Below, one piece after another: positions 1 to 64,000 of a DNA stretch of 64,000 nucleotides; positions within the stretch are counted from its first letter, which is position 1; each line of letters starts with the position of its first letter. The notes under the pieces were generated by a model, which did not search any database, was not told the origin of the DNA, and worked only from the letters and a program-made list of their open reading frames with translations. The stretch lies in assembly GCF_017377395.1 (NCBI RefSeq), contig NZ_CP061800.1, positions 4,981,633 to 5,045,632 of the forward strand. Reading direction: 5' to 3'. Source of the stretch: Desulfonema magnum (GTDB lineage: Bacteria > Desulfobacterota > Desulfobacteria > Desulfobacterales > 4be13). The translations under genes and the position numbers were made by a program.

Positions 1-108
1 CGCTGAAGACGGTTTTCCATAAGGCGTGTCCGCGTTTATTTCTTTCGCGTCCTGAAGAATCTGAGGGTCGTCCAGACCTGAGCCGCCAATAAGTCCTATT
101 TTTACCAT
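1..108 (-). CDS. S-methyl-5'-thioadenosine phosphorylase family, 5' end only
   Basis: The first 36 codons of a leftward gene that runs off the window start. The protein opens with [14 protein letters not shown], the glycine-rich phosphate-binding beginning of the PNP/MTAP family, followed by a TPYGKPS stretch that is also typical. These enzymes phosphorolyse methylthioadenosine (methionine salvage) or a related purine nucleoside in the cytoplasm. The ATG at 106-108 is preceded by a purine-rich AAGGAAAGGGGGG leader, which supports the start. Only the N-terminus is visible, so specificity (MTA versus another purine nucleoside) cannot be decided. Confidence 0.75.
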
Positions 109-134
109 CTGTTTTTTTCCCCCTTTCCTTGAGT

Positions 135-433
135 TTATATGAAAGTGTTAGGTGTTAAGTGTTAAGTGTTAGGAAAAAATGCAAAACTTTCATGTTTCGT
201 TGTGAGCGGCAGATCATGGCCGTTTATATGAAAGTGTCAGGTGTTAAGTGTTAAGTGTTAGGAAAAACTACAAAACTTTCATTGTTCGTTGTGACTGGCA
301 GGTCATGCCCGTTTATATGAAAAAGTGTCAGGTGTTAGGTGTTAAGTGTCAGGGTGTTAGGTGTCAGGTGTCAGAAAAAACTGTAAAACTTTCATGTTTC
401 ATTGTGAGCAGACCAATCATAGCTGTTTATAAA
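135..433. repeat. GTGTTAG heptamer element, three tandem copies
   Basis: Three consecutive copies of an 85-100 bp unit. Each begins TTTATATGAAAGTG, continues with 4-7 heptamers of GTGTTAG/GTGTTAA/GTGTCAG type, then AAAACTTTCAT and a conserved box close to TTCGTTGTGAGCGGCAGATC followed by ATG. ATGAAAGT and ACTTTCAT are exact reverse complements, so each unit can fold with the heptamers in the loop. Further copies lie at 9630, 16248, 21848, 33284 and (heptamers only) 23133 and 63095. Short open frames here are made of repeat and are not genes. Confidence 0.85.
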
Positions 434-577
434 ATTTGTTTTTATTCCATATGTCTTACAATTTTGCAAGTGATTTTCTGATGGGGTTGGAAAGTAAGGG
501 GCCCGAGGCTTTTGGCTTATCTGAAAAAAAACAGTTAGAAAAATTCAGACGGGAATTTTTCGCCTGGCCAGCCAATA

Positions 578-747
578 TCAGCAGATGGAAAGATCCCCGA
601 ATGATCTCGTTCCCGCGCTTCGCGTGGGAATGCAGAACAGACGCTTCGCGTCACGAAGCTCCCCATGACACGGGACGCGAAGCGTCCGGAAGGCATTCCC
701 ACGCGAAGCGTGGGAACGAGTGTCTGTCTGAATTTTCCATCTGCTGA
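578..747. repeat. Palindromic element bounded by TCAGCAGATGGAAA inverted repeats, holding a REP
   Basis: TCAGCAGATGGAAA at 578-591 is matched exactly in reverse complement at 734-747. Nested inside at 607-720 is a second palindrome whose arms read GTTCCCGCGCTTCGCGTGGG and its near complement, with an inner GACGCTTCGCGTC hairpin. The same outer ends occur at 12714, 15846, 16567 and 53119, and the inner REP recurs at 44494. No coding function is seen. Confidence 0.8.
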
Positions 748-805
748 ATATCGTGTTCTGCCTCTGACATGCAGCTACAAGAATTTTTTATAAAAAAAGG
801 ATTAT

Positions 806-840
806 AAAAAAGGGGAGTTAATCCCTTTGTTATAACTCCC
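806..840 (-). terminator. Candidate rho-independent terminator
   Basis: On the minus strand GGGAGTTA (833-840) pairs with TAACTCCC (813-820) and is followed by CTTTTTT. It lies about 300 bp downstream of birA and could end the birA transcript. The rest of 748-1142 shows no gene. Confidence 0.5.
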
Positions 841-1142
841 GTTTCTTATATGAAATCCTTGTAGCGAATGCCGCGGCTTTTATGATTTCCCAACTATCCG
901 GAGAACTCCCCGGTTAAATTCTCAACAATCAAAAAACAGGATATGACAGGACAGAACGGACTTGGAAGGAAGAGAACAACCTCATCTCGCAAAAAATATT
1001 ATCTTAGTCATAAAACTACGGCCAGCCCCCCTAATCCGACCGAATGCCTGGGGAGAAGAAGTTCATTCTCTGCAAATTTTTTTGTTTAACAACTGCCTTT
1101 ATTTCGAACGGGCCGGGAATTATTCCGAAAGCCCCTGAGTCT

Positions 1143-1969
<827 letters not shown>

Positions 1970-1973
<4 letters not shown>

Positions 1974-2425
1974 GCATGCCCCCAGGTTTCTATATCTTCG
2001 AGTCCGGAAGCATGTTCACCGAGTTCCACCTGAATTCCGGACAGATTTTTATAAAATTCAATCATGTAAATGATCTTTGAGATAAAAAGACCTCTGACGA
2101 GATAGCCTATGGCAAATCTCTGAGAATCACTCATATTTTCCTGATATAATGACTCAAGAATTTTTGTTATAACAGGAAATATACTGCTATGAATTTCTTT
2201 TTGTGTCGCTGTAAGATCACCGTCTTTCAGGGCTCCCCAGACCGCTGGCACGATATAGACATTTGACTCTGCCAGTAAAATTTCATTATATCTTTTGAAT
2301 ATTGTCAGACAGGTCTCATCCATTACTTTTTCAATTGTTCTGGCAAAAGCGACAACGTCGTCGCTTTCTTTTTTTTTAAATTTTTCTGATTTTCCTAAAA
2401 TTTTTGAAAAAATTTTGCGTATCAT
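1970..2425 (-). CDS. Hypothetical helical protein upstream of birA
   Basis: A 151-residue protein of unknown function, not recognised as a named family. It starts at an ATG with an excellent ribosome site (CAGGAGGATAAAT before ATG). The N-terminus is basic (IRKIFSKILGKSEKFKKKE) and the rest is predicted to be mainly alpha-helical without signal peptide or membrane segment. Its stop overlaps the birA TTG start, so the two are probably co-transcribed and coupled. The last residues (DIETWGHA) end exactly where the heptamer tract begins. Confidence 0.6.
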
Positions 2426-3009
2426 ATTTATCCTCCTGTGAATCAGCTATAATGTTCAATATTGTAAATCTTTGAAATTATTTTTTTATTATATAAAAAA
2501 GCAGGATTGTCCGGACGTTCCGAGCCTTGGGAACCTCAGTCAGGCTTTTGTTTTTGCTGATTATAACGGATTCAGGGGAGGCTCCGATTTCGGGAGACTG
2601 TGCGCAACCTTCCGTTTTCACAGGAAGCCGGACGGACATTCCCGGAAAAAGTCGGTTTCCGGAGAAACAAATATCCTGAATTTCCGGTTCCCGGAACCCC
2701 GTGACGGACAGATTTCACATTCTGACATATAATAATTTCAGAATGTTGTGCCCTCCCCTAAATCCGTTATAATCAGTGTTTTTGCAGTCCTTGTCACGGG
2801 AATTCCTGCGCATTTATGGGTATGTCCCACCTTTTACACAAGGACAGGTTTTATGTGTGAAAGGCGGGACACATCTGTTTTTTTGCCACGAAGGCACGAA
2901 GGCGCGAAGTCTCACTGAGTCTCTTTGCGGTTCCTCTGTGTCTCTGTGTCTTTGCGGCTGATTTTTTCGGATGTGTAAAAGATGGGACACACCCGCATTT
3001 ATTCTTATC
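2426..3009. other. Intergenic, short repeats only
   Basis: No supportable gene. TGTCCCACCTTTTACAC (2824) pairs imperfectly with GTGTGAAAGGCGGGACA (about 2856), with a third related copy near 2968-2990. Between them at 2883-2955 is a GCCACGAAGGCACGAAGG-type dispersed sequence also seen at 49390-49460. Confidence 0.5.
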
Positions 3010-3097
3010 GTTCGATAATCAAATTTTTTTTCTGTCATTCCTGCTCTCTTATGAATACCAGGCTGTCCGGCCGGATCAGAACACCTGATTATCGAGT
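3010..3097. repeat. CACTCGAT-family MITE, diverged copy
   Basis: TTCGATAATCAAATTTTTT followed by TGTCATTCCTGC at the left, and GATTATCGAG at the right. The same arrangement of ends and internal TGTCATTCCTGCGAAAGCAG palindrome is seen at 34822, 40483 and 54850. Confidence 0.6.
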
Positions 3098-3408
3098 ATC
3101 AGAAATGATAAAATCCGAAGCGCAAAAAATTAAAGTAGCTGAACTCTCGATGTTCAAGTGTTTTTCTGCTGACTGACCCTTTGTCGCCTTTCAGACTTTT
3201 ATGCCAATAAAAATTCTTATTCCATAATGTATGGGAAAAAGTCAATGGAAGGAACGAATTTCAGAGGTGAAAATATTTTATTTCTGAAAATAGCGATACA
3301 GCCGATTAAAAAATATCATACTCTGCTTGAAATCTCTTTTATAACATATAAAAAAATATTGTAAATCAGGAAAATCCCCATTTTATCGGAAAAATTCCTT
3401 AAAAAGGC

Positions 3409-3462
3409 ATCTTTTATTTGACAGTTTACACTTTACTGTAAAACAATTTTGTAACCCGGAAA
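3409..3462. repeat. Dispersed AT-rich repeat, inverted copy at 56.8 kb
   Basis: The stretch with CTTTTATTTGACAGTTTACA then CTTTACTGTAAAACAATTTT is reproduced, reverse-complemented and nearly identical, at about 56838-56888. Confidence 0.75.
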
Positions 3463-3473
3463 AAGTGTAAACT

Positions 3474-3620
3474 AAGTACCCGATCAAAAGTTTTTTATAC
3501 ATCTTTTTTTGTGAACTGCGGAGAAACCCGGGCTTTTCCGTCACAGGCGGCGGCTTAATCCGGGAAAAAAGCCGGGTTTCTTTCCCGGGCAAATATTGAA
3601 AACTTATGGTCAGGTACTTA
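3474..3620. repeat. AAGTACCCG element, copy 1 (left of the PKD gene)
   Basis: An approximately 147 bp element starting AAGTACCCGATC and ending with the inverse GGTACTT. The inner part is a GC-rich hairpin (GAAACCCGGGCTTTTCC paired with GGGAAAAAAGCCGGGTTTC). A close direct copy occurs at 9291-9434, so the PKD gene is bracketed by the two. 3621-4081 shows nothing else convincing. Confidence 0.8.
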
Positions 3621-4081
3621 CTTTTCAGCTTTTGTGAAGGATGCCCTTAAAAACAAAAAAATCAGATTGAAAAAAACATTTTTTCACTTTGTAGTTGTGC
3701 GTTCAGGCGGAGTGAGAGCGTCTGAATGCCGAACCGTTAAGGACCTGTTCATTTTTGACCACTGTCTGAGACACTCATATTTCAGTATTAATAATACCGG
3801 ATAGTTATCGCTTCCTTACTAAATTCAGGAGAATCTGAAAATTGCTTGCGTTTTGCATAGATAACTGATAGTATTTGATTATTTTTTATGATTTTAACAA
3901 AATGTCATTTTTTTTCTGTGTACAGAATAAAAAATGAAAATTCTCTCACCCTGTTGAGCGTAAAAAAAGAATATTGTGTCCGACGCGATCCGGATAAAGC
4001 CAAACCGGAGACTGGAACGCCTCCTGTGTGTGTTGAATATAATATTGCGCTCACTGCCAAAGGAGATAAAGGATATCGCGA

Positions 4082-7000
4082 ATGAATAAACTGCCTGGCT
4101 TTTTGTTATGGATGTTAATTATCATCACAACACCCGGGGCTTTTGCCCAGGAAAATATCCTGCTGATTACCTATGGGGCTGATTCCCGAACCATTGAGGG
4201 CGACAATGATCATCAGCAGGAAATTATTATTCGGATTCCTGAGACAGTTAAAGATAATCTTTATGTGCGGATTTTTGATCCTGATGTGGGCGGTGTCCTG
4301 GACGATAAATTCGGATTTCATAAGGGCTTTGATACAAAAACCCGGTTTACACTTTATGGTGCCGGTCAGATCAAAAGTGAAATATTCGCCGCTGATAAGA
4401 CAAAAGACAACTCCTGGCACACGTTTGCCCGGTTTTCGCCGAAAGAGGGTGATCTGAAAGATGGTCATTATTTTTTTAAACTTAGGATTGAGGGGCTGGA
4501 GGGTGATGACGGCAATGTTTTTGACGTTGCAGTAAGTGAATTCCCTGATAAGAACCGAAAACCCGGGGGAGCGGAAATCATCAACTATGAACCGACAATT
4601 CGTCTGCCCAAAGAGGGGGTTTCGGCTGAGATGCGTTTTTTTGTTCCGGAAGATGCTTCCGAACTCACTGTCCGGGGCTTTGACATGGCAGAAGCCAAAG
4701 TCCGTGTCACCACGCCGTTTCGCTCCGGTCTCCGGGTCAGGGCTTCGGGACAGGATGAATGGGCCGACAGTAAAATCGAACTGACAGAAATTGAAAATCA
4801 GCGCATGTTCGGACTGACTTTCACCGGGGGGCGGGAAATCCCCAATGACGCCACTTTTACAATAAGCACTCAGAACGGAGAAAATCTCCCGGTTCAGTTA
4901 CCCATCCCCGTCCCCCAAAAAAACCATCGGCCGGTTCCGCATATCCGCGTAACATATCTTTCAGATTGCTACTCGGTCAGGTTTGATGCTTCAGGATCAA
5001 GAGACAAAGACGGGGACCGCCTCTCCTATTCCTGGGATTTTGGTGACGGAACAACGGATAAAGGTGTCCGCGTCACCCATCGCTATGATGAACAATCTGC
5101 TTTTGAGGTGACACTGGTGGTGACGGATGATTCCGGTCAGGTCGGCAACGCTGCATCTGAAACAGCGAAAATTTATATCAATCAGCCCCCCAGGGCCAAA
5201 GCCGGCAGTCCGCAGGCAGTTAGCGGGCAAATTAATGCTGCCCCGGAACAGGAAATCACTTTTGACGGTTCAGCTTCCGAGGACCCCGATGGTGAAATCA
5301 GATATTATTTTTGGATGTTCGGGGACAGCAAAACCCGATTTGGAAAAAAAGTGACCCATGCTTTTAAAAAACCTGGTAATTATAAAGTCTCACTCCGGGT
5401 TGGAGATAAATCCCAGCGACCCTGTAACAAAGATACCGATACCCTGAATGTGCTGATCAATGCCCGGCCATTTGTGAATATTGGTAAAAACCGAATCGGT
5501 GCCGTGGGGGAAATCCTTCATTTTGATGCTGAAAAGGTTTATGACAGTGATGGTGAAATCATTAAATATTTATGGGAGTTTGGTGATGACACACAAAAAG
5601 AGGGCAAAACAGTCACTCACACCTATGCTGAACCCGGGAACTATACAGTCATCCTGACTGTGGAAGATGATTCCGGTACATTAAACAGTGTTGCTTCGGA
5701 TAAGATCGTTATGGTCACGAATGATCCGCCGGTGGCGGAATTTGAAATCCGAAATTTGAAACTTGAAACTCGGAACCGGGGGACAGCGGGGGAAATAATG
5801 ACCTTTGATGCTTCCACGTCCTTTGACCGGGATGGAAAAATTATTTCCTATTCCTGGGATTTTGGAGACAATAATACATCTGTGGGAAAAAAAGTCACTC
5901 ATGCGTATCAGCAGCCAGGGACCTACCATGTCACGCTGACTGTTGAAGATGACAGCAAAACCTCCTCTTCGGAACACTCGGAAACATTGCCTGTCATCAT
6001 TAATGATCCGCCGGTGGCGAAGTTTGAAACTCGGAATTCGGAACTTGAAACCGGAAACCGGGGCGCTGCCGGGGAAGTCATGACCTTTGACGCGTCCGAA
6101 TCTTTTGACCGGGATGGGGAACTTATTGCTTATTTATGGGACTTTGGCGATAACAGCGAAGGCACAGGGGTAACGGTCACTCATGCGTATCAGCAGCCAG
6201 GGACATATCATGTCAGGCTGACTGTGGAGGATGATTCCGAAACCTCATCGTCCCAACATTCACACTCATTGATCCTTATTGTTAATCATCCGCCCAAGGC
6301 AGACGCAGGACCGGATCAGCTTGTGAGCGCCAGCGCAGTTCAGTTTGACGCCACAGGCTCACAAGACCCGGACGGTGAAATTATCAGTTATCATTGGGAG
6401 TTCGGAGACGGAAGCGCGGCCCCGGACGCTGGCCCGTCACCTGTTCATGTCTATGGAACTCCGGGCGATTATACTGTAAGACTGACTGTGAGCGATGACT
6501 CGGAAACACTCAGCAGCCAGAACAGTGACCACATGAAAGTCATCGTGAATCATAAGCCCATTGCCGATGCAGGCCCGGATCAGACTGGGGTGCCAGGTCA
6601 GCCCGTACATTTTGACGGATCAGCCTCTTTTGACCCGGATGGTCATATCCGCGGATTTCAGTGGAACTTCGGGAACGGCAGCGTGTCTGAAATTTCCAAA
6701 AAACCGATGATATCTCATACCTATACAACCCCGGGCATTTACAATGCCCAGCTTACTGTTCAGGATAACACGGGCCATAAAGAAGCAACAGATACAGATG
6801 ATCTTGTCATTGTCATCAATGCCCCTCCGGTTGCGAAAATTAGTTCCCAATTTCCCATTCTGAATTCTCAGCTGACAGCAGCCCCCGGTCAGCGCATCAC
6901 TTTTGATGGCAAAAGGTCTTATGACCCCGACGGTGAGGTTGCAGAATACCGATGGGATTTCAGTTCATCAGATGCTGAACTCATTGAAACCCTGATGGGA

Positions 7001-9283
7001 CCGGAAGTCAGTAAAGAATATCCTGACCCGGGTATTTACAGCGTTGTTCTCACCGTCAATGATGACAGCATCGCTGAAAATGCCAGATCACAGGATAAGA
7101 TGCTTATTCATATAAACCATTCTCCCGAAGCCAGCACCGGTAAAAATATTGTCACCTGTGACCGAACCATTCATTTTGACGGGTATAATTCCGCGGATGC
7201 GGACGGAGATCCACTGAATTATTCATGGGACTTTGGCGACGGCACACCGCATCAGTCAGGCGGCAGAGTGATTCATACTTATAAAGAAAGCGGAACCTAT
7301 CCTGTTATCCTGACGGTTGACGACGGCAGGAACTTGGAGAACTCAAGGAATGTGGCTGCTTTTACCGTGAGCATAAACCAGGCGCCTGTCGCGGACGCGG
7401 GCGAAGATCAGATGGTTTGCGGGGGGGATGTGGTTCTTTTCAGCGGGGGACGCTCATATGATCCCGAGGGAGGGTTGTTGAAATATCACTGGGATTTTGA
7501 TGACAACACCACCGCGGAAGGGCTGAATCCGACAAAGGTGTTTAAAAAAGGCGGAACCTATCAGGTGACACTGACCATTGAAGATGATTCTGGTTTGGAA
7601 TGCAACCGTTCCTCGGATCAGATGGTTGTCCGGGTGACAGACGCGCCCATAGCTGATGCTGGTAAGGATTTGACGGTCTGTGCGAATACTGAAGTTCATT
7701 TTGACGGCTCAGGCTCATGGGATACAGACGGAGAGGTCAACAGCTTTCTGTGGGATTTTGGCGACGGTGCGACTGGCGGCGGTTCCAAACCTTCTCATAT
7801 CTATACAGAACCGGGGATTTATCCGGTCAAACTTTCCATCACCGGCGATTCCACAGGGCTTTGCGATAATACAGACACTGCCGAGATCACCGTTACCGTT
7901 CATGAATCGCCGCATGCCGTCATCAGCGCACCTTTTCTTGTTCCTGTTCACAAATCCGTTGAATTTGACGGTTCGGCATCTGAGAGTAATGAAGGAAAAA
8001 TTGTGTCATGGAAATGGGATTTCGGAGACGGACATTCAGGAAAAAATGTAAAAACAGCGCATTCCTATCATAAGCCAGGGCGATATCCGGTCAGATTGAC
8101 AATCACAACAGATCCTGAAAATATATGCAATACAGTTACGGCTCACCATATGATTGTTGTCAACGGGCCGCCTGTTGCAAACGCGGACGCTGATAACTTT
8201 GTCGGTGTTAACGAGGTTGTTGTATTTAACGGATCCGGTTCATCTGACAAAGACGGAGCCATTATCAGATATGAATGGGATTTCGGAGACGGAGAAACCG
8301 CGGACGGCGTGGAAGTTCGTCATCGCTATCAGGCAGGGGGACGCTATCTGGTCACGCTTAAAGTTACAGATGACACGGATGCTGAAAATAACTGGGATAC
8401 GGATAACATCCGGGTTGCTGTCAATAACACGCCTCAGGCGGTTATTGAAACTGGAAACTCGGAACTGGAAACTGGAAATTCGGATTTTTGGGCATGCCCT
8501 GGTGAAAAAATTCGATTCAGCGCTGAAAATTCATCTGATCCTGACGGAGATATTTTGAAAAGCAAAACCAGTCATTATTATTGGGATTTCGGGGACGGTC
8601 AAAATGCCGAGGGTCTCAGGGTTTCTCATACATATGAGACTTGGGGAAAATATCTTGTGACGTTAATTGCTGATGATGGCTCAGGGGTCGGCAACAGCCA
8701 AGATGAGGCCAATGAGCGGATTATTGTTAACCACCCGCCTATGGCCGACGGGGGGCCGGACCGGATTGTCTGTCCCAGAGAAACAATCTCTTTTGATGGT
8801 TCGAATTCCACCGATCCTGATAGTAAATCACTTACATATCATTGGGATTTTGGGGACGGAAACACGGCTCAGGGGGCTGAAGCCACGCATGTTTTTGAGA
8901 AACCTGGCTCATACAAGGCATATCTGACGGTTACAGATGACTCCGGAACAGCTTGCGGAACAAGCAAGGATATGATACTTGTCAAAGTGAATGCGGCACC
9001 TGTAGCCGATGCCGGTCCTGATAAGGAGGCTTTTGTCGGCGGCGCTCACGACGCTGTTCTTTTTGACGCAACCGGGTCCTACGATCCTGATGGCGATCCT
9101 CTGGCCTGTTACTGGGATTTTGGCGATGGTACGCATGAAACCGGGGTCAGAGTGTTCCATACATATGTTCAGCCAGGTACTTACACCGTCCGTGTGCGGG
9201 TGAGGGACAGTGTGAAAACCAGTTGCAGTGAAGTCCGGGATCAGCTGACCGTAACTGTCAGGCAAAGGGAAAATGTTCAATAG
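4082..9283 (+). CDS. Giant secreted protein with 16 PKD domains
   Basis: A 1733-residue protein with a clear signal peptide (MNKLPGFLLWMLIIITTPGAFAQ), so it is exported. Residues about 25-285 form a non-PKD N-terminal region of unknown fold. From about 287 to the end there are 16 consecutive PKD (polycystic-kidney-disease, Ig-like beta sandwich) repeats of about 90 residues, each with a DGS(A/G)S.DPDG motif and a WDFGDG core. PKD arrays usually serve as extracellular spacers or adhesion surfaces; no enzyme domain, sorting signal or C-terminal anchor is visible. Start supported by AAAGGA eight bases before ATG. Domains 4, 5 and 14 carry LETGN-type heptamer insertions after the first strand, and domain 8 carries an SQFPILNSQL insertion at the same place. 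It is flanked by direct repeats at 3474 and 9291. Confidence 0.9.
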   Translation: MNKLPGFLLWMLIIITTPGAFAQENILLITYGADSRTIEGDNDHQQEIIIRIPETVKDNLYVRIFDPDVGGVLDDKFGFHKGFDTKTRFTLYGAGQIKSEIFAADKTKDNSWHTFARFSPKEGDLKDGHYFFKLRIEGLEGDDGNVFDVAVSEFPDKNRKPGGAEIINYEPTIRLPKEGVSAEMRFFVPEDASELTVRGFDMAEAKVRVTTPFRSGLRVRASGQDEWADSKIELTEIENQRMFGLTFTGGREIPNDATFTISTQNGENLPVQLPIPVPQKNHRPVPHIRVTYLSDCYSVRFDASGSRDKDGDRLSYSWDFGDGTTDKGVRVTHRYDEQSAFEVTLVVTDDSGQVGNAASETAKIYINQPPRAKAGSPQAVSGQINAAPEQEITFDGSASEDPDGEIRYYFWMFGDSKTRFGKKVTHAFKKPGNYKVSLRVGDKSQRPCNKDTDTLNVLINARPFVNIGKNRIGAVGEILHFDAEKVYDSDGEIIKYLWEFGDDTQKEGKTVTHTYAEPGNYTVILTVEDDSGTLNSVASDKIVMVTNDPPVAEFEIRNLKLETRNRGTAGEIMTFDASTSFDRDGKIISYSWDFGDNNTSVGKKVTHAYQQPGTYHVTLTVEDDSKTSSSEHSETLPVIINDPPVAKFETRNSELETGNRGAAGEVMTFDASESFDRDGELIAYLWDFGDNSEGTGVTVTHAYQQPGTYHVRLTVEDDSETSSSQHSHSLILIVNHPPKADAGPDQLVSASAVQFDATGSQDPDGEIISYHWEFGDGSAAPDAGPSPVHVYGTPGDYTVRLTVSDDSETLSSQNSDHMKVIVNHKPIADAGPDQTGVPGQPVHFDGSASFDPDGHIRGFQWNFGNGSVSEISKKPMISHTYTTPGIYNAQLTVQDNTGHKEATDTDDLVIVINAPPVAKISSQFPILNSQLTAAPGQRITFDGKRSYDPDGEVAEYRWDFSSSDAELIETLMGPEVSKEYPDPGIYSVVLTVNDDSIAENARSQDKMLIHINHSPEASTGKNIVTCDRTIHFDGYNSADADGDPLNYSWDFGDGTPHQSGGRVIHTYKESGTYPVILTVDDGRNLENSRNVAAFTVSINQAPVADAGEDQMVCGGDVVLFSGGRSYDPEGGLLKYHWDFDDNTTAEGLNPTKVFKKGGTYQVTLTIEDDSGLECNRSSDQMVVRVTDAPIADAGKDLTVCANTEVHFDGSGSWDTDGEVNSFLWDFGDGATGGGSKPSHIYTEPGIYPVKLSITGDSTGLCDNTDTAEITVTVHESPHAVISAPFLVPVHKSVEFDGSASESNEGKIVSWKWDFGDGHSGKNVKTAHSYHKPGRYPVRLTITTDPENICNTVTAHHMIVVNGPPVANADADNFVGVNEVVVFNGSGSSDKDGAIIRYEWDFGDGETADGVEVRHRYQAGGRYLVTLKVTDDTDAENNWDTDNIRVAVNNTPQAVIETGNSELETGNSDFWACPGEKIRFSAENSSDPDGDILKSKTSHYYWDFGDGQNAEGLRVSHTYETWGKYLVTLIADDGSGVGNSQDEANERIIVNHPPMADGGPDRIVCPRETISFDGSNSTDPDSKSLTYHWDFGDGNTAQGAEATHVFEKPGSYKAYLTVTDDSGTACGTSKDMILVKVNAAPVADAGPDKEAFVGGAHDAVLFDATGSYDPDGDPLACYWDFGDGTHETGVRVFHTYVQPGTYTVRVRVRDSVKTSCSEVRDQLTVTVRQRENVQ

Positions 9284-9290
9284 TTCACAT

Positions 9291-9434
9291 AAGTACCCGA
9301 TCAAGAGTTTTTTATACATCTTGTTTTCTGCGAACCGCGGAAAAACCCGGGTTTTTCCTTCAGGGGCGGCGGATCATTCCGGAAAAAAAGCCGGGTTTCT
9401 TCTCCGGGCAGCTATCGGAAACTTATGGTTAGGG
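9291..9434. repeat. AAGTACCCG element, copy 2 (right of the PKD gene)
   Basis: Direct copy of 3474-3620, beginning eight bases after the PKD stop codon and sharing the CCGGGTTTC hairpin and the AACTTATGGT right end. The hairpin could also act as a terminator for the PKD transcript. Confidence 0.8.
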
Positions 9435-9470
9435 ATTTCCCCAAAAATAAAATACCCGAATACCCGGGAT

Positions 9471-9502
9471 GTAGGGTGGGTGAAGCGAAGCGTAACCCAC
9501 CG
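9471..9502. repeat. Half of the GTAGGGTGGGTG palindrome
   Basis: GTAGGGTGGGTGAAGCGAAG then CGTAACCCACC is one arm of the palindrome found complete at 56724-56791. The following 9503-9600 has loose repeats of GGCTCAGGGCATGG and a CCTGAGCTTGTCGAAGG motif also seen inside cobN at 40701. Confidence 0.7.
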
Positions 9503-9629
9503 CACTCAGGGCAGGCGGCTCAGGGCACGGAGGCTCAGGGCATGGTTGCTCAGGGCATGGCTGACATGCGTTCCCTGAGCTTGTCGAAGGGGGAACAGAG
9601 ACGAACAAAAAATAATGGCGAAAAGTGGT

Positions 9630-9700
9630 GTACTGGTCATGGCCTGTCAGTCACAATGAATGATGAAAATTTTATAATTTTTCATAGTAGTTAACACTTC
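9630..9700. repeat. Diverged, inverted heptamer-element box
   Basis: GGTCATGGCCTGTCAGTCAC then AATGAATGATGAAAATTTTATAA resembles the reverse complement of the conserved 3' box of the GTGTTAG elements and of the copy at 33455-33510. Heptamers are almost lost. Confidence 0.5.
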
Positions 9701-9753
9701 AAATTAAAAATATTTTTTTTAAAACTGACTCCGCGAATATGAAATCTGAAAAA

Positions 9754-9782
9754 TTGTCAAATTGAAAGTCACAAATTATGAC
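9754..9782 (+). promoter_or_regulatory. Possible sigma70-type promoter for the PilZ gene
   Basis: TTGTCA, 17 bases, TATGAC, located about 110 bases before the PilZ start. The match is moderate and the region is AT-rich, so chance is a serious alternative. Confidence 0.3.
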
Positions 9783-9889
9783 TGTCAGTGGTATATTATA
9801 TATAAATGGTCATGACTTGCCATTTATAATGGAACATTATTGTAAAAAAGTCGTGATCATTTCAAAAACAGATTTGGTGACGGAGGAAA

Positions 9890-10288
9890 ATGATAATGGG
9901 CCAATTACAGCAAAATAATGATAAGCGTACATTTTTACGAACTTCCAGAGAAGTTTTTGCCGAAGTAAAAAAATTTTCTTCGCCCCCCGAAGAACCGGGA
10001 GAAAAAGGGATGAGCAGGGATATAAGCGGAGGCGGAATGTGTCTGACTGTTTCTGCTCCATATGAGCCGGAAACCGGGGTCCGTTTAAAATTTAACATAC
10101 CTGCCCGGCAGAGCCATAAAAAGCAATTGTCATCCCCTTTGGTCATTATTGGGAAAGTGGCCTGGTGTCGGGAACGTCCGGGGGATTCAGGCTATGATAT
10201 CGGAATTGAGTTCAGACCTCGCAGCTTTGCAGATGCTAAAAAAATATATTCAACCTTATATCCTTATGTTATGTCGCTTATCTCATAA
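9890..10288 (+). CDS. PilZ-domain protein, probable cyclic-di-GMP receptor
   Basis: A 132-residue single-domain protein. The PilZ c-di-GMP signature is visible as KRTFLR (RxxxR-like, about residue 13) and DISGGGM (D/NxSxxG, about 44), followed by beta-strands ending in YDIGIEF. PilZ proteins bind c-di-GMP and adjust motility, polysaccharide synthesis or adhesion. GGAGG at 9881 precedes ATG 9890; a second in-frame ATG at 9896 is a possible alternative. Its neighbours (an adhesin-like PKD protein and a TPR-sulfotransferase) would suit a surface-related role, but this is inference. Confidence 0.82.
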   Translation: MIMGQLQQNNDKRTFLRTSREVFAEVKKFSSPPEEPGEKGMSRDISGGGMCLTVSAPYEPETGVRLKFNIPARQSHKKQLSSPLVIIGKVAWCRERPGDSGYDIGIEFRPRSFADAKKIYSTLYPYVMSLIS

Positions 10289-10400
10289 TCTGAGACATTC
10301 ATAGCATGGGTTCGGTTAAACAGAATCTTCAGAAGGTTGCCTTGTATTGTATTTGAAAATCACCCCATTTAATTTTTTTAATCAGGAGACCAACCTGCGG

Positions 10401-11969
10401 ATGACAAATCATTCTGAAACATTGAGGCAAGGGATTCAGCACCACCGGGCTGGCAAACTCAGGGAGGCAGAGTCTGCTTACCGTCGTGTTCTGCAACAGG
10501 ATCCCAATCATCCCGATGCCTTGCATTTGTCCGGCGTAATTGCCCATCAGATGGGAAAGAACACTGTCGCGGCGGACTTTATTCGCAAAGCCATTGCCAA
10601 TAATCCTGAACAGCCCGAGTTTCATACAAACCTCGGAATCGCTCTTGAGATGCTTGGAAAAACAGAAGATGCCATCCGTGCTTATACAGAAGCGTTACAT
10701 CTCAGACGGGATGATGTCAGAACGCTCTGTAATATGGGAAAAGCCCTGATCATTCTGGGGGACTTCGAAGCCGCGACCGAGAAATTACGGAAGGCATTGG
10801 CACTTGATCCGAAATGCGCGGACGCATATAATTACTGGGGGCTTTCCCTGCAACATCAGGGAGAAATTAACGCTGCAATTGAAAAATTCCGGGAGGCTCT
10901 TCGCCTCAGACCGGACTATGCCGAAGCATTGTATAATCTGGCATTATCCGGCAAATATGACTCGGCTGATCATAAAGATATCTCCGATATCCAGACGTTG
11001 CTGAAGCGCCCGGGAATTTCCCGGGAAAATGTCATTCGTCTTGGTTTTGCCCTGGGCAAGATTTATGATGATTGCGGATTATATAAAGAGGCATTTGCCC
11101 ATTATCAGAATGCCAACCGGCTCAGACATAAGAGTTCCCGTTTTAATACCCGGGCGCTTGCTGATTTTATTGACAGGCTTATTCATACATTTGATTCTGA
11201 ATTTTTTGCACAGCAGACAAGATACGGCTCTGATTCCGAACTCCCTGTGTTCATTGTCGGCATGTTACGTTCCGGAACCACCCTGGTGGAACAGATTATC
11301 AGCAGTCATTCCCACGCACATGGAGCCGGAGAGCTGAAAAAAATAGGAGACATGGTCAATGCATTGTCAGCCCGGTTTAAAGGGAAAGTATTGTATCCGG
11401 AGTATGTCAGACACATCAGCGCCAGGGCAATGAACACACTGGCCCGATCCTATGAAGACTGTCTGCGGCGCGGCACTGGCACAGATATTCTCAGAATATC
11501 CGATAAAATGCCCCAGAATTATTTCCATTTGGGGCTGATCAGCCTTTTATTTCCAAAAGCCAGGATTATTCACTGTCGCCGTCATCCCATGGATATCTGC
11601 TTATCTAACTATTTTCAATACTACGGACCAGGATCTGACCCGGCTTATGATCTGGCAGGCATCGGGGCTTATTATCGTCAGTATAAGCGGCTTATGGCAC
11701 ATTGGCGCAAGGTTCTGCCTTTAAAGATGTATGAAATTCAGTACGAGGAGCTGATTGCCAATACCGAAGATAATGTAAGAAGGCTGATCCGTTTTCTTGG
11801 TCTGGAGTGGGAGGAGAGGTGTTTATCGTTTCACCGGAATCCCCGGGCAGTGCAGACCGCAAGCGTCTGGCAGGTCCGTCAGCCCCTTTACACCCGGTCA
11901 GTACATCGTTGGCAGAATTATGAGGATTTTCTGGGGCCGTTGAAAAAAAGCCTGGGGTTTGAAGATTGA
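10401..11969 (+). CDS. TPR-repeat sulfotransferase family protein
   Basis: 522 residues from the ATG at 10401, which follows an AGGAG about 12 bases upstream; an earlier TTG at 10347 gives 18 extra residues without better support. The N-terminal half (about 10-200) has TPR repeats (for example ALRQDPNHPDAL-like and ALRLRPDYAEALYNLA). The C-terminal half is a PAPS-dependent sulfotransferase: FIVGMLRSGTTLVEQIISSH is the 5'-phosphosulfate loop and RIIHCRRHPMDICLSNYF the 3'-phosphate-binding segment. The architecture resembles bacterial homologues of tyrosyl-protein sulfotransferase. Substrate unknown; a protein or polysaccharide acceptor is possible. No signal peptide, so cytoplasmic. Confidence 0.85.
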   Translation: MTNHSETLRQGIQHHRAGKLREAESAYRRVLQQDPNHPDALHLSGVIAHQMGKNTVAADFIRKAIANNPEQPEFHTNLGIALEMLGKTEDAIRAYTEALHLRRDDVRTLCNMGKALIILGDFEAATEKLRKALALDPKCADAYNYWGLSLQHQGEINAAIEKFREALRLRPDYAEALYNLALSGKYDSADHKDISDIQTLLKRPGISRENVIRLGFALGKIYDDCGLYKEAFAHYQNANRLRHKSSRFNTRALADFIDRLIHTFDSEFFAQQTRYGSDSELPVFIVGMLRSGTTLVEQIISSHSHAHGAGELKKIGDMVNALSARFKGKVLYPEYVRHISARAMNTLARSYEDCLRRGTGTDILRISDKMPQNYFHLGLISLLFPKARIIHCRRHPMDICLSNYFQYYGPGSDPAYDLAGIGAYYRQYKRLMAHWRKVLPLKMYEIQYEELIANTEDNVRRLIRFLGLEWEERCLSFHRNPRAVQTASVWQVRQPLYTRSVHRWQNYEDFLGPLKKSLGFED

Positions 11970-11989
11970 AAATAGCGAAATTAAACTGT

Positions 11990-12206
11990 GCCATAATACT
12001 CGATATTGTCCGAACACGGCATGCACCTCATCCAGCAGACTTCTGGTCTCCTCATCGAAAACGGAGAAATCCGTATCCGTCGGAGAAGGTATGTGCCCGG
12101 AACCGTATTTTTTATATTCGGAATACAGTTCAGGGACAGCCGGTCCGTATGTCCATACCTCTATCTCCTCATCAAAGAGAGGCTTGTCATGTATGGCCAG
12201 ATGAAA
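11990..12206 (-). pseudogene. DUF4065 (GepA/SocA/Panacea-like) fragment
   Basis: The leftward frame contains FHLAIHDKPLFDEEIEVW, then TYGPAVPELYSEYKKYG and LLDEVHAVFGQY, the recognisable core of DUF4065, a family of antitoxin/proteolysis-adaptor proteins common in phages and mobile regions. The N-terminus (KLQKLLY-type start) and the C-terminal helix are missing, and the frame runs into unrelated sequence after FGQY. It joins the Rpn-like fragment upstream, so it is a remnant. Confidence 0.65.
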
Positions 12207-12360
12207 CCGTTTCTCATCCACACCCGGAAGAGTTTGTCCGCCAGATGCCCGCCGGTTTCCGCATCACGGGTGATCTGGCGCAGTTCCTTGTCGAGAGAAT
12301 TGTAGCCCCTGCCCCAGTCAATTTTCAAAGCAGTCAGATACGGCGGCAGACAGAACAGCC
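12207..12360 (-). pseudogene. Fragment resembling Rpn/PDDEXK-family protein
   Basis: On the minus strand a frame reads LPPYLTALKIDWGRGYNSLD then KELRQITRDAETGGHLADKL and FRVWMRNG, which resembles the N-terminal part of Rpn-type (recombination-promoting nuclease/YhgA-like) proteins that continue with a WVLIHVEVQ active-site strand. That continuation is absent: the sequence passes directly into the DUF4065 remnant in another frame. Assigned by motif similarity only. Confidence 0.45.
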
Positions 12361-12713
12361 CTCCTCTCCGGATCCTCCTCCGGTATCCGGACGGTTTCCG
12401 GCATGTTCATTTCCTTTGGCAGTGTGCAAAAAAAATGTTTTCCGGTGCGGCAGTTGTCTCAGTCAGATCAGACAATAATTCCCGCTGCCGCCCTCTGCCA
12501 GCTCTTTAGGAAATCGGGCATTCGACGGCATCGGTATCCCGTATCCGTGACACCGGTCTGACCGGGTGAGAGTATGAGGCTGACAAAGGAACATTGGCTG
12601 AGAGATGTGTTTTCAGGTAGTTACATCCCAAGGCTTTCTTCGGAGGGGAATTTCCATCTACTGATTATGACGGGGTGAAAACCTCAGAGGTATGGGGTTC
12701 TGTTTCATTGAGT
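12361..12713. other. Intergenic, no feature recognised
   Basis: No open frame with a credible start, no tRNA and no strong repeat seen, apart from a short AACCTCAGAGGT piece near 12680 that also occurs inside other palindromes (45130, 62220). Confidence 0.4.
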
Positions 12714-12815
12714 TTCAGCAGATCGAAAACTTAGGATTCATCCGGAAAGTTCGGAGTTCCGCCGGCATGACAGACCACCTGAAAGCGGAACTCCGAATTT
12801 TTTTGAGCTGCTGAA
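12714..12815. repeat. TCAGCAGATCGAAA-bounded palindromic element
   Basis: TTCAGCAGATCGAAAA at the left and TTTTGAGCTGCTGAA at the right, enclosing an exact 13 bp inverted pair TTCGGAGTTCCGC (12750-12762) and GCGGAACTCCGAA (12785-12797). It abuts the kinase gene stop and could form its transcript end. Confidence 0.7.
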
Positions 12816-12816
12816 T

Positions 12817-14856
12817 TTATGAAGGCTCCACCCAGTCCGTAAATACGCCTTCAAAGGTGTCTTCGAACACAATAGGCATTTCAGGTAGTTTGTCATATCT
12901 CATGACAGGCTCTTCTGAAAGCTTTTCCCATTCTTCATTGTACATGGCGTTTAAAATGGTATTAAACATGATTTTTAATAATTCATAAGCTGATATCCTC
13001 GGGACATCCTGTTCCAATATTTTTATACGCTCCTCCTGTTCCTGAGCCTGTATTTTCAACTGTTCCAGGTCCCGCAATAATGTTATTATTTTTCCTTTTA
13101 TTTTTTCGGAAGCTTCCGGAATATTATCTCCTTTTTCCCATTTTTCTCTGTACTGGCTGATTTCATGAACTGAACTCTGAATAAGGTTATGACGGTTTTT
13201 TTTATTTCTGAATACGACCTGAGAGGCCACATATTTTCGGATGGCGTTGGCAATATTATCTTTTTCATTAACAACATGTTGTAAGAAAATATCCTGAGCG
13301 TTTTCAGGAATAACCACTTCCACGGCCTTCAGTATTTCCGCGTTTGCGTCTGTTTTTTCTTTAAATTCATTCACCGCGTTCTTCCAGAATATATGACTGC
13401 CTTTTTTAAAAACATCTGTGAGCGACCTTTTTTTTATGGCTGCTTTCCGTGCGGCGCTTGTTATTTTGGACAACACTTTCTTTGTGTTTTCAAACAGACA
13501 TTCTCCGGTGACAATATTGTAAATCATTCCAACGGACGCCTGCCAGTCCTGAAGGTATAAAATGCGGGGCAGGTCATCAAACACATTTTCCAATAATCTG
13601 TTTTTAAACAGATGGGAAGGCGTGGAATAAGAAGGGGTCCCGGCCAGCAGGGGCTGTTCAATTTTTTGATGAGTTTTATCCATGCCCGGATGTCCGAATT
13701 TGACCGCTGTCTCAAAATCTATAAGTCCCAGGGAATAATCTTTCGCGGGCCTTTCCGAATCTCCTACGACAAACAAATTATCAGGTTTCAGATCTCTTAT
13801 TGCCACACCTCTTTCTTTTAACGAAGCTAACAGGCTGATCAGATTGGTTATAATTCCGGAAATCTTTGTCTTGTTTTGTATGAATGTTGTCTTGCTTATA
13901 TAATTCCATATGGCTTTCTTGTAAGCTGAAATATTTTTCTGGTTTTCTTTTATGATTTTTCCGAGCAGCAGATTCAGGTCGGAAATAAAGCCAGAAGGAA
14001 GGCCGTCTTCTTCTTTGACCTTGTTATGAGCCAGATAAACTAAAAACCATTTCTGTTTTTCATAGGCAGATGCAAAATGTCTGTGTTTTTTTATCAATGT
14101 TCTGATTTTTGTTTCGTAATCAGAATAAATCCGGTTCATATCAAAACAAATAGAAAGGTTTTCACTTCCGTATTTTCCCTCAAATCCCAGGATATCCCAT
14201 AAGAGATTGTGAGATCCGATGATCTCCTCATAAATTCTTCTTTTAAAGACTTTTTTATTATGTATGGTGTCCACGACCTGGGAAAGAAAAGAATATTTGG
14301 ACAGATCCATAAAAAATACAAAAGCGTCCTCTATCTTTAAATATTCCTGGAACTCCGAATTTTCTTTCAGCCACTCCACATATTTTTTTTCAAGTTCCAC
14401 AGGTGACAGGGCTGATCCGTCGGGAAATGCGTGTATTTTTTTCAAAATAGCTGTCACCCCGGGAGCCACAAATTCTATTTTCGGAGCCAGCTGAACTGCA
14501 ATACGAGTTTCTGCTCTGACACTCCCGATGTATTCATCAAAATCTGTTATGGGAGACGGCGGAATTTTAACGACAATGAGATTGTCATAAATCACTTTAA
14601 AGCACTTGCTCTTGCTGCCGCTGCCCTCTCCCAGGGTGGCGATTGTCATGCGCCTGGATGCGTATTTGTTTTCAGATTCCAGATACACATGCAGTTCATA
14701 TATATAATCCGGGCCGTTGCTCTGAGGATTGACAGGTATGATTTTCGAAGGTGCCGATTTCGGAGCATCAGATTGAAGCTTATACAGGTTGAGACAAAAC
14801 TCCGCAACGTTCACGATATCACTGTTATTGGAAATAGGGACGCTTTCTGTTTCCAT
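12817..14856 (-). CDS. Protein-kinase-like protein with large insert and coiled-coil tail
   Basis: 679 residues. Kinase features: glycine loop ATLGEGSGSKSKCFKV (about 70-90), VAIK-like lysine in LIVVKIP, a candidate alphaC glutamate in AETRIA, catalytic loop AIRDLKPDN (about 345), metal-binding LIDFETA in place of DFG, and activation segment AGTPSYSTPSHLF. About 200 residues of helical sequence separate the N-lobe from the catalytic loop, far more than in ordinary Ser/Thr kinases. The C-terminal third is helical with a coiled coil (LRDLEQLKIQAQEQEERIKILEQ) and lacks a membrane segment. Probably an active cytoplasmic kinase of a divergent family; target unknown. The Shine-Dalgarno is weak. It stands alone, convergent with the upstream remnants. 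Confidence 0.75.
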   Translation of the reverse strand: METESVPISNNSDIVNVAEFCLNLYKLQSDAPKSAPSKIIPVNPQSNGPDYIYELHVYLESENKYASRRMTIATLGEGSGSKSKCFKVIYDNLIVVKIPPSPITDFDEYIGSVRAETRIAVQLAPKIEFVAPGVTAILKKIHAFPDGSALSPVELEKKYVEWLKENSEFQEYLKIEDAFVFFMDLSKYSFLSQVVDTIHNKKVFKRRIYEEIIGSHNLLWDILGFEGKYGSENLSICFDMNRIYSDYETKIRTLIKKHRHFASAYEKQKWFLVYLAHNKVKEEDGLPSGFISDLNLLLGKIIKENQKNISAYKKAIWNYISKTTFIQNKTKISGIITNLISLLASLKERGVAIRDLKPDNLFVVGDSERPAKDYSLGLIDFETAVKFGHPGMDKTHQKIEQPLLAGTPSYSTPSHLFKNRLLENVFDDLPRILYLQDWQASVGMIYNIVTGECLFENTKKVLSKITSAARKAAIKKRSLTDVFKKGSHIFWKNAVNEFKEKTDANAEILKAVEVVIPENAQDIFLQHVVNEKDNIANAIRKYVASQVVFRNKKNRHNLIQSSVHEISQYREKWEKGDNIPEASEKIKGKIITLLRDLEQLKIQAQEQEERIKILEQDVPRISAYELLKIMFNTILNAMYNEEWEKLSEEPVMRYDKLPEMPIVFEDTFEGVFTDWVEPS

Positions 14857-15220
14857 TTTTCTTAACCCTTGTTATAACTATTCAATGATCATCGGATTTG
14901 AGTCTTTCCGTGCGCAATTTTTGCGTTCGGAATCAGGACAGCACAGATTCTTCTGTTTTCCTCTGAAACTTCAGCAGAACAGGTTGAAAAATGCTGAGTT
15001 GCCGCATGAGCAAATTTGAGCTCGCGAAAAACTGAAATCTGATGGTATCAGGTTTTAAGATAAATCGTTTTAAACCGGCTTATTGTAATCAGGTCATTAA
15101 CTGATGAGGATGAAATCTGATTTCTGAATCTGTATCATGTCTTGCAAAATTCGACAATCAGCAACCGGATATTCGGAATTGTCAGACAAGCAGCGATGTG
15201 TAACCATTTTTGATCTTCTG
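14857..15220. other. Intergenic, no feature recognised
   Basis: 364 bases between the kinase gene start and the isochorismatase stop. No repeat family member and no gene seen. Confidence 0.4.
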
Positions 15221-15742
15221 TCATGAAACTTCGGCTCCGTAGAGTTGTTTCATTCTTTTTAAAGCGAATTCATGAAATTCCGGGTCAAAATCAGCAACCC
15301 CCCTGATGGGAACCGATATTTTATAATCCCGGTTTGCAAGTCCCCCCACCGTGTCCATGACACAGATGGACGTGCAAACCCCCACCACTTCAACCGCATT
15401 CACTCCGGCTGACGCAAGAACATTTTCAAGATCGGTTCCGTAAAAGCCGCTGAAACGTTTTTTGGGAATGATCTTTTCATTTGGCAGGGGAGCAAGTTCG
15501 GGAATGATCTCACTTCCCCGGGATCCCGACACACAGTGTTTGGGAAACCGTTCGAACTCCCTGTCATTCTCGTCATGTGAATCCTGAAGGTAAATGACAA
15601 ATTCGTTGAGATATCTGTATTCTTTAAGCCGTTCCTGAATAAAAGGGACAATGGCCTGCGCTTCTTTGCCACAATAAAGGGTTCCTTTTTCATCAAGAAA
15701 ATCATTTAGCATATCAACAATAATCAGCGCTTTTTCTGACAT
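15221..15742 (-). CDS. Isochorismatase-family cysteine hydrolase (nicotinamidase-like)
   Basis: 173 residues with the family's catalytic triad in place: Asp10 in IIVDMLNDF, Lys94/95 in IPKKRFSGF, and Cys127 in GVCTSICVMDT. The cis-peptide region before the cysteine is VVGVCTS. Members hydrolyse nicotinamide to nicotinate (NAD salvage), isochorismate or small amides; D-H-D-like metal ligands (DSHDEND, about 54-60) favour nicotinamidase-type enzymes, but substrate is not proven. Start ATG at 15740 has AAGGAGG six bases upstream. It is a single-gene unit. Confidence 0.85.
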   Translation of the reverse strand: MSEKALIIVDMLNDFLDEKGTLYCGKEAQAIVPFIQERLKEYRYLNEFVIYLQDSHDENDREFERFPKHCVSGSRGSEIIPELAPLPNEKIIPKKRFSGFYGTDLENVLASAGVNAVEVVGVCTSICVMDTVGGLANRDYKISVPIRGVADFDPEFHEFALKRMKQLYGAEVS

Positions 15743-15845
15743 GATGGCCTCCTTCTTTTCAAAATTTTTTCAATAAAAGCATTGCCTGCCGGATCAGGTG
15801 ATTCAGCCTGTCCGCTTCGAAACAGGTCCGGGGGTCTTACATTTT

Positions 15846-15993
15846 TCAGCAGATCGGAAATTAGCCGGAAGGATCGCTGAAATGAAATGCCGGCAGATGC
15901 CCTTTGGCAGTTGTAATATTTTGAAAACAATGCTGAATTTTCATTTCATCACGCCTGTGGAAATGTGCCTGTGAAAATTTTTCGATCTGCTGA
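15846..15993. repeat. TCAGCAGATCGGAAA-bounded palindromic element
   Basis: TCAGCAGATCGGAAA at 15846-15860 and TTTTCGATCTGCTGA at 15979-15993 are inverted repeats with one mismatch. Inside, GCTGAAATGAAAT pairs roughly with ATTTTCATTTCAT. 15994-16247 has no recognised feature. Confidence 0.75.
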
Positions 15994-16247
15994 TTTTGAA
16001 ATAACATATTCTTTTCATATCCAACTTTAATTATGATATTACGAAAAATCAGTTCTTTCAAGAAGATTTTCTTTCAGATGATAAAGCAGGTTTTTATATA
16101 TCATTCGTCAGTCTCAGTTTATCATAACCAACTTAAATAATTGATATTATAAAGACACACGCTAAACAATCGGAATCAATGATTCCAAATGGTTATCATA
16201 AAACATCTGACAAAAATTCCTTTACTATGGTGATATCCATTTGACTT

Positions 16248-16535
16248 TATATGAAAGTGTCAGGTGTTAAGTGTTAAGTGTTAAGTATCAGGAAAAACTA
16301 CAAAACTTTCATCGTTCGTTGTGACCGGCAGTTCATGGGAGTTTATATGAAAGTGTTAGGTGTCAGGTGTTAGGTGTTAGGAAAAACTACAAAAATTTCA
16401 TTGTTCGTTGTGACCGGCAGATCATGCCCGTTTATGTGAAAGTGTCTGAAGTGACTAAAGTTAATAAAGTGACTGAAGTTAAAAGTTCTTTCATGTTTCG
16501 TTGTGAGCGGACCGCTCATGGCCGTTTATAATAAA
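16248..16535. repeat. GTGTTAG heptamer element, three tandem copies
   Basis: Same unit as at 135-433, again three copies. The third has its heptamers degraded to GTGACTAAAGTTAATAAAG but keeps the CTTTCATGTTTCGTTGTGAG box. Confidence 0.85.
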
Positions 16536-16566
16536 GTTTACCCCGCGTAGTCAAAAAAATATACAA

Positions 16567-16903
16567 TCAGCAGATCGAAAAGTTTCCGGGCCGTCACAGA
16601 GCGGGCACGAGGGACGGGGGAGAAACCCCATATGCATCAGGCTAAGAATGCGGGACGGCTGCCGGACGGGGTTTGCAACCCCGTCCGAAACGTTTGCGGG
16701 CGGCGATCCGGAAAATATTCCGGACGGGGTTGCAAACCCCGTCCGGCAAAATCAGAGTTAATAAAAACAGTAGGTTGTAATCTTAGCCTGATGCATATGG
16801 GGAGAAACCCGGCTTTTCTCGGCCGGGAAGTCCCCGTCCGGGAAAAAAACCCCGGGTTTCTTTGCAGTCCCGCACACAGTCCGGAAACTTTCCGATCTGC
16901 TGA
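16567..16903. repeat. 337 bp nested palindromic (MITE-like) element
   Basis: Outer arms of 23 bp (TCAGCAGATCGAAAAGTTTC plus CGG and its complement) end at 16903 with one mismatch. Inside these lies a second inverted pair, CCCCATATGCATCAGGCTAA at about 16626 and its complement ending near 16801, and inside that two GGACGGGGTTGCAAACCCCG-type palindromes (16670-16690 and 16721-16745). A CCGGGTTTC hairpin like that of the AAGTACCCG elements sits at 16800-16865. No open frame of interest. Confidence 0.85.
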
Positions 16904-17185
16904 CAATAGCATCCGAAAAAAAATAGCACATATTCAGTGGCCCCGGAGTTGAGAAAAAGTTTGACTTTCCTTTTTCAATATAGTGATTAGCTTTGTTTTT
17001 AAGAACACAGACCACCAGCTTAAACTGGAATACTGCGTTGTTTTGAAGTTCTTTACCATGAAAATATATAACCAGAGATGAAAATTTTTCATGGATGTTC
17101 TGAGCTGGCTGGCAGAATGAAAAAATTTTGAGAGTAATCTTTTTTTTATTACGCTCAGAGAATATAATGACAAGGGAGGTCAACT

Positions 17186-18016
17186 ATGTGGGAATACACA
17201 GATAAAGTTAAAGATCATTTCCTTAATCCGCGTAATGTGGGAGTGATTGACGATGCTGACGGTACAGGGGAAGTCGGTTCCCTGGCATGCGGAGATGCCT
17301 TGAAACTGACCTTTAAACTTGACGATAACGGTAAAATCAACGATGCGAAATTTCAGACTTTCGGATGCGCAAGTGCCATTGCATCTTCCTCTGCCCTGAC
17401 AGAAATGCTCAAGGGGATGACGCTGGAAGAAGCCGAAAAAATAACAAACGATGATATTGCAGCGTATCTCGGGGGCCTTCCCAAAGAAAAAATGCACTGC
17501 TCTGTAATGGGGCGCGACGCGCTTGAAAAAGCAATTGTCTGTTACCGAGGTGAGCCGGAAAAGAAAATTGAAGGTGAGATTGTCTGCGAGTGTTTCGGCG
17601 TGACGGATCTGGAAATCGAGCGGGTGATCAAAGAGAACGGTCTTATAGCCATTGAAGATGTGACGGATTATATCAAAGCGGGCGGGGGCTGCGGCAACTG
17701 CCATGAAAAAATCCAGATGACTCTCGACACAATTATGGGAAAGGATATGTCAGAAAAGAAAAAAGCTGTAAAACTGACCAATATCCAAAAAATAAAACTG
17801 ATCGAAGAAACCCTGGAACGGGAAATCAAACCTGGCCTGAAACAGGACGGCGGTAATATTGAACTTGTTGATGTTGACGGAGACAGGGTTTTTGTGAAGC
17901 TGCTCGGCACATGCGCGGGGTGCAGCATTTCCCAGGTTACGCTCAAGGATTATGTGGAGAAGAAGCTCCGTGAATTTGTCGCACCTGATCTTGTGGTGGA
18001 GGAGGTGAAGTCATGA
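17186..18016 (+). CDS. nifU: Fe-S cluster assembly scaffold NifU, three-domain form
   Basis: 276 residues in the full NifU order: an IscU-like scaffold (about 1-125) with cysteines in SLACGD, FGCASA and HCSVMG; a central [2Fe-2S] domain (about 135-185) with VCECFG and GGGCGNC; and a C-terminal Nfu domain with TCAGCS. It assembles clusters from sulfur supplied by NifS and iron, and hands them on. GGGAGG lies seven bases before the ATG. The stop overlaps the nifS start by ATGA, so the pair is translationally coupled. No nitrogenase genes are nearby, so here it probably serves general Fe-S assembly, as in other sulfate reducers. Confidence 0.95.
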   Translation: MWEYTDKVKDHFLNPRNVGVIDDADGTGEVGSLACGDALKLTFKLDDNGKINDAKFQTFGCASAIASSSALTEMLKGMTLEEAEKITNDDIAAYLGGLPKEKMHCSVMGRDALEKAIVCYRGEPEKKIEGEIVCECFGVTDLEIERVIKENGLIAIEDVTDYIKAGGGCGNCHEKIQMTLDTIMGKDMSEKKKAVKLTNIQKIKLIEETLEREIKPGLKQDGGNIELVDVDGDRVFVKLLGTCAGCSISQVTLKDYVEKKLREFVAPDLVVEEVKS

Positions 18017-19191
18017 ATATCATTTATCTGGACAACAACGCGACCACACAGGTTGCCCCGGAGGTATTGGAGGAGATGCTTCCTTATTTTAGTGAATTTT
18101 ATGGCAATCCTTCAAGTATGTATAATTTTGCCGGACAGACCGCACACAAGCTGGAAGAGGCACGCTCAAAAGTGGCGTCGCTTCTGGGGGCCTCGTCTGA
18201 GGAGATCGTTTTTACCAGCTGCGGCACGGAAAGCGACAACACCGCAATTCAGACAGCAATTTTGTCAAATCCTGATAAGAAGCACATCATTACCACCAGG
18301 GTCGAGCATCCCGCGGTAAAGAATATGGGAGAATACCTTTCGGGAAAAGGATACCGGGTGACATCTGTGCCAGTTGACAGCAAGGGCCGCCTTGATCTTG
18401 ATTATCTTTATAAAAACCTTAGTGATGACACCGCTATTGTCAGTGTCATGTGGGCAAACAATGAAACCGGCGTGATTTTTCCCATAGAAGAGATTGCTCA
18501 GGCTGTAAAGGAAAAGGGAATTGTTTTTCACACGGACGCGGTTCAGGCCGTGGGAAAGATCCCCATTGATGTCAGCAGTACCAGTGTTGATATGCTTTCA
18601 ATTTCCGGCCATAAGCTTCATGGTCCCAAAGGGATTGGCGTGCTTTATGTGCGCAAAGGCACTAAATTTTTTCCGTTCATGATTGGCGGACATCAGGAAG
18701 GCGGACGAAGAGGCGGGACAGAAAATGTCGCTTCCATCGCGGGCCTTGGAAAAGCATGCGAACTGGCTGCTGCTCATATGGAAGAGGAAAATACCCGGGT
18801 CAAGGCGTTAAGAGACAGGCTTGAAAGCGAGCTGTTGAAACGTATCCCAAATGCCAAGATCAACGGAGACACAGATAACCGCCTCCCCAATACCACAAGC
18901 ATCGGCTTTGACTATGTGGAAGGCGAATCCATCCTGCTGATGATGAATGAACTGGGGATTTGCGCCTCGTCAGGCTCGGCATGTACGTCCGGCTCGCTTG
19001 AACCGTCCCATGTTCTGCGTGCAATGGGCGTACCTTTTACCGCTGCCCACGGCTCAATACGTTTCAGCCTGAGTGTTTACAATACAGAAAAAGACATTGA
19101 TGTTGTCATTGAAAAACTTCCGCCCATTATCCAACGGCTGCGGGAAATGTCTCCTTTCTGTGAAGCCGGAAACTTGAAACTTGAAACTTGA
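18013..19191 (+). CDS. nifS: Cysteine desulfurase NifS
   Basis: 392 residues, PLP-dependent. It opens MNIIYLDNNATTQVAPEVLE; the PLP lysine is in SISGHKLHGPKG and the catalytic cysteine in SSGSACTSGSLEPSHVLRAM, the NifS/IscS type (group I). It takes sulfur from cysteine and passes it to NifU. Starts inside the last codons of nifU. The C-terminus is odd: after the natural end near REMSPFC come EAGNLKLET, encoded by the first heptamers of the following repeat tract; the same peptide occurs in the kinase linker at 59.6 kb. Together with cysE and cysK downstream it forms a cysteine supply and use cluster. Confidence 0.95.
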   Translation: MNIIYLDNNATTQVAPEVLEEMLPYFSEFYGNPSSMYNFAGQTAHKLEEARSKVASLLGASSEEIVFTSCGTESDNTAIQTAILSNPDKKHIITTRVEHPAVKNMGEYLSGKGYRVTSVPVDSKGRLDLDYLYKNLSDDTAIVSVMWANNETGVIFPIEEIAQAVKEKGIVFHTDAVQAVGKIPIDVSSTSVDMLSISGHKLHGPKGIGVLYVRKGTKFFPFMIGGHQEGGRRGGTENVASIAGLGKACELAAAHMEEENTRVKALRDRLESELLKRIPNAKINGDTDNRLPNTTSIGFDYVEGESILLMMNELGICASSGSACTSGSLEPSHVLRAMGVPFTAAHGSIRFSLSVYNTEKDIDVVIEKLPPIIQRLREMSPFCEAGNLKLET

Positions 19192-19356
19192 AACTTGGAA
19201 CTTGGAACTTGAGACTGGAAACTTGGAACTTGGAACTTGGAACTTGGAATTTGGAATTTGGAACTTGGAACTGAAAACCGGAAGCTGAAAGATTGAAAGC
19301 TTTCGAATTTCCAGTTTCCAGTTTCAAGTTTCCAGTTTCAAATTTCAAGTTTCAAA
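19160..19356. repeat. Heptamer tract, two opposed arrays between nifS and cysE
   Basis: About 16 CTTGGAA/CTTGAAA heptamers run up to a small GAAAGCTTTC palindrome near 19300, followed by about seven TTTCCAG/TTTCAAG heptamers in the opposite sense, so the whole can fold back on itself. It overlaps the 3' end of nifS and separates it from cysE. Confidence 0.88.
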
Positions 19357-19373
19357 ACAGGGAGGGTTTTAAG

Positions 19374-20330
19374 ATGGACGAAGATATAAGATCAGACAGA
19401 CCAACGTGCAGAATAGATGCGGAATCTTTTTCGCATTACAGAGAAAAGCTTCCCGGGGTCGTCGAGAGCATTCTTGAAAGCTGCGATGATGTGGAATGCC
19501 ATACCCATACGCATATTGATTATGAACCGATCCCGTCCCGAGAATCCGTCATTAATATTATAAACAAGTTAAGAGAAATTCTCTTTCCCGGATATTTTAA
19601 CAATGAAAAGCTCGACCCTGTCAATTTGCGATACAGCATGGGACAGTCTGTTTCTGTTCTGTTTGACATGCTTTCCGAGCAGGTCTGCCACAGTATCCGC
19701 CATGATTGCTTCAGATACAATCAGTCATGTACGCATTGCGTTGAAAAAGGAAATGAGATTGCGCTTTCCCTTCTTGAATCCGTTCCCGCGATCCGCAAAA
19801 TACTTGCAACAGATATCAATGCCGCGTATGACGGAGACCCTGCCGCAAAAAGCCATGATGAGATTGTTTTCAGCTATCCCGGTGTTTTTGCAATCATGGT
19901 CTATCGGATAGCGCATAAGCTTTTTGAGGCTGAAGTGCCGCTTCTTCCGCGTATTATGACGGAATACGCTCACAGCATCACAGGCATTGATATCCATCCC
20001 GGGGCTGAAATCGGGGAAAGTTTCGTTATTGATCACGGGACAGGCGTTGTTATCGGCGAAACTGCTGAAATCGGAAATAATGTGCGTATCTATCAGGGGG
20101 TAACCCTCGGAGCCCTGTCTATCCCCAAGGATGCCGGTGAGCAATTGAGAGGGAAAAAACGTCATCCCACCATAGAAGATGAGGTTATCATCTATGCTGG
20201 TGCCACCATTCTGGGAGGAGATACCATCATCGGCCGACGTTCCGTCATCGGAGGAAATGTGTGGATAACGGAATCTGTCCCGCCAGATACAAGAGTGCTG
20301 ATGGAGCCTCCTCGGCTGATTTATAAGTAA
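19374..20330 (+). CDS. cysE: Serine O-acetyltransferase (EpsC/CysE type)
   Basis: 318 residues from the ATG at 19374, chosen because GGGAGG lies eight bases upstream; translation from further upstream would only add heptamer-encoded FPVSSFK residues. Makes O-acetylserine from serine and acetyl-CoA, the substrate of CysK. The C-terminal half is a left-handed beta-helix (hexapeptide repeats) with GVVIGETAEIGNNVRIYQGV and the acetyl-CoA-binding GGNVWITESVP loop; DIHPGAEIGESFVIDHGTG holds the catalytic histidine and aspartate. The longer N-terminal helical domain (about 150 residues) is usual for this subgroup. Confidence 0.93.
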   Translation: MDEDIRSDRPTCRIDAESFSHYREKLPGVVESILESCDDVECHTHTHIDYEPIPSRESVINIINKLREILFPGYFNNEKLDPVNLRYSMGQSVSVLFDMLSEQVCHSIRHDCFRYNQSCTHCVEKGNEIALSLLESVPAIRKILATDINAAYDGDPAAKSHDEIVFSYPGVFAIMVYRIAHKLFEAEVPLLPRIMTEYAHSITGIDIHPGAEIGESFVIDHGTGVVIGETAEIGNNVRIYQGVTLGALSIPKDAGEQLRGKKRHPTIEDEVIIYAGATILGGDTIIGRRSVIGGNVWITESVPPDTRVLMEPPRLIYK

Positions 20331-20332
20331 AG

Positions 20333-20452
20333 GGGGGCGAGAGGCGAGGGATGAGAGGCGAGGGGGTATGATTTGTGACTTGCGGTTGGGTGCTTTAAGA
20401 TTGATTTACCAATCATCAAGCTTTTACCCAAGCCTCTCGCCTCTCGCCCCCA
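20333..20452. repeat. GAGAGGC heptamer inverted repeat between cysE and cysK
   Basis: GGGGCGAGAGGCGAG at 20334 and CTCGCCTCTCGCCCC at about 20438 are exact inverses. The arms are themselves heptamer repeats (GAGAGGC/GAGGGAT), a third heptamer family. Confidence 0.8.
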
Positions 20453-20464
20453 AAGGAGGTGCCT

Positions 20465-21388
20465 ATGAAAATCTTTTCAGATATGCAAAAAACCATCGGC
20501 GCGACGCCTCTTGTCCGGCTGAACAAAATTTGTAAGGGGCTTGAAGCTGAGGTTTTCGCCAAGGTTGAATTTTTTAATCCGCTGGGAAGTGTAAAGGACA
20601 GAATCGCCGCTTCAATGATTGACGCGGCAGAGCGTGACGGTTCCATTGGCCCGGATACGCTTATTGTGGAGCCGACGAGCGGAAACACCGGCATTGCGCT
20701 TGCGTTTATATGCGCGGCAAAAGGATATCATCTTTGTCTTACAATGCCGGAAACCATGAGCGTGGAAAGGAAAAAGCTTTTAAAACATCTTGGGGCGGAG
20801 CTTGTCCTGACGCCGGGTGAAAAAGGTATGAAGGGAGCCATTGAAAAGGCCGAGGAGATACTGGCGGCTGAAAAAAATGCGTTCATGCCCAATCAGTTCA
20901 GTAATCCTGCAAATCCGAAAATCCACAGGGAGACCACCGCGGAAGAGATATGGAAAGATACGGACGGGAAGGTTGATATCTTTGTGGCCGGTGTGGGAAC
21001 CGGCGGAACCATCACAGGGGTGGCTCAGGCCATAAAGGAGCGGAAACCCTCTTTTAAAGCCATCGCGGTGGAACCTGAAGCATCTCCGGTATTGTCCGGC
21101 GGAACCCCGGGACCGCATAAAATTCAGGGAATTGGCGCGGGCTTTGTCCCCAAGGTTCTTGATACCTCTGTGATTGATGAAATTATCACGGTAAAAAATG
21201 AGGACGCATTTCAAATGGCCAGAAAGCTTGCAAACACAGAAGGCATCCTTTGCGGAATTTCATCCGGAGCAGCCATGTCCGCGGCGACCCGTGTTGCAAA
21301 ACGCAATGCATCCGCAGGAAAAAACATTGTTGTCGTACTGCCCAGCACCGGAGAGCGATATATCAGCACAGATCTCTTTAAGGCATGA
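20465..21388 (+). CDS. cysK: Cysteine synthase A (O-acetylserine sulfhydrylase)
   Basis: 307 residues. Start ATG at 20465 with AAAGGAGG seven bases upstream, in preference to the in-frame GTG at 20459 that overlaps this site. PLP lysine in [14 protein letters not shown]; phosphate-binding [15 protein letters not shown] glycine loop [10 protein letters not shown]-terminal [11 protein letters not shown]. Converts O-acetylserine plus sulfide to cysteine in the cytoplasm. It follows cysE, its physical and metabolic partner, after the GAGAGGC hairpin. Confidence 0.95.
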
Positions 21389-21466
21389 ACCCTATAACGA
21401 CACTTATTCTTCATCAAATGGTGATGGTAAGGAAACGGGGTCCCAAAACCTCCTTGAATCCGGTGG

Positions 21467-21544
21467 TGTTCTAAAAGTGGACTTGTTCCGATATTTATCA
21501 AATTGATTCAGATGGTTAAAAAGTTTAGCTCCACTTTTAGAACA
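21467..21544. repeat. Short inverted-repeat element after cysK
   Basis: TGTTCTAAAAGTGGA (21467-21481) and TCCACTTTTAGAACA (21530-21544) are exact 15 bp inverses separated by about 48 bases. Its position 78 bases after cysK could allow it to work as a transcript end, but there is no T-tract. Confidence 0.65.
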
Positions 21545-21564
21545 TTACCCTTGAATCCTTACCC

Positions 21565-21654
21565 CTCGGTCATCAAGTTTTTTTTTGTCATTTCTGCGAA
21601 AGCATGAATGAGAGGCTTTTTTCTAACTCAGCTTGGAAAATTGGGTCATCGAGT
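21565..21654. repeat. CACTCGAT-family MITE
   Basis: CTCGGTCATCAAGTTTTTTT then TGTCATTTCTGCGAAAGCA at the left, GGTCATCGAGT at the right. Diverged member of the family at 34822, 40483 and 54850. Confidence 0.55.
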
Positions 21655-21667
21655 CTTCATAAAAAAA

Positions 21668-21694
21668 GGGACATCCGATAATTTTGGATGTCCC
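21668..21694 (-). terminator. Rho-independent terminator for tRNA-Leu
   Basis: GGGACATCC and GGATGTCCC pair around an ATAATTTT-type loop, with T-rich tract on both sides (AAAAAAA before, TTGTTTTTT after), immediately downstream of the minus-strand tRNA. Confidence 0.75.
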
Positions 21695-21704
21695 TTGTTT
21701 TTTA

Positions 21705-21791
21705 TGGTACCGGGGGTCGGAATCGAACCGACACGGAGTTGCCCCCGGAGGATTTTGAGTCCTCTGCGTCTACCAGTTTCACCACCCCGGC
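21705..21791 (-). tRNA. tRNA-Leu (anticodon CAA)
   Basis: 87 nt including encoded CCA. GCCGGGG acceptor arm, anticodon loop CTCAAAA giving CAA, a long variable arm (CCGGGGGCAACTCCG region) as in class II tRNAs, and the TPsiC arm GGTTCGATTCC. Decodes UUG. Confidence 0.95.
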
Positions 21792-21847
21792 TTGAAAATA
21801 ACTTCTATATTTGAATTCGAAGCAGTTGTCAAGCAAATTCAGAAATG

Positions 21848-21969
21848 TTTGTATAAAAGTGTTAGGTGTTAGGTGTTAAGTGTTAGGTGTCAGGTGTTAG
21901 GTGTTAAGTGTTAAGTGTTAGGAAAAATAATGGAATTTTCATGTTTCATTGTGATCAGCAGGTCATGCC
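21848..21969. repeat. GTGTTAG heptamer element abutting tsaC
   Basis: About ten GTGTTAG/GTGTTAA/GTGTCAG heptamers, then the CATGTTTCATTGTGATCAGC box. The box end (GGTCATGCCC) contains the tsaC stop codon, so the element is directly joined to the gene. Confidence 0.85.
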
Positions 21970-22628
21970 CATCTGTCAGAAACAGCAAAAATATCCTTTG
22001 CCGATACAATGCCCTCCCTTAAAATTTGGGGAACATCAGGTGTGACATCCACCACTGTGGAACCCATTCCCCCTTTGAGCAGGCCCGCATTCAGTATCAG
22101 ATCAAGTTTCTCAGCAACTTGGGAATCCAGATCAGCAACTTGTGAGCATCCAGCCTGTCCTGAGAGATTGGCGCTCGTTCCGGTGACAGGGCCTCCCACA
22201 GCACTGACCACAGCCGAAGCCACAGGATGTCCGCACAAGCGCACACCGATTTTGCCTGTGCCTGCGGTCAGACTGTCTGGCAAAGTATCCTTTGCCTCAA
22301 ATACAAGGGTCACTCTGCCCGGCCAAAAGTTATCCATAATATAAGATGCAGCAGGAGGGACAGATTTCACAAGTCCGGCCAGTTCCTTTTTATCATGAAT
22401 CAGAACAAGAATCGGTTTCTGATAAGATCGCTGCTTTATATCAAATATTTTGTCAACTGCCTGAGCATCAAACGCATCTGCTCCCAGCCCGTAAAGGCAT
22501 GTTGTGGGAAACAGAATAATCCCGCCTTTTTTTATGATGTCAGCGGCTTTAAGAATCTGGTCCGTCTGAGGGGCAGCGGGGTTTATCCTTAATATTTTAT
22601 TGCTGAAGTTTTTTTGCTTTTTGCTCAA
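21963..22628 (-). CDS. tsaC: L-threonylcarbamoyladenylate synthase (YrdC/Sua5 family)
   Basis: 221 residues. YrdC-like fold residues are visible: FPTTCLYGLGADAF, KQRSYQKPILVLI (substrate-binding K and R), and TGTSANLSGQ. It makes threonylcarbamoyl-AMP from threonine, bicarbonate and ATP, the first step of tRNA t6A37 modification. The start (ATG ending at 22628) overlaps the end of purE by about 32 bases, so the two are in one transcript. No C-terminal Sua5 domain. Confidence 0.9.
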   Translation of the reverse strand: MSKKQKNFSNKILRINPAAPQTDQILKAADIIKKGGIILFPTTCLYGLGADAFDAQAVDKIFDIKQRSYQKPILVLIHDKKELAGLVKSVPPAASYIMDNFWPGRVTLVFEAKDTLPDSLTAGTGKIGVRLCGHPVASAVVSAVGGPVTGTSANLSGQAGCSQVADLDSQVAEKLDLILNAGLLKGGMGSTVVDVTPDVPQILREGIVSAKDIFAVSDRWA

Positions 22629-23109
22629 CTTGCTCTGCCATCTCAGTTTTAAATGCTTTCAGCTTTTTTTCAAGTTCAGGATCAGAAAGTGCGAGAATCT
22701 GCACTGCAAGAATCCCCGCGTTTCTTGCCCCCGGCTTTCCAAGAGCGACAGTGGCAACGGGAATACCCGGGGGCATCTGAACCGTGGAAAGCAGCGAATC
22801 AAGCCCCTGAAGACAGGAAGAATCAATAGGAACGCCGATAACCGGAAGGCTTGTATGGGCTGCCATGACTCCTGCAAGATGGGCCGCATGACCCGCACCT
22901 GCGATAATGACCTTTATTCCCCGGTTCCGGGCAGATGATGCAAATGTTGCCGCTCGTTCCGGACTTCTGTGGGCTGATGCAATGGTCATTTCAAAGGGGA
23001 TACCGAATTTTTTTAAAATCGTTGCAGCTTCTTCCATCACCCCAAGATCAGAATCGCTTCCTATAACGATTCCCACTGTTGCGCCTTCAATAAATTCACT
23101 TGAAACCAT
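22597..23109 (-). CDS. purE: N5-carboxyaminoimidazole ribonucleotide mutase
   Basis: 170 residues, class I PurE. VGIVIGSDSDLGVMEEA opens the Rossmann-like core; SAHRSPERA carries the catalytic histidine, AGAGHAAHLAGV and TVQMPPGIPVATV are further active-site loops. Purine biosynthesis, converting N5-CAIR to CAIR. The start ATG at 23107-23109 has GGAGA rather far upstream (about 14 bases). Gene pair with tsaC; no purK seen here. Confidence 0.93.
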   Translation of the reverse strand: MVSSEFIEGATVGIVIGSDSDLGVMEEAATILKKFGIPFEMTIASAHRSPERAATFASSARNRGIKVIIAGAGHAAHLAGVMAAHTSLPVIGVPIDSSCLQGLDSLLSTVQMPPGIPVATVALGKPGARNAGILAVQILALSDPELEKKLKAFKTEMAEQVEQKAKKLQQ

Positions 23110-23132
23110 TTTTAAAATTTTGTCTCCAATAA

Positions 23133-23330
23133 GTAGGTGGTTAGGTGTTTAGGTGGTTAGGTGTTAGGTGTTAGGTGTTAGGTGTCAGGTGTTAGGTGTC
23201 AGGTGTTAGGTGTCAGGTGTTAGGTGTTAGGTGTTAAGTGTTAAGTGTTAGGTGTTAAGTGTTAGGTGATCAGGCGTCAGAGTTGGAGAATCATGTCCTT
23301 TCTTAACACCTAACACCTAACACCTTAGTA
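23133..23330. repeat. Long GTGTTAG heptamer tract with inverted tail
   Basis: Roughly 20 heptamers of TTAGGTG/TCAGGTG type, ending with CTTAACACCTAACACCTAAC, the opposite orientation, so a hairpin is possible. Its right end overlaps the last codons of ddl and provides the ddl stop. Confidence 0.9.
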
Positions 23331-24284
23331 ACACCTTGTTTTCTGTTTATGCGCTTCAATCCCCAGTTCAATTAATTTGTCAAGCAGTTGACTGAAAGAA
23401 ATTCCTGCGGCCTTTGCTGCCCGGGGAAAAAGACTGGTCTGGGTCATGCCGGGAATGGTATTGGTCTCAAGAACATATATTTCCTGATTCCTAAGGATCA
23501 TATCTGTCCGGCTATACCCCTTGCAGCAAAGGGCCTGATGCGCCATTTTGGCATAAGTCCGGGCTTTTTCAGCTAATGACTCATCAATACGTGCCGGGCA
23601 TATTTCCTGTGTCAGCCCTGCCACATATTTTGCTTCGTAATCAAAAAACTCATGAGCTTCATCAGGGATGATCTCGATAAGCGGGAGCGCCTGAAGATCA
23701 TCATTATTGCCGATAATCCCGCAAGTCAGTTCAGTACCTTTAATATAGGCTTCGATCAGAACTGTATCATCATAAGCAAAGGCTTTATCCACAGCTTCTT
23801 TTAAAAATTCTTCAGATCTGACAATGGACATTCCAATGCTTGAACCGCCGGCCGCGGGTTTGATCACCAACGGCAGGCCCAGATGTTCTGTATATTCTTC
23901 GGGGTCAGCAGGTTTGTCATACCTGACAGAAGCAATGTAAGGCGGCACAGGAAGCCCTGCTTTTTCATAGCATTCTTTTGAAACCAGTTTGTTCATGGCA
24001 ATGGCACTGCCAAGAACACCCGTGCCCTGGTAGGGAATATCAAGAAGATCAAGCATTCCCTGGATGGTTCCGTCTTCACCATAAGGGCCGTGAAGGATGA
24101 TCAGCGCGACATCAATCTCAGCCGCATCTGATACCAGGCGGCCAAGGTCTGTCTCAGGATCATATTGGATAATATTGTATTTTTCTTTGTCCAACGCTTC
24201 AAAGACCTGGCTACCGCTTTTCAGGGAAACCTCCCGCTCTGAAGATATGCCGCCGGAAAGAAGTGCAACAGTAAGTTTTTTCAT
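23325..24284 (-). CDS. ddl: D-alanine--D-alanine ligase
   Basis: About 319 residues from the ATG at 24282-24284 (MKKLTVALLSGG), preferred over the upstream start that would overlap the previous gene more. ATP-grasp features: LHGPYGEDGTIQGMLDLL, KPAAGGSSIGMS, and the Mg-binding LETNTIPGMTQTSLFP. Makes D-Ala-D-Ala for peptidoglycan. It follows the SHOCT membrane gene by a few bases. The last codons (TRCY then TAA) are made of GTGTTAC/TAAGGTG heptamer sequence, so the natural C-terminus has probably been replaced by a repeat-derived end. Confidence 0.92.
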   Translation of the reverse strand: MKKLTVALLSGGISSEREVSLKSGSQVFEALDKEKYNIIQYDPETDLGRLVSDAAEIDVALIILHGPYGEDGTIQGMLDLLDIPYQGTGVLGSAIAMNKLVSKECYEKAGLPVPPYIASVRYDKPADPEEYTEHLGLPLVIKPAAGGSSIGMSIVRSEEFLKEAVDKAFAYDDTVLIEAYIKGTELTCGIIGNNDDLQALPLIEIIPDEAHEFFDYEAKYVAGLTQEICPARIDESLAEKARTYAKMAHQALCCKGYSRTDMILRNQEIYVLETNTIPGMTQTSLFPRAAKAAGISFSQLLDKLIELGIEAHKQKTRCY

Positions 24285-24288
24285 GATG

Positions 24289-24786
24289 TTACGCTCTGTT
24301 ATTAAAGAGTTCCTGTTTGGTTCGATTGTATTCGTCAAGGGTGATCAGATTATCTTCAAGCAGACGGGCAAGCTCTTTAAGTTCTCTGATGCGGACCGTG
24401 GTCGGATCTTCCAACCGGGGGATATGTTCAAATGTGTTCCCAATACCCAATGCAGGGGTCGTATTATCCGGACTGCCTATTTTGACAGATGCAAAGCCTC
24501 CCAACAGACTTATTTCAACTGGCCTGCCGCTGAAAGTGGAAGAATTCAGCGTGTCCTTCAATGACTGTCCTTGTAATTTCATGCGTCTGTAAAAAAAATA
24601 TCCGGAAAAAATAACCAGGGCTAAACTGCCTGCAAGTATCCATGCCATGTATTCGGTGACACCACGAAAAAAAAGGACAAGGCATCCCACCCCTGCCATC
24701 AGAAGAACATGAAGGATAAGAATGGAATATGCCATTAAAACGCCTTTAAAAAGGCCGGTTTCCTCTTTTTTGTTCTTAAAAGCCAT
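24289..24786 (-). CDS. Small membrane protein with C-terminal SHOCT-like motif
   Basis: 165 residues. Two transmembrane helices near the N-terminus (GVLMAYSILILHVLLMAGVG and MAWILAGSLALVIFSGYFFY), then a cytoplasmic tail ending in RIRELKELARLLEDNLITLD followed by EYNRTKQELF, the short SHOCT pattern that often mediates oligomerisation. Function unknown. It is immediately upstream of ddl and probably in the same transcript. Confidence 0.7.
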   Translation of the reverse strand: MAFKNKKEETGLFKGVLMAYSILILHVLLMAGVGCLVLFFRGVTEYMAWILAGSLALVIFSGYFFYRRMKLQGQSLKDTLNSSTFSGRPVEISLLGGFASVKIGSPDNTTPALGIGNTFEHIPRLEDPTTVRIRELKELARLLEDNLITLDEYNRTKQELFNNRA

Positions 24787-24839
24787 AAGTATAAATTATA
24801 TCTCCCTGACAAACCAGCTTTTTTGATAAAAGTCGGCTG

Positions 24840-25235
24840 TTATTTCTTTTTATCAGCGGAATTCTTTGATTTGACACGACCTGTCAGTTTTGTCATATAT
24901 TTTTGCGGAACTTCAAAAACAATCGAAGTGTCTCGTATGGAATTCAGCTTCATAATAAGGAAATTCAGTTTCTTCATGGTCTTGTATTTTTCAGTTGTAT
25001 CTTCCATACCTGACAGAATATCTTCTGTCTGTCTGATCTCTTTTTTCAGTTCAATTTCCGGGGGAACACAATCAGCGTTTTTCAATATCTTATAAGCAAG
25101 ACGCAGATCCTCCGGAATATGGCCGTCATTCTCAAGCACAATGGGTTCGCCTGACCCGGGAAGATTTTCAAACTCCCCTTTTTTCTGAGCCTTTTTTATC
25201 CGCTCTTCCACAATTTTTTCAAAGCCTGTAAACAT
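24840..25235 (-). CDS. DUF1992 (DnaJ homologue subfamily C member 28-like) protein
   Basis: 131 residues. The conserved core is present: VEERIKKAQKKGEFENLPGS followed by GEPI and DLRLAYKILKNADCVPPEIE. The family occurs alone in bacteria and fused to a J domain in animals; its role is not established. No membrane segment. It sits about 50 bp upstream of the SHOCT membrane gene, on the same strand. Confidence 0.8.
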   Translation of the reverse strand: MFTGFEKIVEERIKKAQKKGEFENLPGSGEPIVLENDGHIPEDLRLAYKILKNADCVPPEIELKKEIRQTEDILSGMEDTTEKYKTMKKLNFLIMKLNSIRDTSIVFEVPQKYMTKLTGRVKSKNSADKKK

Positions 25236-25410
25236 AATAGCAATTTTTACCTTTTTAGCGTTTAGCGAATGGAATAAGATGGGAATTCTGTTTTCTGACT
25301 GTCATTCCAACGAAAACGTTACAGCAGGGGAACAGAGGGCAGGAATTCCATCTTTAAATAACACGGGTCCCTGATTTCGGAGGCATGACATTATCTAAAG
25401 AAAAAAAACA

Positions 25411-25436
25411 AAAAGCCCGCTCTGACTTGTATCAGA
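25411..25436 (-). terminator. Candidate terminator for tRNA-Met
   Basis: GCCCGCTCTGA and TCAGAGGGGCC form an imperfect stem next to an A-rich stretch that is T-rich on the minus strand (CTTTTTGTTTTTT), about 20 bases downstream of the tRNA. Confidence 0.55.
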
Positions 25437-25457
25437 GGGGCCTTATTTAATCATAAA

Positions 25458-25534
25458 TGGTGGCGATGCAGGGAATTGAACCCCGGACACTGCGGATATG
25501 AGCCGCATGCTCTGACCATCTGAGCTACATCGCC
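25458..25534 (-). tRNA. tRNA-Met (anticodon CAT, elongator type)
   Basis: 77 nt with encoded CCA. Acceptor GGCGATG pairs with CATCGCC, D arm GCTC/GAGC, anticodon stem GCGGC/ATCCGC region with loop CTCATAT, TPsiC arm GGTTCAATTCC. A paired first base argues against an initiator; a lysidine-modified tRNA-Ile2 remains possible from anticodon alone. Confidence 0.9.
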
Positions 25535-25673
25535 ATAATTAACAGGCCGCTCTTAAATTCTTTTTTGAAAACAGATGTAATCAGCAGCCTTCTCAGTGTT
25601 AATGAAACGTCTTCTAACAGCTAATATTCACTTAGTCAAGTCTAAAAGTCATTTTCAGTCATTTTTTTTAAAT

Positions 25674-28600
25674 TTAACCCTGAGAAGGATCAGAACCGGC
25701 AACTTCAACAGTAAATTCATCTAAATTATCCGGAAGGTTAGAAAATACCATCATAAACGGAAGTGTCTTTCCGGGATTAACCTTTTCATTTGATCCGTTG
25801 TCACCGGAACGGTTTGAAAGCCGTTTTTTTATCGCTTCCGGATCCAGGTTGGAAAGGTCTTTGTCTGATAAAATATTACCACAATAAAATGTTTCCTGTT
25901 TTGCAAGGGTTTTATTTTTTGTATAAAGAATTCCTCTCATTTTTATAAAATTACGGGCATTGGAATATTCATTTTTAATCTTTCCGGTTATCACAAGAAG
26001 GGTTCCGGCTTTAGGGTTATTTACCACAAATTTGTTTTTTATGGAGCTTTCTATGGCTATTATCTCACCAACATTCTGAACTTCAGGCTCTGGCTCCTTT
26101 TCAAGATCAAGATAAGGGATTTTTGCCACCATACCTTTGACCGTATCCAAAAATGTGTCTGTGCCCATGGTGTAAAGTCCGTAACCGGCAGCTCCGAAAA
26201 TCATCAGTCCGCCCAGCAAAACAAGAACAGGCATCTTCCTTTTTTTTTCGACAGGTTCAGCGTCTTCAGCGTCGGTCTCCTGTTTTTCCCCAGACTCGGG
26301 TTCCAAATCCATATCCAGGTCGAACACTTCCGCAGAAGGTATCGGCGGAGGCTTTTTTTCATCATATTCATCTTCTTCAAAGCCGCCTTCCGGGATTCCC
26401 ATATCAAAGACCTGTGTCAGACTTCCGGCCTCCTCATCATCCTTTTCCTCGTCCTGTCCGGCACCATCCTTAAAAATCTCTTGCTCATCTTTTTCGAAGT
26501 CAAAAGATTCGCCCTCTGAGTCATCTTCAGATGTATATTGGGATTCATCTTTATCTTCAATATCAAAGTTGAAATCAAAGTCACCTGAGTCATCTGTTAT
26601 TTTTTTTTCGGTTTCAGATTCGGAGTCCGCATCCAGATCAAATCCAAAATTTTCTTCATCTCTTTTGTCTTCTTCCGAAAAGTCAGATTCCAAATCTATG
26701 TCAAAATCAAAGTCCTCTTTTTCGTTATCTTGGTCAGGTTCAGCATCCATGTCTAAATCCAAATCAAGATCAAGATCAAAGATTTCTGTTCGTTCCTCAT
26801 CCTTTTTAGTCTTGGCTTTAATTTCGGGTTCCAGTTCCAGTTCCAGCTCAAATTCCTCTGCCTCTTCCTTATTATCTTCGGAATCAGAGTCTAAATCGAA
26901 ATCCAGCTCAAAATTGTCTTCTTTAGCCTCTTCTTTGGAATCAGGCTCAAAATCTATATCAAGCTCAAAATCTTCCGTGTCTTCCCCGCTTTCAGATTCC
27001 AGATCAAAATCAAGCTCAAAATATTCTTCCTCTTTATCCTCTTCCTTTTTTGCCTCGGACTCGGACTCCAAATCAAGGTCAAGCTCGAATTCTTCTTCCT
27101 TTTTTGCCTCGGACTCAGACTCCAAATCAAAATCAAGCTCAAAATCCTCCTCTTTTGCCCCGGACTCGGACTCCAAATCAAGATCAAGCTCGAATTCTTC
27201 CTCCTTTTTTGCCTCCGACTCAGATTCCAAATCAAGATCAAGCTCGAATTCTTCTTCTTTTTCCCCCGCATGAGGCTCCAAATCAAGATCAAGCTCGAAT
27301 TCTTCCTCCTTTTTTGCCTCCGACTCAGATTCCAAATCAAGATCAAGCTCGAATTCTTCTTCTTTTTCCCCCGCATGAGGCTCCAAATCAAGCTCAAGCT
27401 CTAATTCTTCCTCTTTTGCCCCGGACTCAGATTCCAAATCAAGATCAAGCTCGAATTCTTCTTCCTTTTTTGCCTCGGACTCGGACTCCAGATCAAAATC
27501 AAGCTCGAATTCTTCTTCTTTTTCCCCCGCATGAGGCTCCAAATTTACCCCGGACTCAGGCTCCAGATCAAGATCAAGCTCGAATTCTTCTTCCTTTTTT
27601 GCCTCGGACTCGGACTCCAGATCAAGGTCAAGCTCGAATTCTTCTTCCTTTTTTGCCTCGGACTCGGACTCCAAATCAAGGTCAAGCTCGAATTCTTCTT
27701 CTTTTTCCCCCGCATGAGGCTCCAAATCAAGGTCAAGCTCTAATTCTTCCTCTTTTGCCCCGGACTCGGACTCCAGATCAAGATCAAGCTCGAATTCTTC
27801 TTCCTTTTTTGCCTCGGACTCGGACTCCAAATCAAGATCAAGCTCCTCTTCTTCAGACTTCAAATCAAGATCAAGCTCGAATTCTTCTTCCTTTTTTGCC
27901 TCCGACTCAGGCTCCAAATCAAGATCAAGCTCGAATTCTTCTTCTTTTTCCCCCGCATGAGGCTCCAAATCAAGGTCAAGCTCTAATTCTTCCTCTTTTG
28001 CCCCGGACTCGGACTCCAAATCAAGGTCAAGATCGAATTCTTCTTCCTCTTTTGCCCCGGACTCAGGCTCCAGATCAAGATCAAGCTCGAATTCTTCTTC
28101 TTTTTTTGATTCGGACTCAGACTCCAAATCAAGATCAAGCTCCTCTTCTTCAGACTTCAAATCAAGATCAAGCTCGAATTCTTCTTCCTTTTTTGCCTCC
28201 GACTCAGGCTCCAAATCAAGATCAAGCTCGAATTCTTCTTCTTTTTCCCCCGCATGAGGCTCCAAATCAAGCTCAAGCTCGAATTTTTCTTCTTTTTCCC
28301 CCGCATGAGGCTCCAAATCAAGGTCAAGTTCAAAATTTTCCTCTTTTGCTTCGGCATGAGGTTCCAAGTTAAGATCAAGCTCAAAAGCCTCTTCACCTTT
28401 TGCTTCGGATGGAGTTTCCAAATTCAAATCCAGATCAAGTTCGAATTTTTCTTCTTCTTTTATTTCGTTAGCGTTTTTTTTCACTGATGATTCTCCATCC
28501 AATTCAAGCAACTTATCTATTTCAGAAACTAAGTCTGTATTTTCCGGGTGTTCAGGTTTGATTCTTTCCTCTGAATTTAAATTTATTGATAAGTCGTCAG

Positions 28601-31600
28601 ATTCTTTCTCAGATTCTGTTTCAGGTGATAGCTCTCCGTCCATTTCGAGCATTTCATCAAGGGCGTTATACATATTTTCAGCGTTAAACTCCATCGTCTT
28701 AAATTCGTCCGGATCTTCCGCGTCTGTATGATGCTCTGCATTATTTTGATCATCATCCTCATCATCCTCATCGTCATCTATAAAATCTTCATTTATTTCG
28801 AGCATTTGATCAATATCAGACAAATCAAGCTCATCTACTTCTTTAAGTCCGACCCTTGCTCCTAAATCTTCTGGAATACTTTCAACTGATTCTGAAGACA
28901 AATCCAAATCAAGTGATAAATCCTCGTATTCATCACCTTTAACATCTTGTTTTAACAAATCATTATTTTCATCAGCATCCGGCTCGAGGGCAATGTCCAG
29001 GTCCAGAGAAATATCTTCCGGCTCAATTTTCCGGTCTTTGCTTTCCGCCTTGTCTTCGGCATCCGGCTCGAGGGCAATGTCCAGGTCCAGAGAAATATCT
29101 TCCGGCTCAATTTTCCGGTCTTTGCTTTCCGCCTTGTCTTCGGCATCCGGCTCAAAGTCAATATCCAGGTCCAGAGAAATATCCTCCGGCTCAATTTTCC
29201 GGTCTTTGCTCTCCGCATCGTCTTCGGCATCCGGCTCAAAGTCAATGTCAATGTCCATGTCCAGGGAAATATCTTCCGGTTCAATTAGCCGGATGTCCTT
29301 ATCTGTATCCTCTTCAGCATCCGATTCGAGGGAAATGTCCAGGTCCGGGGAAATATCTTCCGGCTCAATTTTCCGGTCTTTGCTCTCCGCTTCGCCTTCG
29401 GCATCCGGTTCAAAGTCTATGTCCAAGTCCAGGGAGATATCCTCCGGCTCAATTTTCCGGTCTTTGCTCTCCGCTTCGTCTTCGGCATCCGGTTCAAAGT
29501 CTATGTCCAAGTCCAGGGAGATATCCTCCGGCTCAATTTTCCGGTCTTTGCTCTCCGCATCAGCTTCGGCATCCGGCTCGAGGGCAATGTCCAGGTCCAG
29601 AGAAATATCCTCCGGCTCAATTTTCCGGTCTTTGCTTTCCGCATCAGCTTCGGCATCCGGCTCAGAGTCAATGTCCAGGTCCAGAGAAATATCTTCGGGT
29701 TCAATTTTCCGGTCTTTGCTTTCCGCCTTGTCTTCGGCATCCGGCTCAGAGTCAATGTCCAGGTCCAGAGAAATATCTTCGGGTTCAATTTTCCGGTCTT
29801 TGCTTTCCGCCTTGTCTTCGGCATCCGGCTCAGAGTCAATGTCCAGGTCCAGAGAAATATCTTCCGGCTCAATTTTCCGGTCTTTGCTTTCCGCATCGTC
29901 TTCGGCATCCGGCTCGAGGGCAATGTCCAGGTCCAGAGAAATATCCTCCGGCTCAATTTTCCGGTCTTTGATCTCCGCATCGTCTTCGGCATCCGGCTCA
30001 GAGTCAATGTCCAGGTCCAGAGAAATATCTTCGGGTTCAATTTTCCGGTCTTTGCTTTCCGCATCGTCTTCGGCATCCGGCTCGAGGGCAATATCCAGGT
30101 CCAGAGAAATATTTTCGGGTTCAATTTTTCGGTCTTTGCTCTCCGCATTGTCTTCGGCATCCGGTTCAGAGTCAATGTCCAGGTCCAGAGAAATATCTTC
30201 GGGTTCAATTTTCCGGTCTTTGCTTTCCGCATCAGCTTCGGCATCCGGCTCAAAGTCAATGTCCAGGTCCAGAGAAATATCTTCCGGCTCAATTTTCCGG
30301 TCTTTGATCTCCGCATCGTCTTCGGCATCCGGCTCAAAGTCAATGTCCAGGTCCAGAGAAATATCTTCCGGCTCAATTTTCCGGTCTTTGCTCTCCGCTT
30401 CGTCTTCGGCATCCGGTTCAAAGTCAATGTCCAGGTCCAGGGAAATATCTTCCGGCTCAATTTTCCGGTCTTTGTTTTCCGCCTCAGCTTCGGCATCCGG
30501 TTCGAGAGCAATGTCCAGGTCCAGGGAAATATCTTCCGGTTCTATTTTCCGGTCTTTGTTTTCCGCCTCAGCTTCGGCATCCGGTTCGAGAGCAATGTCC
30601 AGGTCCGGGGAAATATCTTCCGGCTCAATTTTCCGGTCTTTGCTCTCCGCTTCGCCTTCGGCATCCGGTTCAAAGTCTATGTCCAAGTCCAGGGAGATAT
30701 CCTCCGGCTCAATTTTCCGGTCTTTGCTCTCCGCTTCGTCTTCGGCATCCGGTTCAAAGTCTATGTCCAGGTCCAGAGAAATATCCTCCGGCTCAATTTT
30801 CCGGTCTTTGCTTTCCTCCTTGTCTTCGGCATCCGGCTCAAAGTCAATGTCCAGGTCCAGGGAAATATCTTCCGGTTCAATTTTCCGGTCTTTGCTTTCC
30901 GCATCGTCTTCGGCATCCGGATCGAGGGCAATGTCCAGGTCCAGAGAAATATCTTCCGGCTCAATTTTCCGGTCTTTGCTCTCCGCTTCGCCTTCGGCAT
31001 CCGGTTCAAAGTCTATGTCCAGGTCCAGGGAAATATCCTCCGGCTCAATTTTCCGGTCTTTGATCTCCGTATCGTCTTCGGCATCCGGCTCGAGGGCAAT
31101 ATCCAGGTCCAGAGAAATATTTTCGGGTTCAATTTTTCGGTCTTTGCTTTCCGCATCAGCTTCGGCATCCGGCTCAGAGTCAATGTCCAGGTCCAGAGAA
31201 ATATCTTCGGGTTCAATTTTCCGGTCTTTGCTTTCCGCATCGTCTTCGGCATCCGGTTCAAAGTCTATGTCCAAGTCCAGGGAGATATCCTCCGGCTCAA
31301 TTTTCCGGTCTTTGCTCTCCGCTTCGTCTTCGGCATCCGGTTCAAAGTCTATGTCCAGGTCCAGAGAAATATCCTCCGGCTCAATTTTCCGGTCTTTGCT
31401 TTCCTCCTTGTCTTCGGCATCCGGCTCAAAGTCAATGTCCAGGTCCAGGGAAATATCTTCCGGTTCAATTTTCCGGTCTTTGCTTTCCGCATCGTCTTCG
31501 GCATCCGGATCGAGGGCAATGTCCAGGTCCAGAGAAATATCCTCCGGCTCAATTTTCCGGTCTTCCTCATCTTTAGTAGAATCTGAGTCAGGAAATAAAA

Positions 31601-32681
31601 CATCAGACGCTTTTTCCGTTTCAGATGATTTATCCACGTCAGACAATCTGAGGCTTTTCCTTTTTTCAGATTCATCTGTATCGGACAAAACAAGCCTTTC
31701 AGGATCGTCCGAATCTGAAGCCGCTTCAAATTCTCCCTCGGAAAAAGATTTTTCTGGCATTTCAAATTCGTCCGCGTCGAAAAAATCAGGAGTTTCAGGT
31801 TTGCCAGTCGGGATTCCCTCAGATTCAAAGGCGTCATCCATATCGGACGACAGATGAAGGTTTTTTATTGTCTCAGAATCGTCTGCATCAGAGATATCAG
31901 AGCCTTTCAGTTCATTTGGCTCTGAAACCGCCTTTGTTTCAAGTTTCGCCTCAGCATCTGAGTCAGGAGATAAAAGCCTTGATTCTTTTTCTGTCACACC
32001 TTCCGGTACCAACTCTGATATTTTATTCGTGTCGGATCCGCCAAGTTTTTCCGATTTATCAAATTGTACATCCGCATTTGGTTTTACATCCAAATCCAAA
32101 TCAAATGATAAATCCTCAACGTCTTTCGTTTTTATGTCCTCAGTCGTGTCTTTTTCGATCTGCGGAGCCGTGCCTGAATCCGAGTCCGCCTTTTTCTTCA
32201 GATATGACGGACTTTCTGTCTCAGACCGTTCATCCCTGTCTGAATCAGGCTCGGATTGCCCCGTATCTTTTTCAATTTCTGGCTTTACGTCTAAATCCAA
32301 ATCAAAAGAGAGATCATCTGGCTCTTTTTCCAAAAGATCCAGTTCATCATCTTCTATTTCGAGCAAATCTTCAATGCCTGATAAGTCAAATCCGCCGGTT
32401 TGTCCGGGGTCAAAATTCGACATTGTTTCATAACGCTCTTTTTTTTGCTGTTTTGCCTGTTCTTCTTCTGCCTTGCTGATTCTAAGCGCCTGAGTTTTCT
32501 TTGCTTTAAAATCATCTCTGACTCTGAGAGCAGTTGATTTGTCAGATTTATATTTGAATTCAGTAGGATATACTATAAAAATGTTATTGCATTTTGAGCA
32601 TTGTACCCTGGATCCTGTCTGTTTCAAAAGACTTTCATCCAAATTGAAACTGGTATTACATTTTTTACACGTAATAATCAT
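25674..32681 (-). CDS. Giant acidic-repeat protein with MJ0042 zinc ribbon, one TM helix and DUF3426
   Basis: 2335 residues. N-terminus is an MJ0042-type zinc ribbon (C5, C8, C28, C31). Residues about 370-1235 are 31 copies of a 28-residue unit with consensus DRKIEPEDISLDLDIDFEPD then AEDDAESK. Residues about 1410-1930 are a second array of 17-18-residue units (KKEEEFELDLDLESESEA). One transmembrane helix lies at about 2151-2170 (MPVLVLLGGLMIFGAAGYGL), followed by a DUF3426 domain (about 2195-2335) that should be outside the membrane. Zinc-ribbon/DUF3426 proteins are normally a few hundred residues long; the extra length is all acidic repeat. The strongly negative middle would be cytoplasmic. 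Function unknown. ATG at 32679-32681 has only a weak ribosome site. Confidence 0.85.
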   Translation of the reverse strand: MIITCKKCNTSFNLDESLLKQTGSRVQCSKCNNIFIVYPTEFKYKSDKSTALRVRDDFKAKKTQALRISKAEEEQAKQQKKERYETMSNFDPGQTGGFDLSGIEDLLEIEDDELDLLEKEPDDLSFDLDLDVKPEIEKDTGQSEPDSDRDERSETESPSYLKKKADSDSGTAPQIEKDTTEDIKTKDVEDLSFDLDLDVKPNADVQFDKSEKLGGSDTNKISELVPEGVTEKESRLLSPDSDAEAKLETKAVSEPNELKGSDISDADDSETIKNLHLSSDMDDAFESEGIPTGKPETPDFFDADEFEMPEKSFSEGEFEAASDSDDPERLVLSDTDESEKRKSLRLSDVDKSSETEKASDVLFPDSDSTKDEEDRKIEPEDISLDLDIALDPDAEDDAESKDRKIEPEDISLDLDIDFEPDAEDKEESKDRKIEPEDISLDLDIDFEPDAEDEAESKDRKIEPEDISLDLDIDFEPDAEDDAESKDRKIEPEDISLDLDIDSEPDAEADAESKDRKIEPENISLDLDIALEPDAEDDTEIKDRKIEPEDISLDLDIDFEPDAEGEAESKDRKIEPEDISLDLDIALDPDAEDDAESKDRKIEPEDISLDLDIDFEPDAEDKEESKDRKIEPEDISLDLDIDFEPDAEDEAESKDRKIEPEDISLDLDIDFEPDAEGEAESKDRKIEPEDISPDLDIALEPDAEAEAENKDRKIEPEDISLDLDIALEPDAEAEAENKDRKIEPEDISLDLDIDFEPDAEDEAESKDRKIEPEDISLDLDIDFEPDAEDDAEIKDRKIEPEDISLDLDIDFEPDAEADAESKDRKIEPEDISLDLDIDSEPDAEDNAESKDRKIEPENISLDLDIALEPDAEDDAESKDRKIEPEDISLDLDIDSEPDAEDDAEIKDRKIEPEDISLDLDIALEPDAEDDAESKDRKIEPEDISLDLDIDSEPDAEDKAESKDRKIEPEDISLDLDIDSEPDAEDKAESKDRKIEPEDISLDLDIDSEPDAEADAESKDRKIEPEDISLDLDIALEPDAEADAESKDRKIEPEDISLDLDIDFEPDAEDEAESKDRKIEPEDISLDLDIDFEPDAEGEAESKDRKIEPEDISPDLDISLESDAEEDTDKDIRLIEPEDISLDMDIDIDFEPDAEDDAESKDRKIEPEDISLDLDIDFEPDAEDKAESKDRKIEPEDISLDLDIALEPDAEDKAESKDRKIEPEDISLDLDIALEPDADENNDLLKQDVKGDEYEDLSLDLDLSSESVESIPEDLGARVGLKEVDELDLSDIDQMLEINEDFIDDDEDDEDDDQNNAEHHTDAEDPDEFKTMEFNAENMYNALDEMLEMDGELSPETESEKESDDLSINLNSEERIKPEHPENTDLVSEIDKLLELDGESSVKKNANEIKEEEKFELDLDLNLETPSEAKGEEAFELDLNLEPHAEAKEENFELDLDLEPHAGEKEEKFELELDLEPHAGEKEEEFELDLDLEPESEAKKEEEFELDLDLKSEEEELDLDLESESESKKEEEFELDLDLEPESGAKEEEEFDLDLDLESESGAKEEELELDLDLEPHAGEKEEEFELDLDLEPESEAKKEEEFELDLDLKSEEEELDLDLESESEAKKEEEFELDLDLESESGAKEEELELDLDLEPHAGEKEEEFELDLDLESESEAKKEEEFELDLDLESESEAKKEEEFELDLDLEPESGVNLEPHAGEKEEEFELDFDLESESEAKKEEEFELDLDLESESGAKEEELELELDLEPHAGEKEEEFELDLDLESESEAKKEEEFELDLDLEPHAGEKEEEFELDLDLESESEAKKEEEFELDLDLESESGAKEEDFELDFDLESESEAKKEEEFELDLDLESESEAKKEEDKEEEYFELDFDLESESGEDTEDFELDIDFEPDSKEEAKEDNFELDFDLDSDSEDNKEEAEEFELELELEPEIKAKTKKDEERTEIFDLDLDLDLDMDAEPDQDNEKEDFDFDIDLESDFSEEDKRDEENFGFDLDADSESETEKKITDDSGDFDFNFDIEDKDESQYTSEDDSEGESFDFEKDEQEIFKDGAGQDEEKDDEEAGSLTQVFDMGIPEGGFEEDEYDEKKPPPIPSAEVFDLDMDLEPESGEKQETDAEDAEPVEKKRKMPVLVLLGGLMIFGAAGYGLYTMGTDTFLDTVKGMVAKIPYLDLEKEPEPEVQNVGEIIAIESSIKNKFVVNNPKAGTLLVITGKIKNEYSNARNFIKMRGILYTKNKTLAKQETFYCGNILSDKDLSNLDPEAIKKRLSNRSGDNGSNEKVNPGKTLPFMMVFSNLPDNLDEFTVEVAGSDPSQG
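26880..28455. repeat. Tandem 51-54 bp coding repeats (FELDLDLESESEAKK)
   Basis: Second repeat array of the giant protein. Units alternate between EPHAGEKEEE and ESESEAKKEEE forms and are of slightly unequal length. Confidence 0.85.
28975..31568. repeat. Tandem 84 bp coding repeats, about 31 copies
   Basis: Each unit contains CTCAATTTTCCGGTCTTTG. Variant blocks recur in order (units 1-3 equal units 8-10; units 10-12 resemble 25-27), showing duplication of multi-unit blocks. Several other frames are also open through the array and are not taken as genes. Confidence 0.92.
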
Positions 32682-33283
32682 AATAGTTACCCAAATAATA
32701 AAATCTGATAGAAAAACTATCAGTCAGGTTTTGAAACCGGCATGACATTATCCGGTGGCTAACCGGTTCAGAATATTGAATGATCTGGCAATGTCAGCCT
32801 GTTCGGAGTACCCGCCACTCAGACGCTTAAAAAGATTCAATTGCCGGAACCTTGGCTGAAAACATACACAAAAAATCAACTTTAATCGGAATGGTAAGAG
32901 GTTACATAAGATCGGATGCAGATATTTTTTTGTATTGACAAGAACAAAGTCAGCTTTGATTTTCTGGCTCAGAACCAACAGACCTGACAGAATATCCGAA
33001 TGTTAACTCCCTGCCTGAAACTTTGGCAGAACACTGATTGGAAGTTATAAAAAATAAGTTACTTGTAAGTTTCAGAAAAATAACCTGATTTGCTACTGAC
33101 TGAAATTTTTTTTGTTTTGAACAACAGGAAGTCCCTGAAAAAATCAGTCCGCAACTGAACACACTTTTACAGACTGAAATACTATTCCAAATATATTATA
33201 TATAACATTAAGCTTTCTTAAAAAGCAACAAAAAAAAGCCTTGGCCCTGTCTGAAGAAAGGGATGGCTCTCGGAAACAAAGTT
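32682..33283. other. Intergenic, no feature recognised
   Basis: About 600 AT-rich bases upstream of the giant gene, no gene or clear repeat seen. A promoter for the giant gene is expected here but no convincing pair of boxes could be singled out. Confidence 0.35.
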
Positions 33284-33510
33284 TTCAATGTTAAGTATCA
33301 GATGCTAAGTATCAATACTTCGGACACTTTTTGTAACCTGTTGTTTTTATTAGGTCTGATGATTTTTATCCCGAAAATTAAAACCGTTTAATTTCAATAA
33401 GTTATTTTTTTCATCATTCTGATTTTCAAAAATTGTCCGAAGTATTGAAGTATTAAGTGTTATGAAAAATTATGATTTTTCATACTTCATTGTGAGCGAC
33501 AGGCCATGAA
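33284..33510. repeat. Heptamer-element relative with inverted arms
   Basis: AATACTTCGGACA (about 33313) and TGTCCGAAGTATT (about 33435) are inverses; both are flanked by AAGTATCA/AAGTATTAAGTG remnants. The right end carries TGAAAAATTATGATTTTTCA and the CATTGTGAGCGACAGGCCAT box of the GTGTTAG elements. Confidence 0.7.
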
Positions 33511-33529
33511 ATTGTTGTAAAACAACTCG

Positions 33530-33566
33530 TTATAAAATGTCATTCCTATGAAAGCAGGAATGACAT
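33530..33566. terminator. TGTCATTCCT palindrome, possible terminator
   Basis: AAAATGTCATTCCT and AGGAATGACATTTT form an almost perfect hairpin about 130 bp downstream of the DnaJ-like gene. It is the core of the CACTCGAT elements standing alone. Confidence 0.45.
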
Positions 33567-33695
33567 TTTGGGGAACTTCAAATAAAAACCATACGCGATT
33601 CAGATCGCCATATCTGCCCTGTATTTTGAATATGTTATTTTTTAAAAAATCCCTTACGACGGACAGGAGTTCAGACCGGGACAAGTTTGCTTTTT

Positions 33696-34613
33696 TCAGA
33701 TCCCTGTCTCTGCCAGATTTTCTATCAGTTTTTTTTGTTTTTTACTGAGATTTGTCGGCATATTGAAATATATGGAAACATAAAGATCGCCTTTGTTATT
33801 CCCTTTCATATGCGGAAGGCCGTAACCGGAAAAACGCATTTTGGTTTTATGTTTTGTACCCGGAGGTATTTTTACACTTAACTCCTTACCTTCAATCGTC
33901 GGAACAAGGATATTCGTACCGAGGACAGCCTCTGTCAGTTTTATTTCCTGATTTATATGCAGGTCATATCCTTCCGGCTTGTAAACCGGATCATGAAGCA
34001 CTTTGGATTGGATGAAAAGATCTCCCGGAGGTCCCCCGTAAGGGCTGGGTTCGCCTTTTCCGGCAAGCCTCAGTTTCTTACCTGTAACCATGCCTTTTGG
34101 TATCTTTACTGTCAGATTTTCAGACCGCCCCTTATGTTGAAAATTTATGGTCTTACTGGTTCCGGTTGCCACTTCATATAAGGTCAGAGGCAGTTCATAT
34201 ACCAGATCAGACCCTTTGGTCTGCTGGGGCTGCTGTCTTGAATAGGGGTTAAATGACCCGTCACTGCCAAATGAAAACCGGGTTCCGCCCCTTTTTCCGC
34301 AAGCCTTTCCAAAAATATTCCCTCCGAATCCCAGATCTTCAAAAATACTTGAAAAATCAAAATTTTTAAAGATATCTTCCTGCGAATAACGCTGCTGGAA
34401 TCCGGTTGACCCGAATGTGTCGTACTGCTGACGTTTTTCTTTGTCGCTCAGAACAGCATATGCCTCACTGACCTGCTTGAATTTTTCTTCAGCACTTTTA
34501 TCCCCTTTGGTATGGTCAGGATGATATTTCATGGCAAGCTTCCGATACGCTTTTTTAATGTCTTCATCAGAAGCGTTTTTACTGATACCAAGTATTTTAT
34601 AATAGTCGGACAT
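33696..34613 (-). CDS. cbpA: DnaJ-like co-chaperone, CbpA type
   Basis: 305 residues. J domain at 1-70 with the HPD motif ([17 protein letters not shown]), a G/F-rich linker (about 75-135), then two beta-sandwich C-terminal domains ([18 protein letters not shown] and [20 protein letters not shown]) and no cysteine zinc finger, which separates it from DnaJ proper. Stimulates Hsp70 ATPase and holds unfolded substrates. The C-terminal dimerisation helix is short. Start preceded by AGGGAA. Single-gene unit. Confidence 0.88.
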
Positions 34614-34821
34614 TTTTCATTTCCCTGTTATTTTAGTATGATTTCGTGATCTTCCTTTTTTGAAAACTTCAGAACTTTCTGATGCTTTAAAAATAAGTTG
34701 AAAGTGGTAAGGTGTCAAGAATATTCAGAGGTTCACGATTCACACTTTCCGGGTTGGCAAATCCGAACTGTGCCCGTCTGGTCTGCCAATCTGTCAGGAG
34801 CAGTCAGATCAAAATTGTGAA

Positions 34822-34972
34822 CACTCGATGATCAAATTTTTTTCTGTCATTCCTGCGAAAGCAGGAATCCACCGGTTCCGGATTCGTAAAATCTGCAAAA
34901 ACCAGATTCCTGCTTTCGCAGGAATGACAGACTTTCCGAACGAATCGGATCAAAAAACCTGAGCATCGAGTG
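34822..34972. repeat. CACTCGAT-family MITE, well preserved
   Basis: CACTCGATGATCAAATTTTT at the left and AAAAACCTGAGCATCGAGTG at the right as terminal inverted repeats, with TGTCATTCCTGCGAAAGCAG and its inverse inside. The remainder of 34614-35006 is featureless. Confidence 0.8.
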
Positions 34973-35006
34973 AACAGGGAATATCCGCGGACCAGCGGAC
35001 GCTTAA

Positions 35007-35807
35007 TCAGTTTGCGTTTTTCAGACGATCCAGCCGAAGTCTCTGTCGTTCATCAAACAGACGGCGGGACCCCAGCCATACAGCAGCCATTGTGCCGAAT
35101 CCTGTTCCCCCGGCAATCAGAAACATGATTAAAATCTGATATTTCACAGCCTCCATAGGCGGATTCCCCCCGAGAATCTGGCCGGTCATCATGCCGGGGA
35201 GGCTGACCAGTCCTGCAACGGTCATGGAATTAATAATGGGAATCATGCCGCTTTTTATGCTCTCTTTACGAATATTTTCAATGGCCCGTGTCCATTCATG
35301 CCCCAGCATCAGGCGGGCTTCGATAATGGCTCGCTGGTCATATGCGGTCTGTGTGAGACGGTCAAGCCCGATGGAAATACCGCTCATGGTGTTTCCCAGC
35401 AACATACCGAGCAGGGGAACAGCATACTGAGGTTCGTACCAGGGTCTGATATTAATAATGACTGTTAAGGCCAGAATGGTTATGGAAAAAGAGGACACGG
35501 ACATGGACAGCGTTCCCACACCGAACCCCCACCATCCTGAAAATCGTCTTTTCTGACGTATCATAACCTCACGGCCCGCAACCATCAGCATAAAAAATGA
35601 AATAAGTGTGATCCAGCCGATATGGACATGGGAAAAAAGGGTTTTCAAGACAAAGCCGATAAGAAGCAGCTGAATGGTGGTCCGCAATCCGGCAACAATG
35701 ATCTGCCGGGTCATTCCCAGATTCATGCGTATGGAAAGAAAACTGAGGGCAACAATAAGCAATGCCGCGATGGACAGATCAGACGGTGTCAGGGAAATGA
35801 TGTTCAT
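35007..35807 (-). CDS. fetB: ABC exporter permease, FetB/YbbM (UPF0014) family
   Basis: 266 residues with about seven hydrophobic helices. Family hallmarks: RTTIQLLLIGFVL, PLLGMLLGNTMSGISIGLDRL and SLPGMMTGQILGGNPP, followed by QILIMFLIAGGTGFGT. In Escherichia coli FetAB exports iron and relieves oxidative stress; a metal-export role is likely here but not shown. The gene begins inside the end of the ATPase gene (29-base overlap), and the overlap includes the TTTGTGA heptamers. Confidence 0.85.
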   Translation of the reverse strand: MNIISLTPSDLSIAALLIVALSFLSIRMNLGMTRQIIVAGLRTTIQLLLIGFVLKTLFSHVHIGWITLISFFMLMVAGREVMIRQKRRFSGWWGFGVGTLSMSVSSFSITILALTVIINIRPWYEPQYAVPLLGMLLGNTMSGISIGLDRLTQTAYDQRAIIEARLMLGHEWTRAIENIRKESIKSGMIPIINSMTVAGLVSLPGMMTGQILGGNPPMEAVKYQILIMFLIAGGTGFGTMAAVWLGSRRLFDERQRLRLDRLKNAN

Positions 35808-36420
35808 TTGTGATTTGTGATTTGTGATTTATGATCAGACTTTTGTTTTTTAATATAAAACAGCGGGTTGAAATCCGGCTGAGTTGTTCGCTGTCATGAC
35901 TTACCCATATGACAGACGGCTTATTTTCACGCTGATAGGTCTCAAGGAACTTTTCAACCCGTGTGATGTTTTCAGGATCCAGGTTTGCCGTGGGTTCGTC
36001 AAGAAGCAGGCATTCGGGGCGGTTGGCAAGCAGGCGCAGTAATGCCAGACGCTGGCGTTCTCCGCTTGAAAGTCGGCTGATTTCCCATTTTGCCACATCA
36101 GCATCAAAACCGACTGCACTGAGCCATTTCTTGTTAATATTTTTATCAAAATGCTCTCCCACAGTGTCCAGCCACCAGGAACTTTCCGCAGGAAGCAGTC
36201 CCACCTGTCTTCTCCATTGATGTCCTGATATCTGAGCGGATTCGGTTCCGTTAAGAAAAATTTTCCCGGTGTGAGGGTCCATGTCCGCAATTGCTCTGAG
36301 AAAAAGCGTTTTGCCTGCCCCGGAAGGTCCCATAATCCCCACACATTCCGATTTGGCAACGCTGAGACTGACAGGGCCGATGGTGTGAAAATAAAGATTT
36401 TCGATTTTTAAGCCGTTCAA
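35779..36420 (-). CDS. fetA: ABC transporter ATPase, FetA/YbbL type
   Basis: About 213 residues from a TTG at 36418-36420 (LNGLKIENL), with AAAGG upstream; a TTG at 36448 would add ten residues. Walker A GPSGAGKTLFLRA, Q loop GLLPAE, ABC signature RLSSGERQRLALLRLL, Walker B ECLLLDEPTANLD, switch histidine WVSHD. Powers the FetB permease. The C-terminal tail (LIINHKSQITNEHHF) is encoded by TTTGTGA heptamers that also form the intergenic overlap with fetB. Confidence 0.85.
   Translation of the reverse strand: MNGLKIENLYFHTIGPVSLSVAKSECVGIMGPSGAGKTLFLRAIADMDPHTGKIFLNGTESAQISGHQWRRQVGLLPAESSWWLDTVGEHFDKNINKKWLSAVGFDADVAKWEISRLSSGERQRLALLRLLANRPECLLLDEPTANLDPENITRVEKFLETYQRENKPSVIWVSHDSEQLSRISTRCFILKNKSLIINHKSQITNEHHFPDTV
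35808..35836. repeat. TTTGTGA heptamers at the fetA/fetB junction
   Basis: About four heptamers (TTTGTGA with one TTTATGA) lie directly upstream of the fetB ATG and inside the fetA reading frame. Confidence 0.75.
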
Positions 36421-36634
36421 AAATACGCCTTTGTCTTTCTGTCTGATCAAATAGCAAATCGGATGTAAGAGATTTTAGGTATGGTCAAGCGTCAGGGATA
36501 AGTGCCTGGCCCATGTTTTTCAATATAAGTCGGGCAGCACTTCCTTTTTTGCGGGACGGGATTTGCAACCCCTTCCCGCAAAAAAAACATCCGCCAAACT
36601 GTGCAAGGCAGAAAAAAATTGAATATCAAGTATA

Positions 36635-39600
36635 TCAGCTCGTTTTATTTAAGCAGGATACAATAAACTCTCCTATTTTTTCAGCCGATATTCCGAAAAG
36701 GTCCTCTGTTTCAACATATTCAAGATGCTTATCGTCCCAGGCGATGCTGTTTTCCTGGACAATATTTTCAATACGTTCGTATTTGCCGCCCAGAGCCTTT
36801 ATTTTTAAAGGAAGCGGAATATTTTCCTTAAAGGTGATATTCAGCAACAGCAGGTATTCAATCATATTGGGCGTGGAAGGAGAGGCCGAAATGATGGGAA
36901 TGACAAGAATGCTCCGGTTGTCTTTCCGGCCTTTGCCGATATACACATTGCCTTCCTGAACGATGATCTTCTTGGTCCCCTTGAGTACGTTGTCCTTTTT
37001 CACACGGGACATAAGTTCTTCTGAGGTTCCTTCCTGTCTTACCACCTCAATTGTGGTTTTATCAGTGGGTTCGCCCAGAAGGTTCAGGCCGGAAATTCTG
37101 TAAAGCGTTATCCCTTTTATATCTGAAATAATACCCTGGAGATTTTTGAGGACAAGAATATTGCTGGCTGTGAGCTGCGAAGTCTTGAAATCATGAGCAG
37201 CCAGGGATTCAAAAAGCAATCCCTCTGTTTTTTCACTGATGCGGCTTGTGCCCACAGTCACGGTTTTTGCCTGGTGCTTGATGGCATCCACAGGACGGGC
37301 CATGCCGTTTATGGATTTTCCCAGACATTCGAACAAGGTATCCAGCATGTTTTTGGCTGTGCCTTTTACGCCAAAATCAAGCTCAAAGTCAGATACCGGC
37401 AGCCTTCCTGTAAGATATTTAAGCAAAAGGATCAGATCCGAGGACGCGACAAATCCCATGGAAGAGGGCAAACGGTTTTCAGCTTTTTTGGTTTTGAATT
37501 CATTATAAAACCGGGCGATTTTTTCCCTGAAAGATTTTTCAAGGATAAGTTCGTAAACATCCAGTCCTTTTTCCGCATAATCATCTATCGCAGCCTGAAT
37601 ATCTTCCCGGAAATTATAAAGAAACCGGGATCCGTCGTTAATGGCAAGGGCTGCGTAATACCCCCAGATATGTCCCACCAGCGTGTTTACGATGGGTGCG
37701 AAATGTTCGCTGACAACAGGAACATGAAAAACATCTTCCGCATAGGGCGCAAATCTGTCCTCGCCCTCATCTGCGATGACAATCGGAATGGCTTTGTGTG
37801 CATGAAATATTGCAGTGTCCTTTATGATATCCCCGATGACAGTCTTCCTTGTTCCTGCCGCACACACGATAATGAGCGGCTCAGAGGAAAGATCAATATG
37901 TTTCTTATCTTCAACATAATCAGATGAAATGGTTTTATAGCAAAGCTCGCTGAGTTTGATCCGTATCTCATCGGCCGAGGTTTTGTTGGGACCGCTGCCC
38001 ACGGCTGCCCAGTATGCCCTGGTTGTGGCCACTTTGCTCGCGGATTTTTCGATCTGCTCCCGCATGGAAAGAATTTTCCGCATATGATCCGGGAGCTTTT
38101 GCATTTGTTTTATTTCTTCAGTTATGAAGTCCTTACCTCGGGCACCTTTCAGACCTGCCATATAAAGCCCGATAATAACGCCGGAAACAATCTGAGAATA
38201 AAATGCCTTTGTGGAAGCCACGGACATCTCAATATCCCGGCCGCTGCTGGTGTACATCACACCGTCAACTTTGAAGGTGATATCCGAATCTCTCCGGTTC
38301 ACAACGGCAAGAGTATGCGCGCCCCGTTCTTTCACCATATCCACAGTGCGGTTTGTGTCTGTTGTGGTCCCGGACTGACTGATGGCAATAACCAGCGTAT
38401 CCGCCATGCTGCGTTCATCATCATGTTCATTAAGGCTGAACCCGCTCAGTTCCGATGCCTTCATGGAACGGATGAGAAGTGAGGGATCATTCATATAATG
38501 GCTCAGGATATCAGCGCATCCCTGGGCTGCCACCCCCGCGGTTCCCTGTCCCACGAAAAAGATGCGCCGTATCTGGTTTTCAATGATCGCTTTTTTCAGG
38601 GAATCCGGAAACACCGTTTCATCCAGCGCAATGGCATAATGTTCTTTGTCGCGTTCCGCAATTTTCCAGCGGTTCTGAAGGGTTCTTTCCACGGAAACCG
38701 GAGATTCCGAGATTTCTTTCAGAAAATAATGGGGAAATCCCTGGCGGTCAATATCTCTTGATGTGATTTCCGTATGCCTGATATCGTGTTTCCCGATATT
38801 CAGCGGGGTTCCGTCATAAAACATGGCGCTGATACCCTCGATACCGCCGCCGGAGTCCTGGTTCAGCACAAAAATTTGCCCCCGGGTCTCGCCATCCTTA
38901 CCTTCCACAGTCTTTTCACCGTCCACTTTCAGATAAAAAGGCGTGTCTTCAATAAATCCGTAAACCTCGGATGCGGATATATAGTGATCATCTGCCAGAC
39001 CGATAAAGATGGCCTGACCGCTTCCTTTCTGGGCCAGAAAAAGTTTGCCCGGAGCCAGGTCCGTGTGCATGGATATGGCATGAGATCCCTTAAAATCATT
39101 CACTGCCAGCCGGAATGCTTCTTCCACGTCAGCCCCCTGACGGATATATTTTTCAATCTGCAAGGGAATAATTTTGGTGTCGGTGGTAATATCCTTATGA
39201 AACAGATTCCCTTTATGCTCGTATGCTTGTTTCAGATCGAGATAATTATCAATATCACCGTTCAGACACACATGAATAATTCCGTTTTGTTCGGTATTCA
39301 TGGCTTTGTTGTCAACCGGATGGCAGTTCGGCTCGCTGATGGCACCGACAGAGGCCCAACGGGTGTGTGATACAACTGTGTGATACTGATGGGGAAAATT
39401 AACCAATGTCTGAAGAATATCATCGTGTTGAATCTGTTTGCGAAGAAAAGCCACATTGTCCCCGAGACACCCTATTTCCGCGGCCGTTTTGTAAGTAAAA
39501 TCAATGGCAGTGCCGCGGATGCTGATGCCCATGTTTTCCAGGACATCCTTTCCTGAGCGTTCTTCTAATTGTTCAAGAAAATTTTCTTTGTCAAGACGCT

Positions 39601-40210
39601 GTTTAAATTGTTCAAATTCAGCATCATCCAGAATAAACATCAGGGATATTCCGGCGGAGTCACGTCCTCTGACCTCAAGGCGGTCTATGCTGTTCAGGAC
39701 GGCATTAATCTTTTTGAATACATTTACGGCCGAGGGAAGGCAGGGACTGCTGTTTGTATGGAGAGACAGGTCTCTGACTTTTTTTACGTTATCTATGATT
39801 TCTTTGCTCAGACACCAGGCAATATCCTTTAACTGCTCAATATTTCGGGAGGCAATGTCAACATCATGAGAACTGAGATGACCCATTTGTTCTGAGAACA
39901 ACCGGCGCTCCGTATGAATAATATCATAAAGGCGTCCTGCAAGGGCTGAGAGTTCATCCTGAATTTTATTCTGCGTGAAAATGTTAATAAAAAAGTCATC
40001 TCTTTTCAGGGACCGGACGGTCTGCCAAAGTGTGTCAAGGAGATGCTTTCCGCCTAAATAATGATCATCAAAAGAAACATTATTTTTTTTACAGAAATCA
40101 AGATTATGCTGCTGAATCTTTGTCACCATGTCATTTAAAGCAGGTGTTTCAAAATGACCATCTGTTTTTTTCTTCTTTTTTAGGGAAATAATGCCTGCAA
40201 GTCCGCACAT
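36635..40210 (-). CDS. Oversized GlmS-like protein: Ntn glutaminase plus tandem SIS domains
   Basis: 1191 residues, about twice the normal GlmS. Met1-Cys2-Gly (MCGLAGII) gives the N-terminal nucleophile of class II glutamine amidotransferases, but about 170 helical residues are inserted before RGRDSAGISLM. The glutaminase part continues with SHTRWASVG and HVCLNGDIDN. Two SIS domains follow: FFVGQGTAGVAAQG with ISQSGTTTDT and SVASTKAFYSQ (about 530-680), and AAVGSGPNKTSADEIRIKLS with IIVCAAGTRKT (about 700-830). The last 350 residues have no counterpart in GlmS. It probably makes a glucosamine-6-phosphate-type product or has a modified role. GGAGG lies eight bases before the ATG. Confidence 0.85.
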   Translation of the reverse strand: MCGLAGIISLKKKKKTDGHFETPALNDMVTKIQQHNLDFCKKNNVSFDDHYLGGKHLLDTLWQTVRSLKRDDFFINIFTQNKIQDELSALAGRLYDIIHTERRLFSEQMGHLSSHDVDIASRNIEQLKDIAWCLSKEIIDNVKKVRDLSLHTNSSPCLPSAVNVFKKINAVLNSIDRLEVRGRDSAGISLMFILDDAEFEQFKQRLDKENFLEQLEERSGKDVLENMGISIRGTAIDFTYKTAAEIGCLGDNVAFLRKQIQHDDILQTLVNFPHQYHTVVSHTRWASVGAISEPNCHPVDNKAMNTEQNGIIHVCLNGDIDNYLDLKQAYEHKGNLFHKDITTDTKIIPLQIEKYIRQGADVEEAFRLAVNDFKGSHAISMHTDLAPGKLFLAQKGSGQAIFIGLADDHYISASEVYGFIEDTPFYLKVDGEKTVEGKDGETRGQIFVLNQDSGGGIEGISAMFYDGTPLNIGKHDIRHTEITSRDIDRQGFPHYFLKEISESPVSVERTLQNRWKIAERDKEHYAIALDETVFPDSLKKAIIENQIRRIFFVGQGTAGVAAQGCADILSHYMNDPSLLIRSMKASELSGFSLNEHDDERSMADTLVIAISQSGTTTDTNRTVDMVKERGAHTLAVVNRRDSDITFKVDGVMYTSSGRDIEMSVASTKAFYSQIVSGVIIGLYMAGLKGARGKDFITEEIKQMQKLPDHMRKILSMREQIEKSASKVATTRAYWAAVGSGPNKTSADEIRIKLSELCYKTISSDYVEDKKHIDLSSEPLIIVCAAGTRKTVIGDIIKDTAIFHAHKAIPIVIADEGEDRFAPYAEDVFHVPVVSEHFAPIVNTLVGHIWGYYAALAINDGSRFLYNFREDIQAAIDDYAEKGLDVYELILEKSFREKIARFYNEFKTKKAENRLPSSMGFVASSDLILLLKYLTGRLPVSDFELDFGVKGTAKNMLDTLFECLGKSINGMARPVDAIKHQAKTVTVGTSRISEKTEGLLFESLAAHDFKTSQLTASNILVLKNLQGIISDIKGITLYRISGLNLLGEPTDKTTIEVVRQEGTSEELMSRVKKDNVLKGTKKIIVQEGNVYIGKGRKDNRSILVIPIISASPSTPNMIEYLLLLNITFKENIPLPLKIKALGGKYERIENIVQENSIAWDDKHLEYVETEDLFGISAEKIGEFIVSCLNKTS

Positions 40211-40482
40211 ATTTTACGACCTCCATTTGAAAAAATTCACCGATTTCAGAGAAAAATTCAAACCTGTAAATTTAAGTTTTTGACTTTATAAGTCTTTTTT
40301 TTTGTATCCAGGCTATCTGACCATTGTTTTATAACTCATTTCATAGATAAAAGGAAATTTCAATGGGGTGGTAACAGTATTTTAATATAGCAAAATTCTA
40401 CTTTTGAGTAAATTGTTTTTTTTCGAAAATATGCAAGGGTCATCTCCGTCGGGGATGAAAACAAAATAAATAATATCCCTGA

Positions 40483-40576
40483 CACTCGATGTTCAAATCT
40501 TTTTCTGTCATTCCTGCGAAAGCAGGAATGACAGGCTTTTTATTCGAATCGGGTCAAAAAATCTGATCATCGGGTG
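40483..40576. repeat. CACTCGAT-family MITE
   Basis: CACTCGATGTTCAAATCTTT at the left, CATCGGGTG at the right, complete TGTCATTCCTGCGAAAGCAG palindrome inside. The rest of 40211-40612 shows no gene. Confidence 0.8.
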
Positions 40577-40612
40577 ACAGGTTCCCAAAGAAGGTCTGGC
40601 CGTCTAAACCAC

Positions 40613-41926
40613 CTATTTTTTATTTGTCCGTTTTCCGGCTGCTCTGCTGCCCTCCGACAGGAGTTCCCTTTGATAAGCTAAAGCCACACCGTTCCCGCTC
40701 CCTGAGCCTGTCGAAGGGAGCGGGATATGAACATCTATTCCGGGCCTGTTCAGCATGGCTCCGGGAATGGGTTCCACGCCGCTGACTTTATTGTTTTTAT
40801 CCCACACAGGCTTCATTCCCAGAAGATGAAGGGCAGTTCCCACCTGGGTTCCCTCATTTCGCTGCAATTCGATGCTCCAGAAAATCAGACCGATTTTCTC
40901 AGGATAGGTTCCTTTTTCTTTCAGATATTTTTCCACCATTTCCTGCGCCTGCTTTTTCCCCAGTTTATAAGCATCTTTTGACGGAACCTTTGCCGGATCA
41001 AACCCGTAAAAATTGTTGCCCGTGGGAATGGCATCTATGTTTCTTAATGGATCGTTGCCCTGCGCCGAAGGAACATATTTGCCCTCCAGACCTCCAATCA
41101 GGCGGTCTGTTTCCAGATAACAACTGGTCAGATTTTTTTCAATCTCACTTAACGCAACCTCTTCGTTTCTTTCTTTGACCAACTGGCAGAATTCCTTCAG
41201 TTCCTCACCTTGGGGAGAGATGCCAAAGGTGTGCATCCCGTAAGGCGCATAAGCTTCCTGCAATTCAACCAGATAATGTTCGAGTTCCTCCACTGCTTCT
41301 TCGTCTATTTCCTCCAAAAGCAGGTCTTTGTCAAGACCCAGTTTTTTCACCATGTCTTTGATTCGCCTGAGTTTCTGTTCTGCCAGTTCCGCGCTTCGGG
41401 TCAGGGCATCATTGTATTCCGCAATTAACACCCCCATATCCCGGTATTCCTCATAAATCCCGGCTTTTTTCATTGCCGGAATCAGATAGTCAATAAGCAC
41501 ACCCCGTCCCCGGCGTTTTGCCTGCAATCCTTCGCCAATATTGTCCATAATATAGGGATAAAGATTTGGCAGTTCCTGGATGAGAACCTCCGGCGCACAG
41601 GACTGGCTGAGACCGGCTTGTTTGCCCGGAAGCCATTCATGGGAGCCATGTGTTCCCAGGGAAATCATCGCATCTGCCTTGAATCCGTGCTTCAGCCAGA
41701 GATAAAAAGCCGTGTACTGATGATGCGGCCAGAGCTGGGTGGAATGGTACAGTTTCTGGGGATCATCCCCCCATCCCCTCACAGGCTGCGGAACAAGGAC
41801 AATGTTTCCCAAATTTACACAGGGAATAATAATTTCGTTGTCCCTGATCATCATCTCAGAATTTTCTGCCCGACCCCATTCGGCGATCATTTTCTCATTG
41901 TAATCCGAAACGATATGCTTGCACCA
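40613..41926 (-). pseudogene. cobN: cobN (cobaltochelatase large subunit) internal fragment, fused to transposase tail
   Basis: 437 codons with clear CobN/ChlH-type sequence: DYNEKMIAEWG, GNIVLVPQPVRGWGDDP, MISLGTHGSHEWLPGKQAGL, NLYPYIMDNIGEGLQAKRRG, and GAMLNRPGID near the end. CobN is normally about 1200-1400 residues; both the N-terminal third and the C-terminal half are missing. At the upstream side the frame continues without a stop from the transposase remnant. At the downstream side it runs into a CCCGCTCCCTTCGACAGGCT palindrome (40694-40724) and a non-homologous tail. A functional chelatase is excluded; the fragment is a remnant. Confidence 0.8.
40694..40724. repeat. CCCGCTCCCTTCGACAGG palindrome
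   Basis: Arms CCCGCTCCCT and AGGGAGCGGG around GAGCCTGTCGA; it replaces the expected continuation of cobN. A related CCTGAGCTTGTCGAAGG occurs at 9575. Confidence 0.75.
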
Positions 41927-42435
41927 TTCCAGACGGAGCTGAAAGTTTCTGTTCAGTCGCCTGAACACTGTTTCCTCATCCGGCCACGGGCCGGAAACTG
42001 TTTCACGAATAAATCTGATAAAACCTTTCAGGCCATGATTTTTAACTGTTTTTATAAGGCATTCGGAATACTGGGCAAGAATGGTGAACAGATGACCGGT
42101 TTTCATCAGATAATGATATCCTTTCATGGCATTCCAGTTGTAAGAAAAACAGTGTTCATAATTATACCCGTGACGTTTTTCAACAAGTATGCCGGTTTCA
42201 ATACCCCATCGGTGACATGCTCCCATATTACAGCGTTCGTGAACATTGCCGTAGTTATAAGCGGTTCGCTGGAAATCCAGGCATGACGGGAGGTCATGAC
42301 CTCAGTCTCCGCATTTTTATTAACCTTTTCCCATGTCTCCTCACATACGACAACATGGATCACAATTTTGCGCCTGTATTTCTCTCCGTACCGGTATTCC
42401 GGTCCGTTCACCCATTCAAAATGCTGCTTACGGTT
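41927..42435 (-). pseudogene. Transposase C-terminal fragment with a frameshift
   Basis: Reading leftwards, YRRKIVIHVVVCEETWEKVN and HAWISSEPL occur in one frame; NYGNVHERCNMGACHRWGIE and the HGYNYEHCFSYNWNAMKGYH segment follow in another, with the shift near 42262. The end, LNRNFQLRLE, looks like the natural C-terminus of this transposase-like family, but no stop follows and the frame enters cobN. The N-terminal half is missing beyond 42435, where a MutS-like fragment of opposite strand begins. Confidence 0.65.
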
Positions 42436-42441
42436 CCCCCA

Positions 42442-42705
42442 TTTCCTGTTAAACTGGTCACCCGTTATAATGAACTGAAACAGGAGGCTCCGGACTGTGT
42501 TCTGCTGATGCAGGTCGGGGCGTTCATGCAGGTGATGAATGACGACGCAAGGGCCGTGTCCGAAATCACCGGGCTGAAACTTCAAATGTTCGGTGACGCG
42601 GATGATCCGGTTGTGCTGGGCGGGTTCCCCAAATCCGGCATGGACAAGTATGTGGGCCGGCTGGTGCGGGCAGGCCGTTCCGTTGCCATCGCCCCCCCAG
42701 GATGA
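42442..42705 (+). pseudogene. MutS domain I-like fragment
   Basis: The frame VTRYNELKQEAPDCVLLMQV then GAFMQVMNDDARAVSEITGL and GGFPKSGMDKYVGRLVRAGR, SVAIAPPG matches the mismatch-recognition domain I of MutS (compare LLFQVGDFYELFGEDA and AGYKVAI), with the F-x-E position changed to F-M-Q. No start codon with a ribosome site is seen and the frame stops at 42705 after a run of seven C. One C fewer would continue the frame into PQDDQKERHIRE and the minisatellite. Remnant or phase-variable gene; remnant is more likely. Confidence 0.6.
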
Positions 42706-42747
42706 TCAGAAGGAACGCCATATCAGAGAACGCATAAATATTAACAG

Positions 42748-43583
42748 TCCGGAGTGCAAAAATTGCATTTTTGCATTTTTATCCGGAGTGCAAAAATTGT
42801 ATTTTTGCATTTTTATCCGGAGTGCAAAAATTGCATCTTTGCATTTTTATCCGGAGTGCAAAAATTGTATTTTTGCATTTTTATCCGGAGTGCAAAAATT
42901 GTATTTTTGCATTTTTATCCGGAGTGCAAAAATTGCATTTTTGCATTTTTATCCGGAGTGCAAAAATTGTATTTTTGCATTTTTGCATTTTTATCCGGAG
43001 TGCAAAAATTGTATTTTTGCATTTTTATCCGGAGTGCAAAAATTGCATTTTTGCACTTTTATCCGGAGTGCAAAAATTGTATTTTTGCATTTTTATCCGG
43101 AGTGCAAAAATTGTATTTTTGCATTTTTATCCGGAGTGCAAAAATTGCATTTTTGCATTTTTATCCGGAGTGCAAAAATTGCATTTTTGCATTTTTATCC
43201 GGAGTGCAAAAATTGCATTTTTGCATTTTTATCCGGAGTGCAAAAATTGCATTTTTGCATTTTTATCCGGAGTGCAAAAATTGCATTTTTGCATTTTTAT
43301 CCGGAGTGCAAAAATTGTATTTTTGCATTTTTATCCGGAGTGCAAAAATTGCATCTTTGCATTTTTATCCGGAGTGCAAAAATTGCATCTTTGCATTTTT
43401 ATCCGGAGTGCAAAAATTGCATTTTTGCATTTTTATCCGGAGTGCAAAAATTGCATTTTTGCATTTTTATCCGGAGTGCAAAAATTGCATTTTTGCATTT
43501 TTATCCGGAGTGCAAAAATTGCATTTTTGCACTCCGGATTCGCTGCCCGCAAAGATGCAAAAATTGCATCTTTGCACTCCGGA
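42748..43583. repeat. 34 bp minisatellite, 23 copies
   Basis: Unit TCCGGAGTGCAAAAATTGCA followed by TTTTTGCATTTTTA. 23 starts of TCCGGA are spaced by exactly 34 bp except one 42 bp step at 42953 (an extra GCATTTTT). Each unit has the hairpin TGCAAAAAT-TGC-ATTTTTGCA. The last unit completes a full palindrome (TCCGGAGTGCAAAAA with TTTTTGCACTCCGGA), followed by a variant inverted copy. All three forward frames are open throughout because 34 is 1 modulo 3 and no stop arises. No spacers, so not CRISPR. Confidence 0.95.
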
Positions 43584-43589
43584 TATTCA

Positions 43590-44636
43590 TTAGGGCGTTG
43601 CGTTTACCACACGGAAATCAGCAGGAGCCTCAAACCGGCTTTTGTCTGATTTGTTCAATAAAACCTCCCTTAGCTGCATCAATTCCTCTTTGATTTCAAA
43701 TGAATGCGTTGTGGGAGAATCTTTATCTGTGTCTTTTGTATATTGCCCCTCAACCGTGAGAATGCTTTTTACGGGATAGCCTCTGATATCCTTCAAAGAT
43801 TCACGGATGGGATCAAGGGAACCCTTCCAGTATCGAAGCAGAAAACTCAGGCTGCCGAGACGTTGTGCGTCAAGCCCTGTTCGTTTGCCCAGTTTTTTAT
43901 GAAAATCATCGTATTCATCAAAACCGGGAACCTCATCTGATACCCACACCTTTTGGTTTACCAGCGTCACACTCATGGCATTTTTTTTCACATCCCTGGT
44001 CTCCAGGCGCAGACTTGCCTCCGCACGCTGACACAGATAATGATTTATTTTTTCTTTTTCAGGAAAGCTGTTTATTGAGAACCGGGGTTCTGAAACCCGG
44101 TATCGGGCTTTAAGGAATTCTTCCAGTTCCTCAGTCTCTTTTTTCGGTTTTTTTATCAAGGTAACATGGGACAGCTTTGCAAAAGGGAAAACAATGATTT
44201 TATCCCCGTACCAGTCAATTTCACATATCTGATTTTTTTTTAGCAGAAAATGGGTTGTTTCCCTGTTTTCTTCAACTTTGCCAAAAAAACGCTTCATCCA
44301 CGTTCCGGTATAACGGGTATTTTTATCAATAAACATTCCCTCATCCGTATAAGCAATGGCCAGTTCGGCCTCTTTTTCTCCGACAAGGTATTCTCTGATC
44401 TTGTAATCATGGATAAACAGAGCATCTCCATGACATGGGGCAGCACACAGAAAAAAGAGTATCAGCAGATATAAAAACCCCCTGCCCGATTTTGTTCCCA
44501 CGCTTTGCGTGGGAATGCAGTGCGGACGCTTCGCGTCCTGATTCTGCGTGCTGTACAGGACGCGAAGCGTCCCGAAGGCATTCCCACGCAAAGCGTGGGA
44601 ACGAGGACGAGGAGTGTAAAACCATAAATATTTCAT
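43590..44636 (-). CDS. Exported hypothetical protein with palindrome-interrupted signal peptide
   Basis: 348 residues, family not recognised. The start is fixed by ATGA coupling with the upstream gene (ATG at 44634-44636). After MKYLWFYTP come about 42 residues (SHALRGNAFGTLR...PTQSVGTKSG) encoded by a REP palindrome, and only then the hydrophobic signal core FLYLLILFFLCAAPCHG. The mature part is mixed alpha/beta, ending PADFRVVNATP, without further membrane segments. Whether export still works with the insertion is open; a downstream start is also possible, but none with a good ribosome site is seen. The stop codon is six bases from the minisatellite. Confidence 0.6.
   Translation of the reverse strand: MKYLWFYTPRPRSHALRGNAFGTLRVLYSTQNQDAKRPHCIPTQSVGTKSGRGFLYLLILFFLCAAPCHGDALFIHDYKIREYLVGEKEAELAIAYTDEGMFIDKNTRYTGTWMKRFFGKVEENRETTHFLLKKNQICEIDWYGDKIIVFPFAKLSHVTLIKKPKKETEELEEFLKARYRVSEPRFSINSFPEKEKINHYLCQRAEASLRLETRDVKKNAMSVTLVNQKVWVSDEVPGFDEYDDFHKKLGKRTGLDAQRLGSLSFLLRYWKGSLDPIRESLKDIRGYPVKSILTVEGQYTKDTDKDSPTTHSFEIKEELMQLREVLLNKSDKSRFEAPADFRVVNATP
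44494..44602. repeat. REP palindrome inserted in a reading frame
   Basis: Arms GTTCCCACGCTTTGCGTGGG and its complement, with inner GGACGCTTCGCGTCC-type hairpin. Same architecture as 607-720; where that copy has CTTCGCG/CGCGAAG in the arms, this one has CTTTGCG/CGCAAAG, changed on both sides. Confidence 0.88.
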
Positions 44637-44869
44637 AAGCTCAGAATTTTCTGATGAATGTAGGACAATACGAATATTGTCAGGAGGGGAATGCCCAGTC
44701 CCAGAAAAGCACCTAAAAATATGCTTTTTCCAGGATCAAGGCCATAGGGTTTGGTGAAGTGGATAAGGAAACAAATCCCAACACCGATCAAAAGATAAAT
44801 ATAATACCACATCCGTTTTTTTTGTTCCCATCGTACCAGACGGGCATTTATTTTTTTCTGTTTTTCCAT
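44633..44869 (-). CDS. Small two-helix membrane protein
   Basis: 78 residues: a basic N-terminus (EKQKKINARLVRWEQKKR) and two hydrophobic helices (MWYYIYLLIGVGICFLIHF and SIFLGAFLGLGIPLLTIFVL). Function unknown. It overlaps the exported-protein gene by ATGA, so the two are translationally coupled. No strong ribosome site upstream (GAAAAAC only). Confidence 0.55.
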   Translation of the reverse strand: MEKQKKINARLVRWEQKKRMWYYIYLLIGVGICFLIHFTKPYGLDPGKSIFLGAFLGLGIPLLTIFVLSYIHQKILSL

Positions 44870-45087
44870 GAAATTAAAAAAATATTCTAAACTCAGGATG
44901 ATAAATCGTCAGCGCGTTCCTGAAAGCTTCCGGAGAGTTAACAATTAATTTTTATATCCATTTTTGCTAATACTTGCAAGACTAAACTATCATATGCTGT
45001 TTCAGGTCCCGGGCACAAGAAGTACAGGGAAACCAGATAAGAAAAGAAAAATGCTCATTCCCCTTCTTATCCGTCATTCCTGTAGTT

Positions 45088-45196
45088 GTTAAGTATCCGG
45101 CAAAAGTTTTTCGGTATTCGAAGACCTGCGAGGTTTCCTAAACCTCAGAGGTCTGATGCCGGATTTATACTTGGAGATTTATGTCCGGGTACTTAT
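45088..45196. repeat. AAGTACCCG-type element downstream of thrC
   Basis: AAGTATCCGG at the left, CCGGGTACTT at the right, and a CCTGCGAGGTTTCCTAAACC-type palindrome in the middle. Related ends at 3474, 9291 and about 56930. 44870-45087 has no recognised feature. Confidence 0.6.
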
Positions 45197-45223
45197 TCAG
45201 GCTCCCTGTTTTCAAGGCATCGG

Positions 45224-45250
45224 AAAAATTGCCAAACTGTAAGTTTGGCA
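45224..45250 (-). terminator. Rho-independent terminator of thrC
   Basis: On the minus strand TGCCAAACT-TAC-AGTTTGGCA is followed by ATTTTT, 24 bases after the thrC stop. The flanking GCACTCCGGA is shared with the minisatellite unit ends. Confidence 0.85.
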
Positions 45251-45273
45251 CTCCGGATAATCATTCCATAAAA

Positions 45274-46785
45274 TTAATCGCTGATTGCTTTTAAATCCAG
45301 CCTGTTTGCAATATCCTCAGACGTCCGCCTCACAAACTGCTCAAAATCCTCTCCTTCCAGCGGCTTTCCGGGAGCCGGTACTTTCTCAAGGTCATCGGGA
45401 CGGACAAGCGTGGGAGCGTTCACAAGCTCCGGTTTGGGAGACACTTCAAATTCCGCCGGAAATTTGTTTTCAAAATACATCTCCTGAAATCCGGAAAATT
45501 TCAGGGCATGGGCTGTTGAATCAATAATTGCCACATCTTTTTCATCAATAATCCCCTGTTTTCGTGCTTCCACAAGACCGGCCAGGGATTCGCCCCCGTG
45601 AGTGCAGGCGATATGCCCGTTGTGGTTTGCCAGCAGTTCCCAGTCCATAATGGCCTGTTCTGTGACTTCGACAAAGAAGACGTTTTGTCTGTCTGATTTC
45701 TGATTATAAAGGTCAGCCAGATGAATCACCCGGGGCATGGAAACCGGATTGCCGATCATGGCGGCCTGGGCCACACTCGGCTTTACCGTGACCGGAACGA
45801 ATTTCCGCTTTTCTGCGTCTGTCTCCTGGTAATACAGATAAACCGGATTGGCATGTTCTGACTGCACACCGATGATCTTTGGCAAGGCATTGATCACGCC
45901 TGTTTCATAGAACTTGAGAAATCCGCTCATGACAGCCGTGATATTGCCTGCGTTGCCGATAGGCACAATAATGACCTTGTTCTCCATGTCATATTCAAAA
46001 TCCTGTGCGATTTCATAGGAATAGGACTCCTGCCCCAGAATTCTCCAGGCATTTTTGGAATTTAAAAGGGCCACATTATAATTTTCTGCCAGACGCTCCA
46101 CCACCTTCATGCAGTCGTCAAACACACCGGGAATTTCGAAAACAGACGCTCCGCTTCCCAGCGGCTGGGAAAGCTGCTGGGGTGTCACTTTTTTGTGGGG
46201 AAGAAGCACGGCAGATTTGATATGCGGTTTAAGATAAGACGCATAGAGCGCGGCAGAGGCGGATGTATCACCTGTGGACGCGCATATGGCCAGCACATCG
46301 GAAACCAGCCCGCTTTGCACCAGAAAATGAATATAGCTCAGAGCACTCGCCATTCCCCGGTCTTTGAACGATGCGCTGGGATTTTGTCCGTCATTTTTAA
46401 AATAAAATTTCCCCCCTGCCTTTTCCTGCATAAACGCATTGGCTTCCACAACAGGCGTGTGTCCTTCGCCCAGCCAGACCACAGCCTCGGGGGGAATAAC
46501 CGGGCCGATAAACTCGTGATAAAGATAAATTCCCTTTAAGGCCGGAATTTTCAGCATCTTACGATAATCGAAAATCTGCTGCCACAGGGTCCCCGGAATA
46601 TCTTTTAATCGGTCAAAATGACTGTCATAAATAAGAAGCACCTGGCCGCAGGCCGGACAGGTGTAAAGTAATTTTTCAATGCCATATTCCAAACCACAGC
46701 CCAGACAGCGATAGACCATCTGTCCTTTTTGCTTCGGAATAATGTAAGGTCGGATTTCTTTTGGAAAATTTTCTGTTTTCATCAT
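45274..46785 (-). CDS. thrC: Threonine synthase with N-terminal zinc ribbon
   Basis: 503 residues. N-terminal CLGCG and CPACG (about 28-46) form a zinc ribbon. The PLP lysine is in NPSASFKDRGMASA; phosphate-binding loop STGDTSASAALYA and GNAGNITAVMSG follow. It converts O-phosphohomoserine to threonine. Slightly longer than the usual approximately 400-residue type II enzyme because of the ribbon and the C-terminal extension. Two consecutive ATG codons (46785 and 46782) follow AAGGATAGC; either may be used. Single gene with its own terminator. Confidence 0.93.
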   Translation of the reverse strand: MMKTENFPKEIRPYIIPKQKGQMVYRCLGCGLEYGIEKLLYTCPACGQVLLIYDSHFDRLKDIPGTLWQQIFDYRKMLKIPALKGIYLYHEFIGPVIPPEAVVWLGEGHTPVVEANAFMQEKAGGKFYFKNDGQNPSASFKDRGMASALSYIHFLVQSGLVSDVLAICASTGDTSASAALYASYLKPHIKSAVLLPHKKVTPQQLSQPLGSGASVFEIPGVFDDCMKVVERLAENYNVALLNSKNAWRILGQESYSYEIAQDFEYDMENKVIIVPIGNAGNITAVMSGFLKFYETGVINALPKIIGVQSEHANPVYLYYQETDAEKRKFVPVTVKPSVAQAAMIGNPVSMPRVIHLADLYNQKSDRQNVFFVEVTEQAIMDWELLANHNGHIACTHGGESLAGLVEARKQGIIDEKDVAIIDSTAHALKFSGFQEMYFENKFPAEFEVSPKPELVNAPTLVRPDDLEKVPAPGKPLEGEDFEQFVRRTSEDIANRLDLKAISD

Positions 46786-46943
46786 GCTATCCTTAAATTG
46801 GGTGAGTTGTCCGTTATTCGCTGCCTGTTAACCGCCGCAATAAACCACAGACCACGGACAACAGACATCTGTATGTGTTAAATTCAATGTTTGATGGAAA
46901 ATGTCCGGTTTGTCAAGTCAGGAATGGAGGCCGAACTTTTTGT

Positions 46944-47005
46944 CACTCGACAATCAAGTTTTTTGCCCCGGTTCGGACAAAAAATTTGTCATTCCGTTTG
47001 ACGAC
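46944..47005. repeat. Half of a CACTCGAT-family element
   Basis: CACTCGACAATCAAGTTTTTT followed by a diverged core (TTGTCATTCCGTTTGACGAC) without a recognisable right end. Just downstream, at about 47085-47115, is a TTTTCAA/TTCCCAA heptamer run. Confidence 0.5.
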
Positions 47006-47128
47006 CCGACTGAACTCGCCGAAATCTGAAATAAGAAACAATAAAACTAAAGATCAGGGATAACAATTTAAAATCACGAAATTTTCAATTTTCAATTCCC
47101 AATTCCCGGTTCAAGAAAGGGAAGTTGC

Positions 47129-47157
47129 TTGACAAATTCCGTAAAAAAAGAGAATAT
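47129..47157 (+). promoter_or_regulatory. Candidate sigma70 promoter of metG
   Basis: TTGACA (47129-47134), 17 bases, GAATAT (47152-47157), about 260 bases before the metG start. The 20 bp-ended element at 47258 lies between promoter and gene, so it would be transcribed in the leader. Confidence 0.5.
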
Positions 47158-47257
47158 TCACTTGTCTGAGAGCGATTATAATTTCCTGTACAGACAAAAA
47201 ATAGTGATGAGGTAGAAAAAAATATGGAACAAAATTTAGCACATTGTTTAAAATGGC

Positions 47258-47387
47258 ACTGGTTCAGTTCAATGGGATTTTCCGGAAAAATCGCCTGAAA
47301 CCCTCTGAAAACACAGCGAATTTCCGGAAAACCGGAGGTGCCTTCAACTATCTGATTTTACAGGGATTCCCATTGAACTGAACCAGT
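47258..47387. repeat. 130 bp MITE-like element in the metG leader
   Basis: Exact 20 bp terminal inverted repeats: ACTGGTTCAGTTCAATGGGA at 47258-47277 and its complement at 47368-47387. Interior has TTTCCGGAAAA motifs and no gene. Confidence 0.88.
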
Positions 47388-47413
47388 ATCCAATTATTTA
47401 AAGGAGAATATTT

Positions 47414-49351
47414 GTGACTGAACCTTTTTATATTACAACACCGATTTATTATGTAAATGCAAGACCTCATCTGGGACATGCATATACAACGATTATTGCT
47501 GATATTACATCCAGGTTTCATTCCATGCTCGGATCTGAAACATTTTTTCTTACGGGTACGGATGAACATGGCGACAAAATCATACGTGCCGCGAAAGAGG
47601 AAAATCTGAGTCCCCGGGCATATGTTGACAATATCAGCGGACTTTACAGTGACCTCTGGCCTAAACTGAATATTAAATATAATAAATTTATACGCACCAC
47701 TGATCCCGCACATATGGCAGTAGTGGAACAGATACTTCAGAAAATCTATGATTCGGGTGATATTTATTTCAGCGAATATGAGGGACTTTACTGTTTCGGA
47801 TGCGAACGCTTTTACACAGAGCGTGAACTGGTTGACGGGAAATGCCCTGATCATGAAACAAAGCCGGAGGTGATCAAAGAATCCAACTATTTCTTTAAAA
47901 TGAGTAAATATCAGGACTGGCTCATTGAACACATTCAGACACATCCGGATTTCATACGTCCTGAACGCTATAAAAATGAAGTGCTGGCTTTTCTGAGAGA
48001 ACCGCTCGAAGATCTGTGCATATCCCGTCCCAAGACACGCCTGAAATGGGGAATTACGTTACCTTTTGATGATGATTATGTTACATATGTGTGGTTTGAC
48101 GCGCTGTTAAATTATGTTTCCGCACTGGGATACCCGGACGGTGAGTTGTTTAAAAAATACTGGCCCCATGTCCGGCATATTACCGCCAAAGATATTTTAA
48201 AACCCCATGGTATTTATTGGCCCATCATGCTCAAGGCCGCGGGAATTCCGGTGTATAATCAGTTGAATGTTCACGGATACTGGAATGTTGATGAAAGCAA
48301 GATGTCCAAAAGCCTCGGAAATGTCATTGATCCTCTTCAGCTCAGAAACATTTACGGACTGGATGCATTTCGCTTCTTTCTGACACGGGATATGGTTTTC
48401 GGGCTGGATTCCAATTTCAGCGAAACTGCTCTGATTCAGCGCATTAATGCGGAGTTGGCAAATGATCTGGGGAATCTGTTCTCCCGGGTGCTTGCAATGG
48501 TTCATAAATACTTCAAAGGAATTGTTCCTGAAATGGACCCTGATGTTGAGCAGGAACTACAGTTTGGTCTGAAACCCGATGCGCTGAAAGCTGTTGACAA
48601 CTTTGCAGAGGAAATGAACGACTTTGCATTTCACAAGGGGCTGATCGCCGTATGGGAATTTATCGGCAAGATGAACAAATATGTTGATGTGACAGCCCCG
48701 TGGGTTCTTGCAAAGCAAAAATCAAGCAGAAAACAGCTTGAAGTGGTAATGTATAACCTCCTTGAAGGACTCCGAGTTGTATCGGGTCTTATTTATCCTG
48801 TCATGCCGGACACAGCCATTATAATGCAGAAGCATCTCGGGGTGATGGATCCGGAAAGCGGGGAAAAGCCTTTTTATCATCTGGATACGCTCAGAACCTG
48901 GAAAACCATAACTCCGGGCATAAAACTTCCGAAATCAACTGCCCTTTTTCCGAGAATTGATATTAAAAAAATGAAAGCAGAGATGGCTGAGAAAGTGCCT
49001 GATGAATCCGGCCCAAAACCTGAGATCAAGCCTGAGATTTCCATGGAAACATTTGCTGAAGTTGATCTCAGGGTCGCCACGGTGATTCATGCGGAAGCCA
49101 TTCCCAGGGCAAAGAAACTCCTGAAACTGGAAGTTGATATCGGTGAGAAAAGAACCATCGTGGCAGGTATTGCTCAGAATTATACACCCGAAGAGATGGT
49201 GGGAAAGCAGGTCATTATTGTGGCAAATCTGAAGCCTGCCAAATTAATGGGCGTTCTGTCCAAAGGAATGCTGATTGCGGCTGTTGATGACAACGGATGC
49301 ACAGTTGCAACTCTGGATAAGCAAGTAAAGGCTGGAACACGCCTGAGCTGA
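47414..49351 (+). CDS. metG: Methionyl-tRNA synthetase
   Basis: 645 residues starting at GTG 47414 with AAAGGAG seven bases upstream. HIGH-type motif PHLGHAYT, zinc-binding knuckle CFGCERF...GKCPDH, KMSKS motif in ESKMSKSLGNV, anticodon-binding helical domain, and a C-terminal EMAP/tRNA-binding domain (VDLRVATVIHAEAIPRAKKL onward, about 535-645). Charges tRNA-Met and the initiator tRNA. Complete and intact. Confidence 0.97.
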   Translation: MTEPFYITTPIYYVNARPHLGHAYTTIIADITSRFHSMLGSETFFLTGTDEHGDKIIRAAKEENLSPRAYVDNISGLYSDLWPKLNIKYNKFIRTTDPAHMAVVEQILQKIYDSGDIYFSEYEGLYCFGCERFYTERELVDGKCPDHETKPEVIKESNYFFKMSKYQDWLIEHIQTHPDFIRPERYKNEVLAFLREPLEDLCISRPKTRLKWGITLPFDDDYVTYVWFDALLNYVSALGYPDGELFKKYWPHVRHITAKDILKPHGIYWPIMLKAAGIPVYNQLNVHGYWNVDESKMSKSLGNVIDPLQLRNIYGLDAFRFFLTRDMVFGLDSNFSETALIQRINAELANDLGNLFSRVLAMVHKYFKGIVPEMDPDVEQELQFGLKPDALKAVDNFAEEMNDFAFHKGLIAVWEFIGKMNKYVDVTAPWVLAKQKSSRKQLEVVMYNLLEGLRVVSGLIYPVMPDTAIIMQKHLGVMDPESGEKPFYHLDTLRTWKTITPGIKLPKSTALFPRIDIKKMKAEMAEKVPDESGPKPEIKPEISMETFAEVDLRVATVIHAEAIPRAKKLLKLEVDIGEKRTIVAGIAQNYTPEEMVGKQVIIVANLKPAKLMGVLSKGMLIAAVDDNGCTVATLDKQVKAGTRLS

Positions 49352-49384
49352 AATTCAGTTTTTTGAGATAAAGATGTGCAGCTT

Positions 49385-49460
49385 GTAATGCCACAAAGAC
49401 ACGAAGGTGCGAAGTCCCACGAAGGTTTTTTTGTGTGTCTTTGTGCCTTCGTGTCTTTTC
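49385..49460. repeat. Dispersed CACGAAGG hairpin
   Basis: AAAGACACGAAGG and CCTTCGTGTCTTT are inverse copies around CCCACGAAGG. The same sequence type, less symmetric, is at 2883-2955. Confidence 0.7.
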
Positions 49461-49598
49461 AGCCTTTTGATACGGTACAAAGTCCGAATCGTCAGTTGTA
49501 TGATTTACCGCACTCTGTTTGACTTTTTTATTTGATAAAAAAAACGCTTAATCTGTCATTGGAAGCGGGCAAAAAAGTTCCATTTCACTCTGCTTTTT

Positions 49599-49880
49599 TT
49601 GTCGCTTAATTCACCGGTTATATTTTTTCAAGGTAACTACTCAGGAAAATTTAATCTTCGCATCTCTCCCGAACTTCATGAACGACTGGCTGTCGTTACC
49701 GAAGCCGAGGGAAAGACGCTGAGTTCATTGGCACGGGAAGCATTACAAAAGTTCGTTCAACAGACTGGCTGCCCCATTACTGAACCGCACATTAAAAAGT
49801 TGGAAAACATGATAAGCCGATTTCTGAAAACACACCGTGAGAAGCTAAGGAATGAGCATGAAATAATATGCCCATTTTGA
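49599..49880 (+). pseudogene. HicB-like ribbon-helix-helix fragment, cut by the IS
   Basis: The core YSGKFNLRISPELHERLAVV then TEAEGKTLSSLAREALQKFV is the C-terminal DNA-binding ribbon-helix-helix part of HicB-type antitoxins. The N-terminal HicB fold is absent, the only in-frame start is a TTG (49599) without a good ribosome site, and the last codons (ICPF then TGA) already belong to the left end of the IS. No HicA toxin is seen. Likely a remnant of a toxin-antitoxin locus. Confidence 0.55.
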
Positions 49881-51201
49881 TTTTTATATGTTAAAAAATT
49901 GCGTAATCCTGTAAAGTGTATTTCAAAATCACTTTATCAAAAGGAGATTATTATGCAACCCTATTCCTTAGAAGTAGAAGAAATCATGCGGCGATACTAT
50001 GAGAGTCTGAATGAAAAAGACCGCCGGCGATATGCCGGTATTGAAGCTTTGAAATTGGGACATGGCGGACAAAATTATATTGCCAAAGTCTTGGGTTGCA
50101 GCAGGCGGACTGTGCGCAAAGGAGCGATCGAAGTAAGCGGCCTGCCCGGACACATCGTAGCAAAACAAATTGGAAAATCTCCTGCTGAATCTTCTGAAAT
50201 ACGTAAAAAAGGTGGCGGACGCAAACAGTATCTGACTGAGCACCCTGAAATAGACGAGCAGTTTTTGAATGTGGTGCGTGAGCATACAGCAGGAGATCCG
50301 ATGGATGAAAAGGTACGATGGACAAATCTGAGGGAGTGGGAAATCGCGGAGGCTCTGGAAAAAAAATACGGAGTAAAAGTGAGTCGTAACATTGTCCGTC
50401 AATTGCTCAAAAAGCATGACTATCGGTTGCGTAAAGCTCAGAAACGCAAACCTATGAAAAAAAACGTACCAGATCGCGACGCTCAGTTTGACAATATTTT
50501 GAAACTCAGATCAGAATACCGGAAGGCCGGTAATCCCGTTATCAGCATGGATACCAAGAAAAAAGAATATCTTGGAAATTTTTACAGGAAAGGCCGACTA
50601 TATACGCTGGAGGAATTGCAAGTTTTCGATCATGATTTTACAAGTTTTGCCGAAGGTGTCATAATTCCGCATTGTTTTTATGACCTGCGACTCAATATCG
50701 GGTATGTTCAGGTGGGAACAAGTCATGATACCAGTGAATTTGCCTGTGACAGTTTCCGTCATTGGTGGTATGGTTACGGTTGCCGAATATATCCAAATGC
50801 CACGTCAGTTTTGATATTGTGCGATGGTGGCGGCAGCAACAGTTCCCGACATTACCTTTTCAAACAAGATTTACAAATTCTGGCGGATGAAATCGGGATT
50901 GAAATCCGAATCGCTCATTACCCGCCCTATTGTTCCAAATTTAATCCGATCGAACATCGCCTGTTTCCTCATATTACTCGTGCGTGTCAGGGAGTAATCT
51001 TTTCAAGTTTGGAGGTGGTGACTGATCTGATAGCCAAAACACATACCAAAAAAGGTTTAAAAGTCTTTGTCCATGTTATTGATAAAGTCTATGAAACCGG
51101 TCGAAAAGTTGCTGAAACTTTTAAATCAGAAATGCGAATTGTATTCGACAAAATTTTACCCAAATGGAATTATCGTGCAATTCCAATAAATTAAAATGGG
51201 A
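49871..51201. mobile_element. ISAzo13-type insertion sequence
   Basis: About 1.33 kb. The transposase gene is bracketed by CCCATTTTGATTT (from 49871) and AAATTAAAATGGG (ending about 51201), imperfect terminal inverted repeats. A target duplication could not be identified. Confidence 0.75.
49953..51194 (+). CDS. ISAzo13-family transposase, apparently intact
   Basis: 413 residues from the ATG at 49953 (AAAGGAG upstream), with an N-terminal helix-turn-helix (IAKVLGCSRRTVRKGAIE), then an RNase H-fold DDE domain: first Asp in VISMDTKKKEYLGNF, second in LILCDGGGSNSSRHY, and Glu in YCSKFNPIEHRLF. No frameshift or internal stop, so possibly active. The region downstream (HEPN pair) begins only about 60 bases after the right end. 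Confidence 0.9.
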   Translation: MQPYSLEVEEIMRRYYESLNEKDRRRYAGIEALKLGHGGQNYIAKVLGCSRRTVRKGAIEVSGLPGHIVAKQIGKSPAESSEIRKKGGGRKQYLTEHPEIDEQFLNVVREHTAGDPMDEKVRWTNLREWEIAEALEKKYGVKVSRNIVRQLLKKHDYRLRKAQKRKPMKKNVPDRDAQFDNILKLRSEYRKAGNPVISMDTKKKEYLGNFYRKGRLYTLEELQVFDHDFTSFAEGVIIPHCFYDLRLNIGYVQVGTSHDTSEFACDSFRHWWYGYGCRIYPNATSVLILCDGGGSNSSRHYLFKQDLQILADEIGIEIRIAHYPPYCSKFNPIEHRLFPHITRACQGVIFSSLEVVTDLIAKTHTKKGLKVFVHVIDKVYETGRKVAETFKSEMRIVFDKILPKWNYRAIPIN

Positions 51202-51262
51202 AAGTTATTTAATACCGATTCCTAAAATTGAAACTCATAAAAAATTGATAAGGAAGTTTGCA

Positions 51263-51754
51263 ATGGATGAAAAAAACAAAGCAATTTTAGATGAATATTT
51301 AATTAATATTTCAATTTTTTATACGACGGTTACAGAATGGATGAAAGATAAATCATTATTCTGTGAGGAAAAAGATTATAACATAAACGAAAAAGCATCA
51401 GGCGACTATGTAACTAAAAAACTGGTTATTTTCAGAGACACAGGTAACCAGATTGCAGAAATCTGTCCTGTCGGAGCATGGGTGATTGGCGCGAACGGAC
51501 GAATTGACTTAATAGGTGACTTTGATCGGCAGATTCTTATATATTTAAAAAAAGATTTGAAAACAAAGGGTTCGACAGCAGTATCTTCTGATGAAGAACA
51601 GTGTGATGTATCAGAAATCAGTCATTCTCTTTATAAGGGGTTCGGGCAGGACGGATGGTATTGGATTGAAGACAAACGACTTGGCAAAGCTCATGCTGTA
51701 AACAAAGAATTATTCTTTGATTTATTGGCGGAGGTATCCGATTATGAGTTTTGA
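51263..51754 (+). CDS. Unknown protein, partner of HEPN gene
   Basis: 163 residues, family not recognised. Start ATG at 51263 follows AAGGAAG. The protein has an N-terminal helical part (LDEYLINISIFYTTVTEWMK), a beta-rich middle with AEICPVGAWVIGANGRIDL and FDRQILIYLKKD, and a conserved-looking end GWYWIEDKRLGKAH...DLLAEVSDYEF. No nucleotidyltransferase (MNT) signature GSxxRG, no HTH, no membrane segment. Its end overlaps the HEPN gene by 11 bases, the usual layout of an antitoxin or regulator and its effector. Its role as antitoxin is inference. Confidence 0.65.
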   Translation: MDEKNKAILDEYLINISIFYTTVTEWMKDKSLFCEEKDYNINEKASGDYVTKKLVIFRDTGNQIAEICPVGAWVIGANGRIDLIGDFDRQILIYLKKDLKTKGSTAVSSDEEQCDVSEISHSLYKGFGQDGWYWIEDKRLGKAHAVNKELFFDLLAEVSDYEF

Positions 51755-52283
51755 AACTCCGCTTGACCGGATATGGGAATCATATCAGGTGATGTGTGAC
51801 TGCCTTAAAATTGCCCAACGGGGTGTAGTTGAAAAAAATATGCGCCTTTTAAACAAAACCGGCTTCTGGAGCAGTTCGGAAGAAGAGGCAAGAATGCAGA
51901 TTAAAAAAGGCAGAAGCGATGCAAATGATTATGTCATTTTATCTCTATGGGCGGCATTTGAAAGAATTATAACGGAATATCTGCTAATACAGGGGCGTAA
52001 GATTTTAGACAGTCCTCCGACCGAATTCAATCAGAAAGTTTATCGGAAAATAGAACATGAAATGGAATATTGGAAACCAGATGATATCCTCAATATGTTC
52101 AAATCAGTTATTGATTCCAGTCTGATAGGACAAGCCAAACAGATAAAGCAGTATCGGGACTGGGTGGCTCACCGTAATATCAGCAAAGGTGCTCCCGCAA
52201 ATGTTCCGCCAAAGAAAGCATATGAAATACTGTCTGAAATTCTTTACAGATTAGAAAATCATCCTGATGTTGATACAAATTAA
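51744..52283 (+). CDS. HEPN-like protein, candidate RNase toxin
   Basis: 179 residues from the ATG at 51744 (GGAGG upstream). All-helical. ANDYVILSLWAAFERIITEYL resembles the first long helix of HEPN proteins and IKQYRDWVAHRN contains the RX4H catalytic motif (R-D-W-V-A-H), shared with HEPN ribonucleases such as MAE_28990-type nucleases and HEPN/MNT toxins. The usual MNT antitoxin is not present; the unknown 163-residue gene takes its place. Located between an IS and a 16 bp-ended repeat element, in a patch with antitoxin remnants. Confidence 0.65.
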   Translation: MSFETPLDRIWESYQVMCDCLKIAQRGVVEKNMRLLNKTGFWSSSEEEARMQIKKGRSDANDYVILSLWAAFERIITEYLLIQGRKILDSPPTEFNQKVYRKIEHEMEYWKPDDILNMFKSVIDSSLIGQAKQIKQYRDWVAHRNISKGAPANVPPKKAYEILSEILYRLENHPDVDTN

Positions 52284-52303
52284 AAAATTGTGAAACCCGA
52301 TGT

Positions 52304-52418
52304 GTACTACACCACTTTGAAAGTCCGTGTGAGTCCCCTTATGACTCTGGCGGGTCATGTAAAATCAGCCTTCCGGCTTCCCGAAGGGGGGGCATGTATT
52401 TACAAAGTGGTGTAGTAC
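52304..52418. repeat. 115 bp MITE-like element after the HEPN gene
   Basis: GTACTACACCACTTTG at 52304-52319 and its exact complement at 52403-52418. The interior contains CCTTCCGGCTTCCCGAAGG-like hairpin sequence. It begins 20 bases after the HEPN stop and may serve as its terminator. Confidence 0.8.
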
Positions 52419-53118
52419 TCTTTTGCGCCAGTTATCATTTATACGAAAAACAGAGTGAAACGATGAAATGGATTCTGCTGACAATTATTTTAGGGCTTAT
52501 ACCAATATCGTTCGGCATGATTTTTGCACAGCCGGACGGAAATGCCCGGCATTTCCGCATTTTGGAGAAATTGTTTCCGAAAAACGCCCGGCGGACATTT
52601 CGGGATTTCAGTTTTCCGGATATATGAATTCAGTTAGTTACAAATATACGCAAAAATCGTGCCGAACGGTATTGGGCTTATACCATTTCTCTAATGAAAT
52701 TATACATTGATTATGTCCATAACTTCATTCGATAAGGAACATTTATTGTATAATTGCAACAGTGAATCGGTATTACATTGACAGGGTGTGACAAATCAGA
52801 ATTCGGACTTTTAATGATATCTTTGGAAAAGAAAGATGAAACCAGACAGGTAAAGTACAACAAATATACGGGTGAGGCATGGTGGGCGAGCAATACTTCC
52901 TGGAAAAAAATCAAAGAGATGGAAAAAAGTATCCGGGAAATCATGGAAATATACTTCGGGTATATGGAAGGCATTTACCATTGAACATGACCAATAGCGA
53001 AACGTATAAATAACAGGCTGGTGCGGACATCTCTGAGTTTGGCTGAAAAACGCTGAATTCAACGTCGCACACAACCCGGCCTTATCGAAACAGACAAGTT
53101 CACTAGGAATGAACAATG
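52419..53118. other. Intergenic, possible tiny ORFs only
   Basis: A 54-residue frame at 52463-52627 (MKWILLTIILGLIPISFGMI start, one hydrophobic helix) and a frame at 52814-52984 with YNKYTGEAWWASNTSWKKIK, which looks like the end of a larger protein, are the only candidates. Neither has a good ribosome site; both could be remnants. Confidence 0.3.
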
Positions 53119-53168
53119 TCAGCTGATCGAAATTTTGTTCTGATTCTTTGATTTTTCTGATCTGCTGA
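53119..53168. repeat. Short TCAGCTGATCGAAA element
   Basis: TCAGCTGATCGAAA and TTTTCTGATCTGCTGA, imperfect inverses, the smallest member of the family at 578, 12714, 15846 and 16567. Confidence 0.5.
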
Positions 53169-53223
53169 ATAAGGTTCTCATTCCTGGTAATATCGTCTCA
53201 ACACCGTACCTTAAGGACAGGAG

Positions 53224-54717
53224 ATGCGAAATCAAGACAGATGTACCCTCTCGTTTCCATGCACTGGTATGGGCACAGGAGGGAAATACAGAAGCAAAAG
53301 AATGAAAAAAAGGACTTCGGTTCAGCGTCCTGAATTGCTGATTCCCCGTTCCAACTGGAAATATTATCGTTCAAATGTGAAGAGCAGAAATGTCAGAAAA
53401 AAACCCTTGGCATCCGTTTGCAGAAAGATATTTAAATATGCGACATCGCTCTTTCTTTTGTTTGTTGTTATTTACGGAATATCAGGCGGAGCAGTGTATC
53501 ACTACATGCCGACACGGCCTGATGATTTTTCAAATATGCTCTCTGAGGAAGAAAGCAAATCTGACAATCCTCTCCTCAATGATGAGCGATCCATTGGTAA
53601 GAAAGATATCCGGACGTTGCTGGATAGCAGACGTTTTATTAATATCAGAAATAAGCAATTTGATTTTATTTCTGAAGGGCATTGTTTTCAGGTAGATACA
53701 ACGCTTGATATTCCTTTGCAGAATTTTCTGTTAGAGAAGTTAGACAGATCCACAGCCAGATATATCGGGATTGTGGCAATGGAACCCTATACAGGCAGGG
53801 TTCTTTCAATGGTAAGTTTTGATGAAAATGATCCGTACAATAATCTTTGTACTGACAGCAGGTTTCCCGCTGCAAGCGTTTTTAAAATCGTAACCGCAGC
53901 AGCCGTGATTGAAAAATGCGGTTTTAATTCCGACTCTAAAATTGCATACAGCGGCGGGAAACATACATTATACAAATCTCAGCTGAAAAAAAAATCAAAA
54001 AGAAGAAGAATGAGAGATATAACGCTTCGAGATTCTTTTGCCCAGTCAGTCAATCCTGTTTTCGGAAAAATCGGTGTGCATTATCTTGGAAAAGATGCCC
54101 TTGAAGCATATGCCGATGCTTTCGGATTTAATCAGGATATCGGTTTTGAAATTCCGGTCGCGCCCAGCATGATTACGGTTTTTGATGATCCTTATCATTG
54201 GGCCGAAGTTGCCAGCGGATTTAACCGGGAAACAACAATATCCCCTCTTCACGGGGCATTGATGGTCTCGACGATACTGAATCATGGCAGGCTGGTAGAA
54301 CCGGTCCTTGTGGAGGAGATACTGGACGACAATGGCAAACTTCTGTATCAGAGCGAGCCTGTCACCCTTAACCGGGTGATTACCTCTGACGCGTCAAAAA
54401 TCGTCAAACGCCTCATGGGGGCCACCATAGCATCCGGTACTTGCAGAAAGGCATTCAGAGGGTATAAAAAAGATACCGTCCTTTCCCGGCTCAACATCGG
54501 CGGGAAAACCGGGACCATCAGCAATAAAAAAAGAGATGCCCGTTATGACTGGTTTGTGGGTTTTGCCGAAGAAAAACAGGGACCAGGAACAATTGTCATA
54601 TCAGCCGTTGTCGCACATGGCAAATATATCGGCATCAAAGCAAAGCAATATGCCCGTTTTGCAATAAAAGAATATTTTAACAATTATTTTGAAAAACAGA
54701 AAAGAGTTCAAAATTGA
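53224..54717 (+). CDS. Penicillin-binding transpeptidase-domain protein
   Basis: 497 residues: basic N-terminus, one membrane helix (YATSLFLLFVVIYGISGGAV, about 77-96), then a transpeptidase domain in the periplasm. Motifs: SxxK as AASVFKI (about 222), SxN as SVN in FAQSVNPVF, and KTG in GGKTGTISNKKR. The PBP dimerisation domain of class B PBPs and the glycosyltransferase of class A are both absent, so it is a stand-alone PBP-like enzyme, perhaps an auxiliary transpeptidase. Start at 53224 with AAGGA six bases upstream; an ATG at 53302 is possible. Confidence 0.82.
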   Translation: MRNQDRCTLSFPCTGMGTGGKYRSKRMKKRTSVQRPELLIPRSNWKYYRSNVKSRNVRKKPLASVCRKIFKYATSLFLLFVVIYGISGGAVYHYMPTRPDDFSNMLSEEESKSDNPLLNDERSIGKKDIRTLLDSRRFINIRNKQFDFISEGHCFQVDTTLDIPLQNFLLEKLDRSTARYIGIVAMEPYTGRVLSMVSFDENDPYNNLCTDSRFPAASVFKIVTAAAVIEKCGFNSDSKIAYSGGKHTLYKSQLKKKSKRRRMRDITLRDSFAQSVNPVFGKIGVHYLGKDALEAYADAFGFNQDIGFEIPVAPSMITVFDDPYHWAEVASGFNRETTISPLHGALMVSTILNHGRLVEPVLVEEILDDNGKLLYQSEPVTLNRVITSDASKIVKRLMGATIASGTCRKAFRGYKKDTVLSRLNIGGKTGTISNKKRDARYDWFVGFAEEKQGPGTIVISAVVAHGKYIGIKAKQYARFAIKEYFNNYFEKQKRVQN

Positions 54718-54849
54718 GAATTGAGGGCAGGATTTTATAGTTTCCCATGTCCTTTGCCAGCATCGGGCGCATTTACGACTTGGAAGAGCAGTTTTTCAGT
54801 CCCGGAAATGACTGCCCCCCCGGGCGTCTCGTGTCCGACCTTTTCTTTC

Positions 54850-55101
54850 ACTCGGTAATCAAGTTTTTTGGGTGGTCCTGCACAAGCAGTGATGAATGAG
54901 ATTCAGTGTTCCGATAATCGGGGGACTGAACAGGATTCATCACTACCTTTGCAGGACTACCGTTTTTTGATCCGATACAGCCGGACAGACTGTCATTCCC
55001 GCAAAAGCAGGAGTCAATTCATTTTTGGCCCATGCTGTGTTCAGGGATCTGTGGATTCCTGCTTTCTCAGGAATGACATAAAAAAACTGGATTATCGAGT
55101 T
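54850..55101. repeat. Long CACTCGAT-family MITE
   Basis: CACTCGGTAATCAAGTTTTTT at the left and AAAAAACTGGATTATCGAGT at the right, with TGTCATTCCCGC and GGATTCCTGCTTTC...GGAATGACA inside. Longer than other copies because of an extra central segment. Confidence 0.75.
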
Positions 55102-55173
55102 TCAGGGCGTTAAATGTCCGTTTGGATAAACGCTTTATTGGAAAATCCCTAATTCCCTAATCTGAAACAAACA

Positions 55174-56637
55174 ATGCCTGAAATCCGTCATAAAACCTTA
55201 CAAAAATATCTGAAAGACGTAAAGGGGCAGTTCTCTCCGACCTATCTGGTTTACGGAGAAGAATTGCTCTGCAAAACTGCTTTTAATGCGCTGCTGGATG
55301 CGCTGATTCCTGTTTCGGAACGCAGTCTTAATTATGAACCTGTTGACAATGATAATATTTACGAAGCCATTGAACGGGTCAACACCTTTTCACTTTTATC
55401 CGGCATAAAGGTGGTGGCCCTTTGTGACTCACAGATATTCTATTCAAAACAGAATGACATCATTTTTCTTGAAAAAGCAAAGGACGCTTATGATAAAAAG
55501 AATATGAAAAAGGCTGCGAAATACATGGCCAGCCTTCTGGGTGTGCTGAATCTTTCCTTTGATGATGTGGACAGCCAGGCAAACCGAAGCAAGAATTTAA
55601 AACTGGATTCGGAACTGCTGAATGAGGACAAGTGGCTGGATGAAATTATCAGTCATTGCGCGGACAGTAAGATATCCGTAAGTGTTGCAAAAGATAATGC
55701 CGGAGAGTTGCAGAAAGCCATTGAAAAAGGTTTTCCAGAAGGAAATCATCTGATTATCACCACGGATATTGCTGATAAAAGGCGAAAACTTTTCAAAGCC
55801 ATAGATAAAAACGGAATGATCATTGACTGCTCGGTTCCCAAGGGAAACCTTATGGCAGATAAAAAAGAGCAGGAAATCGTTCTGCAAGAGCGGATGAAAA
55901 CAATTCTGAGCCAAAATAAAAAGAAAATGGCCCGGGACGCTTACATGGCCATGTACGAAATGACCGGCTTTGATCTCCGCACATTCTCCAATAATCTGGA
56001 GAAGCTTGTCAATTATGTGGGATCCCGGGAAAATATAACCATTAAGGATGTGGAATCGGTTTTAAAACGCACAAAGCAGGATCCCATTTATGAGCTGACA
56101 AACGCGGTATCCGACCGAAACATCGGAGATGCGCTTTTTTTTATGAATTCCCTTCTTTCCGCAGGTTTTTTTCCGCTTCAGATTCTCGGTGCCATCATCA
56201 ATCAGATCAGAAAAGTTTTTCTTGCCAAAGGATTTACAGAAAGTCCCCGGGGAAAATCATGGAACGCGCGGGTTTCGTACCAGCAATTTCAGAATAAAAT
56301 TATGCCTGAAATTCAGGCATATGACAGGGAACTTCTGAAGCAGTTGGAAGACTGGGAAAACATGCTTTCAAAAAAAAATGAAAACGCGGGGAATGGAAAA
56401 AAGAAAAAAAAGGGGAAAAAGAAGAAACAGGCCGCAACCGATCTTCTGATTGCGAAAAATCCGAGAAGTCCGTATCCGGTCTATCTCATGCTGCTGAAAT
56501 CCGAAAAATTCACAAGACAGGAACTTCTTGGCGCGATTGAGTGCCTGAGCGAAGCAGACCTGAAGCTCAAGACCACAGGACAGAATCCCAGGCTTGTGCT
56601 GGAGAGCGTCATTTTTCGCATATGCCGCGTCCGCTGA
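55174..56637 (+). CDS. holA: DNA polymerase III delta subunit, enlarged
   Basis: 487 residues against about 340 in most bacteria. SPTYLVYGEELLCKTAFNAL is the family's opening, RNIGDALFFMNSLLSAGFFP then LQILGAIINQIRKVF the conserved C-terminal collar region. It loads the sliding clamp as part of the clamp-loader complex. Two additions explain the length: about 60 residues at about 110-170 (KDAYDKKNMKKAAKYMASLL and following) and a lysine-rich loop GNGKKKKKGKKKKQ at about 408-421. No strong ribosome site before the ATG. Monocistronic. Confidence 0.85.
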   Translation: MPEIRHKTLQKYLKDVKGQFSPTYLVYGEELLCKTAFNALLDALIPVSERSLNYEPVDNDNIYEAIERVNTFSLLSGIKVVALCDSQIFYSKQNDIIFLEKAKDAYDKKNMKKAAKYMASLLGVLNLSFDDVDSQANRSKNLKLDSELLNEDKWLDEIISHCADSKISVSVAKDNAGELQKAIEKGFPEGNHLIITTDIADKRRKLFKAIDKNGMIIDCSVPKGNLMADKKEQEIVLQERMKTILSQNKKKMARDAYMAMYEMTGFDLRTFSNNLEKLVNYVGSRENITIKDVESVLKRTKQDPIYELTNAVSDRNIGDALFFMNSLLSAGFFPLQILGAIINQIRKVFLAKGFTESPRGKSWNARVSYQQFQNKIMPEIQAYDRELLKQLEDWENMLSKKNENAGNGKKKKKGKKKKQAATDLLIAKNPRSPYPVYLMLLKSEKFTRQELLGAIECLSEADLKLKTTGQNPRLVLESVIFRICRVR

Positions 56638-56723
56638 ATACATTCTCATATCTTCACACTGCTACCCGACTCAATTAATACTGAGAGGTAAGCGGAGCCG
56701 AGTTTCAAAACCTCGGAAGGATA

Positions 56724-56791
56724 GTAGGGTGGGTGGAGCGAAGCGCAACCCACCGCACATGGTGGGTTGCGCTTCGCTCCACCCACCCTAC
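56724..56791. repeat. Perfect 31 bp-arm palindrome
   Basis: GTAGGGTGGGTGGAGCGAAG then CGCAACCCACC (56724-56754), a six-base loop GCACAT, and the exact complement (56761-56791). One diverged arm is at 9471-9502. It follows holA by about 90 bases and could stop transcription from either side. Confidence 0.95.
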
Positions 56792-56806
56792 GTTCCTTTT
56801 TTCGGG

Positions 56807-56888
56807 CTGTAAAACAATTTTGCAAATTGTTTGAAACAATTTGCAAAATTGTTTTACAGTAAAGTGTAAACTGTCAAATAAAGGATGC
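56807..56888. repeat. CTGTAAAACAATTTTGC palindrome with dispersed tail
   Basis: A perfect 53 bp palindrome (56807-56859; arms CTGTAAAACAATTTTGCAAA plus TTGTT) followed by AGTAAAGTGTAAACTGTCAA, which with part of the palindrome is repeated in reverse at 3409-3462. An AAGTACCCGG fragment follows at about 56930. Confidence 0.9.
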
Positions 56889-56978
56889 CGGATATTTTAT
56901 CAAAAAAACTTATGACTCACGAGTCTGATAAGTACCCGGACATAACTTTTTGTACATCTGCCTATTTTGTCCCGGCCC

Positions 56979-59021
56979 CTAACTGCTCTTTAAGTTTTCC
57001 TGAATCAGAAGTCGGAGAATCACTTTCTCCAATTCTCCGTTGATAAAAGGCTTTTTTAAATATTCCCGAATCCCGCTTCTTTTGGCCTGCTCTTCTGTGA
57101 TAATATCTCTGTATCCGCTACAAAGAATAATAGGAACATCGGGACGGATTCGAAGCAGTTCGCCGGCAAGTTGGATACCTGTCAGGTTTGGCATGGTCAT
57201 ATCGGTGATAATAAGGTCAAAATCATCAGGCGCGTCTGAAAAAGCTCTCAGCGCCTGCCTGCTGTCAGTATATGCCTTAACCTCATATCCCCAATTTTTC
57301 AATTTCATTTCAATGAGTTGGGCAATAGGTTCCTCATCATCCACGACCAGGATACTGCCAGTCCCTTTTGGCTGCGGTTCATGTTCAAATCTTTCCTCAT
57401 GAAACCGCGGACTGTCGGCCCTGTGAACAGGAAAAAAAATATGAAACGTGGTTCCTTGTCCGAATTCGCTATGGACACTGATTGCGCCTCTGTGTTCCTG
57501 AACAATGCCGTAAACCATGGAAAGACCGAGACCTGTTCCTTCGCCAATTTTTTTTGTTGTGAAATAGGGGTCGAATATCTTTGTCATGACGGCCTCATTC
57601 ATGCCATGGCCTGTGTCACTCACGGTCAGCCGCACATATCGTCCCGGACTCAGGTCAGGATACCTGGCAGCTTGTTCAGCGTCAATTTCTGTTTCCGCCA
57701 GTTTTAGTTCAAGCACACCGCCATCATCGCGCATGGCATGGTACGCGTTCGTGCAGAGGTTCATGATCACCTGATGAATCTGAATGGACGCGGCCAAGAT
57801 GGGACTGCATTTGCTGTCTATGCTCTGCTGAATATTAATCGTTGACGGCAGTGTGCCTCGCAGCAGTTTTGATACTTCCCTGAGTACGGTCTGCATCCGA
57901 ATGGGATGTTGCTCCAGATCCGTCTTTCGGCCAAAAGCCAAAATTTGTTCTATAAGCTCGGCAGCTCTTTTCCCGGCTTCATCAACCCGTTTAAGATATC
58001 GGGATATCTCGCTCTCAGGAGGGAGATTCGCCATTGCCAATTCAGTATATCCCATGATCGAAAATAAAATATTGTTGAAATCATGGGAAATACCGCCTGC
58101 AAGCGTTCCGATGGCCTCTAATTTCTGGGCCTGGCGCAGTTGGGTCTCCAATTCCACTTCTCTGGTCACATCGCGCGACACACATACAAAATTAACAATC
58201 TTGCCTGTGCTGTCAGACACCGGAGAAATCGCCGACTCTGCCTTATACAACTGACCATCTTTCCGCTTATGAGTAAACACCCCCCGCCACGTCTTTCCCT
58301 GTCGGATATTTTTCCAGATATTTTTATAGGAAACCGATTCCCCCTTTTTTCCGATTCCTTTGTATCCTCCTTTTTCCAACATCCTGATATCCTGTCCGAG
58401 CGATTCCTCACGAGAATAGCCTGTGTGATGTTCAAAAGCAGGGTTGACATAAAGGATATTCCCTTTGGGATCGGTAATGATAAAGACTTCGGAGGCCTGC
58501 TCAATGGCTGTCATCAGTCGCTTCCGGTCTTCCTCAACCCTTATCCGTTCCGAACTTTCTTCCCGGAGTTTTCTGGCGGAATCTGACAGTTTCTCGGTGC
58601 TTTCATGAAGCGTGCGTTCGAGATAGTCACGATGGCGTTTCAGCTCCAAATGTGTCCGCACCCTTGCGTTGACTTTGGCCGGAATGAGGGGTTTGGTGAT
58701 GTAATCCACAGCGCCGGATTCAAATCCCCGGGCTTCGCTGCCATCTTCGCCCATTGCTGTAATGAAAACCACAGGAATTCCCCAGGTTTTTTTGTCTGCC
58801 TTCAATTTTTTACAGACCTCATATCCGTCCATATTCGGCATGATAATATCCAGCAGGATCAGATCAGGAGGTTCTTCAGACGCGGCGCATTCAATGGCTT
58901 CGGCCCCGCTCGTAGCCACAATGATATAATAGTCTTCCTCTAAGATTTCCACCAATGTTCTGATATTACTTGGCTCGTCATCCACAATCAATATTTTTTG
59001 CCTCTGAAAATCATTATCCAT
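56979..59021 (-). CDS. Hybrid histidine kinase: REC-PAS-HisKA-HATPase-REC
   Basis: 680 residues, cytoplasmic. An N-terminal receiver (about 8-125) with DD14-15, Asp58 in LILLDIIMPNMDGYEV and the TKP lysine; a coiled coil; a PAS domain (about 175-290, LYVNPAFEHHTGYSREE); a HisKA with the HDFNN-type H box GGISHDFNNILFSIMGY; an ATPase with DTGHGM and GEGTGLGLSMVYGI; and a C-terminal receiver (DLIITDMTMPNLTGIQLA). The layout is typical of NtrY/ZraS-like phosphorelay hubs. GGAGGAG lies just upstream of the ATG. It is downstream of and collinear with the other hybrid kinase; the two may share a pathway, but there is a 195-base gap with a hairpin. Confidence 0.92.
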   Translation of the reverse strand: MDNDFQRQKILIVDDEPSNIRTLVEILEEDYYIIVATSGAEAIECAASEEPPDLILLDIIMPNMDGYEVCKKLKADKKTWGIPVVFITAMGEDGSEARGFESGAVDYITKPLIPAKVNARVRTHLELKRHRDYLERTLHESTEKLSDSARKLREESSERIRVEEDRKRLMTAIEQASEVFIITDPKGNILYVNPAFEHHTGYSREESLGQDIRMLEKGGYKGIGKKGESVSYKNIWKNIRQGKTWRGVFTHKRKDGQLYKAESAISPVSDSTGKIVNFVCVSRDVTREVELETQLRQAQKLEAIGTLAGGISHDFNNILFSIMGYTELAMANLPPESEISRYLKRVDEAGKRAAELIEQILAFGRKTDLEQHPIRMQTVLREVSKLLRGTLPSTINIQQSIDSKCSPILAASIQIHQVIMNLCTNAYHAMRDDGGVLELKLAETEIDAEQAARYPDLSPGRYVRLTVSDTGHGMNEAVMTKIFDPYFTTKKIGEGTGLGLSMVYGIVQEHRGAISVHSEFGQGTTFHIFFPVHRADSPRFHEERFEHEPQPKGTGSILVVDDEEPIAQLIEMKLKNWGYEVKAYTDSRQALRAFSDAPDDFDLIITDMTMPNLTGIQLAGELLRIRPDVPIILCSGYRDIITEEQAKRSGIREYLKKPFINGELEKVILRLLIQENLKSS

Positions 59022-59100
59022 CTCTCCTCCGTGTGTTGTCCGAGGGTCCGCTTTTGCATTCAGGAATCTGTTCAGTTTTTTTTATGTATGATTCTCATCA

Positions 59101-59200
59101 GATCAAAAAACTTCGCAGTTCCGAACTCAGGCGGCGGCCTGTCTCATGAGCAAAGGTGTTCTGTTCTTACAAAGACCGCCTGAATGCGAAACTGTGAACA
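59101..59200. repeat. Imperfect hairpin between the two kinase genes
   Basis: CGCAGTTCCGAACTCAGGCGG and CCGCCTGAATGCGAAACTGTG are imperfect inverses. A related GGCGGAGTGAGAGCGTCTGA piece is at 3715. Confidence 0.55.
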
Positions 59201-59216
59201 TGGCCTGAAATTTAAG

Positions 59217-61988
59217 TCATTTCCGATCTGCTGATTCTGACGAGCTTATACGCCGTATAGATTCCAATACCCGGGTCAGCGCATTTTCAAAAGCATCCAG
59301 TTTAAAAAAGATGAATTCCCTGTTTCCATGTCTGATCTCCAGTTCCAGTTCCTTTGACGCCTCATGCAGATCTTTTGCGGAAATATTACCAGCTATGCCC
59401 TTGAGACTGTGAGTCAGTTTCAGGGCAGACGTGACATCACCTTTTTTCAGGGAACTCCGGATATCGTCGGCCGCATTCATATAATTTTCAAGAAACTTAA
59501 TCAGAAGTTCCCTGAAGAGCTTTTTATTTCCGCCGAGTCTTTCCAGACCGGATTTAATATCAATGCCGGGCAGGCTGTACGGAAATTGGAAACAGGAATC
59601 ATGAGTTTCGGGTTTCTGGTTTCCAGTTTCCAGTTTCAAATTTCCAGCTTCCGGCTTTATCCATCGGGCCAGGGTGGAAAATAGCTGAACAACGTCTATT
59701 GGTTTAGTTACATAGTCATTCATTCCGGCTTGAAAACATTTTTCTCTGTCGCTTTTCATGGCATGGGCGGTCATGGCAATGACAGGTGTCTTATCTCCTG
59801 AACTCCGGATAATTTTTGTTGCTTCAAGTCCGTTCTTTTCCGGCATTTCCAGGTCCATAAGCACAGCATCATAAGAACATCTGGAAACCGCTTCAATCGC
59901 ATCTTTTCCGTTATTGGCGATCTTCACAATTATACCGGCGCGTTCAAGTATCTCCGTGGCGATTTGTTGGTTAATGGTATTATCCTCAACCAAAAGCACC
60001 CGTGCGCCTTTGAATTTATTTATAACTTTGTTTTTCCTATGCTGCGCTTTTTTCCCCGGGAATTTTTCCAGGGGCTTCCGTTTCCCCGTATCAGCCTGAG
60101 AGCGCACCTCAAAGTTTGCGGTAAAATAAAAAATACTTCCCTTCCCTGGTTTGCTTTCCGCCCAAATGTCCCCGCCCATCATTTTCACCAGATGTTTGCA
60201 AATGATCAGCCCGAGACTTTTAATACCACCGTATTTTTGTGTGACATCATCATGCTGTGTAAAAGGCGAAAAAAGGCTCCGCAGCTGCTCATGGGGTATC
60301 CCGATACCAGTATCTCCGACCGAAAACCTGAGCATGACCTGATTGTCAGGTTGTAAATTACAAATTGAGGATTTGACTTCTTTACGCTGAGTTGTAACCC
60401 ATGCCTCATAACCCGTAACCCGCTCCGCCTTAATGACGATTTCGCCTTTGTTCGTAAATTTAAGCGCATTTTCTGTCAGATTTATGAGAATCTGCCCAAG
60501 CCGCTGAGAATCTCCCATCAATGCGGAAGGCACATCTTTGGCAATGGAAATAATGATTTCAATTTCCTTCTCAGCAGCCTTTCCGGAAAATATCTCGGAC
60601 AGATCCTCCAGTACATCATTTAAATCAAAACGTTCCGGCTCCAGTTCCAGTTTGCCTGCTTCGATTTTGGAAAAATCCAGAATATCGTTTATAACTCCGA
60701 AAAGAACCCGGGCGGAAATGCCTATTTTGTTCAGATAATCCCGCTGTCTTTCAGTCAGATCGGTTTTCAGCGCAAGATCGGCCAGCCCCATGATGGCACC
60801 CATCGGTGTTCTGACCTTATGGCTCATGCTGGCTAAAAAATCAGTCCCTTTGCCGGCAATACCGGGAATATTTTTTTGTTCTGTATTTTTACGGAGGTGT
60901 TCCTCCATCTCATTAAATGCCTCGGCCAGTTCACCGATTTCATCTTTTTGTTTAAGATATATCCGCGCATCTGAATTTCCCCGGGTCAGGGTGCGAATGG
61001 CCGTGACCACCTGACAAATCGGCCGGGTGAATATCCTGGCTGTCAGCGTCCCTGCAATGATTGCCAGAATAAAACCCATAAGAGAACTGAACATAATCAT
61101 CCGAAATGCGTCTTCTCTTCCTTGTTCAATACCATCTGATGTCATGGCAGTTGATAATATTCCGACGATCTGATCCTCCCGGTTTCGAAGCGAAGCATAA
61201 GTGGTGGTATAAAAATGAGAGCCGATATTTTCCTGTCGTTGGACAGGCAGGAATTCCAAGCCCTTCCATAAAAGTTCAAAATCGGAACCATCTCCCCATA
61301 GCTGGGTGAGGGGTTCTCCGCTCTGATCTCGAAGTGTACTTACAATACGACAGCAGTTCCTTTTCCCGGGATCTGACCGGGGAATAAAGATAAATGTCAC
61401 TTCTGCCTGAATCCATCCTTTAATTACCTGAAAAAATTGTGCATTGAGCGGATTCGTGACAATGACGGCCCCCACGGGTCTCAGGCTTTGATAATCCACA
61501 ACAGGACATGAGGCTTTAAACGCAAGTCCCTCCGACGCGACAACATAATCTGATTGTTTCTCCAGTTCCAGAGTTTCGGAGACAATAGGATCCTGAGAAT
61601 CTGTAAAAAATTTTTTTGCCGAACTTTCCCCTGTATAAGTACGGCCAAGGAGTTGTTTTTTGCTGTTAAATACTTCCACAATGGCTGTGAGAAACAAATC
61701 CTGTCTGACGTCAATATCGGATTGTATTTCAGCCTGCCTTTTTTTGTCAGTGAGTTTTTCCTTTATTTCACCTGTTTTCGCCAGCAGCGTTGCAATATTT
61801 TTGGCATGTTTTGCGTGTTCGGTCATTATGATTTTGGCATTTTTCAATGCCTGCACCCCGGCCTCCTGAAGCTCTCTTTCTATTCGGTCTGCGGAAATCC
61901 GCATATTTATAAGTGTGATGACAGCCATCGGCACAATAATGATTGCAACAAAAATTAATACCAGTTTGAACATAATGGAAAATTTCAT
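59217..61988 (-). CDS. Membrane hybrid histidine kinase: sensor-HAMP-HisKA-HATPase-REC-Hpt, atypical catalytic boxes
   Basis: 923 residues. Two membrane helices (about 7-28 and 300-320) bracket a periplasmic cache-like sensor; a HAMP region follows (TARIFTRPICQVVTAIRTLT). H box: ASMSHKVRTPMG has the His but Lys replaces the usual Glu. The ATPase has N-box LTENALKF and DTGIGIP, but the GTGLGL box is changed to GGIKSLGL. The receiver Asp lies in VLMDLEMPEKNG and the Hpt His in LTHSLKGIAGN, both normal. Between receiver and Hpt is a heptamer-encoded linker EAGNLKLETGNQKPETHD. The C-terminal SSESADRK comes from a TCAGCAGATCGGAAA half-element. Kinase activity may be weak; the relay part looks intact. 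Confidence 0.88.
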   Translation of the reverse strand: MKFSIMFKLVLIFVAIIIVPMAVITLINMRISADRIERELQEAGVQALKNAKIIMTEHAKHAKNIATLLAKTGEIKEKLTDKKRQAEIQSDIDVRQDLFLTAIVEVFNSKKQLLGRTYTGESSAKKFFTDSQDPIVSETLELEKQSDYVVASEGLAFKASCPVVDYQSLRPVGAVIVTNPLNAQFFQVIKGWIQAEVTFIFIPRSDPGKRNCCRIVSTLRDQSGEPLTQLWGDGSDFELLWKGLEFLPVQRQENIGSHFYTTTYASLRNREDQIVGILSTAMTSDGIEQGREDAFRMIMFSSLMGFILAIIAGTLTARIFTRPICQVVTAIRTLTRGNSDARIYLKQKDEIGELAEAFNEMEEHLRKNTEQKNIPGIAGKGTDFLASMSHKVRTPMGAIMGLADLALKTDLTERQRDYLNKIGISARVLFGVINDILDFSKIEAGKLELEPERFDLNDVLEDLSEIFSGKAAEKEIEIIISIAKDVPSALMGDSQRLGQILINLTENALKFTNKGEIVIKAERVTGYEAWVTTQRKEVKSSICNLQPDNQVMLRFSVGDTGIGIPHEQLRSLFSPFTQHDDVTQKYGGIKSLGLIICKHLVKMMGGDIWAESKPGKGSIFYFTANFEVRSQADTGKRKPLEKFPGKKAQHRKNKVINKFKGARVLLVEDNTINQQIATEILERAGIIVKIANNGKDAIEAVSRCSYDAVLMDLEMPEKNGLEATKIIRSSGDKTPVIAMTAHAMKSDREKCFQAGMNDYVTKPIDVVQLFSTLARWIKPEAGNLKLETGNQKPETHDSCFQFPYSLPGIDIKSGLERLGGNKKLFRELLIKFLENYMNAADDIRSSLKKGDVTSALKLTHSLKGIAGNISAKDLHEASKELELEIRHGNREFIFFKLDAFENALTRVLESIRRISSSESADRK
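59590..59660. repeat. LETGN heptamers within the kinase linker
   Basis: TTTCCAG/TTTCAAA/TTTCGGG heptamers on the plus strand; on the coding strand they give EAGNLKLETGNQKPETH. GAAGCYGGAAA at the start matches the nifS end copy. Confidence 0.85.
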
Positions 61989-62175
61989 GAAATGGAATAT
62001 CTCCCGCTCCTCCGAATAAATCGTTCTCTGGTCCCCGCGTTGCTTCTGACGAAAACGCGGCCGGCAAAAACAATACAGCGCAGCATTTTTAAAACCGATA
62101 TTTTGTTCATGAAAAATTTCCTTTTCCCCTTTCCTGACCTGCCCCCGGCACGACAGCCTTTCTCAGCCTCGTGCA

Positions 62176-62268
62176 TGACCGCAATGATGCTGACGAATCG
62201 GACCGCCGGAAACCTGCGAGGTTTTCAAAACCTCGGAAGTCTTTCACCCGTCAGCATCATTGCGGTCA
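62176..62268. repeat. 93 bp element with exact 20 bp inverted ends
   Basis: TGACCGCAATGATGCTGACG at 62176-62195 and its exact complement at 62249-62268, with a CCTGCGAGGTTTTCAAAACC palindrome inside (also at 45120 and 56706). The right end contains the stop codon of the gene at 62266. Confidence 0.88.
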
Positions 62269-62607
62269 CACAGAAAGTCTGATTGTCTTTTTTTTATTGT
62301 TTTCATCAATAATGTTATAAACAAATGTGTTTGCTTTGCGACATTGGGATTCAACAGGGGTCGGGAAGGTGTTTTTTCGCTGTTTCATACTTTCATCGGC
62401 GGTTCTGTCCTGCGGATCATGACGGATTATTTTATCAAGAATATCACCGACAACTCTGTCAATAACTGCCTGCTGTCTTTCTCCCACAGATATGTTGTCC
62501 TGAGCTGCCAGATCACTTTGATTCAGCGACTCTGAAAGCTTTTTTTGTATGAGTTGCTTTGTGTAAACTTTCAAAACATTATGTATTCTGTAAGCGGGAA
62601 TTTGCAT
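62266..62607 (-). CDS. DVU0524-like conserved protein
   Basis: 113 residues from the ATG at 62605-62607 (AGGATATATT upstream), opening MQIPAYRIHNVLKVYTKQL. This beginning matches the DVU0524 family of Desulfovibrio-type bacteria, described as FlgM-associated; no flagellar genes are visible here, so the link to flagella is not supported locally. Helical, no membrane segment. It overlaps the NUDIX gene end by 29 bases, so it is in the same transcript. Confidence 0.65.
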   Translation of the reverse strand: MQIPAYRIHNVLKVYTKQLIQKKLSESLNQSDLAAQDNISVGERQQAVIDRVVGDILDKIIRHDPQDRTADESMKQRKNTFPTPVESQCRKANTFVYNIIDENNKKKTIRLSV

Positions 62608-63088
62608 AATATATCCTAATAAATTTTGCGTGGCTGTCAAATGCGATTTCCGGAAGTTCATGGGAATGGAAATACGCTACGTCTGAAGCATCATCTCCGG
62701 CAATAAGCGTTCCAAAAGACGGGCTGACGCTGTAGCCAAGCATAAGTATGGTATCGTACAGGGCGCTGGGAGCTGAAACAACCCCGAGCAGGCTGGAAAT
62801 CTCGCCTGAAAGCCCTGTTTCCTCTTTCAACTCTCTTAATGCGGATTCTTCCGGAGTCTCTCCGAGTTCCATGAATCCCCCGGGCAGGCACCAGTATCCC
62901 TTTTTGGGATCAACACTTCGTTTTACGAGAAGAACCCGGTCTTTGTTATCAGGCACAACAAGGCATGTGGCCGGGGTCGGATTTTCATAAATGGGCATAT
63001 TGCAATGATTGCAGAAAAGGCGCACTCTCCCTTCCCATAATTTTTCAATCAGATGCCCTGAACAAAAATGACAATATTTTTTTTTCAT
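62579..63088 (-). CDS. NUDIX hydrolase with N-terminal zinc ribbon
   Basis: 169 residues. CHFC and CNHC (about 6-29) form a zinc ribbon as in NADH pyrophosphatases. The Nudix box GGFMELGETPEESALREL then KEETGL is complete (GX5EX7REUXEEXGU). Members hydrolyse nucleoside diphosphates linked to another group; NADH or ADP-ribose is plausible. The start follows a heptamer tract directly (63095-63143), with no good ribosome site, so translation may depend on the repeat leader. Confidence 0.88.
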   Translation of the reverse strand: MKKKYCHFCSGHLIEKLWEGRVRLFCNHCNMPIYENPTPATCLVVPDNKDRVLLVKRSVDPKKGYWCLPGGFMELGETPEESALRELKEETGLSGEISSLLGVVSAPSALYDTILMLGYSVSPSFGTLIAGDDASDVAYFHSHELPEIAFDSHAKFIRIYYANSRLQNT

Positions 63089-63094
63089 TGTGAC

Positions 63095-63143
63095 GGGTGT
63101 TAGGTGTTAGGTGTTAGGTGTTAGGTGTCAGGTGTTAAGTGTT
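63095..63143. repeat. GTGTTAG heptamer tract in the NUDIX leader
   Basis: Six or seven GTGTTAG/GTGTCAG heptamers beginning seven bases upstream of the NUDIX start, without the conserved 3' box. Confidence 0.85.
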
Positions 63144-63147
63144 CGCG

Positions 63148-63172
63148 GGACGGGGTTCTTGTAACCCCGTCC
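63148..63172 (-). terminator. GGACGGGGTT hairpin, possible terminator
   Basis: GGACGGGGTT-CTTGT-AACCCCGTCC, about 40 bases after the aldolase-like gene. The same hairpin type is in the element at 16567 and at about 36551, so it is also a dispersed repeat. No clear T-tract. Confidence 0.45.
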
Positions 63173-63211
63173 GAAATGTTTTAGCACACCCGGAAACGAG
63201 AGGGAGAGCAT

Positions 63212-64000
63212 TTAATCATCAAAATCGCCCTCTGCCCCTTTGTCACTGACAATTGAGGCAGCCCGTTCCACGATTTTTTCAGGTGTCCATTCATCAGGAT
63301 TTTCGATTCGTTCTGCTTTGGGACCCGGATCATAAGACCCTGTTTTAAGAATTGTTTCAATGGCAATGGGAGCGGTGTCCTGAGCATTAAGGACATTTAC
63401 CAGCATGTTGTAAACAAAGTCTTCCACTCGTGTCACCATCCGTTCTCTGATCTCTTTGGGCTGTCCCAGGAGTTTGTTTTCAAAAGGCAGGCTGAGTTTT
63501 TTGTAATTTCCGCGTTTAAGCCCCTTTTCTTTGGCATGGGCCGTCATTTCAGCCCACAGGGTTTCTGTTACCCCTGCGTCTTTGACCTTGATAAAATTGC
63601 CATCTTTATTAAGCTGGGCATTTCCATAGTCATTCACCTCAAGCCCCCATGAGATCATCTGGAGGGCCGTTGCGACATTGGCTTTGGTGGTTCTGGTTTT
63701 TGCGACAATTTCTTTCAGCCTGTCCGAGCTGTTCCCGGATGTGCCATGCTGTGCCCCGGAAACATTGTATTTTGCCAAAGCCTCATGAATTTCTTTTGTC
63801 AGTTCAACCTGTATCCCCTGGCCACTGGCCTCAATGCCGTGGGTGGTTCCGTTGTTCAGGGCAATCCAGTTCGGAAAGATATTATGAGCGTTCAGTCCCT
63901 GAATCAGGAATAATGCCTCTTCCACGGTTGAAAGCCCTTCTTTGCCTTTGATTTCACCAACTTCAGTTTCATATCCGGCCCATTTCGGGACAAAAGGACA
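63212..64000 (-). CDS. Class II fructose-bisphosphate aldolase-like protein, partial
   Basis: 263 codons, the 5' end lying beyond the window. WIALNNGTTHGIEASGQGIQ and VSGAQHGTSGNSSDRL contain the histidine and GTxHG-type residues of a class II (zinc) aldolase; TKANVATALQMISWGLEVND and SLPFENKLLGQPKEIRERMV follow. The class cleaves fructose bisphosphate or a related keto-sugar phosphate. The sequence is diverged from standard Fba, so the exact substrate is uncertain. Ends at the TAA/TCA region 63212, followed by the dispersed hairpin. Confidence 0.6.
   Translation of the reverse strand, partial: CPFVPKWAGYETEVGEIKGKEGLSTVEEALFLIQGLNAHNIFPNWIALNNGTTHGIEASGQGIQVELTKEIHEALAKYNVSGAQHGTSGNSSDRLKEIVAKTRTTKANVATALQMISWGLEVNDYGNAQLNKDGNFIKVKDAGVTETLWAEMTAHAKEKGLKRGNYKKLSLPFENKLLGQPKEIRERMVTRVEDFVYNMLVNVLNAQDTAPIAIETILKTGSYDPGPKAERIENPDEWTPEKIVERAASIVSDKGAEGDFDD

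Follow-up and report, generated by a model that had tools for sequence, protein, structure and literature searches.

A zinc-ribbon/DUF3426 membrane protein of Desulfonema magnum with an extremely elongated acidic repeat linker, a candidate localisation scaffold

Introduction

In Caulobacter crescentus, ZitP combines a cytoplasmic N-terminal zinc ribbon (zinc_ribbon_5), one transmembrane (TM) helix and a C-terminal periplasmic DUF3426 domain; the ribbon binds PopZ via W35 together with R24 and R27, and the periplasmic DUF3426 domain recruits CpaM for pilus assembly (PMC5182065, PMC5182063). In HubP, the cytoplasmic region is largely unstructured and carries imperfect acidic repeats that vary in number and length among related species, and FimV of P. 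putida has an Ig-like periplasmic domain (PMC12918733). Here we describe a gene of Desulfonema magnum whose product resembles ZitP at its ends and HubP in between. It lies in a stretch of 64,000 nucleotides (contig NZ_CP061800.1, positions 4,981,633 to 5,045,632) that is referred to below as the window. Desulfonema species are filamentous and glide, as Myxococcus does. To our knowledge, scaffolds for polarity and gliding in deltaproteobacteria are poorly known outside Myxococcus, and we know of no literature on the machinery behind gliding or multicellularity in Desulfonema.

Architecture of the D. magnum protein

The gene (25674..32681, minus strand, as are all parts of it given below) codes for 2335 amino acids from an ATG start, and Pfam and hydropathy analyses confirmed the MJ0042 ribbon, the single membrane helix and the DUF3426 domain of the original prediction. 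The MJ0042-type ribbon (residues 1-37, 32571..32681) has the pattern CXXC-x19-CXXC, belongs to the Pfam families Zn_ribbon_4/5 (PF13717 at residues 1-35: E 4.4e-13, 49.4 bits at a cut-off of 30.3) and matches the solved ribbons 2nb9 (ZitP-like), which we take to be the ribbon of ZitP itself, and 7zok (AgmX/GltJ). Its F35 and basic patch are conserved features: K20, S24, K25, R27 and F35 are kept in about 88-96% of 99 orthologue ribbons, from which D. magnum departs with R25 and Q27. At the other end, a single TM helix is predicted at about residues 2151-2170 (26172..26231) from hydropathy, with a low-confidence helix in the AlphaFold2 model. A cytoplasmic N-terminus is favoured because the helix is preceded by KKRK and a signal peptide is absent. 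The DUF3426 domain (PF11906, residues 2213-2327, 25701..26045; 31.8 bits at a cut-off of 27.7) is predicted as a periplasmic beta-sandwich, with pLDDT values mostly of 92-98 (AlphaFold2). A structural search with this model returned generic Ig-like sandwiches only (best matches: VIA Z 8.4, a GH2 sandwich domain; Foldseek E 5.5e-3), so that no function follows from the fold.

Ribbon and TM helix are separated by a linker of about 2100 amino acids, 52% of them charged, with a net charge per residue of -0.32. Two tandem arrays dominate it. Array 1 (residues 377-1246, 28944..31553) consists of 31 units of 28 amino acids (84 bp; unit IEPEDISLDLDIDFEPDAEDDAESKDRK), spaced exactly 28 residues apart with one exception of 30; at the DNA level, TRF placed the array at 28975-31564 (84-bp period, 30.8 copies, score 3717). 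It is followed by an inter-array island (residues 1247-1412, 28446..28943) in which DLS-type motifs accompany the conserved stretch DEFKTMEFNAENMYNALDEML. Array 2 (residues 1413-1960, 26802..28445) is less regular, with about 30 units of 11-25 amino acids around an FELDLDLE core, most cores lying 17-19 residues apart; for it, TRF gave a complex pattern with a period of 51-54 bp at about 27040-28382. A distal acidic region (residues 1961-2144, 26250..26801), in which the islands RTEIFDL and VFDMGIP are conserved, leads up to the membrane. The original prediction had put the repeats at about 1900 residues; the tandem arrays together account for about 1420, and the remainder, though acidic, is not arranged in tandem.

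The insert was expected to be highly acidic and presumably cytoplasmic. With a net charge of -658 and a pI of 4.05 the protein is indeed strongly polyanionic, its acidic part is on what should be the cytoplasmic side, and in charge-hydropathy terms the linker lies well beyond the boundary to disorder, which suggests that it is largely disordered. Cores of the LDLD type occur 119 times in the linker, compared with 3.9 +/- 2.0 in shuffled linkers. All repeats share this core and the three motifs named in the original prediction are present, but an origin of the arrays as recent DNA copies of one another did not hold up: the core reads CTG GAC CTG GAC ATT in array 1 and CTT GAT CTT GAT TTG in array 2 (TRF consensus), and as these codons differ throughout, the arrays grew from different seeds. 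No second gene with such repeats was found when the D. magnum genome was searched with the array-1 unit. An AlphaFold model of residues 1150-1600 alone places a strand at many LDLD cores; at a pLDDT of 47 it is too poor for a repeat solenoid to be claimed, and this low value is in keeping with a disordered linker.

Further open reading frames lie over the arrays at 28993-31857, 27050-28372 and 26569-27273 on the plus strand and at 29501-30511 on the minus strand. All four arise as by-products of a repeat unit that is free of stops, and the plus-strand frames (954, 440 and 234 amino acids) were rejected as genes, being shadows of the repeat.

Comparison with ZitP, HubP/FimV and GltJ/AgmX

The D. 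magnum protein shares with ZitP the N-terminal CXXC-x19-CXXC ribbon, the one TM helix and the C-terminal DUF3426 domain. It differs in size, ZitP having about 245 amino acids and a short linker, and in the PopZ-binding residues W35, R24 and R27, which correspond to F35, S24 and Q27 in D. magnum; most of the 99 orthologues have F35, S24, K25 and R27. In addition, PopZ (PF10691) was not found in the genomes of D. magnum (G000), D. ishimotonii (G167), Desulfococcus multivorans (G013) and G118, a single closed contig that probably represents D. limicola, whereas the Caulobacter control was positive. We therefore do not regard the protein as a ZitP orthologue, and the client of ZitP is not transferable.

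With HubP and FimV it has in common a single TM helix and a long acidic cytoplasmic repeat region that is largely unstructured, as predicted here. Those proteins, on the other hand, carry periplasmic LysM and a C-terminal FimV TPR domain in the reverse domain order, and neither LysM nor TPR was matched in the D. magnum protein (Pfam, E 0.01), which is why we rejected its assignment to HubP/FimV and consider the resemblance an analogy, not homology. Elsewhere in the genome, a search for FimV_core (TIGR03505), run with no positive control, gave no match. GltJ/AgmX of Myxococcus xanthus likewise has this kind of zinc ribbon at its N-terminus (7zok, E 0.046), but its GYF and TonB-type C-terminal domains are absent from the D. 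magnum protein (Pfam), which has DUF3426 instead.

Gene neighbourhood

The gene lies in a conserved block, all on the minus strand in the window. Upstream is a J-protein gene (DnaJ + DnaJ_C, CbpA-like; 33696..34613), and downstream follow genes for a DJC28_CD protein (24840..25235), a SHOCT protein (24289-24786) and a D-Ala-D-Ala ligase (Ddl; 23325-24338), all identified by Pfam and synteny. This matches the order DnaJ, zinc-ribbon/DUF3426 gene, DJC28, SHOCT, Ddl, PurE and Sua5 seen in the Desulfobacterales. By a hand count from the synteny tables, the J-protein is directly upstream at 35 of the 37 ribbon-bearing loci with room for it, and DJC28, SHOCT, Ddl, PurE and Sua5 are found downstream at many loci, including those of G118 and D. 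ishimotonii. Since long and short forms share this gene order, the long genes are orthologous to the short ones. The gap between the J-protein gene and the giant gene (32682-33695) measures 1014 bp and recurs in relatives with 185-830 nt; no known RNA (Rfam) and no convincing ORF was detected in it, and scans for promoters and terminators came out at chance level.

Length and content of the linker among orthologues

We listed 231 frames with DUF3426 from the Desulfobacterales, weaker matches lying outside this list; the lengths given take in a few codons ahead of the start, and a frame that runs into a contig end, as in G001, G004 and G078, is counted at its cut length. The median is 611 codons. 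Only three frames exceed 1200, those of D. magnum (2349), D. ishimotonii Tokyo 01 (1804; the protein has 1801 amino acids in this PacBio RS II assembly) and G118 (1594), and the next-longest frame seen has 1190 (G021). The relatives of the D. magnum protein typically have about 250-1,200 residues, the form of D. multivorans (DSM 2059) having 946. In HSG8 (G002), a member of D. magnum's family, a frameshift in array 2 interrupts a 1363-codon frame that starts before the ribbon, and a 598-codon frame overlapping it reaches the C-terminus; with the frameshift left unmended, the two cover about 1880 codons between their outer stops. Lengths thus vary considerably from homologue to homologue, and the middle is repetitive in several of them, in contrast to the similar lengths and non-repetitive middles that would have spoken against the original prediction.

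Elsewhere in the phylum, in orders other than the Desulfobacterales, the majority of frames have about 240-500 amino acids, in line with the view that the two ends make up a normal small membrane protein. The further proposal that acidic repeats were inserted into such a protein in the D. magnum lineage is contradicted by the orthologues. Of 99 distinct complete ones, 97 already have a linker of more than 50 amino acids; linkers range from 28 to 980 amino acids, nearly all those of the Desulfobacterales being acidic and about 160-980 long, and only a few proteins (250-252 amino acids in total) are almost devoid of one. The 97 linkers contain 927 LDLD-type cores compared with 68.5 after shuffling, and in 78 orthologues the enrichment exceeds two standard deviations. 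A second motif, [DE][LIFM][SG].[ILMVF][DE].[MLAI][LIF] (e.g. DLSDIEKML), occurs 160 times compared with 0.7 after shuffling. Judged from these sequences, the acidic LDLD linker is a family trait of which only the length is unusual in D. magnum, and, as nearly all orthologues have such a linker, the D. magnum protein represents an extreme elongation of an existing one.

Repeat units and selection on their core

D. magnum and HSG8 share the order zinc ribbon, KKTQALRIS, GIE[DE]LLE, LSFDLD, array 1, DLDLSDID, DEFKTMEFNAENMYNALDEML, array 2, TEIFDL, VF[DE]MGIP and TM helix, so that both arrays sit at matching places in the two proteins, flanked by the same conserved islands. The inter-array island was also found in D. 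ishimotonii, G118 and G021, and the islands DEF..TLEFN..DMY..L, TE[IV]F and F[DN]MGI are common to the giants. The repeat units are not. The array-1 unit has 28 amino acids in D. magnum versus 34 in HSG8, and the array-2 unit 17-18 versus 19; G118 has 63-residue units with three cores each, followed by units of about 50 residues, and D. ishimotonii has units of 16/32. All of them centre on [LIF][DE]L[DE][LIM]. Each giant thus has its own unit built on the LDLD core, which indicates that the copying was lineage-specific.

Comparison of unit pairs within arrays gave overall pN/pS values of 0.25-0.47, with the core below the spacers in every array measured; unit pairs are not independent, and the values are descriptive ratios. 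For array 1 of D. magnum, where units were taken by position, pN/pS was 0.27 overall, 0.09 for the LDLDI core and 0.28 for the rest. The corresponding values were 0.47, 0.18 and 0.60 in G118, 0.25, 0.00 and 0.26 in D. ishimotonii, and 0.42, 0.31 and 0.65 in array 2 of HSG8, the core values of these three being biased low as the anchors include part of the core. Array 2 of D. magnum (0.25 and 0.34) counts least, its units being anchored on the core itself. The pattern indicates purifying selection on the repeat core, which could stem from composition or solubility instead of binding.

A tree of the C-terminal domain groups the families of D. magnum and D. multivorans with G021 and G030 (86/95), most other forks being open. 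As far as the genomes can be identified, elongation is common to all three cultured Desulfonema lineages, and a correlation between genus and length is suggestive, coming from three genomes of one lineage. A metagenome-assembled genome labelled Desulfonema limicola (L138) encodes a form of only 633 amino acids. We did not accept it as D. limicola, its C-terminal domain being only 41% identical to that of G118; if the label is right, the correlation is weaker.

Proposed function and alternative explanations

We consider the D. magnum protein an extreme member of the zinc-ribbon/TM/DUF3426 proteins of the Desulfobacterales that may act as a localisation scaffold, bitopic like ZitP and with an acidic multivalent linker resembling that of HubP. 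We assign this reading a probability of roughly 0.5; it is the combination of ZitP architecture and HubP-like acidic repeats that favours an envelope-anchored scaffold. The Ig-like DUF3426 domain would fix the protein to a periplasmic partner, and the TM helix would place the N-terminal part in the cytoplasm, where the zinc ribbon, with its conserved F35 and K20/K25/R27 patch, would recruit clients. The disordered acidic tether, with dozens of strand-like LDLD motifs and some DLSDIEKML-like ones, would help to recruit and concentrate them, the protein as a whole acting as a landmark or hub in the manner of ZitP or HubP. Tandem copying would provide more binding sites and a longer reach (a contour length of about 800 nm versus about 180 nm for the median relative). 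The few orthologues that are almost devoid of a linker speak against this scheme.

A less likely alternative is that the linker has to be acidic, disordered and rich in LDLD, but that its length drifts nearly neutrally through slippage or unequal exchange, with Desulfonema at the long end by chance. The wide range of orthologue linkers, each lineage with its own unit, would fit such drift, as would the weaker constraint on the spacers (pN/pS 0.26-0.65), and the grouping of the giants with G021 and G030 may reduce their elongation to one event. Yet the three longest of the 231 listed frames belong to D. magnum, D. ishimotonii and the probable D. limicola, while D. multivorans, from the same group, stays at 946 amino acids; furthermore, the core has been kept through 28-31 copies, of which some should have decayed if there were no selection. 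A more far-reaching version of the scaffold reading, in which Desulfonema turned a landmark protein by LDLD copying into a giant scaffold (31 + ~30 sites) that organises poles or septa or forms a condensate, its length tracking the multicellular body plan, is speculative and rather doubtful.

A chaperone function appears unlikely. The linker would then serve as a tether or client platform for the adjacent J-protein and Hsp70, its LDLD or acidic motifs acting as binding sites for the C-terminal domain of the J-protein, and the near-constant position of the CbpA-like J-protein upstream and the frequent presence of DJC28 downstream would be accounted for. However, Ddl, PurE and Sua5 belong to the same block, whose order may therefore reflect general synteny, and the intergenic gap is long.

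A role as a mere polyanion, a membrane-proximal buffer for divalent cations or basic proteins, is even less probable. The original prediction had considered a polyanionic brush for cations, basic proteins or scaffolds, and a net charge of about -660 over 2100 residues bears out the polyanion. But charge needs neither an LDLD core nor regular spacing or conserved islands, and selection is stronger on the core, including its L and I residues, than on the acidic spacers. Core selection, islands and second motif point to specific multivalent binding, which a generic brush misses. Finally, short-read assembly can go wrong on 84-bp units that are about 88% identical, and the short-read contigs of relatives break or frameshift within arrays (G001, G002, G004), but an artefact in repeat number is highly improbable here, given a single 8.03 Mb contig (8,027,777 bp) with an intact frame throughout the gene, only three identical unit pairs, which leaves the array resolvable, and the 1801-residue form in the PacBio assembly of D. 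ishimotonii.

With its ZitP architecture and HubP-like repeats, renewed per species around one selected motif, the preferred scaffold would be a concrete candidate for Desulfonema gliding or multicellularity. The orthologues also provide a natural series of tether lengths (from about 30 to 2100 amino acids) on the same ends, which makes it possible to test directly how a bacterial scaffold depends on the valency and length of its linker.

Other zinc-ribbon proteins and repeats

Six other good zinc-ribbon ORFs of the D. magnum genome have other partners, by eye e.g. kinase, cNMP-binding, MreB-like or TPR domains, and the LDLD linker is absent from all six. An ORF of this genome (L080 854-2273, near 779.7 kb; 473 amino acids) fuses, judged by eye, an MJ0042 ribbon to an MreB-like actin; actin-like Bbp has been reported in big bacteria including Desulfonema (PMC10580974), to which this fusion is perhaps relevant. 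Another (L078 670-3112, near 2.899 Mb; 814 amino acids) joins the ribbon, by eye, to a serine/threonine kinase and a C-terminal sensor-like region. Four loci (L038, L071, L037 and L044) code for short DUF3426 proteins that lack the MJ0042 ribbon, the first starting with a different cysteine-rich domain; these are probably paralogues or other families.

The window contains further repeats. A 34-bp unit (TCCGGAGTGCAAAAATTGCATTTTTGCATTTTTA) forms an array of 22.8 copies with 95% matches at 42748-43531, overlapped by three long plus-strand frames. Short arrays of 7-bp units (GTGTTAG/AAGTGTT; TTTCCAG/TTTCAAG/AACTTGG types) occur at 143-374, 1863-1966, 8447-8478, 16255-16445, 19171-19355, 21851-21922, 23134-23268 and 63096-63143, and a unit of 89 bp is found both at 133-353 and at 16264-16445.
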